Source of the DNA: Bacteroidaceae bacterium
GTDB lineage: Bacteria > Bacteroidota > Bacteroidia > Bacteroidales > Bacteroidaceae
Assembly (NCBI GenBank): GCA_024401275.1
Contig: JAKSLJ010000019.1
Coordinates: forward strand, 1 to 62,849
Length of the DNA: 62,849 nt
Direction of reading: 5' to 3'
In this document: piece after piece, positions 1 to 62,849 of the stretch
How the letters are laid out: the number at the start of each line of letters is the position of its first letter
How positions within the stretch are numbered: position 1 is the stretch's first letter
Notes under the pieces: model-generated
Told to the model about the DNA's origin: nothing
The model's database searches: none
What the model saw: the letters and a program-made list of their open reading frames with translations, nothing else
Made by a program: the position numbers and the translations under genes

Positions 1-1317
1 TTAGTCGATGATGTCGTAACCGAGATATGGAACGAGAGCCTTTGGCACGCGGATGCCTTCTGCTGTCTGATTGTTCTCGAGGAGCGTGGCAACGATACGA
101 GGGAGAGCGAGGGCTGAGCCGTTGAGTGTGTGGCAGAGCTCTGGCTTCTTTGAGTCAGCCTTGCGGTAACGGCACTTGAGGCGATTTGCCTGGTATGTGT
201 CGAAGTTGGAAACTGAAGAAACCTCAAGCCAGCGGCCCTGTGCCTCTGAGTAAACCTCGAAGTCGTAGCAGATGGCTGATGTGAAGCTCTGGTCGCCACC
301 ACAAAGGAGGAGAATACGATATGGGAGTTCAAGCTTCTGGAGAAGTCCTTCTACATGTGCGAGCATCTCCTTGTGGCTTTCCTGTGAATGCTCTGGAGTA
401 TCGATGCGAACGATCTCAATCTTTGAGAACTCGTGGAGACGGTTCAAGCCGCGCACATCCTTGCCGTAAGAACCAGCCTCACGACGGAAACACTGTGTGT
501 AAGCGCAGTTCTTGATAGGGAGTTCCTTCTCGTCGAGGATGACATCGCGATAGATGTTTGTTACTGGAACCTCTGCTGTAGGGATGAGATAGAAATCATC
601 AAGCTCGCAGTGGTACATCTGACCTTCCTTGTCTGGAAGCTGACCAGTGCCGTAGCCAGAAGCAGCGTTTACGACTGTTGGAGGCATGATCTCTGTGTAG
701 CCTGCCTTGTTAGCCTCTGCGAGGAAGAAGTTGATGAGCGCGCGCTGGAGCTGTGCGCCCTTGCCTGTATAGACTGGGAAACCGGCACCTGTGATCTTAA
801 CGCCGAGGTCGAAGTCGATGAGGTTGTACTTCTTAGCGAGTTCCCAGTGTGGGAGCTTAGCCTCTGCATTCTCAGGAATGGCTGTCCAGTTGCCCACAGT
901 GTCGTTCTCGTCGCACTCCTTGAGTGAAGACTTTACAACGCGGTTGTCCTCAGCAGCAGAGCCTTCAGGAACATTGTCGTAAGGGATGTTTGGAATCTGA
1001 CAGAGTGCAGTCACGAGGTCTTTCTCTGCCTGATCCTGCTGAGCCTGGAGTTCCTTAGCAGCTTCCTTGAGTGCTGCAACCTTAGCCTTTGTAGCTTCAG
1101 CCTCTTCCTTCTGACCGTTCTTCATGAGCATGCCAATCTGCTTTGCAAGTTGGTTAGCCTCCTGCTTGTTGGCATCAAGAGCCTGCTGAGCCTCACGACG
1201 CTGACGGTCGATGGCCTGTACATTTTCAATAGCTTCCTTAGCACCCTTGAAGTGCTTCTTCTCAAGACCGGCAATGACGCGGTCTGTTTCTTCGTTGATT
1301 TGTTTGAGTGTTAACAT
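1..1317 (-). CDS. serS: Seryl-tRNA synthetase
   Basis: Charges tRNA-Ser with serine in the cytoplasm (class II aminoacyl-tRNA synthetase). The 438-residue product has the long N-terminal helical arm (about residues 30-105, rich in Lys, Glu, Ala and Gln) that grips the tRNA. The class II core follows: motif 2 around FRREAGSYGKDVRGL and motif 3 around NGSALALPRIVATLLE near residue 400. Length is close to the family norm and the start is ATG, so the gene is complete although its stop codon is the first three bases of the window. It lies downstream of fbp on the same strand, separated by 148 bases containing tandem repeats and no recognisable promoter box, so it may be co-transcribed. Very sure of identity. 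Confidence 0.97.
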   Translation of the reverse strand: MLTLKQINEETDRVIAGLEKKHFKGAKEAIENVQAIDRQRREAQQALDANKQEANQLAKQIGMLMKNGQKEEAEATKAKVAALKEAAKELQAQQDQAEKDLVTALCQIPNIPYDNVPEGSAAEDNRVVKSSLKECDENDTVGNWTAIPENAEAKLPHWELAKKYNLIDFDLGVKITGAGFPVYTGKGAQLQRALINFFLAEANKAGYTEIMPPTVVNAASGYGTGQLPDKEGQMYHCELDDFYLIPTAEVPVTNIYRDVILDEKELPIKNCAYTQCFRREAGSYGKDVRGLNRLHEFSKIEIVRIDTPEHSQESHKEMLAHVEGLLQKLELPYRILLLCGGDQSFTSAICYDFEVYSEAQGRWLEVSSVSNFDTYQANRLKCRYRKADSKKPELCHTLNGSALALPRIVATLLENNQTAEGIRVPKALVPYLGYDIID

Positions 1318-1324
1318 ATCTTTG

Positions 1325-1370
1325 ATTTACTAATTTACAGATTTACTAATTTACAGATTTACAATTTACA
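1325..1370. repeat. 16-bp tandem repeat in serS-fbp spacer
   Basis: Two exact 16-bp copies of ATTTACTAATTTACAG (1325-1340, 1341-1356) are followed by a shortened copy. A related TTTACAATTTACGGA pair occurs at 11031-11060, so this looks like a dispersed intergenic repeat type. Confidence 0.8.
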
Positions 1371-1449
1371 TTTTGGCATTCGCCTAAATCGCCGCAAGAC
1401 CATTTCACGAGCTGACGCTCGAGACACAGGGGCGTTTTGCCATTTAAAG

Positions 1450-1464
1450 TCTCCCTTAGGGAGA
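1450..1464 (-). terminator. Small hairpin just after fbp stop
   Basis: TCTCCC-TTA-GGGAGA forms a 6-bp stem with a 3-nt loop, one base past the fbp stop codon. It lacks a strong T tract on the minus strand, so termination is possible but weak. Confidence 0.4.
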
Positions 1465-1465
1465 T

Positions 1466-3448
1466 TTAGAGGGTCTTTTCCTTAATCATACCGTGGCGAT
1501 AAGCATAGAGAAGCGCCTTGAGGTCTTCAATCTGCTGCTTGAGTTCAACGCCGAGGTCGGTATCGCCTACGAGAAGCCTGTTGCCCGACATTTCGACAAT
1601 CTGTCGCATGGACTTGATGTCTGTTCCGCGTGCTACGGCGTCTTCGGTAGAGGTGAACGCTTCATGCTGCACGAGCTCAAAGCCGCGCGAGTGATAGACC
1701 AAGGTGTAACCTGCTATGCCGGTTTCCTTGTGGTAAGGCTCGGAGAAACCGCCATCGATGACCATGAGCATGCCGTCTGCCTTGACCGGATTCTCGCCTT
1801 TATTGACATGTACTGGCACGTGTCCGTTGATGATGTGGCGGTTTGGTCCCTTGACATCGAACGCATCGAGGATGCTGATGCAGATGTCCTTATTGTTTCG
1901 CAGGCGGAAGTAGTGGCCCTTGCCTTCCGTCCAGACCTCCTTGTCCTTTATGAAATAGCGCTCGAAGGTAGCCATCTTGCTCTTGTTGAAAAGCGTGGAA
2001 TCTTTTCCGCACCAGAGGTAAAGGAAATAGTCGATGGCGTTTTCGCGTGCTTTCTTCGCTGTATCATGCGTAAAAGCAGAGCGGATAATCATGCCTGTCT
2101 GATGGAGAAGTTCCTTGCCGGAGTAGTAGTTTCCGTCTGGCAAAAGCACTTCCTTGAGACTTCCGTCTTCATTAAGCGGAATGGCTGCGTGAAAGAGCAG
2201 GTTGTGATTGCAGATGCTGTACATGCAACCGTGGGAGAGCAACATGCGGATGTGCTTCTGGAGCTTCTCGCTGACACGGAAGGAATGGTGAAGTCGCTTC
2301 ATGAGCTGCTTCTCCTCGCTGGTGAGGGCGGTAGGATTCTCGGGATCGACGGTTGGGAAATTGAACGAGTTCATCTCGTATTCCTTTCCATCAATGCGGC
2401 AGGTCTTATTCTCGAAATTGAGGGCAGCGAGAAGGTTTCTGTCGTCCATTTCCCACTCTGGATGCCTTGCAGCTATCTGTGCCTCCATCTTGAACTGGAT
2501 GATGCTGATAGCCTTGTGCATGAGGGCTGTGAGTCGGACGGTCTTATCGTCGTACTGCGCTTTCTTCTCCTCGTTGGTTATTGGCACGAACTCCAAGCAA
2601 GGGTCGTCGCTGTAGGTGTCCATGGCGAAGGTGGCAAGTGGAAGGAGATTTATGCCGTAGCCGTCCTCGAGTGTCTGAAGATTGGCATAGCGGAGGGAGA
2701 GTCGGATGACATTGCAGATGCACGCCATATTTCCGGCTGACGCGCCCATCCAGAGCACATCATGATTGCCCCACTGTATGTCCCAATTGTGGTAATGCTT
2801 CAGATAGTCAAGAATGAGATGCGCACCTGGTCCGCGGTCAAAGATGTCGCCAAGGATATGGAGGGAGTCGATGGAGAGACGCTGAATGACATTTGCCATG
2901 GCGATGATGCAGTCGGAAGCTCTGCGTGTGGAAATGATTGTCTCGATAATCATGTTCACATAGGCTGTCTTGTCAACATCATTCGTGCGTTCGTGGAGGA
3001 GTTCCTGTATGATATAGGAAAAGTCTTGCGGCAATGACTTGCGCACCTTGGAACGGGTGTATTTGCTTGACACTTCCACCAAGACTTGCACAAGCTGATG
3101 GAGGGTAACATGACACCAGTCGTCGAAGTCGTTCTCCTCTGAGCGCACAATCTCCAGCTTCTCTTCAGGATAGTAGATGAGCGTGCAGAGCTCGCGTTTC
3201 TCGGCTTCGCGCAGTGTATTTCCGAAGATTTCGTTCACCTTACGCTTGATATTACCCGAAGCGTTCTTCAGCACATGCATGAAAGCCTGATGTTCTCCAT
3301 GTAGGTCGGCAAGGTAATGCTCCGTACCTTTAGGCAAATTAAGGATTGCGCTGAGATTTATGATCTCAGTGCTTGCAGCAGCTACCGTCGGGAAAGAACG
3401 GGCGAGAAGCTGCATGTATCTCATGTCTGTTTCTATTCTTTCTTTCAT
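1466..3448 (-). CDS. fbp: Class III fructose-1,6-bisphosphatase
   Basis: Hydrolyses fructose-1,6-bisphosphate to fructose-6-phosphate in gluconeogenesis. The 660-residue length matches the class III enzyme (FBPase_2) of Firmicutes and Bacteroidetes and is about twice that of class I enzymes. It has calcineurin-like metallophosphatase motifs: DLHGEHQAF near residue 48, LHILGDIFDRGPG near residue 197, WGNHDVLWMG near residue 223 and INGHVPVH near residue 540. The ATG start is followed by a normal soluble N-terminus. The gene sits between serS and a glycosyltransferase on the same strand. A long open frame lies antisense to it but is a codon-bias shadow. Very sure of family. Confidence 0.95.
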   Translation of the reverse strand: MKERIETDMRYMQLLARSFPTVAAASTEIINLSAILNLPKGTEHYLADLHGEHQAFMHVLKNASGNIKRKVNEIFGNTLREAEKRELCTLIYYPEEKLEIVRSEENDFDDWCHVTLHQLVQVLVEVSSKYTRSKVRKSLPQDFSYIIQELLHERTNDVDKTAYVNMIIETIISTRRASDCIIAMANVIQRLSIDSLHILGDIFDRGPGAHLILDYLKHYHNWDIQWGNHDVLWMGASAGNMACICNVIRLSLRYANLQTLEDGYGINLLPLATFAMDTYSDDPCLEFVPITNEEKKAQYDDKTVRLTALMHKAISIIQFKMEAQIAARHPEWEMDDRNLLAALNFENKTCRIDGKEYEMNSFNFPTVDPENPTALTSEEKQLMKRLHHSFRVSEKLQKHIRMLLSHGCMYSICNHNLLFHAAIPLNEDGSLKEVLLPDGNYYSGKELLHQTGMIIRSAFTHDTAKKARENAIDYFLYLWCGKDSTLFNKSKMATFERYFIKDKEVWTEGKGHYFRLRNNKDICISILDAFDVKGPNRHIINGHVPVHVNKGENPVKADGMLMVIDGGFSEPYHKETGIAGYTLVYHSRGFELVQHEAFTSTEDAVARGTDIKSMRQIVEMSGNRLLVGDTDLGVELKQQIEDLKALLYAYRHGMIKEKTL

Positions 3449-3483
3449 TTGTTGTTATATTTCACGAGCTTTAATAAATGCAT

Positions 3484-3556
3484 AATTCAGAATGCAGAAT
3501 TCAGAATTATTTTCCGCGTTGCCCAATTCTGCATTCTGCATTCAGCATTCTGCATT
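3484..3556. repeat. AATTCTGCATTCTGCATT inverted heptamer repeat
   Basis: The left arm (3484-3508) is built from AATTCAGAATGCAG and the right arm (3525-3556) from its reverse complement, iterated as ATTCTGC heptamers, so the whole can fold as a hairpin. It starts two bases beyond the stop codon of the neighbouring glycosyltransferase. The same heptamer lies inside the signal-peptide codons of the TPR gene at 52604. Confidence 0.85.
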
Positions 3557-3558
3557 AA

Positions 3559-4752
3559 TCAAGCTTGCACCTGCCAGAGCAGTAGCTTGTCTTTTATGGT
3601 TTGTGTAACCTTATCGTCAAGGGGCTCCATCGGCATAAAGCCTTCTTCAAGCATATAGAAGTCCTTGAGAAGCTGCATCAGTCGCGCTGTATCCTGATGA
3701 ATGTTCATACGAAGGAGCATCACGTTGACCGTATCTTCATCATAATCAGTAAGTTTCAGCTCGCGATAAAGTTCTGCAAGATGGCGCTGAGAGATGGTGT
3801 TGTGAACAATCTCGTACCTTACATTCACCAGCAGCTTGACTATCTTAAGCTCGGCTTCCGTAGCGTGTTCCTCTTTTCCGACAGAGGCGATGAGCGACTT
3901 GCGGGAGAGTGTCTTCAGCGAGAGAAGCGGGTCAAGATTCTTCTTGCTATTGTATATGTAATGCGGCGTATTGTCGGCATATTCCTTAGCACCGGCAGGC
4001 AGGAACGGAAGCAACATGTTGAGGGTGCCTTCGTACTGGGCATGAAGGATGATCTTGCGATAGGAATCGTTGAGTTCGTCTTCATTCTTCAATCGCTCGC
4101 CCATATGCTGCTTGTACATCACGGCTTCACGAAGGAGCATTGCCTCTTTACGGCGCTCTTCATCGGACATGAAGAGATAAGGCTTGCTGTTGGAAAGGGC
4201 GGCGTGGATGTACGAATACTCGCGGCGCATATCTTCCTCCGAGCAATTTGCCGAATAGACGGCGTTAGGGATAGTGACAATATGCTTGTTTGTCTGTATG
4301 TTAGTCTCCTGCGGAGTGTCAACGAGGATGACATCTGCCTGCTCAATGATGCGATTCTGATAAAGCTTCATCTGCAAGCGGCGCTTCAGCTTGGCAATGC
4401 TATGCCATGGCATGAGAAGCTTATGTGTGGAAAGAACCAAAGGACGCTTATAGTACTTTTCGTTCCACTCCACGATGCTCATCATCAGTCGTGACCAGCA
4501 GGAATGTATGTTGAGTATGTCCGGATTCACCTCATCCATGACCCGACGGAAGCGTCTCTTGTTGCGCCAAAGCATCCAGGTGAAGTAAGAGAGATAGTGT
4601 ACATGCACTCCTTCTATCTTGACTTCCTCGTCGGGCTTCGGCATCAGCAGGTGCACCTCGTAGTCCTCGCCAGCTTCGCGAGCCAGAATCTCAAAATATT
4701 CCTTCGGCAAGCGGATAGGGTGAAATTCGTCTATGTAATGGAGAACTTTCAA
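3559..4752 (-). CDS. GT-B-like glycosyltransferase with atypical C-terminal half
   Basis: The N-terminal 165 residues look like the acceptor half of a GT4-type glycosyltransferase: MKVLHYIDEF start, ILNIHSCWSRL near 95, LVLSTHKLLMPW near 130, ADVILVDT near 160 and TIPNAVYS near 180. The C-terminal part (190-397) is Glu- and Leu-rich and mostly helical, and lacks the usual donor-site EGFG/PxxxE-type motif, so a true transferase activity is not certain. The start codon is TTG (CAA on the plus strand at 4750-4752); it is preferred because MKVLHYID is a typical N-terminus for this family. The next gene upstream is a membrane GT2, suggesting a shared envelope-glycan task. The acceptor is unknown. 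Confidence 0.7.
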   Translation of the reverse strand: MKVLHYIDEFHPIRLPKEYFEILAREAGEDYEVHLLMPKPDEEVKIEGVHVHYLSYFTWMLWRNKRRFRRVMDEVNPDILNIHSCWSRLMMSIVEWNEKYYKRPLVLSTHKLLMPWHSIAKLKRRLQMKLYQNRIIEQADVILVDTPQETNIQTNKHIVTIPNAVYSANCSEEDMRREYSYIHAALSNSKPYLFMSDEERRKEAMLLREAVMYKQHMGERLKNEDELNDSYRKIILHAQYEGTLNMLLPFLPAGAKEYADNTPHYIYNSKKNLDPLLSLKTLSRKSLIASVGKEEHATEAELKIVKLLVNVRYEIVHNTISQRHLAELYRELKLTDYDEDTVNVMLLRMNIHQDTARLMQLLKDFYMLEEGFMPMEPLDDKVTQTIKDKLLLWQVQA

Positions 4753-4817
4753 GATTTTGCTGTTTGTTAGTGTTGTGTAATTGACGGTGGGAATTGGTTC
4801 CCATTGTATAGCGAAGG

Positions 4818-6041
4818 CTAATATTTATGGCTTATGAACTCTGATTTGTCTGCCCTCAGATAGTCGAACTTGTAGTAAACTTGCTGCCAAAGCAGATAGA
4901 GTTCAAAGTGTGTCGTGAGCTTCGTTGACAGATTGATGCGGAATCTGCGGAACGATTTCTTCACAAGGAATTCGCGGATTGCGAGTCCGACGAAAAGCAT
5001 TGCCGGTGCTACCGCTGCTGAAATCCACAAGGAATGGATGAGCGAATAGACCATTATGGCAAAAGCTGCGGGGAAAGAAAGGTGGAGAACAGACTGGTCA
5101 AGTGCTACCAGGAGGCGATGCTTCCACTTTCTCTGAAGATGCTTACGGGTTTCCTGAAAGCAACGATGGTAGAGAACGAACTCATGGTTAGAGAATTTGT
5201 CTCTTGAACACCATGCGTCAGGATGGGTTTCCACTGCAACATTCTCCTTTGTTGCATAGGTATTAACGAGGAATTCATACTCGCCGAATGTGAACTTAAG
5301 GTTGCCTTGATAGCCTCTGCCCTTCATGAACATTGACTTTCGGAACATTATGTTTCCACCTGCAGCACTGTAAGGTTCGCCTTGCTCTGCCTGACGCAGA
5401 CAGTAAAGCTGCCAGAGATGACGCTCGAAGCGCTGGAAATCGTCAAAGCGCTTCTCCTTCTTGCTGAAGAACGGCTTGCGATAGTCTGACACGATGGAGT
5501 CTTGTCTGCCTACGGAGAACTTCTCCTGCGCAATGGATGTGTAGCCGAGAACGACATCCTTTCCATAGCAGTTGCGAGCCATGGTGTTCAGCCAATTACG
5601 GGAGTTTGGCTCTGTATGGCAATCGGTGAGCATGATCCACTCAAAACTTGCCGCCTTAACGCCGAGCGTAACAGCAAGTTTCTGCAAACCAACATAGTGG
5701 GAAGAGTCTGGAACATAAGTTGTCTTAAGCCTATGAAGATTAGGCAAACTCTCAAGTTCGTACTTCCAGCTATCGGCTTTAATGGTCTCATTATCAACAA
5801 CAAGCACAACCTCATAATCGCCGTCGTACTCCTGATTGAGGAACGACGCCAACTTCAAAACGGCTAACTCCGGATGGTCGAAAGCAGACACAATGACACT
5901 TATCGGCGGCATCTTAACACCGTCGCTGCCAGTATAGGGACGCGCCTTTCGCAATCGTCTGAAATAAGCAGAGCATAGCGGCAACATGGCTGCTATCGCT
6001 ACGCTTGCTATTATGAGGATTATAGATGTTGTATTCAGCAT
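4818..6041 (-). CDS. Membrane-anchored family 2 glycosyltransferase
   Basis: Predicted processive or envelope GT2 enzyme. A hydrophobic N-terminal segment (about residues 3-22) is followed by a GT-A fold: PPISVIVSAFDHP, EVVLVVDNET, WIMLTDCHTEPNS (DxD-like), then a late AAGGNIMFRKS and FGEYEFLVNTYAT. Two to three hydrophobic segments lie near residues 315-360. I start at the ATG at 6041 (MLNTTSIILI). An 11-codon extension back to a TTG at 6074 would be encoded by the AATTATCAATT repeat between this gene and lysA and is unlikely to be translated. The product is 407 residues. Substrate unknown. Confidence 0.8.
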   Translation of the reverse strand: MLNTTSIILIIASVAIAAMLPLCSAYFRRLRKARPYTGSDGVKMPPISVIVSAFDHPELAVLKLASFLNQEYDGDYEVVLVVDNETIKADSWKYELESLPNLHRLKTTYVPDSSHYVGLQKLAVTLGVKAASFEWIMLTDCHTEPNSRNWLNTMARNCYGKDVVLGYTSIAQEKFSVGRQDSIVSDYRKPFFSKKEKRFDDFQRFERHLWQLYCLRQAEQGEPYSAAGGNIMFRKSMFMKGRGYQGNLKFTFGEYEFLVNTYATKENVAVETHPDAWCSRDKFSNHEFVLYHRCFQETRKHLQRKWKHRLLVALDQSVLHLSFPAAFAIMVYSLIHSLWISAAVAPAMLFVGLAIREFLVKKSFRRFRINLSTKLTTHFELYLLWQQVYYKFDYLRADKSEFISHKY

Positions 6042-6049
6042 ATAAAACG

Positions 6050-6103
6050 GATAATTGATAAAAGATTTTCTCAATTATCAATTTTCAATTATCAATTACA
6101 TTT
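6050..6103. repeat. AATTATCAATT repeat after lysA
   Basis: Several copies of AATTATCAATT/AATTGATAATT lie between lysA (stop three bases away) and the GT2 start. The same family occurs at 28756-28796 and 47441-47500. It can create false upstream starts. Confidence 0.8.
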
Positions 6104-6106
6104 ATG

Positions 6107-7258
6107 TTAAAGTTCGTCTATCATGAAGCCTTTTGGAAGCTGACGGCAGTTGTAGCGTGAAGCCATGATCTCGCCGTAAGCTCCGGCAGAACGCATTGCG
6201 ATAAGGTCGTGACGCTTTGACTTGTTGAGCATTCGGCCCTTACCGAAGACATCGCTTGACTCGCAGATAGGACCAACTACGTCGTAAGCCTCTTCTGGTT
6301 CGTCGCTTGAGATGTTCTCAATCTTGTGATAAGCGTCGTAGAGAGCAGGACGGATAAGGTCTGTCATTCCGGCATCAACGATGAGGAACTTCTTTGCCAC
6401 GCCTTCTTTAATATATAATGTACGCGTGATAAGAGAACCCATCTGAGCTACTACGGCACGACCGAGCTCGAAATGGAGAGTCTGACCTTCACGAAGCTTC
6501 AAGCCTTCAGCGTATGTTGCGAAGAAATCCTTGAAATTTGGAATTGGATTCTCGTCCGGATTCTGATAATCAATACCCAATCCGCCGCCGACATTGATGC
6601 TCTGAACCTTTATGCCTTCTGCTTCAAGCTGATCCTGAAGCTCGTTGATGCGCTCGCAGAGAGCCTTGAAATCGTCCATCTCAAGAATCTGAGAACCGAT
6701 GTGGAAGTGAAGTCCTGTGAACTTGACATTCTCCATTTCCTCAGCTTTCTTGATGGCAGGAATCATGTCGCGCATAGCGATACCGAACTTGTTTTCAGCA
6801 AGACCAGTAGTGATGTTTGCATGAGTGTGAGCGCCAACCTCTGGGTTGATGCGGAAAGCAACAGTTGCAACTTCGCCAAGCTGTCCTGCAATCTCGTTGA
6901 TGACTTCAAGTTCAGCCACACTTTCTACATTGAAGCAAGAAATTCCCACGTTAAGACCGAGCTCAATCTCCCAGTCGCTCTTACCTACGCCGGCATAGAC
7001 AATCTTGTCTTCTGGGAAACCTGCAGCAACGGCAGCCATGATTTCGCCACCGCTTACGCAGTCAGCACCGAGACCAGCTTGAGCGATGATGCCGAGCACT
7101 TTCTTGTTTGCATTCGCCTTTACTGCGTAGTGAACGCAGAAGTTCTTGTATTTGCCGGCTTCTTCGTTGATAGTCTTGAGAGTTTCACGGAGAAGGTCAG
7201 CATCGTAGATATAGAAAGGTGTTTCTAATTGTTCGAGTTTTTGGATTGGGAGAGTCAT
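6107..7258 (-). CDS. lysA: Diaminopimelate decarboxylase
   Basis: Decarboxylates meso-diaminopimelate to L-lysine, the last step of lysine synthesis. Fold III PLP enzyme of 383 residues. The PLP-binding lysine is K47 in HYAVKANANKK; HFHIGSQI and GGGLGIDY hold the phosphate-binding and barrel motifs, and CESSDVFGKGR near residue 330 carries the cysteine that reaches the partner active site. The ATG at 7258 is the only sensible start. lysC lies upstream on the same strand with 186 bases of repeat DNA between, so the two form a lysine-pathway pair. Length is slightly below that of E. coli LysA but normal for Bacteroidetes. Confidence 0.95.
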   Translation of the reverse strand: MTLPIQKLEQLETPFYIYDADLLRETLKTINEEAGKYKNFCVHYAVKANANKKVLGIIAQAGLGADCVSGGEIMAAVAAGFPEDKIVYAGVGKSDWEIELGLNVGISCFNVESVAELEVINEIAGQLGEVATVAFRINPEVGAHTHANITTGLAENKFGIAMRDMIPAIKKAEEMENVKFTGLHFHIGSQILEMDDFKALCERINELQDQLEAEGIKVQSINVGGGLGIDYQNPDENPIPNFKDFFATYAEGLKLREGQTLHFELGRAVVAQMGSLITRTLYIKEGVAKKFLIVDAGMTDLIRPALYDAYHKIENISSDEPEEAYDVVGPICESSDVFGKGRMLNKSKRHDLIAMRSAGAYGEIMASRYNCRQLPKGFMIDEL

Positions 7259-7292
7259 AGTTGTGTTGGTTTTTGTGTTGGGGATTTTTGAG

Positions 7293-7312
7293 CCCGGCGG
7301 AAAACCGCCGGG
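7293..7312. repeat. Perfect 8-bp GC-rich hairpin CCCGGCGG/CCGCCGGG
   Basis: CCCGGCGG-AAAA-CCGCCGGG forms a perfect 8-bp stem with a 4-nt loop, 34 bases before the lysA ATG. There is no T tract on either strand. A similar 8-bp stem, CCCCGCCG-ACAA-CGGCGGGG, lies between hisA and hisF. It may be an mRNA processing or stability signal within the lysC-lysA transcript. Confidence 0.6.
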
Positions 7313-7344
7313 AACTGTAGCTTCTTGCTATGAGAGTTGTGATT

Positions 7345-7464
7345 CTTCTTTAGAAGAGGGATACCTTTCTTCTTTGGGAAGAGGGTTACCGTTTCTTCTT
7401 TGGGAAGTGGAGTGGCTATTCTTCTTTGGAAGAGGGGTGCGATTTTACTTTGCGAAGAGAGTTG
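7345..7464. repeat. Five-copy tandem repeat running into the lysC 3' end
   Basis: Five imperfect copies anchored on CTTCTTTGGGAAG begin at about 7345, 7369, 7395, 7421 and 7445 (period 24-26 bp). The last copy contains the lysC stop codon and its final codons, so the array looks like repeated duplication of the gene's 3' end followed by decay. Each unit is itself a short dyad (CTTC...GAAG). Confidence 0.75.
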
Positions 7465-8764
7465 CACTAAGGCTCTGGAGAGCGCGCTTCTTGTCAACCT
7501 CCTGGATGAGGAATGAGATGTTGAAGTTTGAACCGCCGTAAGAAACCATGCGAACCGGAATGTCCTTCATAGCGTCTGTAGCGAGAGTCTCAAAGCCGAC
7601 ATTGTTCCACTCAAGGTCGCCGACAACGCAGATGATACACATGTTTGCGTCAACGGTAACTGTTCCGTACTTCTTGAGTTCGTCAACAATCTTGCCAAGG
7701 TGTGTGTTGTTGTCGATGCTTACAGAAACGCCAACCTCGCTTGTTGTTATCATGTCGATAGGAGTGTTGTAACGCTCGAAAGTCTCGAATATCTTGCGGA
7801 GGAACCCTGAAGCTAGAAGCATACGGCTACTCTTGATCTTAATGGCTGTGATATTATCCTTTGCAGCAACAGCCTTGATCTTACCACGCTGAAGGTCGTT
7901 GTTGATGATTGTGCCAGGAGCTTCTGGATCCATTGTGTTCTTAAGACGAACAGGAACACCAGCGAACTTAGCTGGCTGAACGCAAGTTGGGTGGAGAATC
8001 TTCGCACCGAAATAAGCCAGTTCTGCAGCTTCTTCAAAGTTGAGCTGAGAAACTGCCTCAGTATTATCAACGAAGCGTGGGTCGTTATTGTGCATGCCAT
8101 CAATGTCTGTCCAGATAACAATCTCTTCAGCCTTGATTGCTGCACCAATGAGAGAAGCTGTATAGTCAGAGCCTCCACGAAGAAGATTGTCAATCTCATC
8201 GTATGCGTTCATGCAGACAAAGCCCTGAGTAATGTAAATCTGATAACCTTCGTTAGCAGCGAGAACGCGGTTTACATTTTCTACAATGTAATGCATGTCT
8301 GGCTCTGCGTTCTTGTCTGTCTTCATGAAATCGAAAGCAGAAAGAAGAACTGCCTTCACGCCACACTCCTTAAGGTAATTAACTACCATGTTTGTAGAAA
8401 GAATCTCACCCTGAGCAACGACCTTCTTTTCCTCTGCACTTGTGAAATGTCCCTTTGTGAAAGAACGAAGGTAAGCGAAACGATCGGCAAGGATTTCGCG
8501 AACTGTCTGCTTTGTTTCTTCCTTGCTGTAAAGCTCGTCAACGTGCTTTGCATACTTGTTCTCAAGCTGACGAATCACCTCGTGAGCTCCTTCAGGATTG
8601 TTGTGGTAAAGGTAGTTTGAGATTTCAACAAGGGAGTTTGTTGTACCAGACATCGCAGACAAAACTACGAATGTTGGTTCTCCGCTTTCTGTAATCAGTT
8701 TTGACACACCCTGCATTCTCTCTGGAGAGCCTACACTTGTGCCACCAAATTTCATTACTTTCAT
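7445..8764 (-). CDS. lysC: Aspartate kinase (monofunctional)
   Basis: Phosphorylates aspartate, the first step to lysine, threonine, methionine and diaminopimelate. The 439-residue protein starts with the ATP-binding KFGGTSVGS (residues 5-13), has RGGSDYTASLIGAAI near residue 197 and WTDIDGMHNNDPR near 220, and ends with two ACT-type regulatory repeats (AIKIKSSRMLLASGFL around 305 and ICVVGDLEWNNVG around 380). No homoserine dehydrogenase domain follows, so this is not the fused ThrA type. ATG start. It lies upstream of lysA on the same strand. The ACT domains imply feedback control by an amino acid end product, probably lysine, which is inferred from context. A tandem repeat overlaps the last codons and stop. 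Confidence 0.93.
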   Translation of the reverse strand: MKVMKFGGTSVGSPERMQGVSKLITESGEPTFVVLSAMSGTTNSLVEISNYLYHNNPEGAHEVIRQLENKYAKHVDELYSKEETKQTVREILADRFAYLRSFTKGHFTSAEEKKVVAQGEILSTNMVVNYLKECGVKAVLLSAFDFMKTDKNAEPDMHYIVENVNRVLAANEGYQIYITQGFVCMNAYDEIDNLLRGGSDYTASLIGAAIKAEEIVIWTDIDGMHNNDPRFVDNTEAVSQLNFEEAAELAYFGAKILHPTCVQPAKFAGVPVRLKNTMDPEAPGTIINNDLQRGKIKAVAAKDNITAIKIKSSRMLLASGFLRKIFETFERYNTPIDMITTSEVGVSVSIDNNTHLGKIVDELKKYGTVTVDANMCIICVVGDLEWNNVGFETLATDAMKDIPVRMVSYGGSNFNISFLIQEVDKKRALQSLSATLFAK

Positions 8765-8799
8765 ATGTTGTATAGTTTGTTTTTGGGTTTATGACTAGC

Positions 8800-9501
8800 T
8801 TAATTATCAAGACTTGCTATGATTTCCTTGTAGGAATCAGTAACATTAGTGAGTCTGTTTTCCTTGCAGAGATAGACTGTTCCAGGGAAAGCATTGAGAA
8901 GTCCGAGGTTGTGAGTGGACATAATAATAGATGTGCCCTTCTGCGAAATTTCATGAAGCAGAGTGGCAATTCCGTTGGCTGTCTCTGGGTCAAGGTTTCC
9001 TGTAGGCTCATCGGCAATGATAAGATCCGGATGATTGAGAATAGCACGAGCAATGGCTGCACGCTGCTGTTCACCACCGGAAAGTTCATGTGGCATACGA
9101 TATTTCTTGTCCTCAAGACCTACAGCCTCAAGAACCTCATCGATACGAGCATCTACATCTGCCTTTTTCCATCCTGTAGCACGAAGAACAAAACGAAGAT
9201 TCTTGTACAATGTGCGATCGTGAAGGAGCTGGAAGTCCTGGAACACAATACCCATCTTCTTGCGGAGTTCTGGAATATGCTTGCGCTTCAGCTTGAGCAG
9301 ATTGGTACCGAGAACTGTTGCCTCTGAAGCTGTTTCTATATCAAGCTCACAATAGAGCGACTTCAAAAGGCTGGTCTTACCTGTACCTACCTTGCCTATG
9401 ATATATACGAACTCACCTTCTTTTACTTCAAAAGAAACGTGGTCAAGGATTGGGTCTTCTCCGAGATGCTGGAGAGTAACGTCATTATAAGTTATCAGCA
9501 T
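8800..9501 (-). CDS. ftsE: FtsE-like ABC transporter ATPase
   Basis: ATP-binding subunit of the FtsE/LolD class (233 residues). Walker A is GKVGTGKTS near residue 37, the Q-loop is VFQDFQLL, the signature is LSGGEQQR, Walker B is LIIADEPTGNLD and the switch His is in STHNLG. The LLHDRTLYKNLRFVLRATGW stretch resembles FtsE of Bacteroidetes, which works with the membrane protein FtsX in division-linked peptidoglycan hydrolysis. No ftsX lies next to it, so the symbol rests on sequence appearance; a LolD-like role cannot be ruled out. It lies between hisIE and lysC on the same strand with spacers of 20 and 35 bases, so it probably belongs to the same transcript. Confidence 0.75.
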   Translation of the reverse strand: MLITYNDVTLQHLGEDPILDHVSFEVKEGEFVYIIGKVGTGKTSLLKSLYCELDIETASEATVLGTNLLKLKRKHIPELRKKMGIVFQDFQLLHDRTLYKNLRFVLRATGWKKADVDARIDEVLEAVGLEDKKYRMPHELSGGEQQRAAIARAILNHPDLIIADEPTGNLDPETANGIATLLHEISQKGTSIIMSTHNLGLLNAFPGTVYLCKENRLTNVTDSYKEIIASLDN

Positions 9502-9521
9502 ATTATGGTGGTGTTTTTTTC

Positions 9522-10157
9522 TTAGTGTTTGTGCCAGTTTGGATCGTGGCGAACAACGAGTTCCTTTGCAACATCCTCAATGCGGAGTCCTTTGCTTGTA
9601 AGGAGTACGATGAGGTGATAGAACATGTCGGAAGCCTCGTAGATAAGGCGGTCGTTAGTGCCGTTGCAAGCTTCAATGACTGCTTCGAGAGCTTCCTCGC
9701 CAACCTTCTGTGCCATGCGGTTGATGCCGTCCTTGAAAAGACTTGTTGTGTAGGAACCTTCTGGCATTTCCTCGTGGCGCTTCTCGATGAAGTCGTTAAG
9801 GAAAGAGAGGAAGAGAAGAGGATTCTTCTCTACATTGCCATCTGCGTCGCGCTCGTTCTTCTCGCCCCAGCAAGTGTCAGTTCCTTTATGACAAGTAGGA
9901 CCTGCAGGAATTGCCTTTACGAGGAGAGTGTCATTGTCGCAATCCACCTTCATGTCAACGAGTGTAAGGAAGTTGCCGCTTGTCTCGCCCTTTGTCCAGA
10001 GCGTGTTGCGTGAGCGACTCCAGAAAGTAACCTTCTTTGTGTCAAGAGTCTTCTGGTAAGCTTCCTCGTTCATGTAGCCGAGCATGAGTACTGTCTTTGT
10101 CTCTGCGTCCTGCACAATGGCAGGCACAAGACCATTCATCTTTTCAAAGTCTATCAT
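9522..10157 (-). CDS. hisIE: Bifunctional phosphoribosyl-AMP cyclohydrolase / phosphoribosyl-ATP pyrophosphatase
   Basis: Catalyses steps 2 and 3 of histidine synthesis. The HisI half (residues 1 to about 110) has MLGYMNEEAY, TFWSRSRNTLWTKGETSGN and the zinc-binding PAGPTCHKGTDTCWGE. The HisE half (about 115-211) has SYTTSLFKDGINRMAQKVGEE and EASDMFYHLIVLL. The 211-residue length is normal for the fused enzyme. It follows hisF on the same strand, as the last his gene of the hisH-A-F-IE run, with the FtsE-like gene 20 bases downstream. Confidence 0.95.
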   Translation of the reverse strand: MIDFEKMNGLVPAIVQDAETKTVLMLGYMNEEAYQKTLDTKKVTFWSRSRNTLWTKGETSGNFLTLVDMKVDCDNDTLLVKAIPAGPTCHKGTDTCWGEKNERDADGNVEKNPLLFLSFLNDFIEKRHEEMPEGSYTTSLFKDGINRMAQKVGEEALEAVIEACNGTNDRLIYEASDMFYHLIVLLTSKGLRIEDVAKELVVRHDPNWHKH

Positions 10158-10230
10158 TGTTTTTTAGTTGTTTAGTCGTTTAAGAATTAAGCTGTCAATT
10201 GTTTGGAGAGTGGCTGTTTGGTTGAAACCT

Positions 10231-10262
10231 CATAACCTTATAACCTCACAACTTTATAACCT
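10231..10262. repeat. 16-bp tandem repeat containing hisF stop codon
   Basis: Read on the minus strand, AGGTTATAAAGTTGTG (10262-10247) is followed by AGGTTATAAGGTTATG (10246-10231) and the start of a third copy. The first copy contains the hisF TAA stop (10256-10254). Confidence 0.7.
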
Positions 10263-11021
10263 TATATTAATGCCTTCTGCCTTGAGATAGGCCTTTAGTT
10301 CTGGTACTGGGATTTCGCCGAAATGGAAGACGCTGGCTGCAAGAGCGGCATCAGCCTTGCCTTCGACGAAGACATCGCGGAAATGCTCCTTCTTTCCTGC
10401 ACCACCGCTGGCAATTATTGGAATAGAGAGTGTTTCTGAGAGTCGGGCTAGGGCTTCATTTGCAAATCCCTGCTTTGTTCCGTCGTGATTCATAGAGGTA
10501 AAGAGGATTTCTCCAGCTCCACGCTTTGCGACTTCATCAGCCCATTCAAAGAGTTTGCGATCTGTCTTCAGGCGACCGCCATTGAGGTAACACCACCACT
10601 CGCCGTCGTCTTCAAGTTTTGCGTCTATTGCACACACGCAAACCTGAGAGCCGAACTTGCCGGTAATCTCATCAATGAGTTCCGGACGACGAATGGCAGC
10701 AGAGTTTACGCTTACCTTATCGGCTCCAGCATAAAGCAGACGCTCAACATCCTCAAGTTGATTGATGCCACCGCCCACAGTAAACGGAATATTTATTGTC
10801 TCTGCAACGCGAGTAACCATGTCGGCAAATGTCTTACGACCTTCGTGGCTTGCAGTAATGTCGAGGAAAACGAGTTCATCTGCGCCTTGCTCAGAATAAA
10901 GCTTGCCAAGTTCCACAGGATCTCCGGCACTTCTGAGATTCACGAAGTTAGTTCCTTTTACCGTCTCGCCGTTTTTCACATCAAGACATGGAACAACGCG
11001 TTTTGCAAGTTTTGAAATCAT
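10254..11021 (-). CDS. hisF: Imidazole glycerol phosphate synthase, cyclase subunit
   Basis: Forms IGP and AICAR from PRFAR using ammonia delivered by HisH. TIM barrel with the catalytic aspartates in [15 protein letters not shown] (near residue 11) and [14 protein letters not shown] (near residue 130), and phosphate-binding loops VGGGI and [12 protein letters not shown] use the ATG at 11021 ([10 protein letters not shown], 255 residues); the codon before it is TTG and adds only one residue. It lies between hisA and hisIE. The 134-base spacer from hisA is mostly repeat. Identity is secure. Confidence 0.96.
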
Positions 11022-11030
11022 CAAGTATTA

Positions 11031-11077
11031 TTTACAATTTACGGATTTACAATTTACGGATTTGCGATTTGCGATTT
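11031..11077. repeat. TTTACAATTTACGGA tandem repeat
   Basis: Two exact 15-bp copies (11031-11045, 11046-11060) are followed by TTTGCGATT units. It resembles the 1325-1370 repeat. Confidence 0.75.
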
Positions 11078-11081
11078 AAGC

Positions 11082-11101
11082 CCCCGCCGACAACGGCGGG
11101 G
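11082..11101. repeat. Perfect 8-bp GC-rich hairpin in hisA-hisF spacer
   Basis: CCCCGCCG-ACAA-CGGCGGGG is an 8-bp perfect stem with a 4-nt loop. It directly adjoins the 24-bp tandem repeat at the hisA 3' end. No T tract follows, so it is more likely an intercistronic processing or stability element than a terminator. Confidence 0.6.
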
Positions 11102-11167
11102 AATAGTCGGTATTGCAAAGCGGGGAATAGTCGGTATTGCAAAGCGGGGAATAGTCGGTTATTGCAA
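11096..11167. repeat. Three-copy 24-bp tandem repeat overlapping hisA 3' end
   Basis: Copies at 11096-11119 and 11120-11143 are identical (GCGGGGAATAGTCGG then TATTGCAAA). The third, 11144-11167, contains the hisA stop codon (11159-11161) and the last codons, with a one-base shift. Confidence 0.85.
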
Positions 11168-11875
11168 GTCGAGCTTGCTGATATCTATTCTGCCTTCGTA
11201 GAACGCCTTTCCAAAGACTACCGCTGGAATTCCGGCTTCGTCAAGGGCTTCGATATCCTCGTTTGAGGAAACACCGCCGGAAGCTATGAGGTGAATATCA
11301 GGGAACTTCGCCATTATTGCCTTGTAAAGTTCTATGGCAGGTCCTGCGAGAGTACCATCCTTGGAAATCTCTGTACAGAGAACGTTCTTTATTCCTTTAT
11401 TTACATAAAACTCAAGGAAAGGCATCAGGTCATCGGAAGAATCTTCCTTCCATCCGTTGATGCTTATCTTTCCGTTTCGAACATCAGCTCCCAAGACAAT
11501 CTTTTCAGCTCCGAAGCGCTCTATGCAACGGCAGGTAAAGTCTCTATCGGTAACCGCGATAGAACCTAAAGTAACCATCTTTGCTCCTGCCTCAAAGGCT
11601 TTCTGCAAATCGTCTTCAGACTTTATGCCTCCACCGAAATCAACAGTCAAGTTTGTTTCAGAAGCAATACCTTTGAGCACGGCTTCGTTCACGATGTGCT
11701 TTGCCTTTGCGCCGTCTAGGTCAACGACATGAAGTCGCCTGAAGCCGATGCGCTCAAACTCCTTTGCCACATCAACCGGGTTCTCGTTGTACACCTTCTT
11801 CTGGTCGTAATCTCCTTTTGTAAGGCGTACACACTTGGCGTCAATTATGTCTATTGCAGGGATGAGTTCTATCAT
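11159..11875 (-). CDS. hisA: ProFAR isomerase
   Basis: Phosphoribosylformimino-5-aminoimidazole carboxamide ribotide isomerase, step 4 of histidine synthesis; opens the sugar ring before HisF/HisH act. Half-barrel duplicated TIM barrel of 238 residues: LIPAIDIIDAKCVRLTKGDY carries catalytic Asp near residue 8, and VLGADVRNGKISINGW carries the second Asp near residue 130. Phosphate loops are VDFGGGI and IASGGVSS. ATG start. It lies between hisH (52 bases upstream) and hisF. Its last codons and stop are embedded in a 24-bp tandem repeat. Confidence 0.95.
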   Translation of the reverse strand: MIELIPAIDIIDAKCVRLTKGDYDQKKVYNENPVDVAKEFERIGFRRLHVVDLDGAKAKHIVNEAVLKGIASETNLTVDFGGGIKSEDDLQKAFEAGAKMVTLGSIAVTDRDFTCRCIERFGAEKIVLGADVRNGKISINGWKEDSSDDLMPFLEFYVNKGIKNVLCTEISKDGTLAGPAIELYKAIMAKFPDIHLIASGGVSSNEDIEALDEAGIPAVVFGKAFYEGRIDISKLDLQ

Positions 11876-11927
11876 TCTGGTTATGGGGTTTTAGTTTTTG
11901 TTTTTTGGCTTTTGTAAAACCACTAAC

Positions 11928-12521
11928 CTATATCTCCAGGAAGTTCTTAAGTATTGTCTCTCCTACCCTGCCGCTTTTCTCCGGATGGAACTGCGTTGCG
12001 TAGAAGTTGTCCTTGTGGAGAGCCGCGCTGTAAGGGAGAATATAGTCAGCAGTTGCGATGGTATATTCGCTTTGTGGCACATAGTAAGAATGCACGAAAT
12101 AAGCGTAATCCTCGCCATCCTTAAGGTCTTTGAAGAGTGGAGTCTTCAAGTCACGGAGCGAGTTCCATCCCATTGCAGGAACCTTATCTTCATGAACGAC
12201 AGGTTGGAAGCGCTTTACAGGCAGGTCGAAGATTCCGATGCAGTCAACATCGCCTTCCTCGGAATGCTTGCACATAAGTTGCTGACCAACGCAAATTCCG
12301 AGAACCGGCTGCTTCAAGTCGCGGATAACCTCATCAAGGCGACGACTCTTCAGCGAAGCCATCGTTGTAGCTGCCTCACCTTGTCCAGGGAAGAGCACGC
12401 GGTCAGCCTTCTGCAAAATCTCCGCATCGTGAGTGAGTATTGGGTCAATGCCAAGGCGTTTCAGAGCGTTTATCACGCTGAAAATGTTGCCGGCGTTATA
12501 TTCTACTACTGCTATCTGCAT
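11928..12521 (-). CDS. hisH: Imidazole glycerol phosphate synthase, glutamine amidotransferase subunit
   Basis: Releases ammonia from glutamine for HisF. Class I GATase of 197 residues with the nucleophile C77 in GICVGQQLM and the catalytic His/Glu pair in QFHPEKSG. The usual oxyanion-loop PGVG is PGQGEA here. Start ATG at 12521 (MQIAVVEYNAGN). It is the first his gene in the transcript and lies 24 bases after purU, so purU and the his genes probably share a message. hisG, hisD, hisC and hisB are not in the window. Confidence 0.95.
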   Translation of the reverse strand: MQIAVVEYNAGNIFSVINALKRLGIDPILTHDAEILQKADRVLFPGQGEAATTMASLKSRRLDEVIRDLKQPVLGICVGQQLMCKHSEEGDVDCIGIFDLPVKRFQPVVHEDKVPAMGWNSLRDLKTPLFKDLKDGEDYAYFVHSYYVPQSEYTIATADYILPYSAALHKDNFYATQFHPEKSGRVGETILKNFLEI

Positions 12522-12545
12522 TTCTCAAACTGCTTTTTGCGTTGC

Positions 12546-13418
12546 TTAGTTGAAGATGAAAGTTCGGTTATTGTAGCTGAGGATCTTGTGCGCGATATGC
12601 TTTTTCACTGCTCGTGAAAGCACAATCTTCTCCAAGTCCTTACCCTTGAGGACAAGAGTTTCAGGAGTATCGCGGTGAGTTATGCGAACAACATCCTGCT
12701 CGATGATTGGTCCTGCATCAAGCTCAGTAGTTACATAATGGCTCGTAGCACCGATAATCTTCACGCCACGAGACCATGCCTGATGGTAAGGCTTAGCGCC
12801 GATGAAGGCCGGAAGGAAGGAGTGATGGATATTGATTATGCGATTTGGATAAGCTTCAATCATGTTCTCAGTAACAATCTGCATGTAACGAGCGAGCACG
12901 ATGAAGTCAATTTTTTCCTTTGCAAGGAGCTCCATTTCGGCAGCTTCAACCTCATCCTTGTTTGAGTGGTCTTTCTTGATTGACCAAACATAGTAAGGAA
13001 TGCCGAACTGCTCTGCCACATAGCGGAGGTCTTCGTGGTTGCTCACGATGCAAGGAATCTCGCAATCGAGTTCGCCGGCATTGTAGCGAGCCAAGAGATC
13101 GTAAAGGCAGTGGCTCATCTTTGACACGAAAAGCGCCATGCGAGGTTTGATGTCGCTGAAGTAGAGATAGTACTTCATGTCGTAGCGCTGAGCGTAAAGC
13201 GTGTTGATATATTCGTTAATCTTTTCGCGTGGAATGAGGAAGCCTTCAAGCTCCCACTCTATACGCATAAAGAAAACGCCATCATGATGGTCAACATACT
13301 GGTCAAGATAGACGATGTTGCCCTTGTTATCCGTAATAAACTTTGTAACCTCCGTAATAATACCCTGCTTGTCAGGGCAGTGGAGAAGCAATATAGCTGT
13401 TGGTTTCTTCTCTGTCAT
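12546..13418 (-). CDS. purU: Formyltetrahydrofolate deformylase
   Basis: Hydrolyses 10-formyl-THF to formate and THF, balancing one-carbon pools. Residues 1-85 form an ACT regulatory domain (LLLHCPDKQGIITEVTKFI). Residues 90-285 form the formyltransferase fold with IINIHHSFLPAFIGAKPY (catalytic Asn and His) and GATSHYVTTELDAGPIIEQD (catalytic Asp). The 290-residue length fits PurU and is too long for PurN. A TAATTTTG box lies 44 bases upstream, so transcription of purU and probably hisH-A-F-IE begins here. Placing a folate enzyme ahead of his genes fits metabolically because histidine and purine synthesis share AICAR and folate, but that link is inference. Confidence 0.93.
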   Translation of the reverse strand: MTEKKPTAILLLHCPDKQGIITEVTKFITDNKGNIVYLDQYVDHHDGVFFMRIEWELEGFLIPREKINEYINTLYAQRYDMKYYLYFSDIKPRMALFVSKMSHCLYDLLARYNAGELDCEIPCIVSNHEDLRYVAEQFGIPYYVWSIKKDHSNKDEVEAAEMELLAKEKIDFIVLARYMQIVTENMIEAYPNRIINIHHSFLPAFIGAKPYHQAWSRGVKIIGATSHYVTTELDAGPIIEQDVVRITHRDTPETLVLKGKDLEKIVLSRAVKKHIAHKILSYNNRTFIFN

Positions 13419-13461
13419 AATAATAATCGTGAACTGGTTTTCTAACCTAAAATTACGCGTG

Positions 13462-13469
13462 CAAAATTA
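13462..13469 (-). promoter_or_regulatory. Bacteroidales promoter -7 box for purU-his operon
   Basis: TAATTTTG on the minus strand (CAAAATTA on plus) fits TAnnTTTG. It sits 44 bases before the purU ATG in an AT-rich intergenic stretch. No clear -33 TTTG was seen. Confidence 0.6.
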
Positions 13470-13625
13470 CAAAAAAATCGCCCGAAACACCTTTTTCACT
13501 GCGGAAAATATAGTGTTTGAGCGACTTTTCTTAATATTACACAATAATTAATATAGAGAAACGCCTATATTATCATGTGCATTACGCTTTATAAAGCATG
13601 AAAATTCGGCAAGCATCATGGAGCT

Positions 13626-14030
13626 TTACTCCCCTCCATTATAAAAGGCATGTTCCTTCAATTGAGCATTTGCGGCAATGTTTTTCTTTGACATTTCGCC
13701 AATAGAACGAGCATGAAGATGCAGATCTGTAATGTCTTCAAGAGACACTTCTTCTGGAGTTTTCTTCGCCTTTGACTTGGCTGCTATGGAGAGAACGGCA
13801 AGATCAGGAATTTCGACAGCTTTTCCGTCGAGAAGTTGCTCACGGATACAAGCCACCACATCCGCAAAGACGCCCTTCAAAGTTCCCTCTGTATAAGGCG
13901 AACCATGACGGCGCATATGGTGAATAAGATCATCAATTGTTACCGTTTCCTTCTTGTTGATACGAAGAGACCATTTGCCCTCAATACGCTCCAAATTGGA
14001 ATTGAGCTGATACTTTTCAAAGATTAGCAT
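13626..14030 (-). CDS. HU-like DNA-binding domain protein
   Basis: A 134-residue protein resembling the Bacteroidetes HU-like (HU-HIG type) family: an N-terminal extension, then TVTIDDLIHHMRRHGSPYTEGTLKGVFADVVACIREQLLDGKAVEIPDLAVLSI, which follows the helix-helix-strand order of HU, ending with a polar tail. Such proteins bind DNA and may bend it. It stands alone between purU and uvrB with its own TATCTTTG box 36 bases upstream. The product may be nucleoid-associated; target and regulation are unknown. The long spacer upstream (14031-14256) carries palindromes and tandem repeats. Confidence 0.7.
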   Translation of the reverse strand: MLIFEKYQLNSNLERIEGKWSLRINKKETVTIDDLIHHMRRHGSPYTEGTLKGVFADVVACIREQLLDGKAVEIPDLAVLSIAAKSKAKKTPEEVSLEDITDLHLHARSIGEMSKKNIAANAQLKEHAFYNGGE

Positions 14031-14065
14031 GAGATAATGAGTTTAATTGTTAGACTTTTCGGGTG

Positions 14066-14073
14066 CAAAGATA
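14066..14073 (-). promoter_or_regulatory. Bacteroidales promoter -7 box for HU-like gene
   Basis: TATCTTTG on the minus strand fits TAnnTTTG. A CTTG lies 20 bases further upstream (14094-14097), close to the expected -33 TTTG position. Confidence 0.6.
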
Positions 14074-14109
14074 CGACTTTTATTTCATAATCGCAAGGAT
14101 TATTGCAGA

Positions 14110-14168
14110 TTTTCTTATAAGAAAACGAAAATTTTCTAGAAAGAAAAAAATAATTTTCTTATAAGAAA
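14110..14168. repeat. Cluster of three TTTCTTATAAGAAA-type palindromes
   Basis: Perfect palindromes TTTTCTTATAAGAAAA (14110-14125), TTTCTAGAAA (14133-14142) and TTTCTTATAAGAAA (14155-14168) are spaced by about one to two helix turns. The same motif cluster reappears in inverted order at 58199-58278. They could be protein-binding dyads or a dispersed repeat. Confidence 0.8.
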
Positions 14169-14178
14169 TCGAACCAAA

Positions 14179-14253
14179 AGCCATAGGGAAACGACATGAA
14201 AGCCTTAGGGAAACAACATGAAAGCCTTAGGAAAACGACATGATAGTCCTAGG
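14179..14253. repeat. 22-bp tandem repeat next to uvrB stop
   Basis: Three 22-bp copies (14179-14200, 14201-14222, 14223-14244) of AGCCTTAGGGAAACGACATG plus two bases, and a 9-bp partial fourth copy, end three bases before the uvrB stop codon. Copies differ at one to a few positions. Confidence 0.85.
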
Positions 14254-14256
14254 ATT

Positions 14257-16359
14257 TTACTTTCTCTTTGCCAGCAAGTCCTCAAGTCGGATAAGTTCAT
14301 CGCGGTATTGAGCCGCCTGCATGAACTCAAGTTTCTTAGCCGCTTCAAGCATGAGGGCACGAGTATTCTCAATGGATTTCTCAAGCTGCTCGTTGCTCAT
14401 CAACTTCATTATCGGATCTTCCGCAACCATCTGCGCCTCTTCCTCAATGTAAGCATCGTAGATCTTGTGGTTTCTTTCGCCATCAAGTTTGCCTGTTATT
14501 GTCGGCTTCAAGGCTGTCGTCTTACCACTTATCACCTTCATCTCCTCAGGCATAGTATTGGCAGAATGCTGGGCAAGAGTGTTCCTACCGATTTCCTTGC
14601 GAATCTGTTGCGGAGTTATGCCGTTTGCTTCATTGTAGGCAATCTGTTTCATACGACGGCGATTCGTTTCGTCGATGGTCAGTTGCATGGAAGCCGTTAT
14701 GCGATCAGCATACATTATGGCAAGGCCATTCACATTTCGGGCAGCGCGTCCAACTGTCTGAGTAAGAGAACGATGGCTGCGCAGGAAGCCTTCCTTGTCA
14801 GCATCAAGAATGGCCACGAGCGACACTTCCGGAAGGTCAAGTCCTTCACGAAGCAAATTGACACCTACGAGCACGTCAAAGACTCCAGCACGAAGGTCAT
14901 TCATTATCTTCACGCGGTCGAGCGTAGCAACATCAGAATGGATGTAATTTGCTCGGACATCATGGTTGAGAAGGAACTCCGTAAGTTCTTCCGCCATACG
15001 CTTTGTGAGAGTCGTAACAAGCACTCGCTCATTCTTTTCCACACGCTGCTGGATTTCTTCGAGAAGGTCGTCTATCTGATTCTCCGAAGGTCGTACATCA
15101 ATAACAGGATCAAGCAAGCCAGTAGGTCGTATAACTTGCTCAACGACAACGCCTTCCGCCTGCTGAAGTTCATAGTCGGCTGGTGTTGCACTAACATAAA
15201 CAACTTGGTGTGTCAGCTGTTGGAATTCCTCAAATTTCAATGGACGATTGTCAAAAGCAGCAGGCAAGCGGAAACCATATTCCACAAGATTCGTCTTTCT
15301 TGCGCGGTCACCGCCGTACATAGCAGAAATCTGCGGCACGGAAACATGGCTTTCGTCTATCACGAGAAGGAAATCATCTGGGAAGAAATCGAAGAGGCAA
15401 TAAGGTCTTTCGCCTGGCTGACGACCATCGAAATAGCGCGAATAGTTCTCAATTCCCGAGCAATGGCCGAGCTCTCTCATCATCTCCATGTCATACTCCA
15501 CGCGCTCTTTTATTCGCTGCGCCTTTATTTGGTCGCCAACTTCCTCAAAGAAAGCAATTTGCTGCACAAGGTCATCCTGAATCATTCGGATGGCGTTGTT
15601 CGTCTGCTCTTGGGTAGTAACAAAGAGATTTGCCGGATAAATGTGGTATTCATCAAAGCTGCTCGTGCGTCTCATGGTCACGGCATCAAGCTCTTCTATC
15701 GCATCTATTTCATCGTCCCAAAAAGAGACTCTGAGTATTGACTCCGAGTAAGCCATGGCAATATCCACGGTATCGCCTTTCACACGGAAGTTTCCACGCT
15801 TCAGTTCCACATCATTTCTTATATAAAGACCAGCAACGAGCTTGCGCAGAAAATCGTTTCTGTCAACTCGCTGACCGCGTTTGATTGTGATGATTGTATC
15901 GTGCATAGCGGCAGGTCCTCCCATACCGTAGATACAACTTACAGAAGAAACAATCACGACATCCTTTCTTCCTGACAGCAAAGATGTTACGGCAGAAAGT
16001 CGCAAGCGGTCAATTTCCTCGTTTATGGCAAGGTCTTTTTCGATGTAAGTGTCTGTATGAGGTATGTAAGCCTCCGGCTGATAGTAGTCGTAATAAGACA
16101 CATAATACTCCACGGCATTCTCCGGGAAGAAGCCTTTCATCTCTTCATAAAGCTGGGCAGCCAAAGTCTTGTTGTGGCTAAGGATGAGCGTAGGCTTATT
16201 GACCTCGGCTATGACATTAGCCATAGTAAAGGTTTTTCCAGAGCCAGTAACGCCCAACAGCACCTGTGCTGGCACGCCAGATTCAATGCCATCCACCAAT
16301 TGTCGGATAGCTTCCGGCTGGTCGCCGGTCGGTTTATATTTTGAACTAATTTTGAACAT
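14257..16359 (-). CDS. uvrB: Excinuclease ABC subunit B
   Basis: Damage-verification helicase of nucleotide excision repair; receives DNA from UvrA and recruits UvrC. 700 residues. Walker A GVTGSGKT at 36-43, the beta-hairpin region EYYVSYYDYYQPEAYIP near 95, Walker B LVIDESHVSVPQI near 340, helicase motifs VYVSATPADYEL near 390, GVNLLREGLDLPEVSL near 505 and QTVGRAARNVNG near 545, and the C-terminal UVR domain (LEKSIENTRALMLEAAKKLEF onward, about 655-695) that contacts UvrC. Start ATG at 16359. A TATATTTG box lies only 8-15 bases upstream, so the leader may be very short. Very sure. Confidence 0.97.
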   Translation of the reverse strand: MFKISSKYKPTGDQPEAIRQLVDGIESGVPAQVLLGVTGSGKTFTMANVIAEVNKPTLILSHNKTLAAQLYEEMKGFFPENAVEYYVSYYDYYQPEAYIPHTDTYIEKDLAINEEIDRLRLSAVTSLLSGRKDVVIVSSVSCIYGMGGPAAMHDTIITIKRGQRVDRNDFLRKLVAGLYIRNDVELKRGNFRVKGDTVDIAMAYSESILRVSFWDDEIDAIEELDAVTMRRTSSFDEYHIYPANLFVTTQEQTNNAIRMIQDDLVQQIAFFEEVGDQIKAQRIKERVEYDMEMMRELGHCSGIENYSRYFDGRQPGERPYCLFDFFPDDFLLVIDESHVSVPQISAMYGGDRARKTNLVEYGFRLPAAFDNRPLKFEEFQQLTHQVVYVSATPADYELQQAEGVVVEQVIRPTGLLDPVIDVRPSENQIDDLLEEIQQRVEKNERVLVTTLTKRMAEELTEFLLNHDVRANYIHSDVATLDRVKIMNDLRAGVFDVLVGVNLLREGLDLPEVSLVAILDADKEGFLRSHRSLTQTVGRAARNVNGLAIMYADRITASMQLTIDETNRRRMKQIAYNEANGITPQQIRKEIGRNTLAQHSANTMPEEMKVISGKTTALKPTITGKLDGERNHKIYDAYIEEEAQMVAEDPIMKLMSNEQLEKSIENTRALMLEAAKKLEFMQAAQYRDELIRLEDLLAKRK

Positions 16360-16366
16360 AGAAATG

Positions 16367-16374
16367 CAAATATA
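16367..16374 (-). promoter_or_regulatory. Possible promoter -7 box for uvrB
   Basis: TATATTTG on the minus strand fits TAnnTTTG, ending eight bases before the uvrB ATG. If used, transcription would begin almost at the start codon, so this is tentative. Confidence 0.35.
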
Positions 16375-16470
16375 GCGTTTTTTCTTGATTTCACATCGCC
16401 TTTATGTTGATTTTTGTGAAAAAAAATTAAAATAAATCATCACTTTGGCTCATTTTCACATTATTATTGC

Positions 16471-16478
16471 TAACTTTG
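16471..16478 (+). promoter_or_regulatory. Bacteroidales promoter -7 box for bamD operon
   Basis: TAACTTTG fits TAnnTTTG exactly; a TTTG lies 23 bases upstream (16444-16447), slightly farther than usual. It places transcription start near 16485 and so supports the bamD start at 16511, not at an in-frame ATG (16445) upstream of the box. Confidence 0.65.
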
Positions 16479-16510
16479 CACCCTGCTATATGCGCACAAA
16501 TGAAAGCAAA

Positions 16511-17338
16511 ATGAAAAAATCTCTTTTATTACTCATAGTTTCGGCTCTGCTTTTTAGCAGCTGTGCAAAGACTTACAACGCCGTATTGAAGTCTGACGAC
16601 TATGAGTACAAATACGAATACGCCAAGGAACTCTATGCTCGAGGCAAATATCTTCAGGCAGCAACTGTGTTGGAGGAAGTCATTACGATCTTCAAAGGCA
16701 CAGACAAAGCAGAGGAATCGCTCTTCCTTCTCAGCATGTGTCAGTTCCATGACCAGAACTACGAAACTGCGGCACAGTATTTCAAGAAGTACTTCAAGAC
16801 TTACCCGAAAGGTATCTATACAGAATCTGCTTGTTACTACATCGGCGAAAGTCTGTTCTACAGCACTCCTGAGCCTCGACTTGACCAAAGCGAAACCGTG
16901 AACGCAATCGCAGCTTTCCAGGAATTCCTCGACATTTACGGAACTTCTGAAATCAAGGAAAAGGCACAAACCCGACTCGTCCAACTTCAGGACAAGCTCG
17001 TACAGAAGGAGTTCCTTTCTGCTCAGCTTTACTACAACCTCGGCCCTTATTTCGGAAACTGCCTTGATGGCGGTAACAATTATGAGGCTTGCATCATAAC
17101 AGCACAGAATGCTTTGAAGGATTATCCTTACTGCTCAAACCGCGAGGAATTTGCGCTTCTCATCATGAAGAGCAAGTATCATCTGGCAAAACAGAGTATC
17201 GAGTCAAAGCAGGAAGACCGCTACCGCGATGCAGAAGACGAATGCTACGGATTCATCAACGAATATCCAGATTCAAAAGACCGCAAGCTTGCTGAGGAAT
17301 ACATCAAGGAATGCAAGAAACACTTGCGCGAAAGCTAA
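16511..17338 (+). CDS. bamD: Outer membrane assembly lipoprotein BamD
   Basis: Lipoprotein of the BAM complex that folds beta-barrel proteins into the outer membrane. The 275-residue product has a signal peptide with lipobox LFSSC (lipidated Cys18) and TPR-like helical repeats (EYAKELYARGKYLQAATVLEE, SLFLLSMCQFHDQNYETAAQYF, KAQTRLVQLQDKL), as expected for BamD. The chosen ATG directly precedes the signal peptide; a longer frame from 16445 would start before the promoter box. rpoZ follows 48 bases downstream, a gene order common in Bacteroidales. Confidence 0.9.
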   Translation: MKKSLLLLIVSALLFSSCAKTYNAVLKSDDYEYKYEYAKELYARGKYLQAATVLEEVITIFKGTDKAEESLFLLSMCQFHDQNYETAAQYFKKYFKTYPKGIYTESACYYIGESLFYSTPEPRLDQSETVNAIAAFQEFLDIYGTSEIKEKAQTRLVQLQDKLVQKEFLSAQLYYNLGPYFGNCLDGGNNYEACIITAQNALKDYPYCSNREEFALLIMKSKYHLAKQSIESKQEDRYRDAEDECYGFINEYPDSKDRKLAEEYIKECKKHLRES

Positions 17339-17386
17339 TTGCACTTCATAAAACATAAAAACTGAAAACAAAAACCAAAATAAGAT

Positions 17387-17731
17387 ATGGATTACAAGAA
17401 AGTAAAAGCTCCAACAAACACAGTAACTCGTGACATCAACGAAATCGCAGCACCAACAGGCAACATCTACGAAAGCGTTGCTATCATTGCAAAGCGTGCC
17501 AACCAGATTTCTGTTGACATGAAGAAGGAAATCAAGGCTAAGCTTGAAGAGTTCTCTGCTTACAGCGAATCCCTTGACGAAGTTTACGAGAACCGCGAAC
17601 AGATTGAGATCTCTCGCTTCTACGAGAAGCTTCCAAAGCCTACACTCATTGCTTCACAGGAGTTTTCAGACAACCAAACTTACTGGCGCGATCCTAAGAA
17701 GGACAACCAGAGCAGCCGTTACGACAGATAA
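17387..17731 (+). CDS. rpoZ: RNA polymerase omega subunit-like protein (Rpb6 family)
   Basis: A 114-residue protein containing the omega/Rpb6 core: APTGNIYESVAIIAKRANQIS and KEIKAKLEEFSAY, where omega folds around the beta-prime C-terminus. Bacteroidetes omega proteins are divergent and are regularly encoded right after bamD, as here. The polar tail (EKLPKPTLIASQEFSDNQTYW) is not part of the classic domain. It probably shares the bamD transcript; a long hairpin follows its stop codon. Confidence 0.8.
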   Translation: MDYKKVKAPTNTVTRDINEIAAPTGNIYESVAIIAKRANQISVDMKKEIKAKLEEFSAYSESLDEVYENREQIEISRFYEKLPKPTLIASQEFSDNQTYWRDPKKDNQSSRYDR

Positions 17732-17745
17732 TCAGATTGCAATAA

Positions 17746-17781
17746 AGCGTCAGCAATCTTCCAGCAAGATTGACTGACGCT
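17746..17781 (+). terminator. Long stem-loop between rpoZ and DUF4293 gene
   Basis: AGCGTCAGCAATCTT pairs with AAGATTG-A-CTGACGCT across a 5-nt loop (CCAGC), a 15-bp stem with one bulged A. The following bases (CTAATACATATA) are not a T run, so it may attenuate or protect the upstream message rather than end transcription fully. Confidence 0.55.
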
Positions 17782-17799
17782 CTAATACATATATATAAT

Positions 17800-18261
17800 A
17801 TGTGGCAAAGAATACAAACAGTTTATCTCGTATTGGCAACCATCTGTTGTCTAGCATGTCTCTCACTGCCGGTAGCGACCTCTCCTACGACAGACATGAT
17901 GCCTGACAGTATTGTCTATAACCTATTTATCGTTCTTCCAGACGGCTCAAGAGAGTGGTCGTTGTTTTCTCATGAGAGTTTTCTGCTCATCATGTCATGC
18001 ACAATGGCGACTATAGCAATCTTCACTTACAAGAACCGTAAGCTTCAGGCTGTAGAGTGCGCTCTCGGCATTACGTTCACTCTCATCTGGAACGTTATCT
18101 ACGGTGTTTGGGCTTTCTCAGGACTTGTTATACCTGTCGGAGCGATGATACCGTCGTTTGCAGCTTGCCTACCTCTCGTGGCACTTATTCTCTTCGTCCT
18201 TGCACGCAAAGCGATTCTCAAGGATGAAGCACTCGTAAGAGCTGCCGACAGAATTCGATAA
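17800..18261 (+). CDS. DUF4293 family membrane protein
   Basis: A 153-residue integral membrane protein with four hydrophobic segments (about residues 7-25, 54-70, 77-102 and 110-135 from the chosen start). The MWQRIQTVYLVLATICC opening is characteristic of the DUF4293 family found beside bamD-rpoZ in Bacteroidales. An earlier TTG start at 17770 lies inside the preceding hairpin and is rejected. Function unknown. It ends 9 bases before mltG, so both are likely co-transcribed. Confidence 0.75.
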   Translation: MWQRIQTVYLVLATICCLACLSLPVATSPTTDMMPDSIVYNLFIVLPDGSREWSLFSHESFLLIMSCTMATIAIFTYKNRKLQAVECALGITFTLIWNVIYGVWAFSGLVIPVGAMIPSFAACLPLVALILFVLARKAILKDEALVRAADRIR

Positions 18262-18270
18262 CAAAAAGCT

Positions 18271-19302
18271 ATGGACAGTAAAAAATTCCTTACAGCGAAA
18301 ACACTTGTGCCAGCAGCAATCTGCCTTCTGGCCATTTGTGGTATTGTTTATCATTACCTATTCGCTGCCATGGCTATATCCGGCAAAGAGGCTAAGATAT
18401 TCATTGACAAGGATGATACCCTTGACTCGGTAATGGTAAAACTTGACACCATCGCAACAGAGTCAGGTAAGTCAGGCTTCTCTACTCTCGCCCGTTTCTT
18501 GGATTACGACGATCGTGTGCGACCAGGAATGTATGTTCTTAACGGCACAACTGGTCCACTTGCTTTCGTAAGAAAGTTGCGAAACGGACAACAGGACTTC
18601 ATGATGCTTACTATTCCGACAGCAAGAACAATGGAAGAATTGGCTCGTAAACTGGACGGAAAGATACAAGCAGACAGTACTGAATACATGAACATTCTTA
18701 CCGACTCTGTGAAAATTGCAGAACTTGGATTCACAAAAGAGACCTTGCCTGCAATGTTTATCCCAGAAACCTACGATTTCTTCTGGACAGACGGTGCGGA
18801 AAAAGTTGTGAAGCGCATGGCTGAAGAACACAAGAAATTCTGGACAGAAGAGCGTTTGGAAAAGGCAAAGGAAAAAGGACTTACTCCTAATGAGGTATCA
18901 ACTCTCGCAAGTATCGTTGACAGCGAGACAAATGTGGAATCCGACAAGCCTATCGTAGCCGGCGTTTATCTTAATAGACTTAGCCGAGACATAAAGCTTG
19001 AAGCTGACCCAACCGTTAAGTTTGCTGTAGGAGATTTCACTCTTCGACGCATTCTCAACAAGCATCTTGCCGTAGAAAGTCCATACAATACTTACAAGAA
19101 CATCGGCCTTCCTCCAGGTCCAATCTGTATTCCGACAATCTCTGGTATAGATGCCGTACTCAATGCGGCTAAGCATAACTACATATTCTTTTGTGCAAGC
19201 CCGAAGTTTGACGGTTCGCACATCTTTGCGGAAACTTATGCCGAACATCAGGCTAATGCACGCAAATATCACGAGGCTCTCAACGCCAGAAACATTAAAT
19301 AA
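18271..19302 (+). CDS. mltG: Endolytic murein transglycosylase (MltG/YceG family)
   Basis: Cleaves nascent peptidoglycan strands at the inner membrane and so limits glycan length. One N-terminal membrane segment (about residues 12-34) is followed by a LysM-like region and the YceG domain: TRTMEELARKL-type strand, FIPETYDFFW near 170, EVSTLASIVDSETN near 215, RDIKLEADPTVKFA near 245, SPYNTYKNIGLPPGPICIP near 270 and the late FCASPKFDGSHIFAETYAEH. In the active-site stretch the usual first Glu of EKET is Asp (DSET) with the second Glu kept. Length (343) is normal. Confidence 0.9.
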   Translation: MDSKKFLTAKTLVPAAICLLAICGIVYHYLFAAMAISGKEAKIFIDKDDTLDSVMVKLDTIATESGKSGFSTLARFLDYDDRVRPGMYVLNGTTGPLAFVRKLRNGQQDFMMLTIPTARTMEELARKLDGKIQADSTEYMNILTDSVKIAELGFTKETLPAMFIPETYDFFWTDGAEKVVKRMAEEHKKFWTEERLEKAKEKGLTPNEVSTLASIVDSETNVESDKPIVAGVYLNRLSRDIKLEADPTVKFAVGDFTLRRILNKHLAVESPYNTYKNIGLPPGPICIPTISGIDAVLNAAKHNYIFFCASPKFDGSHIFAETYAEHQANARKYHEALNARNIK

Positions 19303-19316
19303 CAATAAGTTTCGTC

Positions 19317-19916
19317 ATGTCCATCTCAAAAACAAGAACACATATCATTGATATTGCCCGACAACTATTTGCAAAAAGTGGTTTGGACAACACGACAATG
19401 AATGATATTGCCATTGCATCAGGTAAAGGCAGACGCACTCTTTATACTTATTTCAAGAACAAGGAGGAGGTCTATTACGCTGTAATTGAGTCCGAATTGG
19501 AGCGACTTACAGAGCGAATGGACGAGGTGGCAGAGATGATGATCAGTCCTCAGGAGAAGATTATTGAGCTTATCTACTGTCATTTAAGCCAGATTAAGGA
19601 AACCGTTATCCGTAATGGTAATCTCCGCGCAGAATTCTTCCGCAACATTTGGATGGTAGAAAAGGTTCGAAAGAACTTTGACGAAGAGGAAATGGCAATC
19701 TTCCGCAGAGTTTACAGGGAAGGACGTGCTATAGGCGAGTTCGACATAGACGACATAGACCTTGTTGCAGACATCACACACTATTGTATTAAAGGTCTTG
19801 AGGTGCCTTATATTCGAGGTCGTCTCGGACACGGAATTACTCCAGAGAACAGCAAGCCTATCGTGACAAAGGTTGTCTATGGTGCTCTCGGAAAGATTCT
19901 CATGCCAAAACCATAA
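19317..19916 (+). CDS. TetR/AcrR family transcriptional regulator
   Basis: A 199-residue repressor-type regulator. The N-terminal TetR helix-turn-helix is clear: IIDIARQLFAKSGLDNTTMNDIAIASGKGRRTLYTYFKNKEEVYYAVI (residues 10-57). The C-terminal ligand-binding part is all-helical and has no obvious signature. It ends 30 bases before fabG on the same strand, a pairing that suggests control of fatty acid or membrane lipid genes. That target is inferred from position only. Confidence 0.85.
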   Translation: MSISKTRTHIIDIARQLFAKSGLDNTTMNDIAIASGKGRRTLYTYFKNKEEVYYAVIESELERLTERMDEVAEMMISPQEKIIELIYCHLSQIKETVIRNGNLRAEFFRNIWMVEKVRKNFDEEEMAIFRRVYREGRAIGEFDIDDIDLVADITHYCIKGLEVPYIRGRLGHGITPENSKPIVTKVVYGALGKILMPKP

Positions 19917-19946
19917 ATCAAGAAACAAAACTAATAAAAACTAAAT

Positions 19947-20693
19947 ATGGCATTACTAGAAGGAAAGAACGCACTCATCACAGGTGCTGCACGCGGTATC
20001 GGAAAAGCTATCGCTATCAAGTTTGCTCAGGAAGGCGCTAACATTGCCTTCACTGACCTCAATCGTGACGAAAACATGGAAGCTACCGAGAAGGAGCTTG
20101 CAGCTCTCGGCGTAAAGGCTATCGGCTACGCTTCTAATGCAGCAGACTTCGCTCAGACAGAAGAGGTTGTTAAGCAGATCCACAAGGACTTCGGTTCTAT
20201 CGATATTCTCGTAAACAACGCAGGAATCACAAAGGACGGCCTTATGATGCGTATGTCAGAGCAGCAGTGGGACGCTGTAATCGCAGTAAACCTCAAGTCT
20301 GCTTTCAACTTCATCCACGCTTGTACTCCTATCATGATGCGTCAGCGCAAGGGTTCTATCATCAACATGGCTTCTGTTGTTGGTGTTCACGGTAACGCAG
20401 GTCAGTGCAACTATGCAGCTTCAAAGGCAGGTCTTATCGCACTCGCTAAGTCTATCGGTCAGGAGGTAGGTTCTCGTGGCATCCGTGCTAACGCTATCGC
20501 TCCTGGTTTCATTGAGACAGCTATGACAGCAGCTCTCTCTCAGGAAGTTCGCGACGAATGGGCTAAGCAGATTCCACTCCGCCGTGCAGGTCAGGTTGAG
20601 GACATCGCAAACTGCGCTGTATTCCTCGCATCTGACATGTCAAGCTACATCACTGGTCAGGTTATCCAGGTTGATGGTGGTATGAATATGTAA
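19947..20693 (+). CDS. fabG: 3-oxoacyl-[acyl-carrier-protein] reductase
   Basis: NADPH-dependent reduction of 3-ketoacyl-ACP in fatty acid elongation. Classic short-chain dehydrogenase of 248 residues: cofactor motif TGAARGIGKA (12-21), NNAG (90-93), and catalytic Ser143, Tyr156 and Lys160 in INMASVVGVHGNAGQCNYAASK. The C-terminal IRANAIAPGFIETAMTAAL and DGGMNM end are typical of FabG and of few other SDRs. Codon use is strongly biased (ATC, GCT, CGT), suggesting high expression. Confidence 0.92.
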   Translation: MALLEGKNALITGAARGIGKAIAIKFAQEGANIAFTDLNRDENMEATEKELAALGVKAIGYASNAADFAQTEEVVKQIHKDFGSIDILVNNAGITKDGLMMRMSEQQWDAVIAVNLKSAFNFIHACTPIMMRQRKGSIINMASVVGVHGNAGQCNYAASKAGLIALAKSIGQEVGSRGIRANAIAPGFIETAMTAALSQEVRDEWAKQIPLRRAGQVEDIANCAVFLASDMSSYITGQVIQVDGGMNM

Positions 20694-20694
20694 A

Positions 20695-21435
20695 ATGAAA
20701 GTCGTTTACGAAGACAATCATATTATAGTTGTTTACAAGGAAAGCGGTGAGATTGTCCAAGGCGACAAGACTGGCGACAAGCCGCTGTCTGACCTTGTAA
20801 AAGACTATATAAAAGAGAAATATGCAAAGCCCGGACAGGTTTTTCTCGGCGTAGTTCACCGCCTTGACAGACCGGTCTCGGGACTTGTCGTTTTTGCACG
20901 AACAAGCAAAGCACTCGCCCGACTGAACGAAATGTTCCGCAAGGGAGATGTCCACAAGACTTATTGGGCAATAACAGCCCCCGTGCATAAAGCGCCAGTA
21001 TCGGTTCAAGAAGCCACTGTGCGTAAAGCGCCAAGATCGGTTCAAGAAGCCCCAGTGTCTGAAGCGTCAGCTTCGGATTTCCAGACAATAGCCTCCTGGC
21101 TCGTTCGCAACGAGAAGCAAAACAAGAGCTACTCCTACAATCGCGAGATTCCGAACTCAAAGAAGGCTGTTCTCAAATACCGCTGTCTAAAGAAAGGCGA
21201 CAACTACGATCTCCTTGAAGTTCAGCTCCTTACTGGCAGACACCACCAAATTCGCTGCCAGCTTGCAAGCATCGGCGCAATTATCAAAGGCGACTTGAAA
21301 TACGGAGCAAAGCGAAGCAACCCTGACGGCAGTATCTCGCTCCTTGCCCGCCACATAGAGTTCGTGCATCCCGTATCAAAACAGCTTATCTCTCTTGACT
21401 CTCCCCTACCCGACTTCTTCCAGAAGTTCGTGTAA
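20695..21435 (+). CDS. RluA-family pseudouridine synthase with repeat insertion
   Basis: Converts uridines in rRNA or tRNA to pseudouridine. The family motif HRLDRPVSGLVVFARTSKA carries catalytic Asp58; LLTGRHHQIRCQLASIGAIIKGDLKYGA is the second conserved block. The N-terminal S4 domain of some RluA types is absent, as in RluA/RluC-like short forms (246 residues). Between the two blocks, residues about 97-130 are encoded by 36-bp tandem repeats and look foreign to the fold. It begins one base after the fabG stop (TAAAATG), so the two are translationally close. The exact RNA target is not readable. Confidence 0.85.
   Translation: MKVVYEDNHIIVVYKESGEIVQGDKTGDKPLSDLVKDYIKEKYAKPGQVFLGVVHRLDRPVSGLVVFARTSKALARLNEMFRKGDVHKTYWAITAPVHKAPVSVQEATVRKAPRSVQEAPVSEASASDFQTIASWLVRNEKQNKSYSYNREIPNSKKAVLKYRCLKKGDNYDLLEVQLLTGRHHQIRCQLASIGAIIKGDLKYGAKRSNPDGSISLLARHIEFVHPVSKQLISLDSPLPDFFQKFV
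20983..21090 (+). repeat. In-frame 36-bp repeats inside the pseudouridine synthase gene
   Basis: Copies at 20983-21018 and 21019-21054 differ at a few bases; a third, more decayed copy starts at 21055. They encode VHKAPVSVQEAT, VRKAPRSVQEAP and VSEASASDF. The period is a multiple of three, so the reading frame is kept. Confidence 0.85.
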
Positions 21436-21478
21436 AGCCACCGTACCGCACAATACGGAAGGAAAAAAGCCACCATTC

Positions 21479-21496
21479 CCGAAGTGTCAACTTCGG
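21479..21496 (+). terminator. Weak hairpin after pseudouridine synthase gene
   Basis: CCGAAG-TGTCAA-CTTCGG followed by TTTCAATTCATT is a 6-bp stem with a short T run 43 bases past the stop. It could terminate the fabG-rlu transcript. The flanking AAAGCCACC is duplicated at the stop codon and at 21467. Confidence 0.45.
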
Positions 21497-21546
21497 TTTC
21501 AATTCATTCCCCACGGCATTCCATGCCAGCATAATCCCCAATCACT

Positions 21547-22326
21547 ATGAAAAGAGACTTTTCTACAACAAACATCATCAGCGCTGCTTGCGAGTACATG
21601 AATAAGCATTGGCTTGTTTTCATTGCCATCACTGTAGTATCAGGCGTCATAACATCAGCTCTCTCTGGCAGTTCAACCATCAATCTCAACAATATTGACA
21701 CAAACAATATCCAAGAGGTTCTCAGAGAAGTACAGCAAAGCATAAACAGCCCACTTGCATATCTTGGCAGACTCATCGACATGCTTTTCACTGCAGTTCT
21801 ATTAAAGATGGCTTATAACGCAATCGACGGAAAGAAAGTTGACTTCGACGCTTTCAAAATGCCAGTAATGAATTATGTAAATTATGTTGCAGCGGGCATT
21901 CTAGTAGGCTTTATCGCTGGTATCGGCTGCCTTTTCTGCCTCCTTCCAGGTATTTTCCTTGCTGTTCGTTTGCAGTTTGCATCTTATTATACAATAGACC
22001 GCAGCTTGAATGTTATTGACGCAATCAAGGCTTCATGGCACGATACAAAAGGAAACTTCTGGCATCTTCTCGGTGCAGACATCCTCATTGGCTTATTCAT
22101 GATTGCGGGTGTACTCCTTTGTTGCGTAGGTATGTTCTACACAACTCCTGTTGCATACATTGCTTTTGCCATCCTTTCTCGCGTATTCACAGAGTCATCA
22201 GATTTCACTCCAGAATCAGAAGCTGTAGCACCTACTGCTCCAGTTGCTCCACAGGCACCAGCATTTCAACAGCCAGAAGAGGCAACAAAGGTGAACGATC
22301 AAGCAGGCTACACTAAGAACTACTAA
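21547..22326 (+). CDS. Multi-pass membrane protein of unknown function
   Basis: A 259-residue protein with about four or five hydrophobic segments (near residues 22-40, 75-92, 112-145, 178-200 and 203-220) and a polar C-terminal tail rich in Pro and Ala (VAPTAPVAPQAPAFQQP). The internal pattern of Gly-rich helices and FLAVRLQFASYYTIDRSLNVIDAIKAS resembles DUF975/GlpQ-membrane-domain-like proteins in general appearance, but I cannot name a family with confidence. It has ATG start and ends 10 bases before argS, hence probably co-transcribed with it. Confidence 0.7.
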   Translation: MKRDFSTTNIISAACEYMNKHWLVFIAITVVSGVITSALSGSSTINLNNIDTNNIQEVLREVQQSINSPLAYLGRLIDMLFTAVLLKMAYNAIDGKKVDFDAFKMPVMNYVNYVAAGILVGFIAGIGCLFCLLPGIFLAVRLQFASYYTIDRSLNVIDAIKASWHDTKGNFWHLLGADILIGLFMIAGVLLCCVGMFYTTPVAYIAFAILSRVFTESSDFTPESEAVAPTAPVAPQAPAFQQPEEATKVNDQAGYTKNY

Positions 22327-22336
22327 AAAAACTGAA

Positions 22337-24148
22337 ATGAATATTGAACAACAAATAAATGCTGCTGCCCTCGCTGCCGTAAAAGAACTTTACGGTGCTG
22401 AAGTGCCAGCAAAGATGATTCAGCTCCAGAAGACAAAGAAGGAGTTTGAAGGATCTCTTACTCTCGTCACTTTTCCACTTCTCAAGACTTCACGCAAGAA
22501 GCCGGAAGATACTGCTCAAGAAATTGGCGAATACCTCAAGGCAAACTGCCCAGTAGTGGCAAACTTCAACGTCGTTAAAGGCTTCCTAAACATCGTAATC
22601 TCAGAGGATGCTTGGCTTAACCTTCTTAACGCCATCAATGCCGACGAGCATTTCGGTGAAGTGAAGGCAACGGAAGAATCGCCACTCGTAATGGTGGAAT
22701 ACTCTTCGCCAAACACAAACAAGCCTCTCCACCTCGGTCATGTCCGCAACAACCTCCTCGGATGGTCGCTTGCCAAGATTCAAGAAGCTAACGGCAACAA
22801 GGTTGTAAAGACAAACATCGTAAACGACCGTGGTATCCATATCTGCAAGTCAATGCTCGCTTGGCTCAAGTGGGGCGAAGGCGTTACTCCTGAGACTGCC
22901 GGCAAGAAGGGCGACCACCTCATCGGTGACTTCTATGTTGCTTTCGACAAGCACTACCGCGCAGAACTCAAGGAGCTCATGGCTACTTACGATGCTTCCC
23001 TCTCTGAAGACGAGAAGAAGGCTAAGGCAGAAGCAGAGTCTCCACTCATGAAGGAATGTCGCGAGATGCTCGTTAAGTGGGAGAACAACGATCCTGAGGT
23101 TCGCGCTCTTTGGGAGAAGATGAACAACTGGGTTTACGCTGGTTTTGACGAGACTTACAAGGCTCTCGGCGTAGGCTTCGACAAGATCTACTACGAATCT
23201 CAGACATACCTCAAGGGTAAGGCTAAGGTTGAGGAAGGTCTTGCAAAGGGACTCTTCGAGCGCCATGAGGACAACTCTGTATGGGCTGACCTCACAAACG
23301 AAGGTCTCGACCAGAAGCTCCTTCTCCGTTCAGACGGCACTTCCGTCTATATGACTCAGGACATCGGTACCGCTGAAATGCGTTTCCAAGACTTCCCTAT
23401 CGACAAGATGATCTACGTTGTCGGCAACGAGCAGAACTACCACTTCCAGGTTCTCTCAATCCTTCTTGACCGTCTCGGTTTCAAGTGGGGCAAGGAGCTC
23501 GTACACTTCTCTTACGGTATGGTGGAACTTCCTAACGGTAAGATGAAGTCACGTGAAGGAACTGTCGTTGACGCTGACGATCTCGTAGCAGCAATGATTG
23601 AAGACGCTTACCAGACATCATCAGAGCTCGGCAAGTTTGCTGACATGACGGAGGAAGAGCGTCGCGAAATCGCTCGTATCGTTGGTATGGGTGCTTTGAA
23701 GTACTTCATCCTCAAGGTTGACGCTCGCAAGAACATGCTTTTCAACCCAGAGGAATCAATTGACTTCAACGGCAACACTGGTCCATTCATCCAATACACT
23801 TACGCTCGTATCCGTTCTATTCTCCGCAAGGCAGAAGCACAGAACATCGTTATTCCTGAGACCATCTCAGGTGTTGCTCCTTGCCAGAAGGAAATCGAAC
23901 TCGTCCAGAAGCTCAACGACTATGGCGCAGCTGTTGCACAGGCAGGTAAGGATTACTCTCCAAGCGGCATCGCAAACTACTGCTACGAACTTACAAAGGA
24001 GTTCAACCAGTACTATCACGACTACACAATCCTCGGCGAAGCTGACGAGCAGACAAAACTTCTCCGTCTCTTCCTCGTGAAGAATGTAGTCAAGACTATC
24101 AAGAACGCAATGGCACTTCTCGGCATCGAAGTTCCAGAGCGCATGTAA
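22337..24148 (+). CDS. argS: Arginyl-tRNA synthetase
   Basis: Charges tRNA-Arg (class I synthetase, 603 residues). N-terminal ArgRS additional domain (residues 1-110), HIGH-like signature in SSPNTNKPLHLGHVRNNLLG near 120-140, KMSKS region as GKMKSREGTVVDADDL near 395-410, and the C-terminal anticodon-binding DALR-type helices ending in IEVPERM, where ArgRS normally ends with such a short Arg-Met tail. Strong codon bias fits high expression. Very sure. Confidence 0.97.
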   Translation: MNIEQQINAAALAAVKELYGAEVPAKMIQLQKTKKEFEGSLTLVTFPLLKTSRKKPEDTAQEIGEYLKANCPVVANFNVVKGFLNIVISEDAWLNLLNAINADEHFGEVKATEESPLVMVEYSSPNTNKPLHLGHVRNNLLGWSLAKIQEANGNKVVKTNIVNDRGIHICKSMLAWLKWGEGVTPETAGKKGDHLIGDFYVAFDKHYRAELKELMATYDASLSEDEKKAKAEAESPLMKECREMLVKWENNDPEVRALWEKMNNWVYAGFDETYKALGVGFDKIYYESQTYLKGKAKVEEGLAKGLFERHEDNSVWADLTNEGLDQKLLLRSDGTSVYMTQDIGTAEMRFQDFPIDKMIYVVGNEQNYHFQVLSILLDRLGFKWGKELVHFSYGMVELPNGKMKSREGTVVDADDLVAAMIEDAYQTSSELGKFADMTEEERREIARIVGMGALKYFILKVDARKNMLFNPEESIDFNGNTGPFIQYTYARIRSILRKAEAQNIVIPETISGVAPCQKEIELVQKLNDYGAAVAQAGKDYSPSGIANYCYELTKEFNQYYHDYTILGEADEQTKLLRLFLVKNVVKTIKNAMALLGIEVPERM

Positions 24149-24160
24149 TATAGAATAGTT

Positions 24161-25177
24161 TTGAACACTTACTTAAAGATTTCGACCAATAATAAGGCTA
24201 AGCAAGATATCGACCAGTTCATGGCCGATATGGGTTTCCGCAACCTTGCCTTTCTTGAGAACAAGGACGGTAAGGTTGCACGCTTTTTTGCCAAATTGTT
24301 TGCAGTCGGCAAATTGCCTTTCGTACTTCATAAAGGCGATCTGCTGCTTATTCAATATCCGTTCAAGAAGTACTATTCCCTTCTTTGCCGCATAGCGCGC
24401 ATGAAAGGTGCCAAGACAATCACTCTCATTCACGACCTCGGCACTTTCCGTCGCCATAAACTTACGGCAGAACAGGAAATAGACCGTCTTTCACGCACCG
24501 ACTACATCATCTCCCACAACCAGTCAATGACCGACTGGCTTCTGGAACATGGTTGCAAAGTAAAGATTGGCAATCTAGAAATCTTCGATTACATAAGTCC
24601 GAATAAGGCAAGAATTGCACAAAAGGGTCAGACCCCTTTGTGCAATTTTAACCCGGTAATCATCTATGCCGGCGGACTTGGTAAGCGAAAGAATGCCTAT
24701 CTCTACGACATGGACAACATTCTTGACAATCTGTCAATGAAGGTTTACGGCAAAGGGCTTGATGAAAAGGAAGCGGCAAAATGGGCAAAGGTAAAATACG
24801 AAGGTTTCATGCCTTCAGATCAGTTCATCGCTTCCGTTGAAGGAGATTGGGGACTTGTTTGGGATGGCGACTCTGTTGACGGTTGCACAGGCAACTGGGG
24901 AGAATATCTTCGCATAAACAATCCGCACAAAACATCCTTCTACCTTCGTGCCGGACTGCCTGTAATCCTTTGGAAAGAAGCAGCTATGGCGCCTTTTATT
25001 GAAAAAGAGAAGATTGGCATCACAGTCAGTTCTCTTCGCGAATTGCCGGAAAAGATTGCGTCAATTACCCCAGAAGAATATGCCGTTCTAAAACAGAACG
25101 CCGAGCTCATGGCAAAAAAACTCAACGAAGGCTATCATTTCAAGCAAGCACTTGACAAGGCTTTCACGGAATTGTAA
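24161..25177 (+). CDS. Galactofuranosyltransferase-like sugar transferase
   Basis: A 338-residue GT-B enzyme resembling WbbI-type beta-1,6-galactofuranosyltransferases: LLLIQYPFKKYYSLLCRIAR near 65, TITLIHDLGTFRRHK near 90, IISHNQSMTDWLLEHG near 120, VIIYAGGLGKRKN near 170, YEGFMPSDQF near 225, GLVWDGDSVDG near 240 and NNPHKTSFYLRAGLPVILW near 265. The start is a TTG at 24161, chosen because the family's N-terminus (ISxNxKAKxDIxxF) begins just there. It starts a three-gene group with LicD- and WaaP-like genes that likely modifies a surface glycan. The sugar is inferred from family resemblance only. Confidence 0.75.
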   Translation: MNTYLKISTNNKAKQDIDQFMADMGFRNLAFLENKDGKVARFFAKLFAVGKLPFVLHKGDLLLIQYPFKKYYSLLCRIARMKGAKTITLIHDLGTFRRHKLTAEQEIDRLSRTDYIISHNQSMTDWLLEHGCKVKIGNLEIFDYISPNKARIAQKGQTPLCNFNPVIIYAGGLGKRKNAYLYDMDNILDNLSMKVYGKGLDEKEAAKWAKVKYEGFMPSDQFIASVEGDWGLVWDGDSVDGCTGNWGEYLRINNPHKTSFYLRAGLPVILWKEAAMAPFIEKEKIGITVSSLRELPEKIASITPEEYAVLKQNAELMAKKLNEGYHFKQALDKAFTEL

Positions 25178-25223
25178 ATGGGACTCCGAGCTTGCTCGCC
25201 AGAGCACCTACGGAGCGCAAGAA

Positions 25224-26108
25224 ATGGTCAATGAAATTATGCTTAACTTGCAAGAAGAAACACGCGACGGCTATACCATCAGCGCAGAGATGAAGAAGGT
25301 ATGGCAGGTTGAGATAGACATCATGCTGAAGATATTCGAGGTGTGCAAGAAGCACAACCTCAGATGCTGGCTTGATGGTGGAACTCTCCTTGGCGCCGTT
25401 CGTCACAAGGGTTTCATACCATGGGATGATGACATTGATCTCATCATGCCGCGTGCAGACTACGACAAGCTATGTGCCATTGCAGAAAAGGAATTCACTC
25501 ATCCCTACTTTTTTCAGACAACATTTACGGACAAAGGTTACATAACAGGCCATGCTCAGGTAAGAAACAGCATGACAGCAACTCTGGGCAAAGGCGACGA
25601 GAAGAAAGCTTTCAACTGTGGAATACCTGTTGATATTTTCATCCTCGATGCTGTACCAGAGTCAAAGATTGCGCAATTCCTTCAGCGTACAGCAACAATG
25701 ATCCTTAAAAAGACCATTCGAGCAAGCTTCACACCTGTTTCCGAGCAGAAAAAGATGGGTAAGAAATTACTTTCCGTTTTCTCAAAAGGACTATATTCAT
25801 TATTGCCATACCGCACAGCCTTCCGCTGGTTTGAGGATTTATTCCGCAGCGTTTCTGTAGAAAAGTCTTCACGCCTTGCAACGTTATCTTTCCGTTACAC
25901 TCTCCGTCGTTTTGTTTTCCCAAAAGAAGCCTATCGCGACACCGTCTATCTTGACTTCGAAGGTATGCAACTTCCTGCTCCTTCCGGATACAAGGATGTA
26001 CTCATAGGCTCTTATGGTCCCGATTATATGACACCGGTAAAAGCGCCTTCCATGCACGGAGAAAGAATGTACGATACAGAGAAAAGTTATCTTGAATACA
26101 GAAAATAA
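25224..26108 (+). CDS. LicD-family phosphotransferase
   Basis: LicD-type nucleotidyl/phosphotransferase that attaches phosphocholine or a related phospho-group to cell-surface glycans. The family hallmark WLDGGTLLGAVRHKGFIPWD followed by DDIDLIMPRADYDKL lies around residues 51-82. The Asp-rich centre coordinates metal. I use the ATG at 25224 (294 residues); an earlier in-frame start at 25152 would overlap the preceding gene by 26 bases. It is followed five bases later by a WaaP-like kinase gene. Choline genes (licA/licC) are not seen, so the transferred group is unknown. Confidence 0.85.
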   Translation: MVNEIMLNLQEETRDGYTISAEMKKVWQVEIDIMLKIFEVCKKHNLRCWLDGGTLLGAVRHKGFIPWDDDIDLIMPRADYDKLCAIAEKEFTHPYFFQTTFTDKGYITGHAQVRNSMTATLGKGDEKKAFNCGIPVDIFILDAVPESKIAQFLQRTATMILKKTIRASFTPVSEQKKMGKKLLSVFSKGLYSLLPYRTAFRWFEDLFRSVSVEKSSRLATLSFRYTLRRFVFPKEAYRDTVYLDFEGMQLPAPSGYKDVLIGSYGPDYMTPVKAPSMHGERMYDTEKSYLEYRK

Positions 26109-26113
26109 CACAG

Positions 26114-26881
26114 ATGTTCACAGTAAGAATTTCAGACGAATACCAAGAAGAGCGATCGTGGATAGAACATATCCCCGCCACATTTGACCTCCACGGAGAG
26201 ATTGTGCAGGCAAAGAAGAACCGCAATATTCTTCGCAAAGTGGCACACAAAGGTAGGATGTACAATATCAAGAGCTTTCATATTCCTCGTTTCTTCAATC
26301 GTATAATCTATACTTTCTTCCGAAAATCAAAAGCTCTTCGCTCTTACGAACACGCTTTTATTCTGAGAGAAAAAGGCATCGGAACACCGGTACCAATTGC
26401 ATTGCTGACCGAAAAGCTCGGCGGACTCATTGCCCGAAGTTTTTATGTTAGCGAGCAACTTTCCGATGAATATCAGGAAATACGCTATTGCTATCGTGGA
26501 CCTCTAGCAGGAAACGAGGAAACACTTACTGCCTTTGCGCAATTCACGGCAAAAGTTCACGACTCTGGAGTTTATCACACTGACTATTCTCCAGGCAACA
26601 TCCTTTTCAAGCACAATGAGACAACCGGCGAATACGATTTCCAGCTTGTTGATATCAACCGCATGAAGTTCTGCGAAGTGTCTATGGAGATGGGATGCAA
26701 GAACTGGGCGAGACTCTTTGAATGCGACGAGATATACGAGTTCGTTGCCCGACAATATGCAAAGGCGCGTGGCTTTGACGAAAAAAAATGCGTCGCTCTC
26801 ATCATGAAAGCCCAAAACGACTTCAACAAAAAAAAGATAAGAAAGAGAAAACTCAAGAAGCTTATCGGCAAAAAAGATTAA
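26114..26881 (+). CDS. Lipopolysaccharide core kinase (KdkA/WaaP-like)
   Basis: Protein-kinase-like fold of 255 residues acting on LPS core sugars. RKVAHKGRMYNIKSFHIPRF resembles the nucleotide-binding beta-sheet with the ATP Lys; HTDYSPGNILFKH near residue 155 is the catalytic loop (HxDxxxxN) and QLVDINRMKF near 178 supplies the metal-binding Asp. A Lys/Arg-rich tail (KKKIRKRKLKKLIGKKD) suggests association with the inner membrane surface. It ends the plus-strand group with the LicD- and galactofuranosyltransferase-like genes, which together point to phosphate decoration of lipid A-core or a lipid-linked glycan. Confidence 0.8.
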   Translation: MFTVRISDEYQEERSWIEHIPATFDLHGEIVQAKKNRNILRKVAHKGRMYNIKSFHIPRFFNRIIYTFFRKSKALRSYEHAFILREKGIGTPVPIALLTEKLGGLIARSFYVSEQLSDEYQEIRYCYRGPLAGNEETLTAFAQFTAKVHDSGVYHTDYSPGNILFKHNETTGEYDFQLVDINRMKFCEVSMEMGCKNWARLFECDEIYEFVARQYAKARGFDEKKCVALIMKAQNDFNKKKIRKRKLKKLIGKKD

Positions 26882-26952
26882 TTTGAAGAGCTTATTTGAG
26901 CAACATAAAAAAAAGAAAAAGTGCTTAGTTTGAAGCGGAAGTCTGAATAATA

Positions 26953-26999
26953 TTGTGTGTTTGCGCGTGTAAGAAAGTTCTACACACACAAACACACAA
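26953..26999. terminator. Imperfect hairpin between convergent genes
   Basis: TTGTGTGTTTG pairs with CAAACACACAA (11 bp) and an inner GTGTA/TACAC pair extends it. It lies between the ends of the WaaP-like gene (plus) and recJ (minus). T runs are weak on both sides, so bidirectional termination is only possible. Confidence 0.4.
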
Positions 27000-27008
27000 A
27001 AAGTGTAG

Positions 27009-28751
27009 TTATTCTGTTTTAGCAGCTTCCCCCTCAACAACTCTTATGTCTTCAATCTGAAGCTGAGGAGTATGTTTGAAGAGATTGTCTTCTATAGTAT
27101 AAGCAATGTCGAAAGACTGGCGCGACTTAATGTATTTCGCAGCCTGACTCTGTCCGAATGCTATTCCATTCATGACATATGGCGATTTGGAGTCAACCAA
27201 TTCCAATTTAATGTGATCCTGATTTCGACCTACTACCCTACTCGCTCCATAATCCATCACATTGTGAGTACAGAAGATCGGTTTCTGATTGTTTGGTCCA
27301 AACGGAGCAAACTTTCGCAGATCATTGTGCAGCTTACGGTTTATGTCGCGGAAATCAAGTTCACCGTCAATGACGATTGAAGGCTTCATTTTCGCTTCAT
27401 CAATATGCTCATCAACATATTGCTGGAAACGACGTTCAAACTCAGGCAGATCATCCCACTTCAGAGTAACACCTGCAGCGTATGTATGTCCACCGAAATT
27501 GACGAACAAATCGCGGCAACTCTTAACGGCAGAATAAACATCAAAGCCAGTAACACTGCGTGCCGAACCAACAGCATAATCGCCATCGCGGGTAAGAACG
27601 ATTGTTGGTTTGTAGTAAACCTCCGTAACGCGAGAAGCAACAATACCGATGACACCTTTCTTCCAGTCAGGGTCATAGAGGAAGATGCTCGAACGCTGTC
27701 CCTGCTCCTGACCGAGAAGTTCAATGATGATATTAGCCTCTTCAGTCATCTGCTTGTCAATGTCCTTACGCTGCTCGTTATACTCATTGATATTCTTTGC
27801 CATCTCAAGAGCTAGCGTAAAGTCTTTCTCCACGAGAAGATCCACGCTTTCACGACCATTTTCCATTCTTCCGCTGGCATTAATACGCGGACCAATTCGG
27901 AAAACAATGTCGCTCATTGAGAGTTCACGACCAGTAAGTCCGCAAATATCAATGATAGCCTTTATGCCGACATTCGGATTCTTGTTCATCTGCTTCAGTC
28001 CATGGTAAGCAAGAATACGATTCTCATCCGTCACAGACACGAGGTCAGAGGCAATACTCATGGCGCAAAGATCCAGAAGCGGAATGAGCTTTGAGAAAGG
28101 AATCATGTTATTCTTGGCAAAAGCCTGCATGAACTTGAATCCGACACCACAGCCGCAAAGTTCCTTGAAAGGATATGGGCAGTCAAGTCGTTTAGGATTG
28201 AGCACAGCGACAGCATCAGGCAGTCGGTTTTCATCCGGCTCATGATGGTCGCAAACAATGAAGTCTATACCAAGGCTCTTGGCATAAGCTATCTGCTCAA
28301 AAGCCTTCACACCTGAGTCAAGCACGATTATCAGCGAGACGCCAGTTTCTTGGGCATACTCAATACCCTGAGAACTAATGCCATAGCCTTCATCGTAACG
28401 GTCAGGAATGTAGTAGTCAATATTGGAATAGTATTGGTTTAGAAACTTGTAAACCAGCGTAACAGCAGTCACTCCATCGACATCGTAATCGCCATAGACG
28501 AGAATACGCTCCTTGCGCCCCATAGCGTCGTTCAAGCGATCTACTGCGACATCCATATCCTTCATAAGGAAAGGATTATAGAGGTCATTCAGCTGCGGCT
28601 TGAAGAAACGCTTTGCGGCGGACTCGGTATCGATGCCACGCTTGATGAGGATGTCTGCCAACAGCGGAGAGATATTCAGTTTCTCCGCCAAGTCGGTAGC
28701 CACCTGCAAGCGTGTCTCGTCAGGGATATCGTATGTCCAAGAGTAATGCAT
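27009..28751 (-). CDS. recJ: Single-stranded-DNA-specific exonuclease RecJ
   Basis: 5'-3' single-strand exonuclease of recombination and mismatch repair. 580 residues. DHH-family motifs: VYGDYDVDGVTAVTLVYKFL near residue 78, LIIVLDSGVKAFEQI near 136, CDHHEPDENRLPDAVAVLNP near 165, and MSIASDLVSVTDENR near 230; the DHHA1 part has NFGGHTYAAGVTL near 418 with the conserved GGH. An OB-like C-terminal region follows. ATG start 45 bases beyond the peptidase gene. Very sure of family. Confidence 0.93.
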   Translation of the reverse strand: MHYSWTYDIPDETRLQVATDLAEKLNISPLLADILIKRGIDTESAAKRFFKPQLNDLYNPFLMKDMDVAVDRLNDAMGRKERILVYGDYDVDGVTAVTLVYKFLNQYYSNIDYYIPDRYDEGYGISSQGIEYAQETGVSLIIVLDSGVKAFEQIAYAKSLGIDFIVCDHHEPDENRLPDAVAVLNPKRLDCPYPFKELCGCGVGFKFMQAFAKNNMIPFSKLIPLLDLCAMSIASDLVSVTDENRILAYHGLKQMNKNPNVGIKAIIDICGLTGRELSMSDIVFRIGPRINASGRMENGRESVDLLVEKDFTLALEMAKNINEYNEQRKDIDKQMTEEANIIIELLGQEQGQRSSIFLYDPDWKKGVIGIVASRVTEVYYKPTIVLTRDGDYAVGSARSVTGFDVYSAVKSCRDLFVNFGGHTYAAGVTLKWDDLPEFERRFQQYVDEHIDEAKMKPSIVIDGELDFRDINRKLHNDLRKFAPFGPNNQKPIFCTHNVMDYGASRVVGRNQDHIKLELVDSKSPYVMNGIAFGQSQAAKYIKSRQSFDIAYTIEDNLFKHTPQLQIEDIRVVEGEAAKTE

Positions 28752-28755
28752 TTAA

Positions 28756-28796
28756 TAATTGATAATTAAAAATTGAGAATTGATAATTAAAAATTA
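28756..28796. repeat. AATTGATAATTAAAAATT repeat between peptidase stop and recJ start
   Basis: Two copies of GATAATTAAAAATT joined by GAGAATT fill the 45-base gap. It is the same family as 6050-6103 and 47441-47500 and directly adjoins the stop codon of the C1-like peptidase. Confidence 0.75.
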
Positions 28797-30002
28797 TTAG
28801 ATGCCAAGCTTCTTGCGAATGTCAGCAGGAATAGCATTCTTGTTGACCATGAAGTCCATTGTGTTAAGCTTGATGAAAGACTTTGTCATGTACCAGATGC
28901 CCTTGTACTTGCCAGTCTCGCCCCATGAGTTCTTTACCATGTAGTACTCACGACCGTTCTGGTCCTTTGCAATACCGTAGAGGTGCATTCCGTGGTCATC
29001 AGTAAGCTGCCAGTTGTCGAAACGCTCCTGACGCATTTCCTGAGTAGGCACGAGCTCAGGTGCCTTGCAACCGAGAGAGTCAATCACATTCTTCTTCTCA
29101 GAAGCCTTAAGCTTGAGCCAACGAGCCTGATCGCTACCAGCGAGGTCGCGGATACCGTTGTCGTCGTAAGCAATAGCAAGACCATCACGAGTGAAACCTT
29201 CCTCAGAAACGTCGCCACCCCAAGCTACAGTATAGCCATTCTCAACAGCGTTGTCAATGATAGCCATCATCTCGTCAACAGGAACATTATAGCTCATGCC
29301 CTGACGCCAGTTGTCCTGAACCTCTACAGGGAAAGCAGTATAGAATGGATGGTGAGTGTAAGAAGTGATTGAAACATAGTCGTCGAGGGTGATGCCAAGG
29401 CTTGCTACGAATGTCTTAGGAGTATATTCCTTGCCTTCGTAAGTAAACTTCTCTGGACACTTGCCGAGGTAAGCATCGAGAATGCCCTGAAGACCAACCT
29501 TCCACTGGTTTGAAATCTTCTTGGCATCAGACTTTGCAACAGCATCTACGTAAGGTTCCATTGCATTGAAGAACTCGTTGAAGTTAGCGAGAGAGTCGCC
29601 CTGGAGTGTACCTGGAGCTGGCATTGCCTCTTCTGGACAGATACCGTAAAGCTTGAGTGTTGTGAGAACATCCTCAGCAGCACCACCCTGTGAGAACTGA
29701 GCATCGCCGTGCATACGGACCTTCACGATGGCGCGGTCCATATAGTTCTTGTTGCAGACAAACATCTCGCAGAGGTTGTAAGTCTTGCCAGTAGCTTTGA
29801 GAATTTCGCTTTCAAAGAAACTGAGCACAGAGAAGTTCCAGCATGTACCTGAACGGTTCTGGTTCTTGATGGAAGTGATTGGATTCTCCTTGATGGTAGT
29901 GAAGACAGGGTCATTGTTGACCTTTGCTGCCTTCTTTGGCTTAGCTGCAAAAGCGTTTGCAGAAAGCGCTGCACAAAGTGCAAGTGTTAGGATTTTTCTC
30001 AT
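28797..30002 (-). CDS. Secreted C1-family (bleomycin hydrolase/PepC-like) aminopeptidase
   Basis: Papain-like cysteine aminopeptidase, 401 residues. A clear signal peptide (MRKILTLALCAALSANAFA, cleavage near residue 19-20) sends it to the periplasm, unlike cytosolic PepC. Catalytic residues are visible: Gln48 and Cys54 in IKNQNRSGTCWNFSVLSF, His in TDDHGMHLYGIA near 340 and Asn in YYMVKNSWGETG near 358. It probably degrades peptides captured from outside, consistent with the peptide-fermenting life of many Prevotella. It follows the Xaa-Pro aminopeptidase gene on the same strand, so the two may act together. Confidence 0.88.
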   Translation of the reverse strand: MRKILTLALCAALSANAFAAKPKKAAKVNNDPVFTTIKENPITSIKNQNRSGTCWNFSVLSFFESEILKATGKTYNLCEMFVCNKNYMDRAIVKVRMHGDAQFSQGGAAEDVLTTLKLYGICPEEAMPAPGTLQGDSLANFNEFFNAMEPYVDAVAKSDAKKISNQWKVGLQGILDAYLGKCPEKFTYEGKEYTPKTFVASLGITLDDYVSITSYTHHPFYTAFPVEVQDNWRQGMSYNVPVDEMMAIIDNAVENGYTVAWGGDVSEEGFTRDGLAIAYDDNGIRDLAGSDQARWLKLKASEKKNVIDSLGCKAPELVPTQEMRQERFDNWQLTDDHGMHLYGIAKDQNGREYYMVKNSWGETGKYKGIWYMTKSFIKLNTMDFMVNKNAIPADIRKKLGI

Positions 30003-30094
30003 TGTAGTTTTATTTTTATTTAATTTCTGATTTTTCTTTTTGTAATCGGGAAATATTCGAAATCATTATTGAAATAAGGAATCATCCGAAGTCC

Positions 30095-31495
30095 TTATCT
30101 GTTGGCAGCGATGAATTCCTCCACATCGTTTGGATGATAAGGAATACGGCTTTCGCCAAGGAATCGGCAACCGTCTTTTGTGATGAGGATATCATCCTCA
30201 ATACGGATGCCACCGAAGTCGCGATAAGTGTCAAGAAGATCGTAGTTGATGAAATTCTCAAACTTATGCTGTGATTTCCAATCGTCAATAAGAGCAGGGA
30301 TAAAGTAAATGCCAGGCTCATCAGTCATCACGAAGCCTTCTTCCACCTCACGACCGCAACGGAGATAACACAAGCCGAACTGGTCAGAAGGAGTCTCGGT
30401 ATCTTTGAAGCCAACATATCGCTGACCAAGACCTTCCATATCATGAACATCCATACCCATCATGTGACCAAGTCCGTGAGGCATGAACATTGCGTGAGCT
30501 CCACAAGCCACAGCTTCTTCCGTATCACCCTTCATAAGTCCGATTTCCTTAAGTCCGTCTGTCATGCGCTTGCAAACCTCAATATGCACATCGCGCCACT
30601 TGATGCCAGCCTTTGCCACATCAAGAACATAGTCATGGCAAGCCTCAACGATTGAATATATCTCGCGTTGTTTTTGAGTGAATTTTCCGTTTGAAGGGAA
30701 GGTACGAGTATGATCTGAGCAATAGAAGTTCTCGTTTTCACAACCGGCATCACAAAGAACCAAGCGTCCATCTTCTATTGGTTTGAACTGCGGACCGCCA
30801 TGCATAATCTCGCCGTGCATAGTGAGAATTGTCGGGAAAGAAACCTGCCAACCGTATTTCATAGCCTCGCCAGTAACGACAGCGCCAACATACTTCTCTG
30901 TCACGCCAGGCTTACCAGCTATCATGGCAGCAGTATGCATCTTATAGCCAATCTCACAAGCCTTCTCTATCTCAGCTATTTCCTGATCTTCCTTGATTGA
31001 ACGCATCTTGATAACAGCCTTGATGAGTTCTACGCTTGCAGCCTCAGTCTGCTTGGTATGATGAATGCCAAGCATGTCCTGTATAAGGAGTTTTTCCTGA
31101 TGACGGTGTGGTGGAAGGAAGTGAATCTTCCTGCCCTTTGCCTGCTCCGCCTTGACAAGGTCAATGAACTGCTGGAATGTGCCAGTCTTGCTGACGCCCA
31201 CAGTTTCTGCCTGTGAAGCGAGAGATTCCACCGGACCCGTCCAAACGATATCAGCCACATCAACATCGTCGCCATAAAGAGCAACTTCGCCGCTTTCAAT
31301 GTCAATAACACCGGCAAGTCCGTCGCGAATCAAGCCGAAATAATAGAGAAAAGACGAATCCGGGCGGAATGGATAATAAACATTCGCCGGATAGTTGTTA
31401 GGGCATTCGTCGCCACTAAGGAAAATGAGAAGTCCGTCATTGACAAGACCCTTCAAAACGTTTCTTCTATTTGTATAAGTTTCTTTTGAGAACAT
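30095..31495 (-). CDS. pepP: Xaa-Pro aminopeptidase (M24B, PepP-like)
   Basis: Removes an N-terminal residue before proline. N-terminal creatinase-like domain (FSKETYTNRRNVL..., residues 1-165), then the pita-bread metallopeptidase: LVLCDAGCENENFYCSDHTRTFP (two Asp metal ligands) near 255, HGLGHMMGMDVHDM (His ligand and catalytic His) near 355, TDEPGIYFIP (Glu ligand) and GGIRIEDDILIT (Glu ligand) near 440. I start at the ATG at 31495 (MFSKETY, 466 residues), not at the TTG three codons upstream. A TAACTTTG box lies 27 bases before the ATG. Cytoplasmic, no signal peptide seen. Confidence 0.9.
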   Translation of the reverse strand: MFSKETYTNRRNVLKGLVNDGLLIFLSGDECPNNYPANVYYPFRPDSSFLYYFGLIRDGLAGVIDIESGEVALYGDDVDVADIVWTGPVESLASQAETVGVSKTGTFQQFIDLVKAEQAKGRKIHFLPPHRHQEKLLIQDMLGIHHTKQTEAASVELIKAVIKMRSIKEDQEIAEIEKACEIGYKMHTAAMIAGKPGVTEKYVGAVVTGEAMKYGWQVSFPTILTMHGEIMHGGPQFKPIEDGRLVLCDAGCENENFYCSDHTRTFPSNGKFTQKQREIYSIVEACHDYVLDVAKAGIKWRDVHIEVCKRMTDGLKEIGLMKGDTEEAVACGAHAMFMPHGLGHMMGMDVHDMEGLGQRYVGFKDTETPSDQFGLCYLRCGREVEEGFVMTDEPGIYFIPALIDDWKSQHKFENFINYDLLDTYRDFGGIRIEDDILITKDGCRFLGESRIPYHPNDVEEFIAANR

Positions 31496-31521
31496 AGCAG
31501 TCAAATTTAAACACTAGCGCG

Positions 31522-31529
31522 CAAAGTTA
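31522..31529 (-). promoter_or_regulatory. Bacteroidales promoter -7 box for pepP
   Basis: TAACTTTG on the minus strand, 27 bases before the pepP ATG. It matches TAnnTTTG exactly. Confidence 0.65.
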
Positions 31530-31698
31530 ACAAATATTCATTAATTAATAAAGGAAAAACGGAAAAAATCAACTTTTTCTTTGTTTTTTCAAACAAACAG
31601 CCCAGCAAAAGCAGTCAAAAAGCAGAATATTTCGCAATTTTGTAGAACAAATCGCATACTGAAGCAATAACGAGTCACACACTGAAGCGACAGGAAAA

Positions 31699-32088
31699 AT
31701 GGCAGTACACAACGAATTCGGAGCATGGGGCGAGCAAGTGGCAGAAGAATACTTGCGCCATAAAGGCTACTCCATCCTGGAGCGAGACTGGCATTACGGG
31801 CACAAGGATTTGGACATCGTAGCCTATGAAGACGACACCCAGACGCTGGTCATCGTGGAGGTTAAGGCACGCAGTACAGAGGCCATCTCCACCGCATTGC
31901 AGGCAGTAAGCATTCAGAAGGAAAAGAACATGATCGGAGCCGCATTCGCCTTTGCACGCTCTACAGGTCATTTCTTCCCAAGCATCCGCTTCGATGTGAT
32001 AACCGTTGTCGGCAGCAAGACCGACTACAAGCTTGAGCACTACCCTGGCATCATAAAGCCAGGAGCACAAGGAAGAAGGATGATTTAA
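31699..32088 (+). CDS. yraN: UPF0102 (YraN-like) protein
   Basis: A 129-residue member of the YraN/UPF0102 family, which has a restriction-endonuclease-like fold. The nuclease-type residues are present: Glu in GAWGEQVAEEYL, Asp in HKDLDIVAYE (usual E-x-D-x-D-hydrophobic pattern) and E-x-K in VIVEVKARST. The role is unproven; a link to DNA uptake or repair has been proposed for relatives. It begins the plus-strand run leading into polysaccharide genes, 23 bases before the wzz-like gene. Confidence 0.85.
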   Translation: MAVHNEFGAWGEQVAEEYLRHKGYSILERDWHYGHKDLDIVAYEDDTQTLVIVEVKARSTEAISTALQAVSIQKEKNMIGAAFAFARSTGHFFPSIRFDVITVVGSKTDYKLEHYPGIIKPGAQGRRMI

Positions 32089-32111
32089 AAACAACCACAA
32101 ATTCATGACAA

Positions 32112-33245
32112 ATGGAAAATAATCAAGAAATACAAAGACAAGCAAACACCCACGAAATAGACGTGGTAGCAGTTTTGGCTCGTACATTCAAAGCACCCAT
32201 TTCGCTACTGTTCTTTCTGATACTTTTCGGAGCTGCTGGCGTGTATGTTGCTTTGACAACACCTAAGACCTATTCATCCACAGCCGTTCTTGCGCCTGAG
32301 ATTTCAGGAAATGCCGGCATGAGCGGAAGTTTATCCGACATCGCTTCAAACTTCGGAATAGACCTCGGAGGAGCAAAAAACGGAATTGATGCCATCTATC
32401 CCGAAATCTATCCTGATGTTCTCGCCTCAACGGACTTCATACTTAATCTGCTGGATGTGCCTGTGCGAATGAAGGACAATGACTCTATCAAGACATTTCT
32501 TCTGCACCTTCAGAAAGACACAAAGCATTCCATCACCGACAACATAAAGCTCTGGATAAACAAGCATATCAGCAACGACGACCAGATTACCAGTGGCATC
32601 AGCGGCGGCAGCGACAATGGTGCGGAAAACAAGTTCGTCATCCCAAAGGTTCAGAGCAAGATTTGCGAATCTCTAGCAAAGAACATCATCTGCAATGTTG
32701 ACAAGAAGACAAGCGTCATCTCCATTTCCATTTCTGACCAGGACCCTCTTGTTGCAGCCATTATGGTTGACACAATCCAGAATCGCTTGCAGAATTACAT
32801 CATTGATTACAGAACAAGAAAAGCAAGAAAAGACTTCGAGTATTACACAACACTCTATAACGAAGCAAAGCAGAAGTACGAAAAGTCTCAGAAAGAGTAT
32901 GTTGACTACTGTGATGCCAATCAAGACCTTGAACTCCAAAGCTTTATCACGGAGCGCGATGTTCTTGAAGACGAGATGCAGAACAAATACAATGTAATGC
33001 ACCAGTTGCAGATTCAGGTGCAGGCTGCAGAGGCAAAGATTCGCGAAATCACTCCGGCATTCACCATTGTCGAGAAACCACGAATGGCCTACAAGGCTTC
33101 AAGCACTCCGAGAAGCATCATCGTTCTTGGCTTCCTCGTTTTCGGATTCTTCATTGACATGATTTGGGCAAACTGGCTTTACAGCTGGAAAAAGAACAAG
33201 AAAGCCAAGAAGCAAGCCGAGAAACAAGACCAGAAACAAGACTAG
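32112..33245 (+). CDS. Wzz-type polysaccharide chain-length determinant
   Basis: Regulates chain length of an O-antigen or capsule. Two membrane segments flank a large periplasmic part: TM1 near residues 29-50 (APISLLFFLILFGAAGVYVAL) and TM2 near 333-355 (SIIVLGFLVFGFFIDMIWA), preceded by the Pro-rich VEKPRMAYKASSTPRS expected before the second helix. The periplasmic part has a long helical coiled-coil stretch (RKDFEYYTTLYNEAKQKYEK). There is no C-terminal tyrosine kinase domain; the tail is Lys-rich. 377 residues. It heads the plus-strand half of the polysaccharide locus. Confidence 0.88.
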   Translation: MENNQEIQRQANTHEIDVVAVLARTFKAPISLLFFLILFGAAGVYVALTTPKTYSSTAVLAPEISGNAGMSGSLSDIASNFGIDLGGAKNGIDAIYPEIYPDVLASTDFILNLLDVPVRMKDNDSIKTFLLHLQKDTKHSITDNIKLWINKHISNDDQITSGISGGSDNGAENKFVIPKVQSKICESLAKNIICNVDKKTSVISISISDQDPLVAAIMVDTIQNRLQNYIIDYRTRKARKDFEYYTTLYNEAKQKYEKSQKEYVDYCDANQDLELQSFITERDVLEDEMQNKYNVMHQLQIQVQAAEAKIREITPAFTIVEKPRMAYKASSTPRSIIVLGFLVFGFFIDMIWANWLYSWKKNKKAKKQAEKQDQKQD

Positions 33246-33291
33246 ACAAAAATAGAAACATAGAAAAAAGAAGAGAAAACCACCCTATCAC

Positions 33292-34452
33292 ATGCTTGTA
33301 CTACCATACTTGCTCATAATGATTTTCCTGTGCGGTTGCGCATTTTTCCATGAATTCACCAGCGATGAAAACAGGAAGATGCAAATTCGTTATGTAGCCA
33401 TTGGTGTATTCTCTGTTTTTTTCGTTTTTCGCGGTTACATAAACACCGACTGGGTAGGCTATTATCCTTTCTTTGAAACCCTCGAGTGGAAAGACCTTTT
33501 CACTTGGAGTTTTGATGCGGAAAAAGATGCCCATGTAGAAGAGCCGGGCTTCGTCCTTCTGGCACTTATTTGCAAGACCATCATTCCCCACTATCTGTTC
33601 CTGCAAGTTGTTGTTTCAGCCCTATGTATGTGGCTGTTTTTCAGATTCTTGAACAAGATGAAGATAGAAAACTACTCATTGGTTTTCATGCTCTTCATTT
33701 CGTTTGCCGGAATGGGAATTGTGTTCAATCTTCTGCGAAATTCCCTTGCCATTTTCATCTTCCTAAACGCCTTGGAATACCTTGTTGACAGGAAGCCGCT
33801 GCACTATTTCGGCTTATGCCTTTTGGCAGTCTCTTTCCACATGACTTCCCTAGTCTTCCTCCCGCTGTATTTCTTCTTCCATTTCCGCATCAACAGATGG
33901 GTGTTTCTTGGTTGTTTCTCCGTCTTTGCGGCAATGTATCTTCTGAACATTTCCATCGTTGTTTCCATCCTTCAGATTCTTGGCATCGACGAGTTGCTCA
34001 CGGCGAAGGTGGAAGCCTATACGGAAGTGATGAATGCCAGCCGAAGCGGATTCTCTCTCGGATTCATCGAGCGAGTGCTAACCGCCGTTCTTGTCACCCT
34101 GTATTACGACAAACTGAACATGCGCCGCAAAAACAACGCCATCATCATAAATGGCTTGCTCTGCTACTTCTTCATGTTCTTCTGCCTCGCGGAATTCAGT
34201 ACTATCAGTAGCCGTATGTCCAATCTCTTTGTCTATAGCTACTGGATAATCTGGGTGGACCTACTCTATTGCCTCTATTACGAAAACAACAGGAACATTT
34301 TCCTCGCTTTCATAATGCTCTATTGCATGGTGAAACTCTTACCAGTCATACAGAAACCCGTACAGGAATACGACAATATTCTCTTCGGAATAAAGGGCTA
34401 CGAGGAGCGACTAAACATCTTCCACAGCACATTCGTTGACGACAACGAATAA
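33292..34452 (+). CDS. EpsG-family polysaccharide polymerase (Wzy-like)
   Basis: Predicted repeat-unit polymerase at the inner membrane. The 386-residue protein has about ten hydrophobic segments and EpsG-type signatures: RGYINTDWVGYYPFFETL near residue 45, FNLLRNSLAIFIFLNAL near 145 and VSFHMTSLVFLPLYFFF near 180. It follows the wzz-like gene and precedes glycosyltransferases. The linkage it forms cannot be read from sequence. Confidence 0.85.
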   Translation: MLVLPYLLIMIFLCGCAFFHEFTSDENRKMQIRYVAIGVFSVFFVFRGYINTDWVGYYPFFETLEWKDLFTWSFDAEKDAHVEEPGFVLLALICKTIIPHYLFLQVVVSALCMWLFFRFLNKMKIENYSLVFMLFISFAGMGIVFNLLRNSLAIFIFLNALEYLVDRKPLHYFGLCLLAVSFHMTSLVFLPLYFFFHFRINRWVFLGCFSVFAAMYLLNISIVVSILQILGIDELLTAKVEAYTEVMNASRSGFSLGFIERVLTAVLVTLYYDKLNMRRKNNAIIINGLLCYFFMFFCLAEFSTISSRMSNLFVYSYWIIWVDLLYCLYYENNRNIFLAFIMLYCMVKLLPVIQKPVQEYDNILFGIKGYEERLNIFHSTFVDDNE

Positions 34453-34464
34453 TAAACACTACAC

Positions 34465-35640
34465 ATGAACATACTCTTTGACCAGACAGAGGCTCAGGCG
34501 CCTTTCTACAACGGTGCTGCCGAATATGCACAGACACTCTTCCTGAAGATGGCGGAACAACTCAGCTCGCATCCTCAGGTCAAGATTTTCTGCCTGTACC
34601 ACTCGGGAGTCTCTTTCAGATACGCACAGCTCTCGCCACAGAATTTCCAAGGAAACAAGCAGGTGGAGTATATCGATTTCAGCGGGAAGGACATCAAGTC
34701 CATCATTCGCGACAACAATATCGACCTACTCTTCACGCCTTGTCTCCAGATGTTCTGCGACCAGAAGCTTGGCGACATAAAGCGTCTTGGCTGCAAGGTT
34801 GTTGCCGTCGTCCACGATTTTCTTGACGAGGAGATGAAGGTTTCCGGCATGCAGACATTCATGTATCTGAAGCACCCGCTGCTCCTGCTGCGCTTCATGC
34901 TCTCAAGGTTCAAGGTCAGACTTCTCTCCGGCAACATGAAGAAGCGCGAGAAGGTCATGGAAGAACTCATGGCACACAATGACGCAACCGTCGTTACCGT
35001 GTCGCAATATTCCCGAGCATCCTTCCTTTTCCATTACTCTCATCTCGGCAAAGAGGTCAAGGTGTTCTATTCGCCGATGAAGGTTTCAACGCGAAAGACA
35101 GAGATAGAGAACGAGCAGCTGCGCAATGTCATCAACAATGGCGAGAAGTATCTGCTCATTCTCTCTGCCGATCGCTTGATGAAGAATGCCGAAAACATGA
35201 TGGCGGCGTTCCATAAGTTCAAGCAGACGCATCCCGACAGCCCTCTCAAGCTCGTAACCATAGGCTACAAGAACTCACTCTCTGCCGACCACATCTCGCT
35301 TCCTTTCGTTACGACATCCGATTTGGAGAACGCATATTTCCACTGCCACGCCTTGCTCTACCCTTCCCTCTTTGAGGGCTTCGGCTATCCGCCATTAGAG
35401 GCAATGAAGTACGGCAAACCCGTTATATGCTCAAATGTCTGCTCCATGCGCGAGGTTCTTGAGGATTCCCCAATCTATTTCTCGCCTATCTATCAGACAG
35501 ACATGTACAAGGCCCTCTGCACCTTCGCAGAAACGCCTTACGAACAGCTGGCAGACAAAGCAAGAGGACAATTCCAGAAAGTAGCCGATCGTCAGAATGC
35601 CGATTTGCAGGAATTGACCGAAATGCTGCTAAAAAACTAG
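34465..35640 (+). CDS. GT4 glycosyltransferase
   Basis: Retaining GT-B glycosyltransferase of 391 residues, cytoplasmic face. Donor-site motif LLYPSLFEGFGYPPLEAMKYGKP lies near residue 300, with CSNVCSMREVL following. HDFLDEE near 117 and ADRLMKNAENMMAAF near 233 are family-like. ATG 12 bases after the polymerase stop. Probably adds a sugar to the repeat unit; sugar unknown. Confidence 0.88.
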   Translation: MNILFDQTEAQAPFYNGAAEYAQTLFLKMAEQLSSHPQVKIFCLYHSGVSFRYAQLSPQNFQGNKQVEYIDFSGKDIKSIIRDNNIDLLFTPCLQMFCDQKLGDIKRLGCKVVAVVHDFLDEEMKVSGMQTFMYLKHPLLLLRFMLSRFKVRLLSGNMKKREKVMEELMAHNDATVVTVSQYSRASFLFHYSHLGKEVKVFYSPMKVSTRKTEIENEQLRNVINNGEKYLLILSADRLMKNAENMMAAFHKFKQTHPDSPLKLVTIGYKNSLSADHISLPFVTTSDLENAYFHCHALLYPSLFEGFGYPPLEAMKYGKPVICSNVCSMREVLEDSPIYFSPIYQTDMYKALCTFAETPYEQLADKARGQFQKVADRQNADLQELTEMLLKN

Positions 35641-35647
35641 AACAAAA

Positions 35648-36736
35648 ATGGCAAAACCAAGAATCATAGCACTCTATCTTCCGCAGTATCATCCTTTCCC
35701 TGAGAACGACGAATGGTGGGGAAAGGGCTTTACCGAGTGGACCAATGTTGCTCGTGCCCGTGCACTCTTCCGTGGGCATGAGCAGCCGCATATCCCTGCC
35801 GATTTGGGATTCTACGACCTTCGTATGCCCGAGATACGCAAGCAGCAAGCGGAATTGGCACGCCAGGCTGGCATAGAGGCTTTCTGCTATTACGACTACT
35901 ATTTCGGAAACGGCAAGCGACTCATGGAGCGACCTTTCGACGAAGTCGTTGCAAGCGGAGAGCCCAATTTCCCATTCTGCCTCTGCTGGGCAAACCATTC
36001 GTGGTACAAGAAGCTGTGGGACCCAAAGAATCCGGGCAAGGACAAGCTCTTGATAGAACAAAAATATGATGGCGAGAAAGACTACACGCAGCACTTCATG
36101 ACTCTTCTGCCAGCGTTCAAGGACAAAAGATATGTCCGCGTAAACGGAAAACTCTTCTACGCCATCTACGATCCGATGCACTTCGCCGATGTGGAATGCT
36201 TCATCAAGACATGGCGCAAGTTGGCAGCGGAAAACGGATTGAACGATTTCTATTTCGTGGCTGCCGACTATAACAGCGAGAGTCAGCAGGAGCTCTTCCG
36301 TCTTGGCTTTGACGCAACGCACAATCTCGACCAATACAACATCTACCACCTTGCTTCAAATCTCAAGAAAGCATGGCATACGCTCCTTGGCAAGTACCTG
36401 AAGCGCCCGCGAATCTACGATTACGAGGAAGCCACCAGATACATGCTCCATCCCGACTGCTCAAAGCCGAATGTCATACCCGTCATACTTCCTAATTGGG
36501 ATCACACACCGCGCTCCGGAGCCCGTGGCGTTGTCATGAAGAATGCCACGCCAGCAGCCTTCAAGCGATTTGCAAAACGCGCCATTGAATGCGTCAAGGA
36601 CAAGCCTGAACAGGAGCAAATCATCATCCTTAAGTCATGGAACGAATGGGGAGAAGGCAACTACATGGAGCCTGACCTTCAGTACGGACACGGATACATC
36701 AATGCCTTGAAGGAGGCCATAGAGGAAAGCCGATGA
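35648..36736 (+). CDS. WbsX-type glycosyltransferase
   Basis: A 362-residue protein of the WbsX family (GT99-like), recognised by RIIALYLPQYHPFPENDEWWGKGFTEW at residues 5-32, AGIEAFCYYDYYFGNGKRLMERP near 80, FPFCLCWANHSW near 107, WDHTPRSGARG near 285 and IILKSWNEWGEGNYMEPDL near 325. Such proteins occur in O-antigen and capsule loci in Bacteroidetes and Proteobacteria and are thought to transfer a sugar. Its stop overlaps the next gene's start by 4 bases (ATGA). Confidence 0.9.
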   Translation: MAKPRIIALYLPQYHPFPENDEWWGKGFTEWTNVARARALFRGHEQPHIPADLGFYDLRMPEIRKQQAELARQAGIEAFCYYDYYFGNGKRLMERPFDEVVASGEPNFPFCLCWANHSWYKKLWDPKNPGKDKLLIEQKYDGEKDYTQHFMTLLPAFKDKRYVRVNGKLFYAIYDPMHFADVECFIKTWRKLAAENGLNDFYFVAADYNSESQQELFRLGFDATHNLDQYNIYHLASNLKKAWHTLLGKYLKRPRIYDYEEATRYMLHPDCSKPNVIPVILPNWDHTPRSGARGVVMKNATPAAFKRFAKRAIECVKDKPEQEQIIILKSWNEWGEGNYMEPDLQYGHGYINALKEAIEESR

Positions 36737-37899
36737 AACAACAGAAAATAGCATATCTGGGGAAAAACGAACTCACCGATGTTGATCTTTCGTATCTGCA
36801 CTCAGCACAAAAGTTGAGTGACATAACCTATATACTTGAAATCAATCCTCGACTGAAGAATGGTCCTGCCATCAACTTCCCAGAAGTAGCCCCTCGCACT
36901 GGTGTTTTCAAGGCATTGGAACTCTATCCGCAACTCAAGAGCTTTGACGGTTTCATCGACTTGGAAAAGTTCTATGTGGTAAACAGCTACGGACGGCTCT
37001 GGTTCCTCCGCAGCCTCCTTGCCTACACATCGCTTCTCTTCGTCCTCATCAGGCAGAAGTTCTCGCTCATCCATCTTGTTTGGCCACCGCAGCTGTACGA
37101 ATTCCCAGTTTATTTCCTGAGGAAAAGAATGATGATGACCGTCCACGACCCTTTCCCTCATGAAGACGAGAGCCACGATACGCTCATCGTCCGACTGCGA
37201 CGCTGGTTTGCCTTCCATCTCATTCCAAAGTTCATCATACTGAACAAGGCACAAAGGGAGAAGTTCCTCGACTTCTACCAGCTGAAGGGCGAGAATGTCT
37301 ATGACAGCAAACTCGGTTCCTACGATTATATGCAGACGCTCCACACCGTCAGCCCTACCCCGTCAGAGCAAGGCTACATACTCTTCGTGGGCAAGATTTC
37401 GCAGTACAAGGGCGTCGAATATCTACTTGAGGCAATGGAACAAGTGCACGAGCAGTTCCCGCAGCAGAAACTCATTGTCGCCGGTGGAGGCAAGTTCCAC
37501 TTCGACATCGAGCCATACAAGCAGAAAGACTACATTGAGTTCCGAAACCGCTTCATACACAACGATGAGCTGGCATCCCTCATCCGTAACTCGGCATTCC
37601 TCGTCTGCCCTTACACCAATGCCACCCAGAGCGGCGTTATCATGTCTGCCTACGCCTTCTGCAAACCGGTCATCGCCACAACTGTTGGCGGACTTCCCGA
37701 GATGCTTGGCAACGGGAAATTGGGACCATTGGTTCCGCCGAAGGATTCTGAAGCCTTGGCAAAGGTCATGTGCAAGTTGCTTGGCGACAAGGAATCGCAA
37801 AAGAATTATAGTGAAAACATTTCGCTCGTTTACAGAGAAGGCGAACTTTCGTGGAAGGAAATCGCCCGAAAACTGAGTGACATTTACAAACAACTGTAA
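36733..37899 (+). CDS. GT4 glycosyltransferase
   Basis: A 388-residue GT-B transferase. MMTVHDPFPHEDESHDTL near residue 130 resembles the acceptor region. YILFVGKISQYKGVEYLLEAM near 213 is the nucleotide-sugar fold entry, and SAFLVCPYTNATQSGVIMSAYAFCKPVIAT near 290 with VGGLPEML carries the donor-site position, where the usual Glu is in QSG-type context. Starts by 4-base overlap with the WbsX gene, implying translational coupling. Confidence 0.88.
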   Translation: MKQQKIAYLGKNELTDVDLSYLHSAQKLSDITYILEINPRLKNGPAINFPEVAPRTGVFKALELYPQLKSFDGFIDLEKFYVVNSYGRLWFLRSLLAYTSLLFVLIRQKFSLIHLVWPPQLYEFPVYFLRKRMMMTVHDPFPHEDESHDTLIVRLRRWFAFHLIPKFIILNKAQREKFLDFYQLKGENVYDSKLGSYDYMQTLHTVSPTPSEQGYILFVGKISQYKGVEYLLEAMEQVHEQFPQQKLIVAGGGKFHFDIEPYKQKDYIEFRNRFIHNDELASLIRNSAFLVCPYTNATQSGVIMSAYAFCKPVIATTVGGLPEMLGNGKLGPLVPPKDSEALAKVMCKLLGDKESQKNYSENISLVYREGELSWKEIARKLSDIYKQL

Positions 37900-37905
37900 A
37901 CCATC

Positions 37906-38700
37906 ATGAGTTCTCCCGTATTGTCAATTGTAATAGTCGAATATAAATCCATTGATGAAGCCAACGCGTGCGTGGAAGCATTGTGCCGGAAGATTTCCAT
38001 CCCCTTCGAGGTCATCGTCTCCTCAAACTCCATGTACACCGAGGCGCAGCAAGGCAGCATCACCAATGCCCGACAGAATGTCCGTTGGCTCTTCAACGCT
38101 CGCAATGGCGGCTTTGCCTACGCCATGAACCGCGGTCTTGAAGTGGCAAGGGGCAACTATCTCGTCATCATGAATTCCGACTGCACCCTTCTGGACGATC
38201 TTCAGCCGCTGGTCAGTTTCCTCGAGCAGCACGACGAGGTTGGAGCCATCGCACCCCAACTGCGTGCCGCTGACGGAGAGATTCAGGACACCGCTCGTCC
38301 TTATGTCACTCCATACAGTTTCCTGAAGCGCCTCTTCAACCGCTTCCGCAAGAAGACCGTCTGCGTGATGGAGGAAGGAATGGACTATTCCAAGGTACAG
38401 ACTGTCGATTGGGTTATCGGTGCTTTCATCATGGCAACTCGCAAGGCATACGAGGCAACCAACGGACTCGACGAGGAGTTCTTCATGTATGCCGAAGATG
38501 TCGATTGGTGCACCAGAATCCGCCAGCAAGGCTTCGAGATAGTCTATTACCCGAAAGTTGCTGTTGAGTACAAGGGCACACGCCGCGCCCGCAGCAGTTG
38601 GAAATACAAGAAAATCTTCCTGAAAAGCCACCTCCACTATTGGAACAAATTCGGATTCATCGGAGGCAGCTATCCAAAGAGAAAAAACATAGCCCTATAA
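37906..38700 (+). CDS. GT2 glycosyltransferase (rhamnosyltransferase-like)
   Basis: Inverting GT-A enzyme, 264 residues. LSIVIVEYKSIDEANACVEAL opens the fold; YLVIMNSDCTLLDDL near 85 is DxD-like; VDWVIGAFIMATRKAYEATNG and DEEFFMYAEDVDWCTRIRQQG near 180-205 are typical of the WbbL/RfbF-like rhamnosyltransferase class. Rhamnose specificity is inferred only. It is the last plus-strand gene before a bidirectional hairpin. Confidence 0.87.
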   Translation: MSSPVLSIVIVEYKSIDEANACVEALCRKISIPFEVIVSSNSMYTEAQQGSITNARQNVRWLFNARNGGFAYAMNRGLEVARGNYLVIMNSDCTLLDDLQPLVSFLEQHDEVGAIAPQLRAADGEIQDTARPYVTPYSFLKRLFNRFRKKTVCVMEEGMDYSKVQTVDWVIGAFIMATRKAYEATNGLDEEFFMYAEDVDWCTRIRQQGFEIVYYPKVAVEYKGTRRARSSWKYKKIFLKSHLHYWNKFGFIGGSYPKRKNIAL

Positions 38701-38718
38701 GGAGGTATTATAATTACA

Positions 38719-38754
38719 AAAGCCACGCTTCTCACTCAAGAGTTGCGTGGCTTT
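38719..38754. terminator. Hairpin terminator between convergent polysaccharide operons
   Basis: AAAGCCACGC pairs with GCGTGGCTTT (10 bp, 16-nt loop) and is followed by ATTT on plus; on minus the reverse reads AAAGCCACGC...GCGTGGCTTTTGTAATT. It can end both the plus-strand run (stop 38700) and the minus-strand run (stop 38791). Confidence 0.75.
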
Positions 38755-38790
38755 ATTTAGAAATACCCAATCGTATATTGTTTCCTTATT

Positions 38791-40059
38791 TTATGTGAAT
38801 GGCTGGAAGCCGATGCACTGGTAGTCAAGATCAGCAGTTCGTTCGCCAATCTTCTTTGCCGGCACTCCCCCGACGATGGCGTATGGCGGAACATCCTTTG
38901 TTACCACAGCTCCTGCGCAGACAACAGCTCCCTTGCCGACGGTTACATTCTGAAGGATTGTGGCACCGACACCTATCCACGCATAGTCTTCAATGACAAT
39001 AGGAAGATAGCGCCCCTGGAAGGTCTTGCTCTGATGGTCATGACCTCCCGTCATGAGCGACACATTATGAGAGATGGACACGCTATTGCCAATGGTTATC
39101 GGAGCGCGAGCATCCAACACGCAGCCGCGATTGACATGTGAGTGGCTGCCTATGCTTATCTGCGAAGGCTGCATGAGATAGTTTTTCCTCATTATGAAGG
39201 AGCCCTCGCCTATCCCTAGATGCAGACGCTTCAGGAAGAATCGCCTCAAAGTCCAGAACGGGATGTGCGGAAGAATGCTGTTTGCCACATACTCCATGCC
39301 GAAACATCGCGCCCAGAAATATGCCTTAGACTGCGTGACGGTGATGCGCAAGATCTTGCGGTACATGCGCAGCTTCTTGCTGAGCGAAGGTTCGTACTGC
39401 GTTGTTATGCGGTAGTTGTACTGAATGCTCTTGACTGCATTGTTCGACACGCCCTCAAGACGATAGGTCTGCACTTCGGCATTAACCTTCACAAAGCGTT
39501 TTCCCGAGCGCCACATGCGGAAAATCTGGTCGAAATCGAGTGCGAAACCGAACTCTTTCTTCTTCTCCGTAGCGAAGAGGAACTCCTTGTGTACGCTGCT
39601 TCTGACGAGAGAACAGCCATGGCGATAGACAGCCTCGTCAGCAAGTCGGGAGATGTCCTCTCCAGCCTCCTTGTGGATAATCTCGTTCTGCTGTGTGCGC
39701 CACTCCTTTGCATTTCCGTAGATGACATCGGCATTCGCTGGGTTGCACTGCGCGAGCATGCTCTCAAGGGCTGTAGGCGAGCAGAACACATCGCCCGAGT
39801 TCAGCACATTTATCCAGTCGCCAGTAGCCTTCATAACGCCTTTGTTGAGGGCGTCATAGAGTCCCTCATCGGGTTCGCTGACGAAATAGTCTATCTGGTC
39901 AGCGTATTCCCTGATGACATCCACTGTGCCATCGGTGCTGCCACCATCGATGATGATGTACTCCCTCTCGTTCCATGTTTGAGAGAGATTGCTTTCGATG
40001 GTCTCGCGAATCTGCGAGACATTGTTGTAAACAACGGTTATGACGCTTATCTTGTTCAT
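38791..40059 (-). CDS. Fused GT2 glycosyltransferase and hexapeptide acetyltransferase
   Basis: A 422-residue two-domain protein. N-terminal half (1 to about 245): GT2 with ISVITVVYNNVSQIRETIES, EYIIIDGGSTDGT and LNSGDVFCSP. C-terminal half (about 295-420): left-handed beta-helix acyltransferase of the WcaF/Maa type with ISIGSHSHVNRGCVLDARAP, NVSLMTGGHDHQS (catalytic His) and AWIGVGATILQNVTVGKGAV. Such a join suggests one sugar is transferred and another position, or the same sugar, is O-acetylated in one step. It is the last gene of the minus-strand half, after wzx. The fusion is one continuous frame with no sign of frameshift. Confidence 0.88.
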   Translation of the reverse strand: MNKISVITVVYNNVSQIRETIESNLSQTWNEREYIIIDGGSTDGTVDVIREYADQIDYFVSEPDEGLYDALNKGVMKATGDWINVLNSGDVFCSPTALESMLAQCNPANADVIYGNAKEWRTQQNEIIHKEAGEDISRLADEAVYRHGCSLVRSSVHKEFLFATEKKKEFGFALDFDQIFRMWRSGKRFVKVNAEVQTYRLEGVSNNAVKSIQYNYRITTQYEPSLSKKLRMYRKILRITVTQSKAYFWARCFGMEYVANSILPHIPFWTLRRFFLKRLHLGIGEGSFIMRKNYLMQPSQISIGSHSHVNRGCVLDARAPITIGNSVSISHNVSLMTGGHDHQSKTFQGRYLPIVIEDYAWIGVGATILQNVTVGKGAVVCAGAVVTKDVPPYAIVGGVPAKKIGERTADLDYQCIGFQPFT

Positions 40060-40117
40060 GAGTCAGAATTGTCTTGTTTTTACGAGTAATTCCCACGATA
40101 ATCAATTCATGGTTCCC

Positions 40118-41548
40118 TTACTTTTTCATCCCGAAGAGCCTTCGCACCGTCTCGTCCTTGACGATGAAGCACTGCAGAACGAAGCAATAAACGAATGTCA
40201 GGGCGCTGGCTATGCAGAGATTGAGAATGTAGCTGGTGGTGAGTTCTCGGGTGAGATAGAGCAGGACGAGCAACGGCAGATGGAGCAGCACTGCCTTGAG
40301 GAGTTGCACCACTGGGGGCGGTATGCTGATATATCGATAGACGAAATAGCCCGCCACTGCGTTTACGACCAGTTCGGAACACAGCCAGACGACTGCCGCA
40401 CCCTTGCTGCCATAATGCGGAATAAGGAGATAACAGAGGGCGAGGGCTACGAGTCCGCCAAAAACGGAGGAGAGGAGTATTGCCTTGTCTTTTCCGATTG
40501 GCATAAGTCCTTGGTTCATGAGTATCTGGTTATAGCCCACGATGACCAGCAGCGGCATGCAGAGCATCATCGGAACGATGGCTCCGTCATAGCCTTCGCC
40601 CGAGATGAGCAGGATGATGTTTCCCGACTGCATGACAGTGAGCATGACGAGGGGCAGACAGAAGGCGAAAACGATGGAAACGCTCTTGCGGAAAAGTGTG
40701 GTATATTCTGCCAGTTTGCCTTCCTTCAGCAGACTGCTCATTCGTGGCATCATGACTGTGGTAAAAGCGCCATAAAGGCTGAGGATTATGGTGAAGAGCT
40801 TTGTTGCTGTGGAGAAGTAGCCCACCTCGGTATCGCCTTTCTCTACTCCGAGGAACATGGTGTTGAAGGTGGAATAGAAATTGCCGAAGAACATGTAGAG
40901 TCCGAGTATTACGACTGGAGAGAGGAACTTCATGATCTGAATATTCTTCATGGAAAGGCTGACGAAGCGCCTCATATACAGGCAGTTGACAACGGCATTG
41001 GCAACGACGGAAAGTGCGGTGAGGAGGAAATATGCCACATAGTCTTCCTGGCTGTGGACAAAGATGAAGATGGCTGCAACATAGAGCATCCTGACGATGA
41101 AGGTTCGGATAGTGATAATCTTGAAGTTCTCAATGCCCTTGAAGAACCAGTCCATCAGGAAGATGTTTGCCACGAGCTTTGCCACGCCTATGCCAACGAG
41201 TTCGCCATGCTGCTGCAGTTCGGGCAGGAAGAGGTAAACTCCGCCCAGAATGAGAAGTGCTATTGCGGTAAAGAAGATGTTTATGTAGAAGAGGCTGCTG
41301 AAGGTGCTGTTGAGTTCGTTGCGGTCGGTCTTTGACCTAGCCACCTCCCTTATTCCGACTATAGCAATGCCGAGCATGGACAACATAATAAAATAGTTTA
41401 TTACGCTGTCAACGAAGTTCACTGCTCCAATCTTGTCCACACCCAGCACTCGCGACACATAGGGGTAAGTGATGAAGGTGAAGAGATAGTTGGCAGTGGT
41501 GATGAAACTGCTATAGAAGAAGTTCTTCTTTATACTTGGTGCACTCAT
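40118..41548 (-). CDS. Wzx-type oligosaccharide flippase
   Basis: Flips lipid-linked repeat units across the inner membrane. 476 residues with 12 to 14 hydrophobic segments and the polysaccharide-export opening KNFFYSSFITTANYLFTFITYPYVSRVLGVDKIGAVNFVDSV. It overlaps the upstream acetyltransferase gene by 4 bases (start ATG within the TAA-adjacent codons), so they are translationally coupled. With the polymerase and Wzz-like proteins on the other strand, this completes a Wzy-dependent set, though the initiating phosphoglycosyltransferase and an outer-membrane exporter are not in the window. Confidence 0.9.
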   Translation of the reverse strand: MSAPSIKKNFFYSSFITTANYLFTFITYPYVSRVLGVDKIGAVNFVDSVINYFIMLSMLGIAIVGIREVARSKTDRNELNSTFSSLFYINIFFTAIALLILGGVYLFLPELQQHGELVGIGVAKLVANIFLMDWFFKGIENFKIITIRTFIVRMLYVAAIFIFVHSQEDYVAYFLLTALSVVANAVVNCLYMRRFVSLSMKNIQIMKFLSPVVILGLYMFFGNFYSTFNTMFLGVEKGDTEVGYFSTATKLFTIILSLYGAFTTVMMPRMSSLLKEGKLAEYTTLFRKSVSIVFAFCLPLVMLTVMQSGNIILLISGEGYDGAIVPMMLCMPLLVIVGYNQILMNQGLMPIGKDKAILLSSVFGGLVALALCYLLIPHYGSKGAAVVWLCSELVVNAVAGYFVYRYISIPPPVVQLLKAVLLHLPLLVLLYLTRELTTSYILNLCIASALTFVYCFVLQCFIVKDETVRRLFGMKK

Positions 41549-42261
41549 TTTATGCTAGAGAAATCAATGACGTCGTCGTCAATGTCACGATAAAGTCCTG
41601 TGGTCTTGACCTTTATCTCAGAACTTGTTCCGATGATGGAACATTCTGGTATGTCGGAGAAGTCGCGATTGACAACGGAATATGCCTGGACAGTTGTATG
41701 GTTAGGCAGCACAGTTCCTTTCTGCAGCATGCATCGCGTAGCCACCCAGCAGCCGTCGCCGAGAACGACTTTGCCTACGCCACGGCTATAGCCTCCCTTG
41801 ACTTTCTTGAGCTTGTGGAGATCGGTGTCCATGACGATGGTTTCCCATGCAAAGCGGCATTTCTCGCCAATCTTGACGCTGTTGTATGCCACCAAGCGCA
41901 TGAAGGCGGTTACGACAAAGCGATTGCCGATGTCGAGCGTGCCGTATTCTCCAACGCTGACAGCCGAGCCTCCGCCCATAACGCATTCGCCACGGAAGAT
42001 GATTGTTCCGCCTTGGTTCTCAAAAACGAAGCCGCTGTTAGGGTAAAGAGGCACGATATGTCTGCCGAGCTGCACTTGTCCCATCTTCGGTTTTCCTTCG
42101 AAGATGACCTTGCCTTTCATTGCCTTGAGCATTGGCTTATAGAGCACGATAGGCAGATGAATTGCTTGCTCAAATGGCAAGTAATGGAAGTTGAAATATA
42201 TGGTCTGTATGAGCGAGCGTAGCATCCACAGACGAGGCTTTATTCTACTAATTATTGACAT
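41545..42261 (-). CDS. Left-handed beta-helix acyltransferase
   Basis: A 238-residue hexapeptide-repeat protein. The beta-helix runs through GSAVSVGEYGTLDIGNRFVV, SVKIGEKCRFAWETIVMDTD and KVVLGDGCWVATRCMLQKGTVLPNHTTV. The N-terminal 60 residues are basic and amphipathic (RIKPRLWMLRSLIQTIYFNF), suggesting membrane contact. Likely O- or N-acetylates a sugar of the repeat unit. It starts this half of the locus; the SGNH lipoprotein gene is 60 bases upstream on the same strand. Confidence 0.82.
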   Translation of the reverse strand: MSIISRIKPRLWMLRSLIQTIYFNFHYLPFEQAIHLPIVLYKPMLKAMKGKVIFEGKPKMGQVQLGRHIVPLYPNSGFVFENQGGTIIFRGECVMGGGSAVSVGEYGTLDIGNRFVVTAFMRLVAYNSVKIGEKCRFAWETIVMDTDLHKLKKVKGGYSRGVGKVVLGDGCWVATRCMLQKGTVLPNHTTVQAYSVVNRDFSDIPECSIIGTSSEIKVKTTGLYRDIDDDVIDFSSIK

Positions 42262-42321
42262 TTTCAGTTTTGTTTTTTGCCTTTCCCCTTTTTAATTTTT
42301 CATTTATAATTTTTATTCCCC

Positions 42322-43065
42322 TTACATGGTCGCCAATGCTGCCAAGACATCATCTTTCATGAGCAGATATCCGCTTTCGTTCAGATGGACATCGTCGGAA
42401 AGGAAATAGGGCTTATATGTTTCGGGCGTGAATTTTATCTTTTCAAAAAGGTTTACACAGGTCATTCCTCGGGCTTCTGCCAGCTCAATCTGCGCATCGA
42501 CAAATTTCGCCAGCAAGCCGTCGTCGGCATGAAACTGTTCTCCCCATGCATAAACTCCGATAGAAGTGAGCAAAAGGATTTTAGCCTTCGGATTCTTTTT
42601 CTTGATTTTCGCGTAGCAGTAGTTCAAGCCGCCATTCTGCGTTTGCAGTGCCTCAGGAGCGTAGCCATCAGCTTCTGTAAACGCATCCTTGTCGCCTATT
42701 TCCGCACGCGCAGTGGCATCGTTTGTAGAGCACCACAAGATGTAGATGTCATACATCGGTTTTGCGGCAGAAGTGGCGCGATCTATCTGATCCTGCACGC
42801 ATTTCTTAGCCTTTCGGGAGTATCCCGCAGAGCCTTCACCATAGTTTGTTATGTCAAGTCTGAGCGAGTTCTTCCAGTATCTCTTCACTATATTCGACTC
42901 TGTATTCACAGAGAATGAGCCACCGAAGATTGCCACTTTCGCCTTATAGTTTGGCGAATCTTGCATCACTGAATATGGTTCCTCGATATAATCGTCATCA
43001 GCACACGATGCGAAAAGCAAGGAACATAGCATGAAGAATATGGACAATCTCAGAAGCCTTTTCAT
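42322..43065 (-). CDS. SGNH/GDSL hydrolase-like lipoprotein
   Basis: A 247-residue lipoprotein with lipobox LFASC (Cys21). SGNH features: AIFGGSFSVNTE with the likely nucleophile Ser50, Asn in LWCSTNDAT near 121, and the catalytic Asp-His pair in FLSDDVHLNESGY near 230. SGNH enzymes in such loci remove or exchange acetyl groups on glycans. Being next to two acetyltransferases, it may edit the same polymer at the cell surface, but that is inference. Asp/Glu-rich residues after the lipid Cys are common for surface-exposed Bacteroidales lipoproteins. Confidence 0.78.
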   Translation of the reverse strand: MKRLLRLSIFFMLCSLLFASCADDDYIEEPYSVMQDSPNYKAKVAIFGGSFSVNTESNIVKRYWKNSLRLDITNYGEGSAGYSRKAKKCVQDQIDRATSAAKPMYDIYILWCSTNDATARAEIGDKDAFTEADGYAPEALQTQNGGLNYCYAKIKKKNPKAKILLLTSIGVYAWGEQFHADDGLLAKFVDAQIELAEARGMTCVNLFEKIKFTPETYKPYFLSDDVHLNESGYLLMKDDVLAALATM

Positions 43066-43168
43066 TTTATGATTTGATGATTTGGCGATTTGACGATTTT
43101 CTTGATTTTCTTGATTTTATGATTGAGACTGCGATTGCAAAAAGCACCAGAAGGAATGCAGCCGCCAG

Positions 43169-44890
43169 TCATATATCGCCAATCTGCTTGAAGTATTCCT
43201 CTGTCGTTTGATTCTCGTTTATTCGCGGAGTGCGCTTTTTGAGATAGTTATTGTATCTTAGCCTTAAATCGCCCGAACCTGACTTCAGACTTGTTCGTCC
43301 TACTCTCAGGCTGAGAATCTGCGCCTGCACATCCTCCACGCGGTTTCGCTCTTGCTGCGTCTTGCACTTTCGGTAAGCCCTATCGAGCAGTTTCTCAGAC
43401 TCCGCGATGAAAGAATCGGTAAACAGCGGCGAATTTGCCTCGATGCCATTCTTCAGATGAAGATCAGACTTTGCCAGGTTCTTGCACAGCTGGTAATATG
43501 AAAAAACATAGGATGAGGCAGCACCGTAATAATCGGAAATGAACTCCTTTGCAAGCTTGTCAACATCCTGCTTAGGATTCCACAGAAGCTTCGCTAACAT
43601 CCACGCTTTCAGTTCGTTGAACTCACCGCTTGCGCTCTGGTATTGCCCGAGCAAGAGAGTTGCGCTGACATTGTTTCTGGCGAAGAAATCCAGATTATCG
43701 GCAAAGGTTGCGAAGTTTGGATATGGAGTGTTATACTGATAGAAATTGGCAACATAATCCCAAATCATCAGCTCTTGCGCACATCGTGACCAGCCTTGCA
43801 AGTCCTTTTTGAAAGAAGCATTCTCGGGGCAAGTTTCCAAAGCATGGCTACGGCAGCAATTGTTTGTACAAAGACGAATGGCGACATTCTTCCTGGCAAC
43901 GATGTTCTTCGGCGCTGTCCTGCCATACTGGTAAGCAAGCGTGCAGACCTTCTTGCCCGGATATTGCTTTTCCACAGCCTCTGCAACCTTATTTACAAAC
44001 CAGAGGATTATGCCCGAATGCTCCGAACCGTATTTCTGCTCTATTGCCTTGCATTTCTTGCACTCGCAGAAATCGTTGTTGTCTAGCTGCGAAACATCAT
44101 AGTAAAGATAGTCAGGATTGCTCTTTATGGACTGCAGGGTTTTCTTGATTGTTATGTTCAGCACGTCGTTGTTAGACAAGCAACGCTGCGCGTTCTTCGT
44201 TCTCTTGCCATTCCTTTCGGCAAAATATTCAGGATGAGAATCCCAATAGTCATCTGCTGCGATATAAGTTCCAAGTGTGTGAGCGCCAAGGCAAGCCTCC
44301 CTGCCGCCATATTGATTCTTTTGCGCATTCCAGTTATAGTTGCTCCTGTTGTGGGCAGCCCAAGCAGGATTTGTGGTGCAAACATAGTACATCGGGTAAC
44401 GCAACTTCAGGGCAGGCTTTTCCGAACGATGTATATTATTGAAAGTAAACGCTTTACGCTTCGGAATCTTTGTGTAATCTGCCGTGTACCACCTTACTCC
44501 AAGTTCGTTCTCAAGGAAGGCAAAAACGCCATACATTGTGCCGCGCTTGCTGCCACCAAAAACAAGAAGATTATCGCCAACGGTTTTGTACACGAAAGTT
44601 TCATCGTCAGCCGCCGGCTTGGACATTCCCGCCATCTGCGCTGTTCGTGCGTTATATCCCACGAAAAGGCATTTTCCCGAACGATTCAAGTTGTTCGTAA
44701 CAGGAAATTCCGCACCGCTTATCTGCTTCAGATACATGGCAAGTTCCTTTGCAGCCGTCTTTTCGGACTCACTGGCATCCTGGGCGACGACAATGGAATA
44801 ATCCGTCTTTCCGTCTTTGAAGAGATTTGCTGCAGAAAGAGTAACGATGTGCAAAAAGAGCAGTACAATTATGTTAGATAATCTTTGCAT
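43169..44890 (-). CDS. DUF4838 / glycoside-hydrolase-like secreted protein
   Basis: A 573-residue secreted protein. The chosen ATG (44890) gives a signal peptide (MQRLSNIIVLLFLHIVTLSAA); a longer frame from 44932 would overlap the promoter box. Residues about 30-140 look like the GH20/GH67 N-terminal alpha/beta domain (AAKELAMYLKQISGAEFPVT, GSKRGTMYGVFAFLENELGVRWY). The core is DUF4838-like with CECKKCKAIEQKYG near 270 and an Asn/Cys-rich CTNNCCRSHALETCPENAS. Predicted to act on sugars outside the cytoplasm; no activity can be assigned. A divergent promoter pair separates it from the aminotransferase gene. Confidence 0.72.
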   Translation of the reverse strand: MQRLSNIIVLLFLHIVTLSAANLFKDGKTDYSIVVAQDASESEKTAAKELAMYLKQISGAEFPVTNNLNRSGKCLFVGYNARTAQMAGMSKPAADDETFVYKTVGDNLLVFGGSKRGTMYGVFAFLENELGVRWYTADYTKIPKRKAFTFNNIHRSEKPALKLRYPMYYVCTTNPAWAAHNRSNYNWNAQKNQYGGREACLGAHTLGTYIAADDYWDSHPEYFAERNGKRTKNAQRCLSNNDVLNITIKKTLQSIKSNPDYLYYDVSQLDNNDFCECKKCKAIEQKYGSEHSGIILWFVNKVAEAVEKQYPGKKVCTLAYQYGRTAPKNIVARKNVAIRLCTNNCCRSHALETCPENASFKKDLQGWSRCAQELMIWDYVANFYQYNTPYPNFATFADNLDFFARNNVSATLLLGQYQSASGEFNELKAWMLAKLLWNPKQDVDKLAKEFISDYYGAASSYVFSYYQLCKNLAKSDLHLKNGIEANSPLFTDSFIAESEKLLDRAYRKCKTQQERNRVEDVQAQILSLRVGRTSLKSGSGDLRLRYNNYLKKRTPRINENQTTEEYFKQIGDI

Positions 44891-44920
44891 TATTACCACA
44901 TATATCACTAATTGACGATG

Positions 44921-44928
44921 CAAAGTTA
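44921..44928 (-). promoter_or_regulatory. Promoter -7 box for DUF4838 gene
   Basis: TAACTTTG on the minus strand, 30 bases before the ATG at 44890; it lies inside the longer possible reading frame and so argues for the shorter start. Confidence 0.65.
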
Positions 44929-44970
44929 GCAAATAATTGAATAAACAAGAAGCTTTTCCGAAAAAAATTG

Positions 44971-44978
44971 TAACTTTG
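44971..44978 (+). promoter_or_regulatory. Promoter -7 box for sugar aminotransferase
   Basis: TAACTTTG, 20 bases before the ATG at 44999; divergent from the box at 44921-44928, with 42 bases between them. Confidence 0.65.
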
Positions 44979-44998
44979 CTCCCAATATAACGAAAACT

Positions 44999-46099
44999 AT
45001 GATAAAATTTCTGGATTTAAAAGCATATACCGACAAGTATGCAGACGAAATAAAAGAGGCGACAAATCGCGTCGTGGATTCAGGCTGGTTTCTGCAAGGA
45101 AAAGAAAACGGACAGTTTGAAAAAGACTATGCCGCATACATCGGCTCGCCTTTCTGCATAGGCTGTGCCAACGGACTTGACGCCCTCACTCTGATATATC
45201 GCGCTTATGTGGAAATGGGCATCATGAAGCCCGGCGACGAGGTAATAGTGCCGGCAAACACATTCATCGCATCCATTCTTGCCATTACGGAAAACGGACT
45301 TGTGCCGGTTCTCGTAGAGCCCGACGCAGACACTCTTGAGATTGACGCTGAGAAGATTGAGGCTGCCATAACGGAACGCACTCGAAGCATAATGATTGTT
45401 CACCTTTACGGCAGAATTGCATATACGGAAAAGATTGGCGAAATTTGCAGGAAATACAACCTGAAACTCGTCGAGGACAATGCTCAGGCTCACGGTTGCC
45501 GCTTTGGAAATCAGCGAACTGGCTCCATTGGCGATGCTGCCGGTCATTCCTTCTATCCTGGAAAGAATCTCGGCGCTCTTGGCGATGGCGGTGCAGTTAC
45601 CACAAACGACGCAAAGCTTGCCGCTGCCGTTCGCACTCTTGCCAACTACGGATCGCAGAAGAAATATGTGTTCGAATATGCGGGACGCAATTCGCGACTG
45701 GATGAGATTCAGGCGGCAATTCTTGATGCCAAACTGAAACATCTTGACGAGGACAACGCTTGGCGCCAGAAAATAGGAAATTTCTATTACCAGAACATCA
45801 GCAACCCACTGATAAAGCTGCCGACTTATCTTGCTGATGAGCAGAATGTTTATCATCTTTTCCCAATCTTCTGCGAGCGCCGCGATGAGCTTCAGAAATT
45901 CCTCGCTGACAATGGAGTACAGACTCTCATCCACTACCCTATCCCACCGCATAAGCAAGAATGCTACAAGGATTGGAACGAATTGTCCCTGCCTATCAGC
46001 GAGAAGATTCATCGTGAGGAATTGTCTCTTCCGATAAGCCCAGTGCTGAGTTTGGAAGATGCAGAAACCATCGTAAAACTCATTAATATTTTCGGATAA
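44999..46099 (+). CDS. DegT/DnrJ/EryC1/StrS-type sugar aminotransferase
   Basis: PLP-dependent transaminase of nucleotide-linked keto-sugars (366 residues). [23 protein letters not shown] near 82, [45 protein letters not shown] near 155-200 with the PLP-binding Lys in FYPGKNLG, and the ending [13 protein letters not shown] typical of FdtB/QdtB-like dTDP-3-keto sugar aminotransferases. It probably makes an aminosugar donor for the adjoining polysaccharide. No partner isomerase or acetyltransferase of the FdtA/FdtC type lies next to it. It has its own promoter box. Confidence 0.9.
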
Positions 46100-46104
46100 C
46101 AAAG

Positions 46105-46151
46105 CTGATAATTGACACAACACGCAGCTTATAATTGACACAATACGCAAA
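46105..46151. repeat. Direct repeat ATAATTGACACAAxACGCA
   Basis: Two copies of ATAATTGACACAACACGCA/ATAATTGACACAATACGCA lie just after the aminotransferase stop. Confidence 0.7.
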
Positions 46152-46232
46152 AAAGTCTTGCTTTTAGTTATGAATTTCCACAATATAGGGGTGTATTAAA
46201 TTATTTTAACACATTATAAATAAATAAATTAC

Positions 46233-46240
46233 TAATTTTG
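46233..46240 (+). promoter_or_regulatory. Promoter -7 box for the envelope operon
   Basis: TAATTTTG fits TAnnTTTG in an AT-rich region, about 93 bases before the first codon of the DUF3575 operon. Confidence 0.6.
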
Positions 46241-46332
46241 CAGCCGATAAGGTATTAGTTTGGGCGAAGATTGCAATGCCCTTAAAATGTATTTGATGGC
46301 GGATTCAGGCCGCCTGTAATTGAAGATTTATT
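46241..46332 (+). promoter_or_regulatory. Structured 5' leader of the envelope operon
   Basis: The leader is about 90 nt long and can form GGGC-N12-GCCC (46262-46281) and GGCGG-N7-CCGCC (46298-46314) hairpins. I do not recognise a known riboswitch class. Confidence 0.35.
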
Positions 46333-47442
46333 TTGAACAAGATACGACTTTTCTTACTGTCGCTGTGTCTCTTTACCTCTTCTTTGGCGACAAAGGCTCA
46401 GGTTGTTGACACCCGTACTAAGGTGGAGCATCTGACTTTTGCGGAACGCCTTTCGGTAAAGACAAATACAGTTGACTGGTTGACAATGACTCCAAACATC
46501 GGATTGGAATTTGATGTTCGTGGCACCAACTGGAACCGTTGGGCAGTAGTTCTGGATCTTAAGGCTAATTGGGAGCCAGACCACACTTTCAAACCAGGTA
46601 TTTTACTCAAGCGCCAGCAGGCTCGCATCGAAGCGCGCAACTATTGGCGCACTCGCCCACTCGACGGACGCTATGTCAATTTCCACTCAAACTGGATTGA
46701 CAAGCTGTTCTCTTTCCGCCGTTTGCGTTCAAAGCATCCTCTAACAACTTACTACAGAGGACTTTATGCTGCTGCCGACCGCTTTGCATTCCTTTTTGGT
46801 GGAAGCGAAGGTGTTCGCGGAAATTCTTTCTCCGGCGGTTTCACTTACGGTATTGTCCGCCCGATGTACGAGTTCAAGAACGGCAACTCACTCGACTTTG
46901 AGGTAGGCATCAGCGCCGGTGCAACCTATGCTTTTTATGACAAGATAAGGCTTGACCGCGAACAGAATTTCTACCGCAAGACTGAAAGCGGCTTAAAGGG
47001 CATCTATCCTGCCATAAACGATATTCGCGTCGGTTTCATCTACCGCTTCGGCAAATATCCTATCACGAAGAAATATCGTTACCGTTACGATGTGGACATG
47101 GACTATGCTAACCGCAAGGACTCACTCCATCTCCTCAAGGAAAACCGCAAGGCAGAAGAAATCCGCATCGATACTCTTACACGAAATGCTGAATACAAGT
47201 TCTGGGATAAGTATCGCGAACTTACTGGCGAAAAGCGTGTTGAGCGCATCCGAAACAAGGCTGAACGCACTGGTCAGAATGCTGATTCTCTCGTTACAAA
47301 GATCAACTCCAAATATGTAAAGGAAGAGAATGCCGAGCTCGATAAGCGCGCAAAGAAAAAGAAGCGCGCAGAAAAGAAGGCGGCAAAGAAAGCCAGACTC
47401 GAGCAGAAGCGAATCCAGGCAATCAATGGAGCAAAAAGGTAA
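46333..47442 (+). CDS. DUF3575 outer-membrane protein with basic tail
   Basis: A 369-residue DUF3575-type protein. The signal peptide (MNKIRLFLLSLCLFTSSLATKAQ) begins at a TTG codon; no ATG gives it. VKTNTVDWLTMTPNIGLEFDV and later Gly/aromatic strands (WAVVLDLKANWEP, NSLDFEVGISAGATYAFYDKI, DIRVGFIYRFGKYP) suggest a small beta-barrel ending near residue 245. A long charged, Lys/Arg/Glu-rich helical tail (about 250-369) is unusual for the family and probably stays in the periplasm. First gene of a five-gene operon with another DUF3575 protein. Function unknown. Confidence 0.75.
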   Translation: MNKIRLFLLSLCLFTSSLATKAQVVDTRTKVEHLTFAERLSVKTNTVDWLTMTPNIGLEFDVRGTNWNRWAVVLDLKANWEPDHTFKPGILLKRQQARIEARNYWRTRPLDGRYVNFHSNWIDKLFSFRRLRSKHPLTTYYRGLYAAADRFAFLFGGSEGVRGNSFSGGFTYGIVRPMYEFKNGNSLDFEVGISAGATYAFYDKIRLDREQNFYRKTESGLKGIYPAINDIRVGFIYRFGKYPITKKYRYRYDVDMDYANRKDSLHLLKENRKAEEIRIDTLTRNAEYKFWDKYRELTGEKRVERIRNKAERTGQNADSLVTKINSKYVKEENAELDKRAKKKKRAEKKAAKKARLEQKRIQAINGAKR

Positions 47443-47500
47443 TTTTTAATTGATAATTGAAAATTGATAATTGAAAATTAAGAATTGGCAATTGAAAATT
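47441..47500. repeat. AATTGATAATTGAAAATT repeat between the DUF3575 genes
   Basis: Four to five copies of AATTGATAATTG/AATTGAAAATT fill the gap right after the first DUF3575 stop codon. A false TTG start at 47499 arises from this repeat. Confidence 0.8.
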
Positions 47501-47513
47501 GATAGAAAGACTA

Positions 47514-48080
47514 ATGACGAAACATATATTACATAGAATACTTGGCGTGCTGGCAATGGCTTTGTTATTGCCAACAGCAGCAAGCGCCCAGCTTTTGTCA
47601 GTGAACACTGATGTTGCCTGGGATGCCTACATGTCGCCAAACATCGGTTTTGAGCTTACCGTGGCAGACAAATCCACATTGCAGATAAACGCTCTTTCCG
47701 TTCAGAAGCCATACGGACTGGACTTCCGCGGCACAGCCATTCAGCCGGAATATCGCTACTATTTCTCTGGTCGCCCTATGCATAAGCACTTCGTCGGCAT
47801 CGGAGCCATCGGCGCTGTTTACAAGGCTGACATCAAGGGCAAGGAATACGATGGCTACGGAGTTGGCGCGGGCATGACTTTCGGCTATGTGCTGCCAATC
47901 ACCAACAGACTGAACATTGACTTCCATGCTGGTCTGGGCTATGTTCACTACAACCAGAAGGAATATTTTTACGGTCAAGACCACAAGACAAACGATACGG
48001 GCTATGAGGTTGCAAACGCAGAAGGCTCATACATCATGCCTACCAGAATTGGTGTTTCACTCTCTTACATCTTGAAATAG
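47514..48080 (+). CDS. DUF3575 small outer-membrane protein
   Basis: A 188-residue protein with a signal peptide (MTKHILHRILGVLAMALLLPTAASA, cleaved before Gln) and the DUF3575 core: LLSVNTDVAWDAYMSPNIGFELTVADKSTL, PEYRYYFSGRPMHKHFVGIGAIGAVY and a late aromatic strand ending RIGVSLSYILK, as in outer-membrane barrels. Its ATG is at 47514; the upstream TTG frame lies in an AATTGATAATT repeat. It lacks the basic tail of the preceding paralogue. It ends one base before the next gene start, so they are likely coupled. Confidence 0.78.
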   Translation: MTKHILHRILGVLAMALLLPTAASAQLLSVNTDVAWDAYMSPNIGFELTVADKSTLQINALSVQKPYGLDFRGTAIQPEYRYYFSGRPMHKHFVGIGAIGAVYKADIKGKEYDGYGVGAGMTFGYVLPITNRLNIDFHAGLGYVHYNQKEYFYGQDHKTNDTGYEVANAEGSYIMPTRIGVSLSYILK

Positions 48081-48081
48081 A

Positions 48082-50601
48082 ATGAAAAGACTACTATACA
48101 TTAATATAATACGCGCGCTCGTTGCAATCTTCGCTGTGAGTATGCTTCCGCTGCAGTCTATGGCGCAGGAGGAAAACACTGACGGAGGTTTCAGGGATGT
48201 GGACTTTCAGGTTTCGCTGAAGAACAAGTCGAGCAACAAGACGGAGTACGAACCAGTACAGTATTGCCTTGTAAAGTCAATGAAGAAGGCTCACGACCTG
48301 CGCATTGCACTTGAGAAGGCTATCTCGCAGCAGCAGGACGATTTGGCAGACGACACATACATCGATCGCGCCATGAAGAAGCAGAATGCCGTTTTCCAGG
48401 TTTCGGCAAACAACGGTTCGTTCCGCGTCCATGTTGAAGACGGTATGGCAGTTGTCGTTCTTGCCCAGTCTTCTTATGTCAAGGTGGAGGAAATAAAAAA
48501 AGGCGTTTCAAAGTATAATGTAAACATCGAGATGCGCGCCCTCAACGAGGTTACCGTCGTTGACAAGCGCCGTCGCGGTCCGGAGTTCAAGAAGGTTCCG
48601 GGCTTTGACAGCGGCTATGAGGTACGCTTCACTTTCCCAGTCTATCTTCCTGCCGGCTACACTCGCGACAATGCCCGCATGTTCATTCAGCCATTGGTTA
48701 TTGATTGCCAGACTGAAGACACTATCGCATACGCAAAACCGGTTATTTTTGAAGGCAGAAAATACCACGGTCAGCAGGTAAAGCGCATGGGATTCAACTA
48801 CGAGAAGAACGATCCCGTGGGCAAGTTCTACGACAGTTCCATCGAGTTGCGCAGCGGTGAGGAGTTCGATTACACTTACTCCGCAACCTTCCGCAAGCCG
48901 GATAAGGACAAGACTTACCGCGGTTCTTACCGTGTTATGATGGAAGATTTCCACCATGTCTTCTACGATAATGGCGGACTTGGCACTGGCTCTTGCCTTG
49001 CTTTCCGTCCGTTCAAGTTCCTTGACTTCAATGTGGCTACATCCGCAATGGACTTGAACGAAGATTTCCGCGAGGATGCAACGGCAAACTACATGGCAGT
49101 TGACCGTAAGCTTACCCTGACTTTCGAGACTGGTAAGGACATGCTCACTCGCGATTCTCTCAACGACGAACAGTTTGGCCAGCTCATCAAGGAACTCCGT
49201 TCTTACGGCGACAAGCTCTACAAGGTGCAGGTTGAAGGTACAGCCTCTGCCGAAGGTAACGAAGCTTCCAACCGCGCTCTCGCTTCACGCCGTGCTGCAA
49301 GAGCAGTGGCTATCATCAAGGACGGTCTCGGAAAGAATGCCGATGTGCGCATTCCAGACCCTACTCTCAAGGTCTATACATGGAACGATGTAGCGGAAGA
49401 CCTTAGCCGTCAGGGCTTTAAGGTAGAGGCTATGCAGGTTCGCGACATCATCCAAGAGCATTCCGGCGGCAATCCTTCTGCTGCAATGAAGTCGCTGCCA
49501 TACTATAACACGCTGATAGAAAGCATCTTGCAGAAACAGCGTATCATGCGCTGCACCTACCAGTACGAGATGGACCATGTAATGACTCCGCAGGAAGCTG
49601 CCGACGAATACTACAAGAACAAGGCGCTCTATCTCTCGGGCGAGAAGGATATGTCTGATGGCGACTACTACAATCTCTTCCAGGTTGTTACCGACCAGAA
49701 GGAGTTGGACAATATCACCGACATCGCATACAATCACATCCTGAAGACTCCAGGCTACCACCTGAACAAGTTCTCGCCTTATGTGGCAAACCGCAAGGCG
49801 CTGAAATGCATTCGCCAGGGAACTCCAGACCCAAGTATTTTGCGTCCGTTCATTGATTACAATATCAAGAACATCAACCAGCGCAAGCAGATCAACCAGT
49901 TCTCATCAATCGTGATGAACCGTCAGGAAATACTTACCAATCAGGCTATTATGTATTTCCAGGAGATGCAGTTGGACACAGCGCAGTACATCATCGACTG
50001 GCTGCCAAAGAATGGTCTTGGCGAGAAGATTGCCAGCTATGTTGACTTCATCCGTCTTTTCTTCAAGGAGCGCACTCCAGACGAAGAGACTCGCTATAAC
50101 CAGGCTTTCGACTATGTGCTCGATTCAAGTCCGGAAAACCGCGCCATTCTCTTCACTGAGCTTCGCCAGCAGCTCGGCAAGACAGTCAACCAAGCCGACT
50201 TCTATGTCAATCTGCTCGACGACAGCAACCCTAAGAAATGGTATCTGAAGGGACTTCTTTGGGCTGATCGTGCCGGAACGGAGCCTAAGGTTTACGACGA
50301 AACGCCTTATTTCCTCGCTTATTTCCAGAAGAGCTTTGACCTTGAGCCTCGCTACCAGCGCTATTATCTCAACGAAGGTGCTGTGGAAGACGACATACGC
50401 AAGCGCTATCCTTACAAGAAAAAGGATATCGAACAGTATCGCAAAAAGTTCATCGCCATTCAGGCTGCCGACCCACTCCAGAACGGTGGCACCGCAACTG
50501 AAACCGGCACAACAGCCGAAACTGGCAATATCACAGAAACTGGCAATATCACAGAAACTGGCACAACAACTGCTGACACAGAAACAAATATAACAGAATG
50601 A
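48082..50601 (+). CDS. Large envelope protein with OmpA-like domain
   Basis: An 839-residue exported protein (signal peptide MKRLLYINIIRALVAIFAVSMLPLQSMAQ). Residues about 55-165 look like a carboxypeptidase-regulatory (Ig-like) beta-sandwich: NGSFRVHVEDGMAVVVLAQ and NIEMRALNEVTVV. Residues about 343-425 resemble an OmpA C-terminal peptidoglycan-binding fold: LTLTFETGKDML, VEGTASAEGNEASNRALASRRA. The rest (430-780) is helical, TPR-like (ALYLSGEKDMSDGDYYNLFQ). A Thr/Glu/Gly-rich tail with an 18-bp tandem repeat ends it. Its stop overlaps the next ATG by 4 bases. It could anchor the operon's barrel proteins to peptidoglycan; this is inference. Confidence 0.75.
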   Translation: MKRLLYINIIRALVAIFAVSMLPLQSMAQEENTDGGFRDVDFQVSLKNKSSNKTEYEPVQYCLVKSMKKAHDLRIALEKAISQQQDDLADDTYIDRAMKKQNAVFQVSANNGSFRVHVEDGMAVVVLAQSSYVKVEEIKKGVSKYNVNIEMRALNEVTVVDKRRRGPEFKKVPGFDSGYEVRFTFPVYLPAGYTRDNARMFIQPLVIDCQTEDTIAYAKPVIFEGRKYHGQQVKRMGFNYEKNDPVGKFYDSSIELRSGEEFDYTYSATFRKPDKDKTYRGSYRVMMEDFHHVFYDNGGLGTGSCLAFRPFKFLDFNVATSAMDLNEDFREDATANYMAVDRKLTLTFETGKDMLTRDSLNDEQFGQLIKELRSYGDKLYKVQVEGTASAEGNEASNRALASRRAARAVAIIKDGLGKNADVRIPDPTLKVYTWNDVAEDLSRQGFKVEAMQVRDIIQEHSGGNPSAAMKSLPYYNTLIESILQKQRIMRCTYQYEMDHVMTPQEAADEYYKNKALYLSGEKDMSDGDYYNLFQVVTDQKELDNITDIAYNHILKTPGYHLNKFSPYVANRKALKCIRQGTPDPSILRPFIDYNIKNINQRKQINQFSSIVMNRQEILTNQAIMYFQEMQLDTAQYIIDWLPKNGLGEKIASYVDFIRLFFKERTPDEETRYNQAFDYVLDSSPENRAILFTELRQQLGKTVNQADFYVNLLDDSNPKKWYLKGLLWADRAGTEPKVYDETPYFLAYFQKSFDLEPRYQRYYLNEGAVEDDIRKRYPYKKKDIEQYRKKFIAIQAADPLQNGGTATETGTTAETGNITETGNITETGTTTADTETNITE
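50521..50563 (+). repeat. 18-bp tandem repeat in coding tail
   Basis: ACTGGCAATATCACAGAA occurs twice in a row (50521-50538, 50539-50556) followed by a partial copy, encoding the Thr-Gly-Asn-Ile-Thr-Glu unit. The period is a multiple of three. Confidence 0.85.
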
Positions 50602-52580
50602 ATAGACTGAAACAAATAGCACTCCATATAATGTTGCTGCTTCCTTTGGGAATTGCGGCGGCAGAGCCGGTTGCTCCTATTGACACCCTTGTTGATGAAG
50701 CGACAAAAGACTCTTCGCTCTATACCCGCAGGAATGTGGCTTCCGGATTCAACTCGCTTGACTATCTGTTTGAAGACCGTTACATTGCCCATGGCGACCA
50801 GTTCACCAAGCGCTGGAACGACCATCTTTTCATCGAGGCAGGACTCGGGGCAGAGCATATCATCGCTCCGACAGACGACTACAAGTTCACTCCCGTAACA
50901 TCGGCAAAGCTCAGTTTCGGCAAGCAGCTCAATGAGCGCAACACCATCCGTCTCTCAGCTTTCGGCGGCTTTGCTTACCAGAAGGAAGAGAACTTCTACA
51001 TGGTGAAGATGGGCGGAAAGATTGACCAGCTGTTCGATCTCTCAAGCTATTTCAACGGCTACGATCCTACTCGTCGCATCAGCATTTCCACTCTCCTCGG
51101 CGCGGGCGTCGTTTACTCAAAGTTTGCCGACAACAGCGGCTACAAATACTCTTCCGACGCAGCGTTTGAAGGACATATGGGCTTGCAGTTCAAGCTTTTC
51201 ACTGGTCCTCAGGGCTATGTTAACTTCGAGCCATATGTGGGAGTTGCCACCGACGCCATGGATGTCAGCGAGCAGCGCAACTGGCGAAAATACGACGGAT
51301 TCTTCGGAGCTAATCTCACTTATGTCTATTATCTCCACAACAATCTCTCGCCAGAAGCCCGCGAGCGTTATCTCACAAAGCGCAAGCTTAGCGACGACAT
51401 AACAAAAGACTCCATCCTCTACTCTTGGCAGAAGCCGCTGTTCGTAGAGATTTCCAACTCGTTCCATGCTCCTCGCTCCGGCGAAATGGCTATCAGCGAG
51501 TCTATGGGCTTGGGCTATTCTTTCGCTATCGGCAAGTGGCTTTCACCAGCCATCGCATTGCGTGCAACCATTGGCAGTCAGAACATTACAAGTTCCATCG
51601 AGGAAGGCAAACTTGGCGGTCAGTCTTATACGCAGTACAACTACGCCAACTACCTGAGCGGCAAGCTCGAAGCTCTCTTCAATCCGTTCGGACTCGTGCG
51701 CCATTACAATTGGGAATCCCGCTTCGGAGCATACGCTGTGCTCGGTCTTGAGATGGGAAAGGTTTGGAAGGAGCACGAAGATATCAACAAGATGATGCAA
51801 GGCTACACAGCCGGACTCCATCTCTGGGCTCGCCTTTCAGAAGGACTTCATCTCTTTGTAGAGCCACGCCTTGAGCATGTCATTTACCACAGTGCCAACA
51901 AAGCCGCACCAAACAATGTGCGCTATGGCGACGATTTCACAAGCTTGAATGTCGGTATTTCCATCAATACTCGCCAGCGCAAGTTTGAGGATTGGGGCAT
52001 CTACGAGGAGCTCGACCATGTGCAGTTCATGAACCGCTTCGTTGTTGGTGCCGGTGGTGGTTTGAACCATCTTCAGACCGTCAACCAGCTCAACAAGGCA
52101 CTCAAGCTTGGCTATAATGTCCAGGGCTTCATAGAGTATCATCTCAACGACATCCACGCAGCGCGTCTCTCAGGCGAGATGACGATGCATCCGCTCGACT
52201 TCATCAGCAAGAGTGAGTCGAAGGTCGATTACAGAAAGCATTGGGCAGCCTACGGATCGCTCGACTACATGGTCTGCCTCACCAATCTCATGAACGGAAC
52301 AAACCCTGACGGTCGCCGTTTCGAGGCTTTCGCCTTTGCCGGTCCTACTGCGTTCTTCAGCTATAGCAACGGAAAGGTCATTGGCCCTAAGCTCACATAC
52401 AATTTCGGAGCAAAGCTGCTCTTCAAGGTTAACAAGCACATCGGAATCCACCTCACTCCTACCTTCTACGGCGTAACGAAAGAGGTGCGCGAGGCAAGTT
52501 ATCCATACATCAACCTCAACAAAGTCTCTCTCATAGAGACCATCAATCTCGGTGCACAATATACCTTCAAGCTTTGGTAA
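50598..52580 (+). CDS. Large outer-membrane protein, probably several beta-barrel modules
   Basis: A 660-residue exported protein (signal peptide MNRLKQIALHIMLLLPLGIAAA) rich in alternating aromatic and small residues, ending with the aromatic C-terminal strand typical of outer-membrane proteins (LGAQYTFKLW). Three barrel-like blocks can be seen: about 70-270 (ending FFGANLTYVYYL), 280-455 (ending SLNVGISINT) and 485-660. Two share the pattern AY/AF-x-LGLEM or AGPTAFF then a Lys-led turn and LEHVIY/TFYGVT. Family not recognised. It overlaps the preceding gene by 4 bases and so is translated with it. Confidence 0.72.
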   Translation: MNRLKQIALHIMLLLPLGIAAAEPVAPIDTLVDEATKDSSLYTRRNVASGFNSLDYLFEDRYIAHGDQFTKRWNDHLFIEAGLGAEHIIAPTDDYKFTPVTSAKLSFGKQLNERNTIRLSAFGGFAYQKEENFYMVKMGGKIDQLFDLSSYFNGYDPTRRISISTLLGAGVVYSKFADNSGYKYSSDAAFEGHMGLQFKLFTGPQGYVNFEPYVGVATDAMDVSEQRNWRKYDGFFGANLTYVYYLHNNLSPEARERYLTKRKLSDDITKDSILYSWQKPLFVEISNSFHAPRSGEMAISESMGLGYSFAIGKWLSPAIALRATIGSQNITSSIEEGKLGGQSYTQYNYANYLSGKLEALFNPFGLVRHYNWESRFGAYAVLGLEMGKVWKEHEDINKMMQGYTAGLHLWARLSEGLHLFVEPRLEHVIYHSANKAAPNNVRYGDDFTSLNVGISINTRQRKFEDWGIYEELDHVQFMNRFVVGAGGGLNHLQTVNQLNKALKLGYNVQGFIEYHLNDIHAARLSGEMTMHPLDFISKSESKVDYRKHWAAYGSLDYMVCLTNLMNGTNPDGRRFEAFAFAGPTAFFSYSNGKVIGPKLTYNFGAKLLFKVNKHIGIHLTPTFYGVTKEVREASYPYINLNKVSLIETINLGAQYTFKLW

Positions 52581-52603
52581 GCATCTTCATTCAGCAAGCA
52601 TAT

Positions 52604-54172
52604 ATGATTAAACATATCTCATCATCCTGCACTCTGCATTCTGCATTGAAAAGATTCAGCAGTCTGCATTCTGCATTGAAAAGATTCTGCATTCTGCATT
52701 CTGCATTCTGCATTCTCTTAGCATTTCTGCCAGCAACAATGTTTGCGCAGAACGATCCAGAGGCAACAATCCGTGCTCTTGCTCCAGTCATTCTGGAATA
52801 TCACGGTCAGCTCCGCATGGACTCCACCGACCTTGTCAGGAACATCGTGAAGCGCCACGAAAAGAATCCGCGCGTCATCACTGCCATTGCCGGAATGTTC
52901 TACGAGGCTCAGGACAGCGCAGCCGCTCACCGTTTCGAGGACTTCGCTTTGAAGATTGACCCTAAGTATTCGCCAGCATACATTCTCCGTGGCGATGCCT
53001 GCATGAATATCTATCAGGACACCGTAGCCGCAAAGTATTGGTTCCAGAAGGCAATCGATGTAGCGCCTAACAATCCTGCCGGCTATCAGGCCATGTTCAA
53101 TTACCACATGAAGCGCAAGAACGGCGTTGACTCCACCGCTGCCATGGGCTTTGCACAGCGACTCATCGAGAATGCAAACACCGACGAAGGTCGTATGGCG
53201 GCTGCCGAAATCAACCGTCGCACTGGCGGTAGCTCCGAGACTTCCATCTCGCTTCTTGAGAATGTATCCTACGAAAACATGCGCGAGGACGAACTCTCTC
53301 GCTATGCTTTCCAGCTCTGTTCAAACAACATGACGGAACGCTGCCAGCTCGTTGTGGAAAAGGGTATGCAGGAATATCCGGACAATTTCTATTTCTATCG
53401 TGTGGCAATGTACAACTACGCCCACGCAGCCAACTATACCGAGGCGGAGAAGATGGGAAAGAAGCTCTTCTCGATGCTTCCTGAAGACAGCCTTGCGTGC
53501 GAGGACTACCGCATCTACAGCTACTGTTACACAGCCCGTGGCGACAACGACGAGGCAATCACTCTCCTTTGGAAAGCCGTCGAGACAACCAATCCGGAAT
53601 GGGCTGCCAAGCAGCAGGTTCTCGGTCGCATAGAGGAGGTTTACAAGCTCTGGGCAGCATCGCTTGAGGGCAAGGGACAGTACAACGAAGCCTCTACCAT
53701 CTACGAAGCTTCCATCAGCGAATTCTTCCAGCATGGCGACGAATATCACGCCGTTCACATGTATTCGGCTTACGGCACAATGCTCACGCAGACATGGGCT
53801 GAGGAGCTCAACGGCACGGAGAAGCTGGAGCCTTACCACAAGGCACTCGACATGTACAAGGATATGTCGGAAAAGTGCACTGACGAGGACTACATCACAT
53901 CCGGTCTTTACCGCCAGTTCTTCATCTCTTACTTCATCAATCGCCTAGCACCGGAGGAAAGCTTCGAGCCTTACACTATAGCCTTCATCGACCGCGTTTT
54001 CTCTCACTCAAAGCTCGGTTATTACGACAAGAACATCACGAAGGCGTTGCAGGTTCTCGCTACCACACAGCCAGCTCAAGCTCTCGACTACGCAAAGCGT
54101 TTCCAGCAGAAATATCCTTCTGTTACCGACAAGGAACTCGACGACCTCATCGAAAAGCTCTCTAAGAAATAA
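52604..54172 (+). CDS. Exported TPR protein with repeat-derived signal peptide
   Basis: A 522-residue periplasmic or outer-membrane TPR protein: FEDFALKIDPKYSPAYILRGDACMNIYQDT, KYWFQKAIDVAPNNPAGYQAMFNYH, YRVAMYNYAHAANYTEAEKMGKKLF and GDNDEAITLLWKAVE are TPR-like, in an all-helical protein. The start is ATG 52604. The signal peptide's hydrophobic core (CILHSAFCILLAFLPATMFAQ) is encoded by the same ATTCTGC heptamer repeat as the intergenic repeat at 3484-3556, and two 30-bp copies encode LHSALKRFSS/LHSALKRFCI. It is the last gene of the envelope operon; a scaffold role is inferred from the fold. Confidence 0.78.
   Translation: MIKHISSSCTLHSALKRFSSLHSALKRFCILHSAFCILLAFLPATMFAQNDPEATIRALAPVILEYHGQLRMDSTDLVRNIVKRHEKNPRVITAIAGMFYEAQDSAAAHRFEDFALKIDPKYSPAYILRGDACMNIYQDTVAAKYWFQKAIDVAPNNPAGYQAMFNYHMKRKNGVDSTAAMGFAQRLIENANTDEGRMAAAEINRRTGGSSETSISLLENVSYENMREDELSRYAFQLCSNNMTERCQLVVEKGMQEYPDNFYFYRVAMYNYAHAANYTEAEKMGKKLFSMLPEDSLACEDYRIYSYCYTARGDNDEAITLLWKAVETTNPEWAAKQQVLGRIEEVYKLWAASLEGKGQYNEASTIYEASISEFFQHGDEYHAVHMYSAYGTMLTQTWAEELNGTEKLEPYHKALDMYKDMSEKCTDEDYITSGLYRQFFISYFINRLAPEESFEPYTIAFIDRVFSHSKLGYYDKNITKALQVLATTQPAQALDYAKRFQQKYPSVTDKELDDLIEKLSKK
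52627..52716 (+). repeat. ATTCTGC heptamer array inside signal-peptide codons
   Basis: CTGCATTCTGCATTGAAAAG occurs in two 30-bp units, followed by four back-to-back ATTCTGC heptamers. The array is in frame and codes for the n- and h-regions of the TPR protein's signal peptide. Confidence 0.85.
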
Positions 54173-54175
54173 TCA

Positions 54176-55318
54176 ATGGATATTCTCTTTCTACTTCTCG
54201 GCATAGCCCTTGGCGCAGCAGCCATGTTCTTCATAATGAAAGCGCGTACGGACAATGTCGAACTGCAGCTCAAGTTCTTCAGAGACAACATCACCTCAAC
54301 CACAGAGAAGATTCTCAAGCAGCGCACCGAGCAGCTCCACGACGAGAACTCACGCCAGATGGAAGCACTCTTCAGTCCACTGCGCGACAATATCCGGAAG
54401 ATGGAGATCTCCATGAACGACAACCGCACCGCACACGACAACAATACGGGCAAGCTCGAGAAAGCCATGCAGATGATGATGCAGCAGGCACAGTCCATCG
54501 GCGACAAGGCAGACCAGCTCAGCACCGCCCTACAGCATAAGAACAAGGTCATGGGAAACTGGGGAGAGCTTATCCTCACAAACATTCTTGAAAGCCAGGG
54601 ATTCACAAATGGCAAGGAGTTCGATGCACAGCTTGCCATGCGCGACGAAGACGGCAATGTCATCTACAACGAGGAGACAGGCAGCAAGATGATTCCCGAT
54701 GTCGTACTCCATCTTCCCGACAACCGCGACCTGATTATCGACGCCAAGATGTCGCTCACCGCTTTTGTTGAATATCAGAATGCCACTTCCGATGTTGAGC
54801 GCGAGTCAGCGGCACTTCGCCATATAGAGTCCGTCAGGGCTCATGTCAAGGAACTTTCCGCCAAGAACTACAGCCATTATGTTCGCAAGCCGCGCGTCAG
54901 TTGCGACTTTGTCATCATGTTCCTTCCTCACGAGGGCGCCATGCAGCTGCTCATGGAGAAAGAGCCTGAACTGTGGAACCGCGCCTTCACGAAGCATAAT
55001 GTCTATATCATCAGCGGACAGTATCTCATGGCAGCCGTCCACATGATAAACATTGCGTGGCAGCAGGTGCAGCAGGACAAGAACACGCAGGAGATCATGA
55101 AGAATGCCCGCATCCTCGTGGAGCGCACCGAACTTTTCTACACTCGCTTCCTTGCACTTGGCAAGAAGATGGAGGATGTCCGCAAGGCTTACGACGACCT
55201 CGACACCACCGTTCGTTCCGGCAACAAATCCATTGCAGCTTCCGGTCGCGCTTTCGCAAGGCTCGGAGTACCTACCAAGGGGATACTTCCAGAAGAGGAG
55301 GAGGAAGAAGAAGATTAG
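54176..55318 (+). CDS. rmuC: RmuC-family recombination-limiting protein
   Basis: A 380-residue RmuC homologue. One N-terminal membrane segment (residues 3-20), a coiled-coil stretch (about 35-125, EKAMQMMMQQAQSIGDKADQ), then the nuclease-like RmuC domain: KNKVMGNWGELILTNILESQGF near 125, IPDVVLHLPDNRDLIIDAKMSLTAF near 170, and FVIMFLPHEGAMQLLMEKE near 248. RmuC limits inversions at short repeats in E. coli. The C-terminal nine residues are a Glu/Asp run encoded by GAG/GAA microsatellite. Its 3' end is duplicated downstream of the S37 peptidase gene. Confidence 0.92.
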   Translation: MDILFLLLGIALGAAAMFFIMKARTDNVELQLKFFRDNITSTTEKILKQRTEQLHDENSRQMEALFSPLRDNIRKMEISMNDNRTAHDNNTGKLEKAMQMMMQQAQSIGDKADQLSTALQHKNKVMGNWGELILTNILESQGFTNGKEFDAQLAMRDEDGNVIYNEETGSKMIPDVVLHLPDNRDLIIDAKMSLTAFVEYQNATSDVERESAALRHIESVRAHVKELSAKNYSHYVRKPRVSCDFVIMFLPHEGAMQLLMEKEPELWNRAFTKHNVYIISGQYLMAAVHMINIAWQQVQQDKNTQEIMKNARILVERTELFYTRFLALGKKMEDVRKAYDDLDTTVRSGNKSIAASGRAFARLGVPTKGILPEEEEEEED

Positions 55319-55328
55319 TGAGTCCGCG
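55212..55328 (+). repeat. rmuC 3' end, copy 1 of a 117/126-bp direct repeat
   Basis: This stretch (last codons, stop and 10 bases beyond) recurs at 57623-57748. The copies differ by a 9-bp expansion of the GAA/GAG run and by a TAG to CAG change at the stop codon. Confidence 0.9.
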
Positions 55329-55427
55329 GTAGCCTTCGCCAACCTTCTGACCTGCATGTTATTTTGGGTGCAAAGGTGGCGTTTTTTTGTAATAATAAGC
55401 AAATCTTCAGCACAATTTCTTTGTTTT

Positions 55428-55509
55428 AGTGCGAATAAATTCCACATTTTCACAGTTTCTAGTGCGAATAAATTCCACATTTTCACAGTTTCTAGTGCGA
55501 ATAAATTCC
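55428..55509. repeat. 33-bp tandem repeat (2.5 copies)
   Basis: Units begin with AGTGCGAATAAATTCCACAT at 55428, 55461 and 55494; the first two are identical over 33 bases, and the third breaks off after 16. There are no spacers between units. Confidence 0.9.
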
Positions 55510-55554
55510 TGATTATAGTCCCTTGTCATCGCTAATAACGAACAAGGGATGGCA

Positions 55555-55584
55555 CTTTCGCAAGGCTCGGAGTACCTACCAAGG
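55555..55584 (+). repeat. 30-bp rmuC-end fragment (third copy)
   Basis: Exact match to rmuC codons (CTTTCGCAAGGCTCGGAGTA onward through CCTACCAAGG) lying alone in the spacer. Confidence 0.85.
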
Positions 55585-55806
55585 CAATAAACAACAAAAA
55601 ACATTCGCGTTTCACAACTTCATCTGTGTTGATCCGTGAAATCTGTGGGGAAATTGCAAAACCACCAACCAACCAACAAAACAACCAACAAAACAAAGAG
55701 GAAGGTAAAACCTGATATGCGATTCTCGTATCTGGTTTTGATGACGAATATATTTGTGCCATTCGTAGTTTTATTGAGGACAAATGCCATATAATATCCA
55801 AATATA

Positions 55807-55838
55807 TTTGCGGGTATGGCGGATTTTTTGTAACTTTG
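55807..55838 (+). promoter_or_regulatory. Complete Bacteroidales-type promoter for S37 peptidase gene
   Basis: TTTG at 55807-55810 and TAACTTTG at 55831-55838 with 20 bases between match the -33/-7 consensus. The ATG follows 45 bases after the -7 box. This rules out the longer frame beginning at 55836. Confidence 0.75.
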
Positions 55839-55883
55839 CACCCAGAAATCTTTAAACCCCCAAATCTTAAAATCAGATATTCT

Positions 55884-57608
55884 ATGCAAAAGTATCTACT
55901 CACTCTCATGTCTATGATCATGGCATCGACTCTTACGGTTAAGGCGCAGAGCTGGTGCGAAGATCTTGTCAAGCTCAATCCTGATGTCATTGACTCGGTG
56001 TGTCTCCTAAAAGATGAGAATATAGTTGAACCGGATCTGGTTTCATACATGATCCATTATCACCAGCCTCTGAAGCATGATGCTCCAGAACTTGGCTCAC
56101 TTTCTTTGCGTGCGTTTTTTACTGTAAGCAACGGAACAAGAGGAGGTGAGTTCACGGAAAAGATGATTCAGATGTCCATCGGTGGCTACGCTCTGTCAGA
56201 TAATGCAATGCATACTCCCAATAACTATGTTGCCGAGCTAACCCTGGATACTTCCCTAGGCGAAATCGCAGCAAACTACTTCGGTCATCTGCTGATGCCA
56301 GAACACAGATACTTCGGCTATTCATTTCCAGATGGTGGTTATCGTTATAAAACCGTGGGATATTGCGAGGCAAAAGAAGCTGCTGCCGACTTCCATGCAC
56401 TGGCAGAGGCTATGAAGAAGGTGTTCCACGGCAAATGGTGCATCTCGGGTGTCAGCAAGGGCGGCATTGCGGCTGCTGCGCAACATGCCTATTATCCAGA
56501 CGACGCTGACTTCTTCGTGCCATACGTACCACCTTTCCTGAATAGTACTAACGACATGCGCGTACAGGAGCACTGGATGTCGGAGCCTTGGACTCCAGAG
56601 ATGCGCGAGCATATTCTGCATATTCAGAAGGAGATACTACATCGTCCTGCTGTGTATGAATACTATCACAAGCAGGAGTTTGAGAAAGAAGGACTGACAG
56701 AGGATCTTTTCCGTTGTATGTTCCTGTACAAACTCGCCATGTATTTTACCGGCAAGTATATGGAGGAGACTCGAAGTCAAGTAAGCCAAGATATTGACAG
56801 TAATATGGAATATCTTAAGGATAAGGGCCTGGAGGATTATTCTGACGTAATGCTTATCTACATGTTTATGTGCAAAGGTCAGATTTCCTTAAGCAACGGT
56901 TTTGAGTATTGGTATGAAAATACCTATAAGGGCAAATCGGAATCAAATAAATCGCCGCAAGCTTCCGCTGCTATCGGCAAGTCGGAGTCGGAGCCTGTGT
57001 TTGGTTTGAATTTAGGTGACTGGAAAAGTGGCACAGACATTGCCTTTGCATACCAGACAGTTCATGAATTGGGATATTACGGATTGAAGTGGGACTATTT
57101 CTATGATACTCAAGCAGAGAAAGACTCCGTAAACGCCTTGTGGAAGAACAACGTAAAGAGCGCGATTGATCTTGATACCTATGACGTGCTCAAGAATGTG
57201 GAATACGATCCGACGTTCATAAACTTTGTACGCCAGCAGACGAAAAAGGCGACAAAACCAATGATTTTCATCTATGGCGGCGACGATATATGGACTGGTG
57301 CTCAGATAGAAGATGAGTACATCAATGGTGATAATGTCCGCAAGTACATCCTGCAAGAGCAGAACCATAGTGCTTGTTATTCCAAAACATTTGATAAAGA
57401 CCAAGATAATAGTATGGGACGTGAGATATGGGAATTCCTCAACTCTGTCTTCAGACCAGACTTAGCTGGCATTACCGAGACTACTGACAACAAGCCACAG
57501 ACCACTGGCATCTACAACCTCAGCGGTTGCCGCATCCCGCAGCTCCAGAAGGGCATCAACATCGTGAAGATGAGCAACGGAACGACAAAGAAGGTTCGCG
57601 TCAAGTAA
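55884..57608 (+). CDS. Secreted S37-family peptidase (prolyl tripeptidyl-type)
   Basis: Serine peptidase of the alpha/beta-hydrolase fold, 574 residues, with a signal peptide (MQKYLLTLMSMIMASTLTVKAQ). Peptidase S37 signatures: LMPEHRYFGYSFPDGG near 138, KWCISGVSKGGIAAAA with nucleophile Ser191, FIYGGDDIWTGAQ (Asp) near 455 and QEQNHSACY (His) near 488. It probably trims proline-containing peptides outside the cytoplasm. The last 35 residues (GIYNLSGCRIPQLQKGINIV to KKVRVK) match the short C-terminal tail seen on the C10 peptidase. It is flanked by direct repeats of the rmuC 3' end, suggesting insertion here. Confidence 0.85.
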   Translation: MQKYLLTLMSMIMASTLTVKAQSWCEDLVKLNPDVIDSVCLLKDENIVEPDLVSYMIHYHQPLKHDAPELGSLSLRAFFTVSNGTRGGEFTEKMIQMSIGGYALSDNAMHTPNNYVAELTLDTSLGEIAANYFGHLLMPEHRYFGYSFPDGGYRYKTVGYCEAKEAAADFHALAEAMKKVFHGKWCISGVSKGGIAAAAQHAYYPDDADFFVPYVPPFLNSTNDMRVQEHWMSEPWTPEMREHILHIQKEILHRPAVYEYYHKQEFEKEGLTEDLFRCMFLYKLAMYFTGKYMEETRSQVSQDIDSNMEYLKDKGLEDYSDVMLIYMFMCKGQISLSNGFEYWYENTYKGKSESNKSPQASAAIGKSESEPVFGLNLGDWKSGTDIAFAYQTVHELGYYGLKWDYFYDTQAEKDSVNALWKNNVKSAIDLDTYDVLKNVEYDPTFINFVRQQTKKATKPMIFIYGGDDIWTGAQIEDEYINGDNVRKYILQEQNHSACYSKTFDKDQDNSMGREIWEFLNSVFRPDLAGITETTDNKPQTTGIYNLSGCRIPQLQKGINIVKMSNGTTKKVRVK

Positions 57609-57622
57609 CCAACACCATCACC

Positions 57623-57748
57623 TTCGTTCCGGCAACAAATCCATTGCAGCTTCCGGTCGCGCTTTCGCAAGGCTCGGAGTACCTACCAAGGGGATACTTC
57701 CAGAAGAAGAAGAAGAGGAGGAGGAAGAAGAAGATCAGTGAGTCCGCG
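57623..57748 (+). repeat. rmuC 3' end, copy 2
   Basis: Downstream copy of 55212-55328, 15 bases after the S37 stop. The rmuC stop TAG is CAG here and the GAA/GAG run is 9 bases longer. Confidence 0.9.
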
Positions 57749-57780
57749 TTTCACGGAGTCAATAAAAACAGTTCAAATGC

Positions 57781-57858
57781 CGCTCTTGTTGGAAACGACG
57801 AGTAGCCCCATTCCGCAGTTGGAAACGACGCCCCATGGCGTCGTTTCCAACAAGAGCG
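57781..57858. repeat. Long inverted repeat with nested alternative hairpin
   Basis: CGCTCTTGTTGGAAACGACG (57781-57800) pairs perfectly over 20 bp with 57839-57858. A third motif copy (57819-57832) pairs with the same right arm as a 14-bp stem with a CCAT loop. Only one of the two structures can form at a time. Confidence 0.85.
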
Positions 57859-58058
57859 TCATTGTTCTCAAAGATTTTCTTTAGTTTTTTGCTCAAAGAT
57901 TTTCTTTTTGTTTTGCTCGAAGAAAAATCTAAGAAAGTAAAGAAATTTTCGTCGCTCAGTTAAGTTTCTTTTATTTCTTATCCAATTTCTTTGAGCTACA
58001 TATTATCTTGGAGCGGTGATGTGTCGCGAAAATGTTTTTGTTTTATCATTATCAGACT

Positions 58059-58066
58059 GCAAAGGT
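58059..58066 (-). promoter_or_regulatory. Orphan promoter-like -7 box
   Basis: TACCTTTG on the minus strand fits TAnnTTTG but no gene lies downstream; the first structure met by such a transcript is the inverted repeat at 57781-57858. Confidence 0.3.
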
Positions 58067-58198
58067 ATGTCTTTTTCTTTTAATACGGAAAAATATAGTT
58101 TGAAAATCAGCGTAAACGGCAAAAAAACTTGTATTCCGCTGTTTTTCCAAGAACAATCCAGGGGAAAGCGACACGTCTTCCTTGGAGTTATGGGTGAG

Positions 58199-58278
58199 TT
58201 TCTTGCAAGAAAAAAATAATTCTCTTGAAAGAAAAAATATCTTTTCTTATAAGAAAATTTTCGGTTTCTTATAAGAAA
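58199..58278. repeat. Second TTTCTTATAAGAAA palindrome cluster
   Basis: Perfect palindromes TTTCTTGCAAGAAA (58199-58212), TTTTCTTATAAGAAAA (58242-58257) and TTTCTTATAAGAAA (58265-58278), plus an imperfect one near 58219. Inverted relative to the cluster at 14110-14168. Confidence 0.8.
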
Positions 58279-58358
58279 ACGTTTCATATTCCAGGGGCTT
58301 ATTATTCGTATTCCTTGGAAAGATTTCACTTAAGTAGGGTGATACTTCTATTTTTGCC

Positions 58359-58569
58359 TTTGGCGAACGAAAATTATCGTGAATGGAACGTAAATTTTCG
58401 TAAATTAATTGTTGCGACTAACGAGAAATTAACGTGAATTCAAAAAAAATTAATTCATGAAAATTCGCGTCTAATTTACGGCAATTCACGTCTAAAAAGA
58501 AACAAGGGAAGACTTTTCTCGAAGTCTTCCCCTGTTTATCATGTGAAGGAGAACCGTCCCCCATCATTA
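58359..58569. repeat. 211-bp tandem duplication, outer copy
   Basis: Differs from 58570-58780 at one base (CCGTCCCC versus CCTTCCCC near the end). It contains a complete extra copy of the terminator hairpin and of the neighbouring gene's stop codon. Confidence 0.95.
58506..58531 (-). terminator. Duplicated Rho-independent terminator (outer copy)
   Basis: On minus, GGGAAGACTT-CGAGAA-AAGTCTTCCC then TTGTTTCTTTTT: a 10-bp stem and T-rich tail. Identical to 58717-58742. Confidence 0.8.
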
Positions 58570-58780
58570 TTTGGCGAACGAAAATTATCGTGAATGGAAC
58601 GTAAATTTTCGTAAATTAATTGTTGCGACTAACGAGAAATTAACGTGAATTCAAAAAAAATTAATTCATGAAAATTCGCGTCTAATTTACGGCAATTCAC
58701 GTCTAAAAAGAAACAAGGGAAGACTTTTCTCGAAGTCTTCCCCTGTTTATCATGTGAAGGAGAACCTTCCCCCATCATTA
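58570..58780. repeat. 211-bp tandem duplication, inner copy
   Basis: The right edge coincides with the stop codon (58778-58780) of the lipoprotein gene. Carries the functional terminator. Confidence 0.95.
58717..58742 (-). terminator. Rho-independent terminator of the lipoprotein gene
   Basis: Ten-bp stem GGGAAGACTT/AAGTCTTCCC with a 6-nt loop and a T-rich tail on the minus strand, 36 bases past the stop codon. Confidence 0.85.
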
Positions 58781-59320
58781 CTTCTTAACGAAGGTACAGC
58801 CGCTGCCTGACTTGGTGAAGGTACCCTCAATGGTGATGTTCATGTGTGGTTCGAGATTTTTTAAGCACACGAGAGCCTCCTCACGTGATACGCCAACATA
58901 ATATCCCTCATACTTGTCACTCCAAAGACCTTTTGACTCGCTACCTACTGTCTTGTAACTTGCATAAGCCAAAGGAGAATTAATCATTATGTTGAATTCA
59001 TCCTTGCTGTTCATGTACTCATCGAAAGTAGGCTTCTTGACTGCCTTAATCTCGAGTTTCACTGTTGCTGGCAACTGTGTGCCCTCATCAAGAATAGGGA
59101 ATGTTCCATTTTGAGGTGTTATCACCTTTACAGAACCGTCCATAGCGGTGTAGGTCACTGTGATGTCGTAGAGGTTCATCATGTCATTGCTGAATGATGG
59201 TTCAGCTTTGAAAACGCAGCTCTTGAACTTGTCTGCACTTTCTTCGTCATCGTCACCACAAGATGTGAAGGCGAATGCCATTGCGAGCATTGCCATTGTC
59301 ATTACAATGATTTTTTTCAT
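58778..59320 (-). CDS. Small lipoprotein of unknown function
   Basis: A 180-residue lipoprotein with signal peptide and lipobox FTSC (Cys21) followed by GDDDEE, a likely surface-export signal in Bacteroidales. The first 24 residues are nearly identical to those of the next gene upstream (59371-59925), while the mature parts differ. The mature part is probably beta-rich (YDITVTYTAMDGSVKVITPQ, ATVKLEIKAVKK). No domain recognised. It lies downstream of the C10 peptidase on the same strand with 50 bases to its paralogue and ends at a strong terminator. It may be a peptidase partner or inhibitor; that is conjecture. Confidence 0.75.
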   Translation of the reverse strand: MKKIIVMTMAMLAMAFAFTSCGDDDEESADKFKSCVFKAEPSFSNDMMNLYDITVTYTAMDGSVKVITPQNGTFPILDEGTQLPATVKLEIKAVKKPTFDEYMNSKDEFNIMINSPLAYASYKTVGSESKGLWSDKYEGYYVGVSREEALVCLKNLEPHMNITIEGTFTKSGSGCTFVKK

Positions 59321-59370
59321 CTTTTTTACTTTAATGTTTTAATGGGTTGCTCATTCAGGATAAATGCCGT

Positions 59371-59925
59371 TTATTTCACAACGCAACTTCCGAAAGTTGC
59401 TGCATTTCTTTGATTAATGTAATCCTTGACTTTTTCCTTCATAAGTCCTGGCATAAAAAAGACATTGCCACTTGCTGAAAGATACTGCTCGTCGCCAACG
59501 CCGATGAAAGCGGCAATGAGAATGTCTGTTGTCTCAGGAAGCTCTACACCGTCCTTGATTGAGAAATCAGAGTTGAAGTGAGCATCACCATGCATAGTGG
59601 CAGGAATATCGTAGCTGTAAACATCGATAGTACCTTTCTCCTTAGCTTCATCCAGCTTAGAACCAGCCTTTGTCTCAACCGATTTAGGCGCAGAAGTTTC
59701 CTTCTTGAGCTCATTAAGCTTAAGAACCTTTGTCTCAGAGCCAATAGTCAGCTTATACTGTCTGTTGAGATACTCGTTGCCATTATCGAAGATGTAAACT
59801 CTGCGAACTGTGTTAGCAGAACTGCTGCCACCACCTGGGATGTCATCATCATCGTCGTCGCCACAAGATGTGAAGGCAAATGCCATAGCGAGCATTGCCA
59901 TTGTCATTACAAGAATTTTTTTCAT
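59371..59925 (-). CDS. Small lipoprotein, paralogue of the downstream gene
   Basis: A 184-residue lipoprotein, lipobox FTSC (Cys21) followed by GDDDDDDIPGGGSSS, an acidic plus Gly/Ser linker. The signal peptide MKKILVMTMAMLAMAFAF is almost the same as the neighbour's, implying recent duplication of the export signal with different cargo. Mature part: RRVYIFDNGNEYLNRQYKLT and ILIAAFIGVGDEQYLSASGNVFFM. Domain unknown. 59 bases downstream of the C10 peptidase gene, likely same transcript. Confidence 0.75.
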   Translation of the reverse strand: MKKILVMTMAMLAMAFAFTSCGDDDDDDIPGGGSSSANTVRRVYIFDNGNEYLNRQYKLTIGSETKVLKLNELKKETSAPKSVETKAGSKLDEAKEKGTIDVYSYDIPATMHGDAHFNSDFSIKDGVELPETTDILIAAFIGVGDEQYLSASGNVFFMPGLMKEKVKDYINQRNAATFGSCVVK

Positions 59926-59984
59926 GTTTAATGGTGAGGGCTTACCTATATCGCCCTCGGGGTAATTATGATTAATACTTTATT

Positions 59985-62060
59985 TTATTTCTTTACGATT
60001 TTCTTGCCATTGCGGATAAAGATACCCTGTACGGCATTTGGATTCACTCGCTGACCTTTGGTGTTAAATATCGGCGCGTTCAGTTCCTTATCAGCCTTAA
60101 CATCGTTGATGGCGGTGATAAGGTCTTTCATCGGATACACCTTTGAGTCAAAAAGTATAGCACCGTCATTAAGTGAAAGCATTAGCAATAATTCTTGCTT
60201 CTCTAAGTCATCTTCATATAAACATAATAATTGTAATGTTTTTTCTAAAGTTACAGTTTCACCAGCTTTAATTTTAGTATCTTCAAAATTGTATTTACCA
60301 TCACCTGTTGGAACACGCTCATCTGGGTTTTCTGCAGGATATCTGAGATTGCCATCTATACATAATTTTTTATCTGAAGCATTACTTACAAAATCTTCGT
60401 CGTCAAAATTAGACAATTGCACCTTCACATTCAAATCCACGAGCATTCCGTCTTGGCTTGCGTATTCACAACTTAGGATTTCGCCAATAAGGACTTGCTT
60501 ATCATACTGGAAAATTGCGTCTAAAAAACCGCTACGTACCAGGACACGAGTTTTTTTCAAAAGATTCATTGCAGGATATTTGATATCCGTAGCACTCGAC
60601 TTTAATAACACATCTATGTGATATAATCCATCGGCAAAGTGGCTAAAATCAAACGCACTAAGCGAAACTAACTCTAAACATTTTTTTTGAGCCTTGAGAG
60701 TGAAATCGCTAAGCACAACTTTTTCTTCTACCACCTTGTTATCTTTATCAACAAGTTGAATCACTATCTGGCCATGGAAATCATCAATACCTCGGTTGCG
60801 CAAACCAACTATACTGATATCGTCAATTGCACCCATCTTTATTGGCGAACAGCACTCATAATCGAAGCGGAAGTGCTCGGATGTGGCTACGGATTTGCCA
60901 TCACGGTCTGGTATGCAATTAAATATAGTAGTTTGCTTATCGGTATAACCACCGTCACCACTACCTCCACCAATGCCTTTGTGATCAGGATTAAGCGATG
61001 TAATCAAGAAATAGTCATTATAATCTCCGCCCCATCCCCAGTTTACATGGAAGAGTCCCTCGGCATTATAGCCATCAAGCACGAAACAATGGCCGGCACC
61101 CGTTTTTGCATCCGTTCCGCCGTAAGGCAAAGGACGCTTCTGGTTGATTTCGTTTTTCACCTTTTCCACCCATTCTTCCTCGGTATAGTATTCAGGATAA
61201 TCTACGTATATGTCCTTGCTATATCCAAAATTATCGCGCAAAGCAATAGCTCCAAACGCAACAGGGGTTCCGCTTCCTCCCATACTGTTTGGTGCGAATT
61301 CCATGCGTGATGCCACAGCGATGTCGTAGCACAATTGTCCGACGGCTTTTCCCTGTACTTCGGTGTAGGAACCTGTATAGTCGTTGATCATGTCAGCCCA
61401 GTTATAGGTGTGGGTATCAAGCTCTACGGATGGGACATCAATTACAGGTTTCTTTTGTGATGAATGCTCGGTGTCCACATCCTGGCCCGTTTTATAGGCA
61501 GCGGTGGTACCAGTAGGCTTAGTTGGCCATTCATGATATTTCATCACCTGTGCAATAGCCGTTGACACGCAGCCGTTAGGGGTTTTCTTACCTTCATATA
61601 CAGGGCAAAGCGAACAGAAAGGTTCCGACTGGTCCCAAATGGTTTTGCAAAGAGGTTCCACAGCAGCTGGCGATGCGTAGAGCTTTGGAGCTGGTATCTC
61701 GCCACGGCGTACGGCATCTGTCAGACGAGCATAGTAATCGAGCATATACTCCATGGCAGGTGGCAGGTTGTCGAGGTCGGAACGCTCTGAATAACCCAAG
61801 ATGGCTGGCATCTCATCGTCAGCAGAGACGAACACCACGTTCTCGCCACGGCTGAACGCATAGAAAGCAGTAGGAGCATCCTTGCTGCTTGCATATTCCT
61901 TGCTGAGCACAACTGTAGCGCCTTTTACCTTAGCCTTCATAGAGCTTTTCTGGAAGAAGGAAGCTGCTACGGCTTGCGCCTTGCTCTTGCCAATAGGTGC
62001 AGCCGATGCCGAAATGGCGCACAACACCAAGAATAGGATTAAGATTGATTGCTTCTTCAT
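59985..62060 (-). CDS. C10-family cysteine peptidase (streptopain/interpain-like)
   Basis: A 691-residue secreted cysteine protease. Start ATG at 62060 gives a signal peptide (MKKQSILILFLVLCAISASAA); an upstream TTG frame is ignored. Residues 22-125 match the C10 propeptide (AVAASFFQ, FYAFSRGENVVFVSADDEMPAILGYS). The catalytic domain has Cys164 in TPNGCVSTAIAQVMKYH, His324 in GAGHCFVLDGY and the Trp region HVNWGWGGDYNDYF. A long beta-rich region (400-650) of unknown fold follows, then a short tail (IFNTKGQRVNPNAVQGIFI) like that of the S37 peptidase. Related to SpeB and Prevotella interpain A. Flanked by three lipoproteins. Confidence 0.9.
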   Translation of the reverse strand: MKKQSILILFLVLCAISASAAPIGKSKAQAVAASFFQKSSMKAKVKGATVVLSKEYASSKDAPTAFYAFSRGENVVFVSADDEMPAILGYSERSDLDNLPPAMEYMLDYYARLTDAVRRGEIPAPKLYASPAAVEPLCKTIWDQSEPFCSLCPVYEGKKTPNGCVSTAIAQVMKYHEWPTKPTGTTAAYKTGQDVDTEHSSQKKPVIDVPSVELDTHTYNWADMINDYTGSYTEVQGKAVGQLCYDIAVASRMEFAPNSMGGSGTPVAFGAIALRDNFGYSKDIYVDYPEYYTEEEWVEKVKNEINQKRPLPYGGTDAKTGAGHCFVLDGYNAEGLFHVNWGWGGDYNDYFLITSLNPDHKGIGGGSGDGGYTDKQTTIFNCIPDRDGKSVATSEHFRFDYECCSPIKMGAIDDISIVGLRNRGIDDFHGQIVIQLVDKDNKVVEEKVVLSDFTLKAQKKCLELVSLSAFDFSHFADGLYHIDVLLKSSATDIKYPAMNLLKKTRVLVRSGFLDAIFQYDKQVLIGEILSCEYASQDGMLVDLNVKVQLSNFDDEDFVSNASDKKLCIDGNLRYPAENPDERVPTGDGKYNFEDTKIKAGETVTLEKTLQLLCLYEDDLEKQELLLMLSLNDGAILFDSKVYPMKDLITAINDVKADKELNAPIFNTKGQRVNPNAVQGIFIRNGKKIVKK

Positions 62061-62176
62061 TTGTGTATGAATTTTTGACAATTTTTCTTTTGACAAACAA
62101 TGTCCAACAATAGACAGAAATTTAATCAATAATATTTTTGAAAGAATTTTTGAAAATTATTGAGAATTCTTGTCTA

Positions 62177-62599
62177 TTATAAGCCATAATAGTTTGTCTT
62201 CCAGTCATAGTGCTGATAGACTTTGCCTTCCTTCAGCATCTTGAAAGAGCATGACAGGGTTTTGTCGTTAAGGAGCTTTGCATAGTTGTCAAGTAAAGTC
62301 TGGATGCCATAATTACTTCTAAGTGCAAACTCCAACTTTCCCCATTCGTGGTCGGCTTCAGTGTCAGTAAGGTAGAATTCCCTCTTTGTCTGCTCCTGAA
62401 TTTCCGCCTGCATATTGGCAACGACAGTCTTGTACGCAGCGCTTTCCCTAACCTCAGGGTTGTTTGTGTTGACCTCGAAAGTGAGGGTGAACTTGTTTTT
62501 GCGAGATACTGGCTCGTCGTCATCACCGCATGACGCGAGCGTTGCTGCACTGATAAGTGCTACTGCCATGAAGAGCAGTGTGTAAAGATACTTTTTCAT
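62177..62599 (-). CDS. Small lipoprotein next to C10 peptidase, candidate inhibitor
   Basis: A 140-residue lipoprotein, lipobox LASC (Cys24) followed by GDDDEPVS. The mature part is about 115 residues: KFTLTFEVNTNNPEVRESAAYKTV, then a helix, then CSFKMLKEGKVYQHYDW. Size, lipidation and position directly upstream of a C10 peptidase match the linked lipoprotein inhibitors reported for Bacteroides C10 proteases, but no sequence motif proves it. A TAATTTTG box lies 42 bases upstream, so it heads a transcript that continues into the peptidase gene 116 bases later. Confidence 0.75.
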   Translation of the reverse strand: MKKYLYTLLFMAVALISAATLASCGDDDEPVSRKNKFTLTFEVNTNNPEVRESAAYKTVVANMQAEIQEQTKREFYLTDTEADHEWGKLEFALRSNYGIQTLLDNYAKLLNDKTLSCSFKMLKEGKVYQHYDWKTNYYGL

Positions 62600-62640
62600 A
62601 ATCTATTATGTTTGTATATTCTGTTTAGTTTTTCCGCGTG

Positions 62641-62648
62641 CAAAATTA
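62641..62648 (-). promoter_or_regulatory. Promoter -7 box for lipoprotein-C10 peptidase operon
   Basis: TAATTTTG on the minus strand, 42 bases before the ATG at 62599. Confidence 0.6.
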
Positions 62649-62704
62649 CAAAAAGTTTTATATTCCGACATGCACAATGGCACAAATCTGCGGCAAGAAC
62701 TTTA

Positions 62705-62743
62705 TTTTGTACGTTTTGCAAGCTTTTTTGTACGTTTTGCAAG
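62705..62743. repeat. TTTTGTACGTTTTGCAAG direct repeat
   Basis: Two exact 18-bp copies (62705-62722, 62726-62743) upstream of the promoter box; could be paired regulator sites. The window end (62790-62849) carries ACGCGAATT/ACGTGAATT units like those in the 211-bp duplication. Confidence 0.7.
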
Positions 62744-62849
62744 TTATCAGGAACGGTTTATGAGTATTTACGTTTACCGAAGGCTTTATATTTTAACGCG
62801 AATTGCCGGGAATTAAACGCGAATTTACGTGAATTTTATTTTATAATTT

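Follow-up and report, generated by a model that had tools for sequence, protein, structure and literature searches.

The stretch of DNA analysed here (the window, 62,849 nt) is an entire contig (C11) of a genome of 3.2 Mb that is 91% complete. Its minus strand carries, from 5' to 3', genes for a lipoprotein (LP1), a family C10 cysteine peptidase and two further lipoproteins (LP2 and LP3), separated by intergenic gaps of 116, 59 and 50 nt. LP1 starts 250 nt from the contig end on the upstream side. The features are:

62641..62648, minus strand: promoter-like box TAATTTTG upstream of LP1 (pattern match)
62177..62599, minus strand: LP1, lipoprotein of 140 aa with lipobox Cys24, leading candidate for a dedicated inhibitor
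62061..62176, minus strand: AT-rich gap from LP1 to the C10 gene, 116 nt, 21.6% GC (window 46.6%)
59985..62060, minus strand: C10 cysteine peptidase, 691 aa, predicted exported zymogen (ATG-start reading, Pfam, PDB matches)
61725..62003, minus strand: I69-type propeptide of the C10 peptidase, aa 20-112 (Pfam PF13734)
61008..61637, minus strand: C10 catalytic domain, aa 142-351, with Cys164 and His324 (Pfam)
59988..60113, minus strand: C-terminal tail, last 42 residues of the C10 peptidase, common to other exported proteins
59371..59925, minus strand: LP2, 184-aa lipoprotein, lipobox Cys21, homologues in genome G120
59846..59929, minus strand: leader common to LP2 and LP3, LP2 copy (DNA comparison)
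58778..59320, minus strand: LP3, 180-aa lipoprotein, lipobox Cys21, homologues in genome G325
59241..59324, minus strand: leader common to LP2 and LP3, LP3 copy (DNA comparison)
58711..58748, minus strand: terminator hairpin of 16 pairs followed by a T run (hairpin detection and folding test)
58359..58780, no strand: exact 211-nt tandem duplication that doubles the terminator (repeat comparison)

From the gene order and these signals we predict that the four genes form a single operon (approximately 58711-62648). An earlier note on this DNA had described four genes on one strand with one upstream promoter-like box and a strong terminator, and all of these are present, as are the lipoproteins of 140 aa upstream and of 184 and 180 aa downstream, each with a lipobox; the range given there for the module, 59985-62599, spans the C10 gene and LP1 alone, and LP2 and LP3 fall outside it. 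The box follows the pattern TAnnTTTG, which we take to be the Bacteroidota promoter motif. Two other minus-strand matches occur in 58500-62660, both within the C10 gene (60404 and 61226) and none in the intergenic gaps of the operon, and across the window the pattern occurs about as often as chance predicts (41 matches against 36.75 expected). The aligned promoter of the relative G120 retains the box as TATATTTG. The 101 nt around the terminator gave a folding z-score of -3.58, with 2 of 200 shuffles equally good. The hairpin lies within the 211-nt tandem duplication, its second copy being at 58500-58537, and the duplication starts or ends at the LP3 stop codon. On the plus strand, convergent with the operon, 55884-57608 encodes an exported Peptidase_S37/S28-like protein (S37 E 4.6e-11).

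The peptidase has the hallmarks of family C10, namely a Peptidase_C10 domain well over the Pfam cut-off (E 9.2e-56, 189.6 bits, cut-off 26), a catalytic Cys and His, and an N-terminal propeptide. The solved structures that it matches are interpain A and streptopain; Cys164 and His324 align with both, and this confirms the earlier description of a streptopain-type peptidase with both residues intact. The Inhibitor_I69 match (E 5e-17, 62.6 bits, cut-off 25) is located at the position of the propeptide. No Pfam match at E<=1 was obtained for the C-terminal half. Other exported proteins encoded in the fetched loci end in the same kind of stretch as its last 42 or so residues, which may represent a type IX secretion tail.

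When 299 genomes of the host genus were searched, at least 265 had a C10 match at E<=1e-20, the counts being lower bounds since for most genomes no more than three candidates were scored. Leaving aside the window, the matches listed showed 31-40% identity and ended by about residue 500. The 33 C10 loci from named genomes were 23-36% identical, the longest matches reaching residue 612 (L060, 26%) and residue 557 (L062, 28%). Because the matches are partial and of low identity, no orthologue was found among those listed for the 299 genomes or in the 33 loci. In the window's own genome C10 genes occur at four loci, and a fifth locus is broken. Another C10-type gene of this genome (L093:4984-7287, contig C4; 424 aa, I69 and C10 domains) has a 131-aa exported-looking protein upstream and, 30 nt downstream, a 175-aa lipoprotein with a Lipocalin_4 match below threshold, a layout resembling bfi1A-bfp1-bfi1B of Bacteroides fragilis.

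The lipoboxes of LP1, LP2 and LP3 were called with a crude rule of our own. None of the three proteins reaches the cut-off of any Pfam or NCBIfam family, and none has an I69 match at E<=1 in Pfam, which rules out a Spi-type inhibitor for all three. The absence of a recognisable inhibitor domain was thus rightly noted for the lipoproteins; the I69 domain is carried by the peptidase itself, as its propeptide. In PDB sequence searches no staphostatin was matched from any of them, and LP1 showed no likeness to a solved structure at E<=1. Matches of LP1-LP3 to PLCC, DUF4971, DUF4972, Crystall_3, NigD-type and other families stayed under the cut-off and were mostly leader-driven.

The leaders also affected a first search of 60 genomes with whole lipoproteins, in which several matches were leader matches; bodies without leaders were used in the searches of 398 genomes of the genus. 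There, the body of LP1 (gene of 423 bp including the stop) hit a fragment of the gene in G120 at E 6.5e-7; the match after it has E 0.013, and no intact homologue was found in the 398 genomes. With no second intact copy among them, a link between LP1 and C10 finds no backing in recurrence.

A comparison that bears on this link is provided by G120, whose assembly is 86% complete and has no match to PF01640 (C10) anywhere. Contig C89 of this genome preserves recognisable remains of the operon: 155 bp of promoter region reaching to the start codon, at 81% identity; then roughly the final 25 codons of LP1 (73 bp, 86%); then a few terminal codons of C10; and LP2, 91% identical over the 482 bp that are left before the contig stops. 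Compared with the window, G120 lacks some 339 nt from LP1, a deletion that keeps the frame, and some 2168 nt that contain C10. Since a short piece of C10 survives, loss in G120 is a likelier history than gain in the window. From the alignment, LP1 appears to have been lost together with C10, and LP2 to have been retained. The two deletions could be independent or reflect an assembly fault, this being one case in one 86%-complete assembly. With its apparent loss of the peptidase, G120 serves as a natural experiment that points to one of the three candidate inhibitors over the others.

The LP2 homologue on C89 is 90% identical and open to the contig end, with 132 residues visible. Between window and G120 the dN/dS of LP2 is 0.28 over 131 codons; over the mature part it is 0.60, and constraint on that part is therefore weak. 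The LP2 body matched two places in the 398 genomes, both in G120 (E 4e-51 and 9e-32; next E 0.014). A profile of three LP2 sequences, run on 160 genomes that largely repeat the earlier genus searches, added one weak match with an internal stop (G015, E 7.4e-4), and plasmids gave no LP2 match. Designed Pizza proteins were considered as kin of LP2 (best E 4.9e-6) and dropped, the match covering 27 residues with a three-row profile. The second G120 homologue (contig C68, 40-42% identity) lies 117 nt downstream of a gene of family Peptidase_S8 (E 4.5e-37), in whose translation Asp, His and Ser motifs, which we take to be those of subtilases, are visible by eye; this placement behind an S8 gene is a single case. 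Judged by these sequences, LP2 is a companion that does not look dedicated to this C10 enzyme and may accompany secreted peptidases more generally. The link to C10 proposed for it in the earlier note largely fails, as G120, in which no C10 gene was found, keeps LP2 and has its one other clear homologue downstream of a subtilase gene.

These data allow an explanation in which LP2, and not LP1, is the inhibitor, guarding against secreted peptidases of different classes (C10 in the window, S8 in G120) and outliving C10 because it guards against more than one class. LP2-type genes do stand directly behind both peptidases, and the identity and overall dN/dS point to a gene maintained in G120. However, the cases are few, with one further genome among 398 and the one weak, stop-containing match from the profile search, the mature part is weakly constrained, and the G120 locus that keeps LP2 has no peptidase beside it. 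We consider it unlikely that LP2 has this role.

LP3 is probably unrelated to the C10 enzyme. In the 398 genomes its body matched G325 (E 2.6e-52), together with two pieces on another contig, and then weakly from E 2e-4; three of the weak matches (L190, L191 and L196) fall within long proteins of no relation, L193 is almost a duplicate of L195, and L197 and L096 were aligned in one LP3 alignment (A2) and are absent from another (A4). With gene names assigned by eye, the G325 homologue is located amid SusC/SusD-operon-like genes, and the pieces between transporter-like and leucine-rich-repeat-like genes. The two C10 genes of G325 are both on contigs other than those with LP3 homologues, and more distant LP3 kin were found in other settings. 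The proposed link to C10 thus largely fails for LP3 also, its nearest homologues not being beside a C10 gene. Distant LP3-like lipoproteins of three genomes with similar gene order (L097:5845-6345, L202:3139-3693 and L201 near 4169-4387) lie behind genes of about 430-450 aa and 220-250 aa, and no C10 gene was noticed there. Homology between LP2 and LP3, suggested by a pattern seen by eye, was rejected after profile comparison (0.3% probability, with an LP2 profile of three rows); their DNA likeness is that of the leader alone.

The leaders of LP2 and LP3 are 89% identical over 84 nt and are followed by bodies without similarity, and this 84-nt leader is present in two full copies in the genome and no more. 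The G120 homologue of LP2 has the leader of LP1 (85% over 89 nt), its likeness to LP2 starting near the lipobox. As a control, 130 non-redundant lipoproteins from the loci were compared (8385 pairs), and leader DNA was common to 20 pairs at E<=1e-6. Thirteen of these share bodies too, and of the seven without body likeness five involve this locus or its kin; the rows of L095 and L101 are biased, as these loci were fetched via leader-including matches, and those of LP2/LP3 and LP1/G120 are unbiased. We infer that leaders have been swapped among these lipoprotein genes, with junctions at the lipobox or close to it. A lipoprotein elsewhere in the window's own genome (L095:5602-6126, contig C2) combines a leader of LP1 type, 87% identical over 45 nt, with a body that is unrelated.

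The survey of co-occurrence proposed in the earlier note was carried out with our own, crude gene calling in 106 loci and the window (109 C10 genes). Neighbours were counted in 97 loci, leaving out the window and nine lipoprotein-fetched loci (L095-L103), a neighbour being a lipoprotein of 90-260 aa, directly adjacent on the same strand within 300 nt. Downstream, such a lipoprotein was found for 7 of the 105 C10 genes having a downstream neighbour, versus 11 of 241 other genes of at least 400 aa and 4 of 113 genes of that length with a signal-like start. The corresponding upstream figures were 2 for C10 genes, 7 for other long genes and 3 for those with a signal-like start. All counts are slightly inflated by contigs included twice (L059/L126 and L060/L142; L068/L162 overlap). 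A flanking lipoprotein is hence not the rule for C10 genes; there is no clear enrichment and any excess is small.

With such counts, it has to be considered that no lipoprotein controls the C10 enzyme, and that leader-sharing lipoprotein genes gather and recombine at this locus with the peptidase as a passenger. The leaders shared between unrelated bodies, the LP3 kin away from C10, the survey, and the lack of a match to any inhibitor family are in line with this. On the other hand, the potempin and Bfi/Bti operons have the same layout, and LP1 and C10 are lost together in G120. We regard the passenger role as doubtful, although it deserves consideration.

A different lipoprotein family (alignment A5) was seen 6-356 nt downstream of C10 genes in Paludibacter, Porphyromonas and three genomes of the window's genus (L077:12542-13066, L061:12561-13100, L105:8588-9139, L109:8656-9189 and L110:3953-4516). 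Its profile, run on 160 genus genomes that again largely repeat the earlier searches, recovered the three copies already known, all beside C10, and nothing else. A5 has no NCBIfam or PDB match and, when compared, no likeness to LP1, LP2 or LP3. It is a better recurrent C10 partner than these.

Structure models of LP2 and LP3 are mainly beta and are weakly nearest to DUF4425 lipoproteins and PLAT/C2-like domains, with no confident fold match. Since both models are loosely near the same folds, a common fold is possible. To our knowledge, neither DUF4425 lipoproteins nor PLAT/C2-like domains are inhibitors. Together with the shared predicted operon, these models would suit lipoproteins that serve the peptidase in another way, as substrates, surface anchors or activators, but we give this little credence.

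The reading we favour, tentatively and at somewhat less than an even chance, is that of a self-inhibited exported C10 zymogen with LP1 as captor of the active enzyme, LP2 and LP3 not being dedicated to it, and leaders being exchanged among the lipoprotein genes. The peptidase would be made as a self-inhibited zymogen from the four-gene operon, leave the cell by type IX secretion and be activated by loss of its propeptide. LP1, anchored in the cell envelope, would capture the active enzyme much like potempins or Bfi/Bti proteins, and LP2 and LP3 would be co-expressed lipoproteins with no dedicated role towards this peptidase. Of the three, LP1 is the strongest candidate for such an inhibitor dedicated to C10 because of its potempin/Bfi-like position and size, its apparent joint loss with C10, and the fact that LP2 and LP3 do not appear to be tied to C10. 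Against LP1 as a guard speak the general lack of such neighbours at C10 genes and the inhibitory propeptide that the enzyme already has. The proposal that one or more of the lipoproteins shield the cell from the protease is thus retained, with added support, for LP1 and largely given up for LP2 and LP3.

A bolder extension, which we think improbable as a whole, is that LP1 founds a new family of C10 inhibitor lipoproteins, and that the operon belongs to a mosaic system in which secreted peptidases of differing catalytic class (C10, S8) have lipoprotein guards, with bodies dealt onto a few shared leaders by recombination at the lipobox, like shuffled immunity cassettes. How Bacteroidota with strong secreted peptidases spare their own surface is understood in detail in few species, and if lipoprotein guards swap leaders and serve different peptidase classes, sequence-family searches would miss many of them.

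Potempins, which have an OB-fold or an up-and-down beta barrel, share with LP1 the position of a small lipoprotein gene directly before a secreted peptidase with an AT-rich tract between, and the likeness extends to mutually dissimilar lipoproteins serving different peptidase classes. According to the Tannerella forsythia reports, a small lipoprotein gene (360-550 bp) with an AT-rich tract precedes every KLIKK protease, these lipoproteins lacking mutual similarity (PMC4404884), and potempins are called inhibitors of the co-expressed protease with reference to then-unpublished work (PMC7296668). The KLIKK peptidases named there are metallo- and serine peptidases, whereas the window enzyme is of family C10 and ends in KKIVKK instead of KLIKK. 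Unlike in the Tannerella potempin loci, two further lipoproteins follow the peptidase.

The SpeB-Spi pair of Streptococcus pyogenes is likewise a C10 peptidase with a small neighbour gene. Spi is described in PMC2873492 as a propeptide analogue, unlike LP1-LP3 with their lack of an I69 match. DUF4425 and PLCC-type small lipoproteins of Bacteroides were also counted among the closest known systems. Titles and abstract openings on staphostatins, KLIKK proteases, C10 peptidases and leader swapping contained no description of the present locus.

The right kind of known system had been named from the outset, namely Bacteroides C10 proteases with linked small proteins (PMC2873492, PMC3462683). Three small proteins of 116-138 aa are encoded within 35 bp of C10 genes in B. 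fragilis, where the bfi1A-bfp1-bfi1B cluster is co-transcribed and called staphostatin-like (PMC2873492), and B. thetaiotaomicron has comparable C10-flanking proteins (btp-bti), some of them lipoproteins (PMC3462683). As in the Bfi/Bti operons, the window C10 gene has small exported proteins directly before and after it (LP1 and LP2, at 116 and 59 nt). In contrast to them, two of its three lipoproteins have 180-184 aa, a third lipoprotein gene follows, and PDB sequence searches with LP1-LP3 showed none of the staphostatin likeness stated by those authors. C10 genes with small flanking proteins are thus already known from Bacteroides, and the operon of the window is a variant of this arrangement, in which the new detail is the apparent leader mosaicism among its lipoprotein genes.
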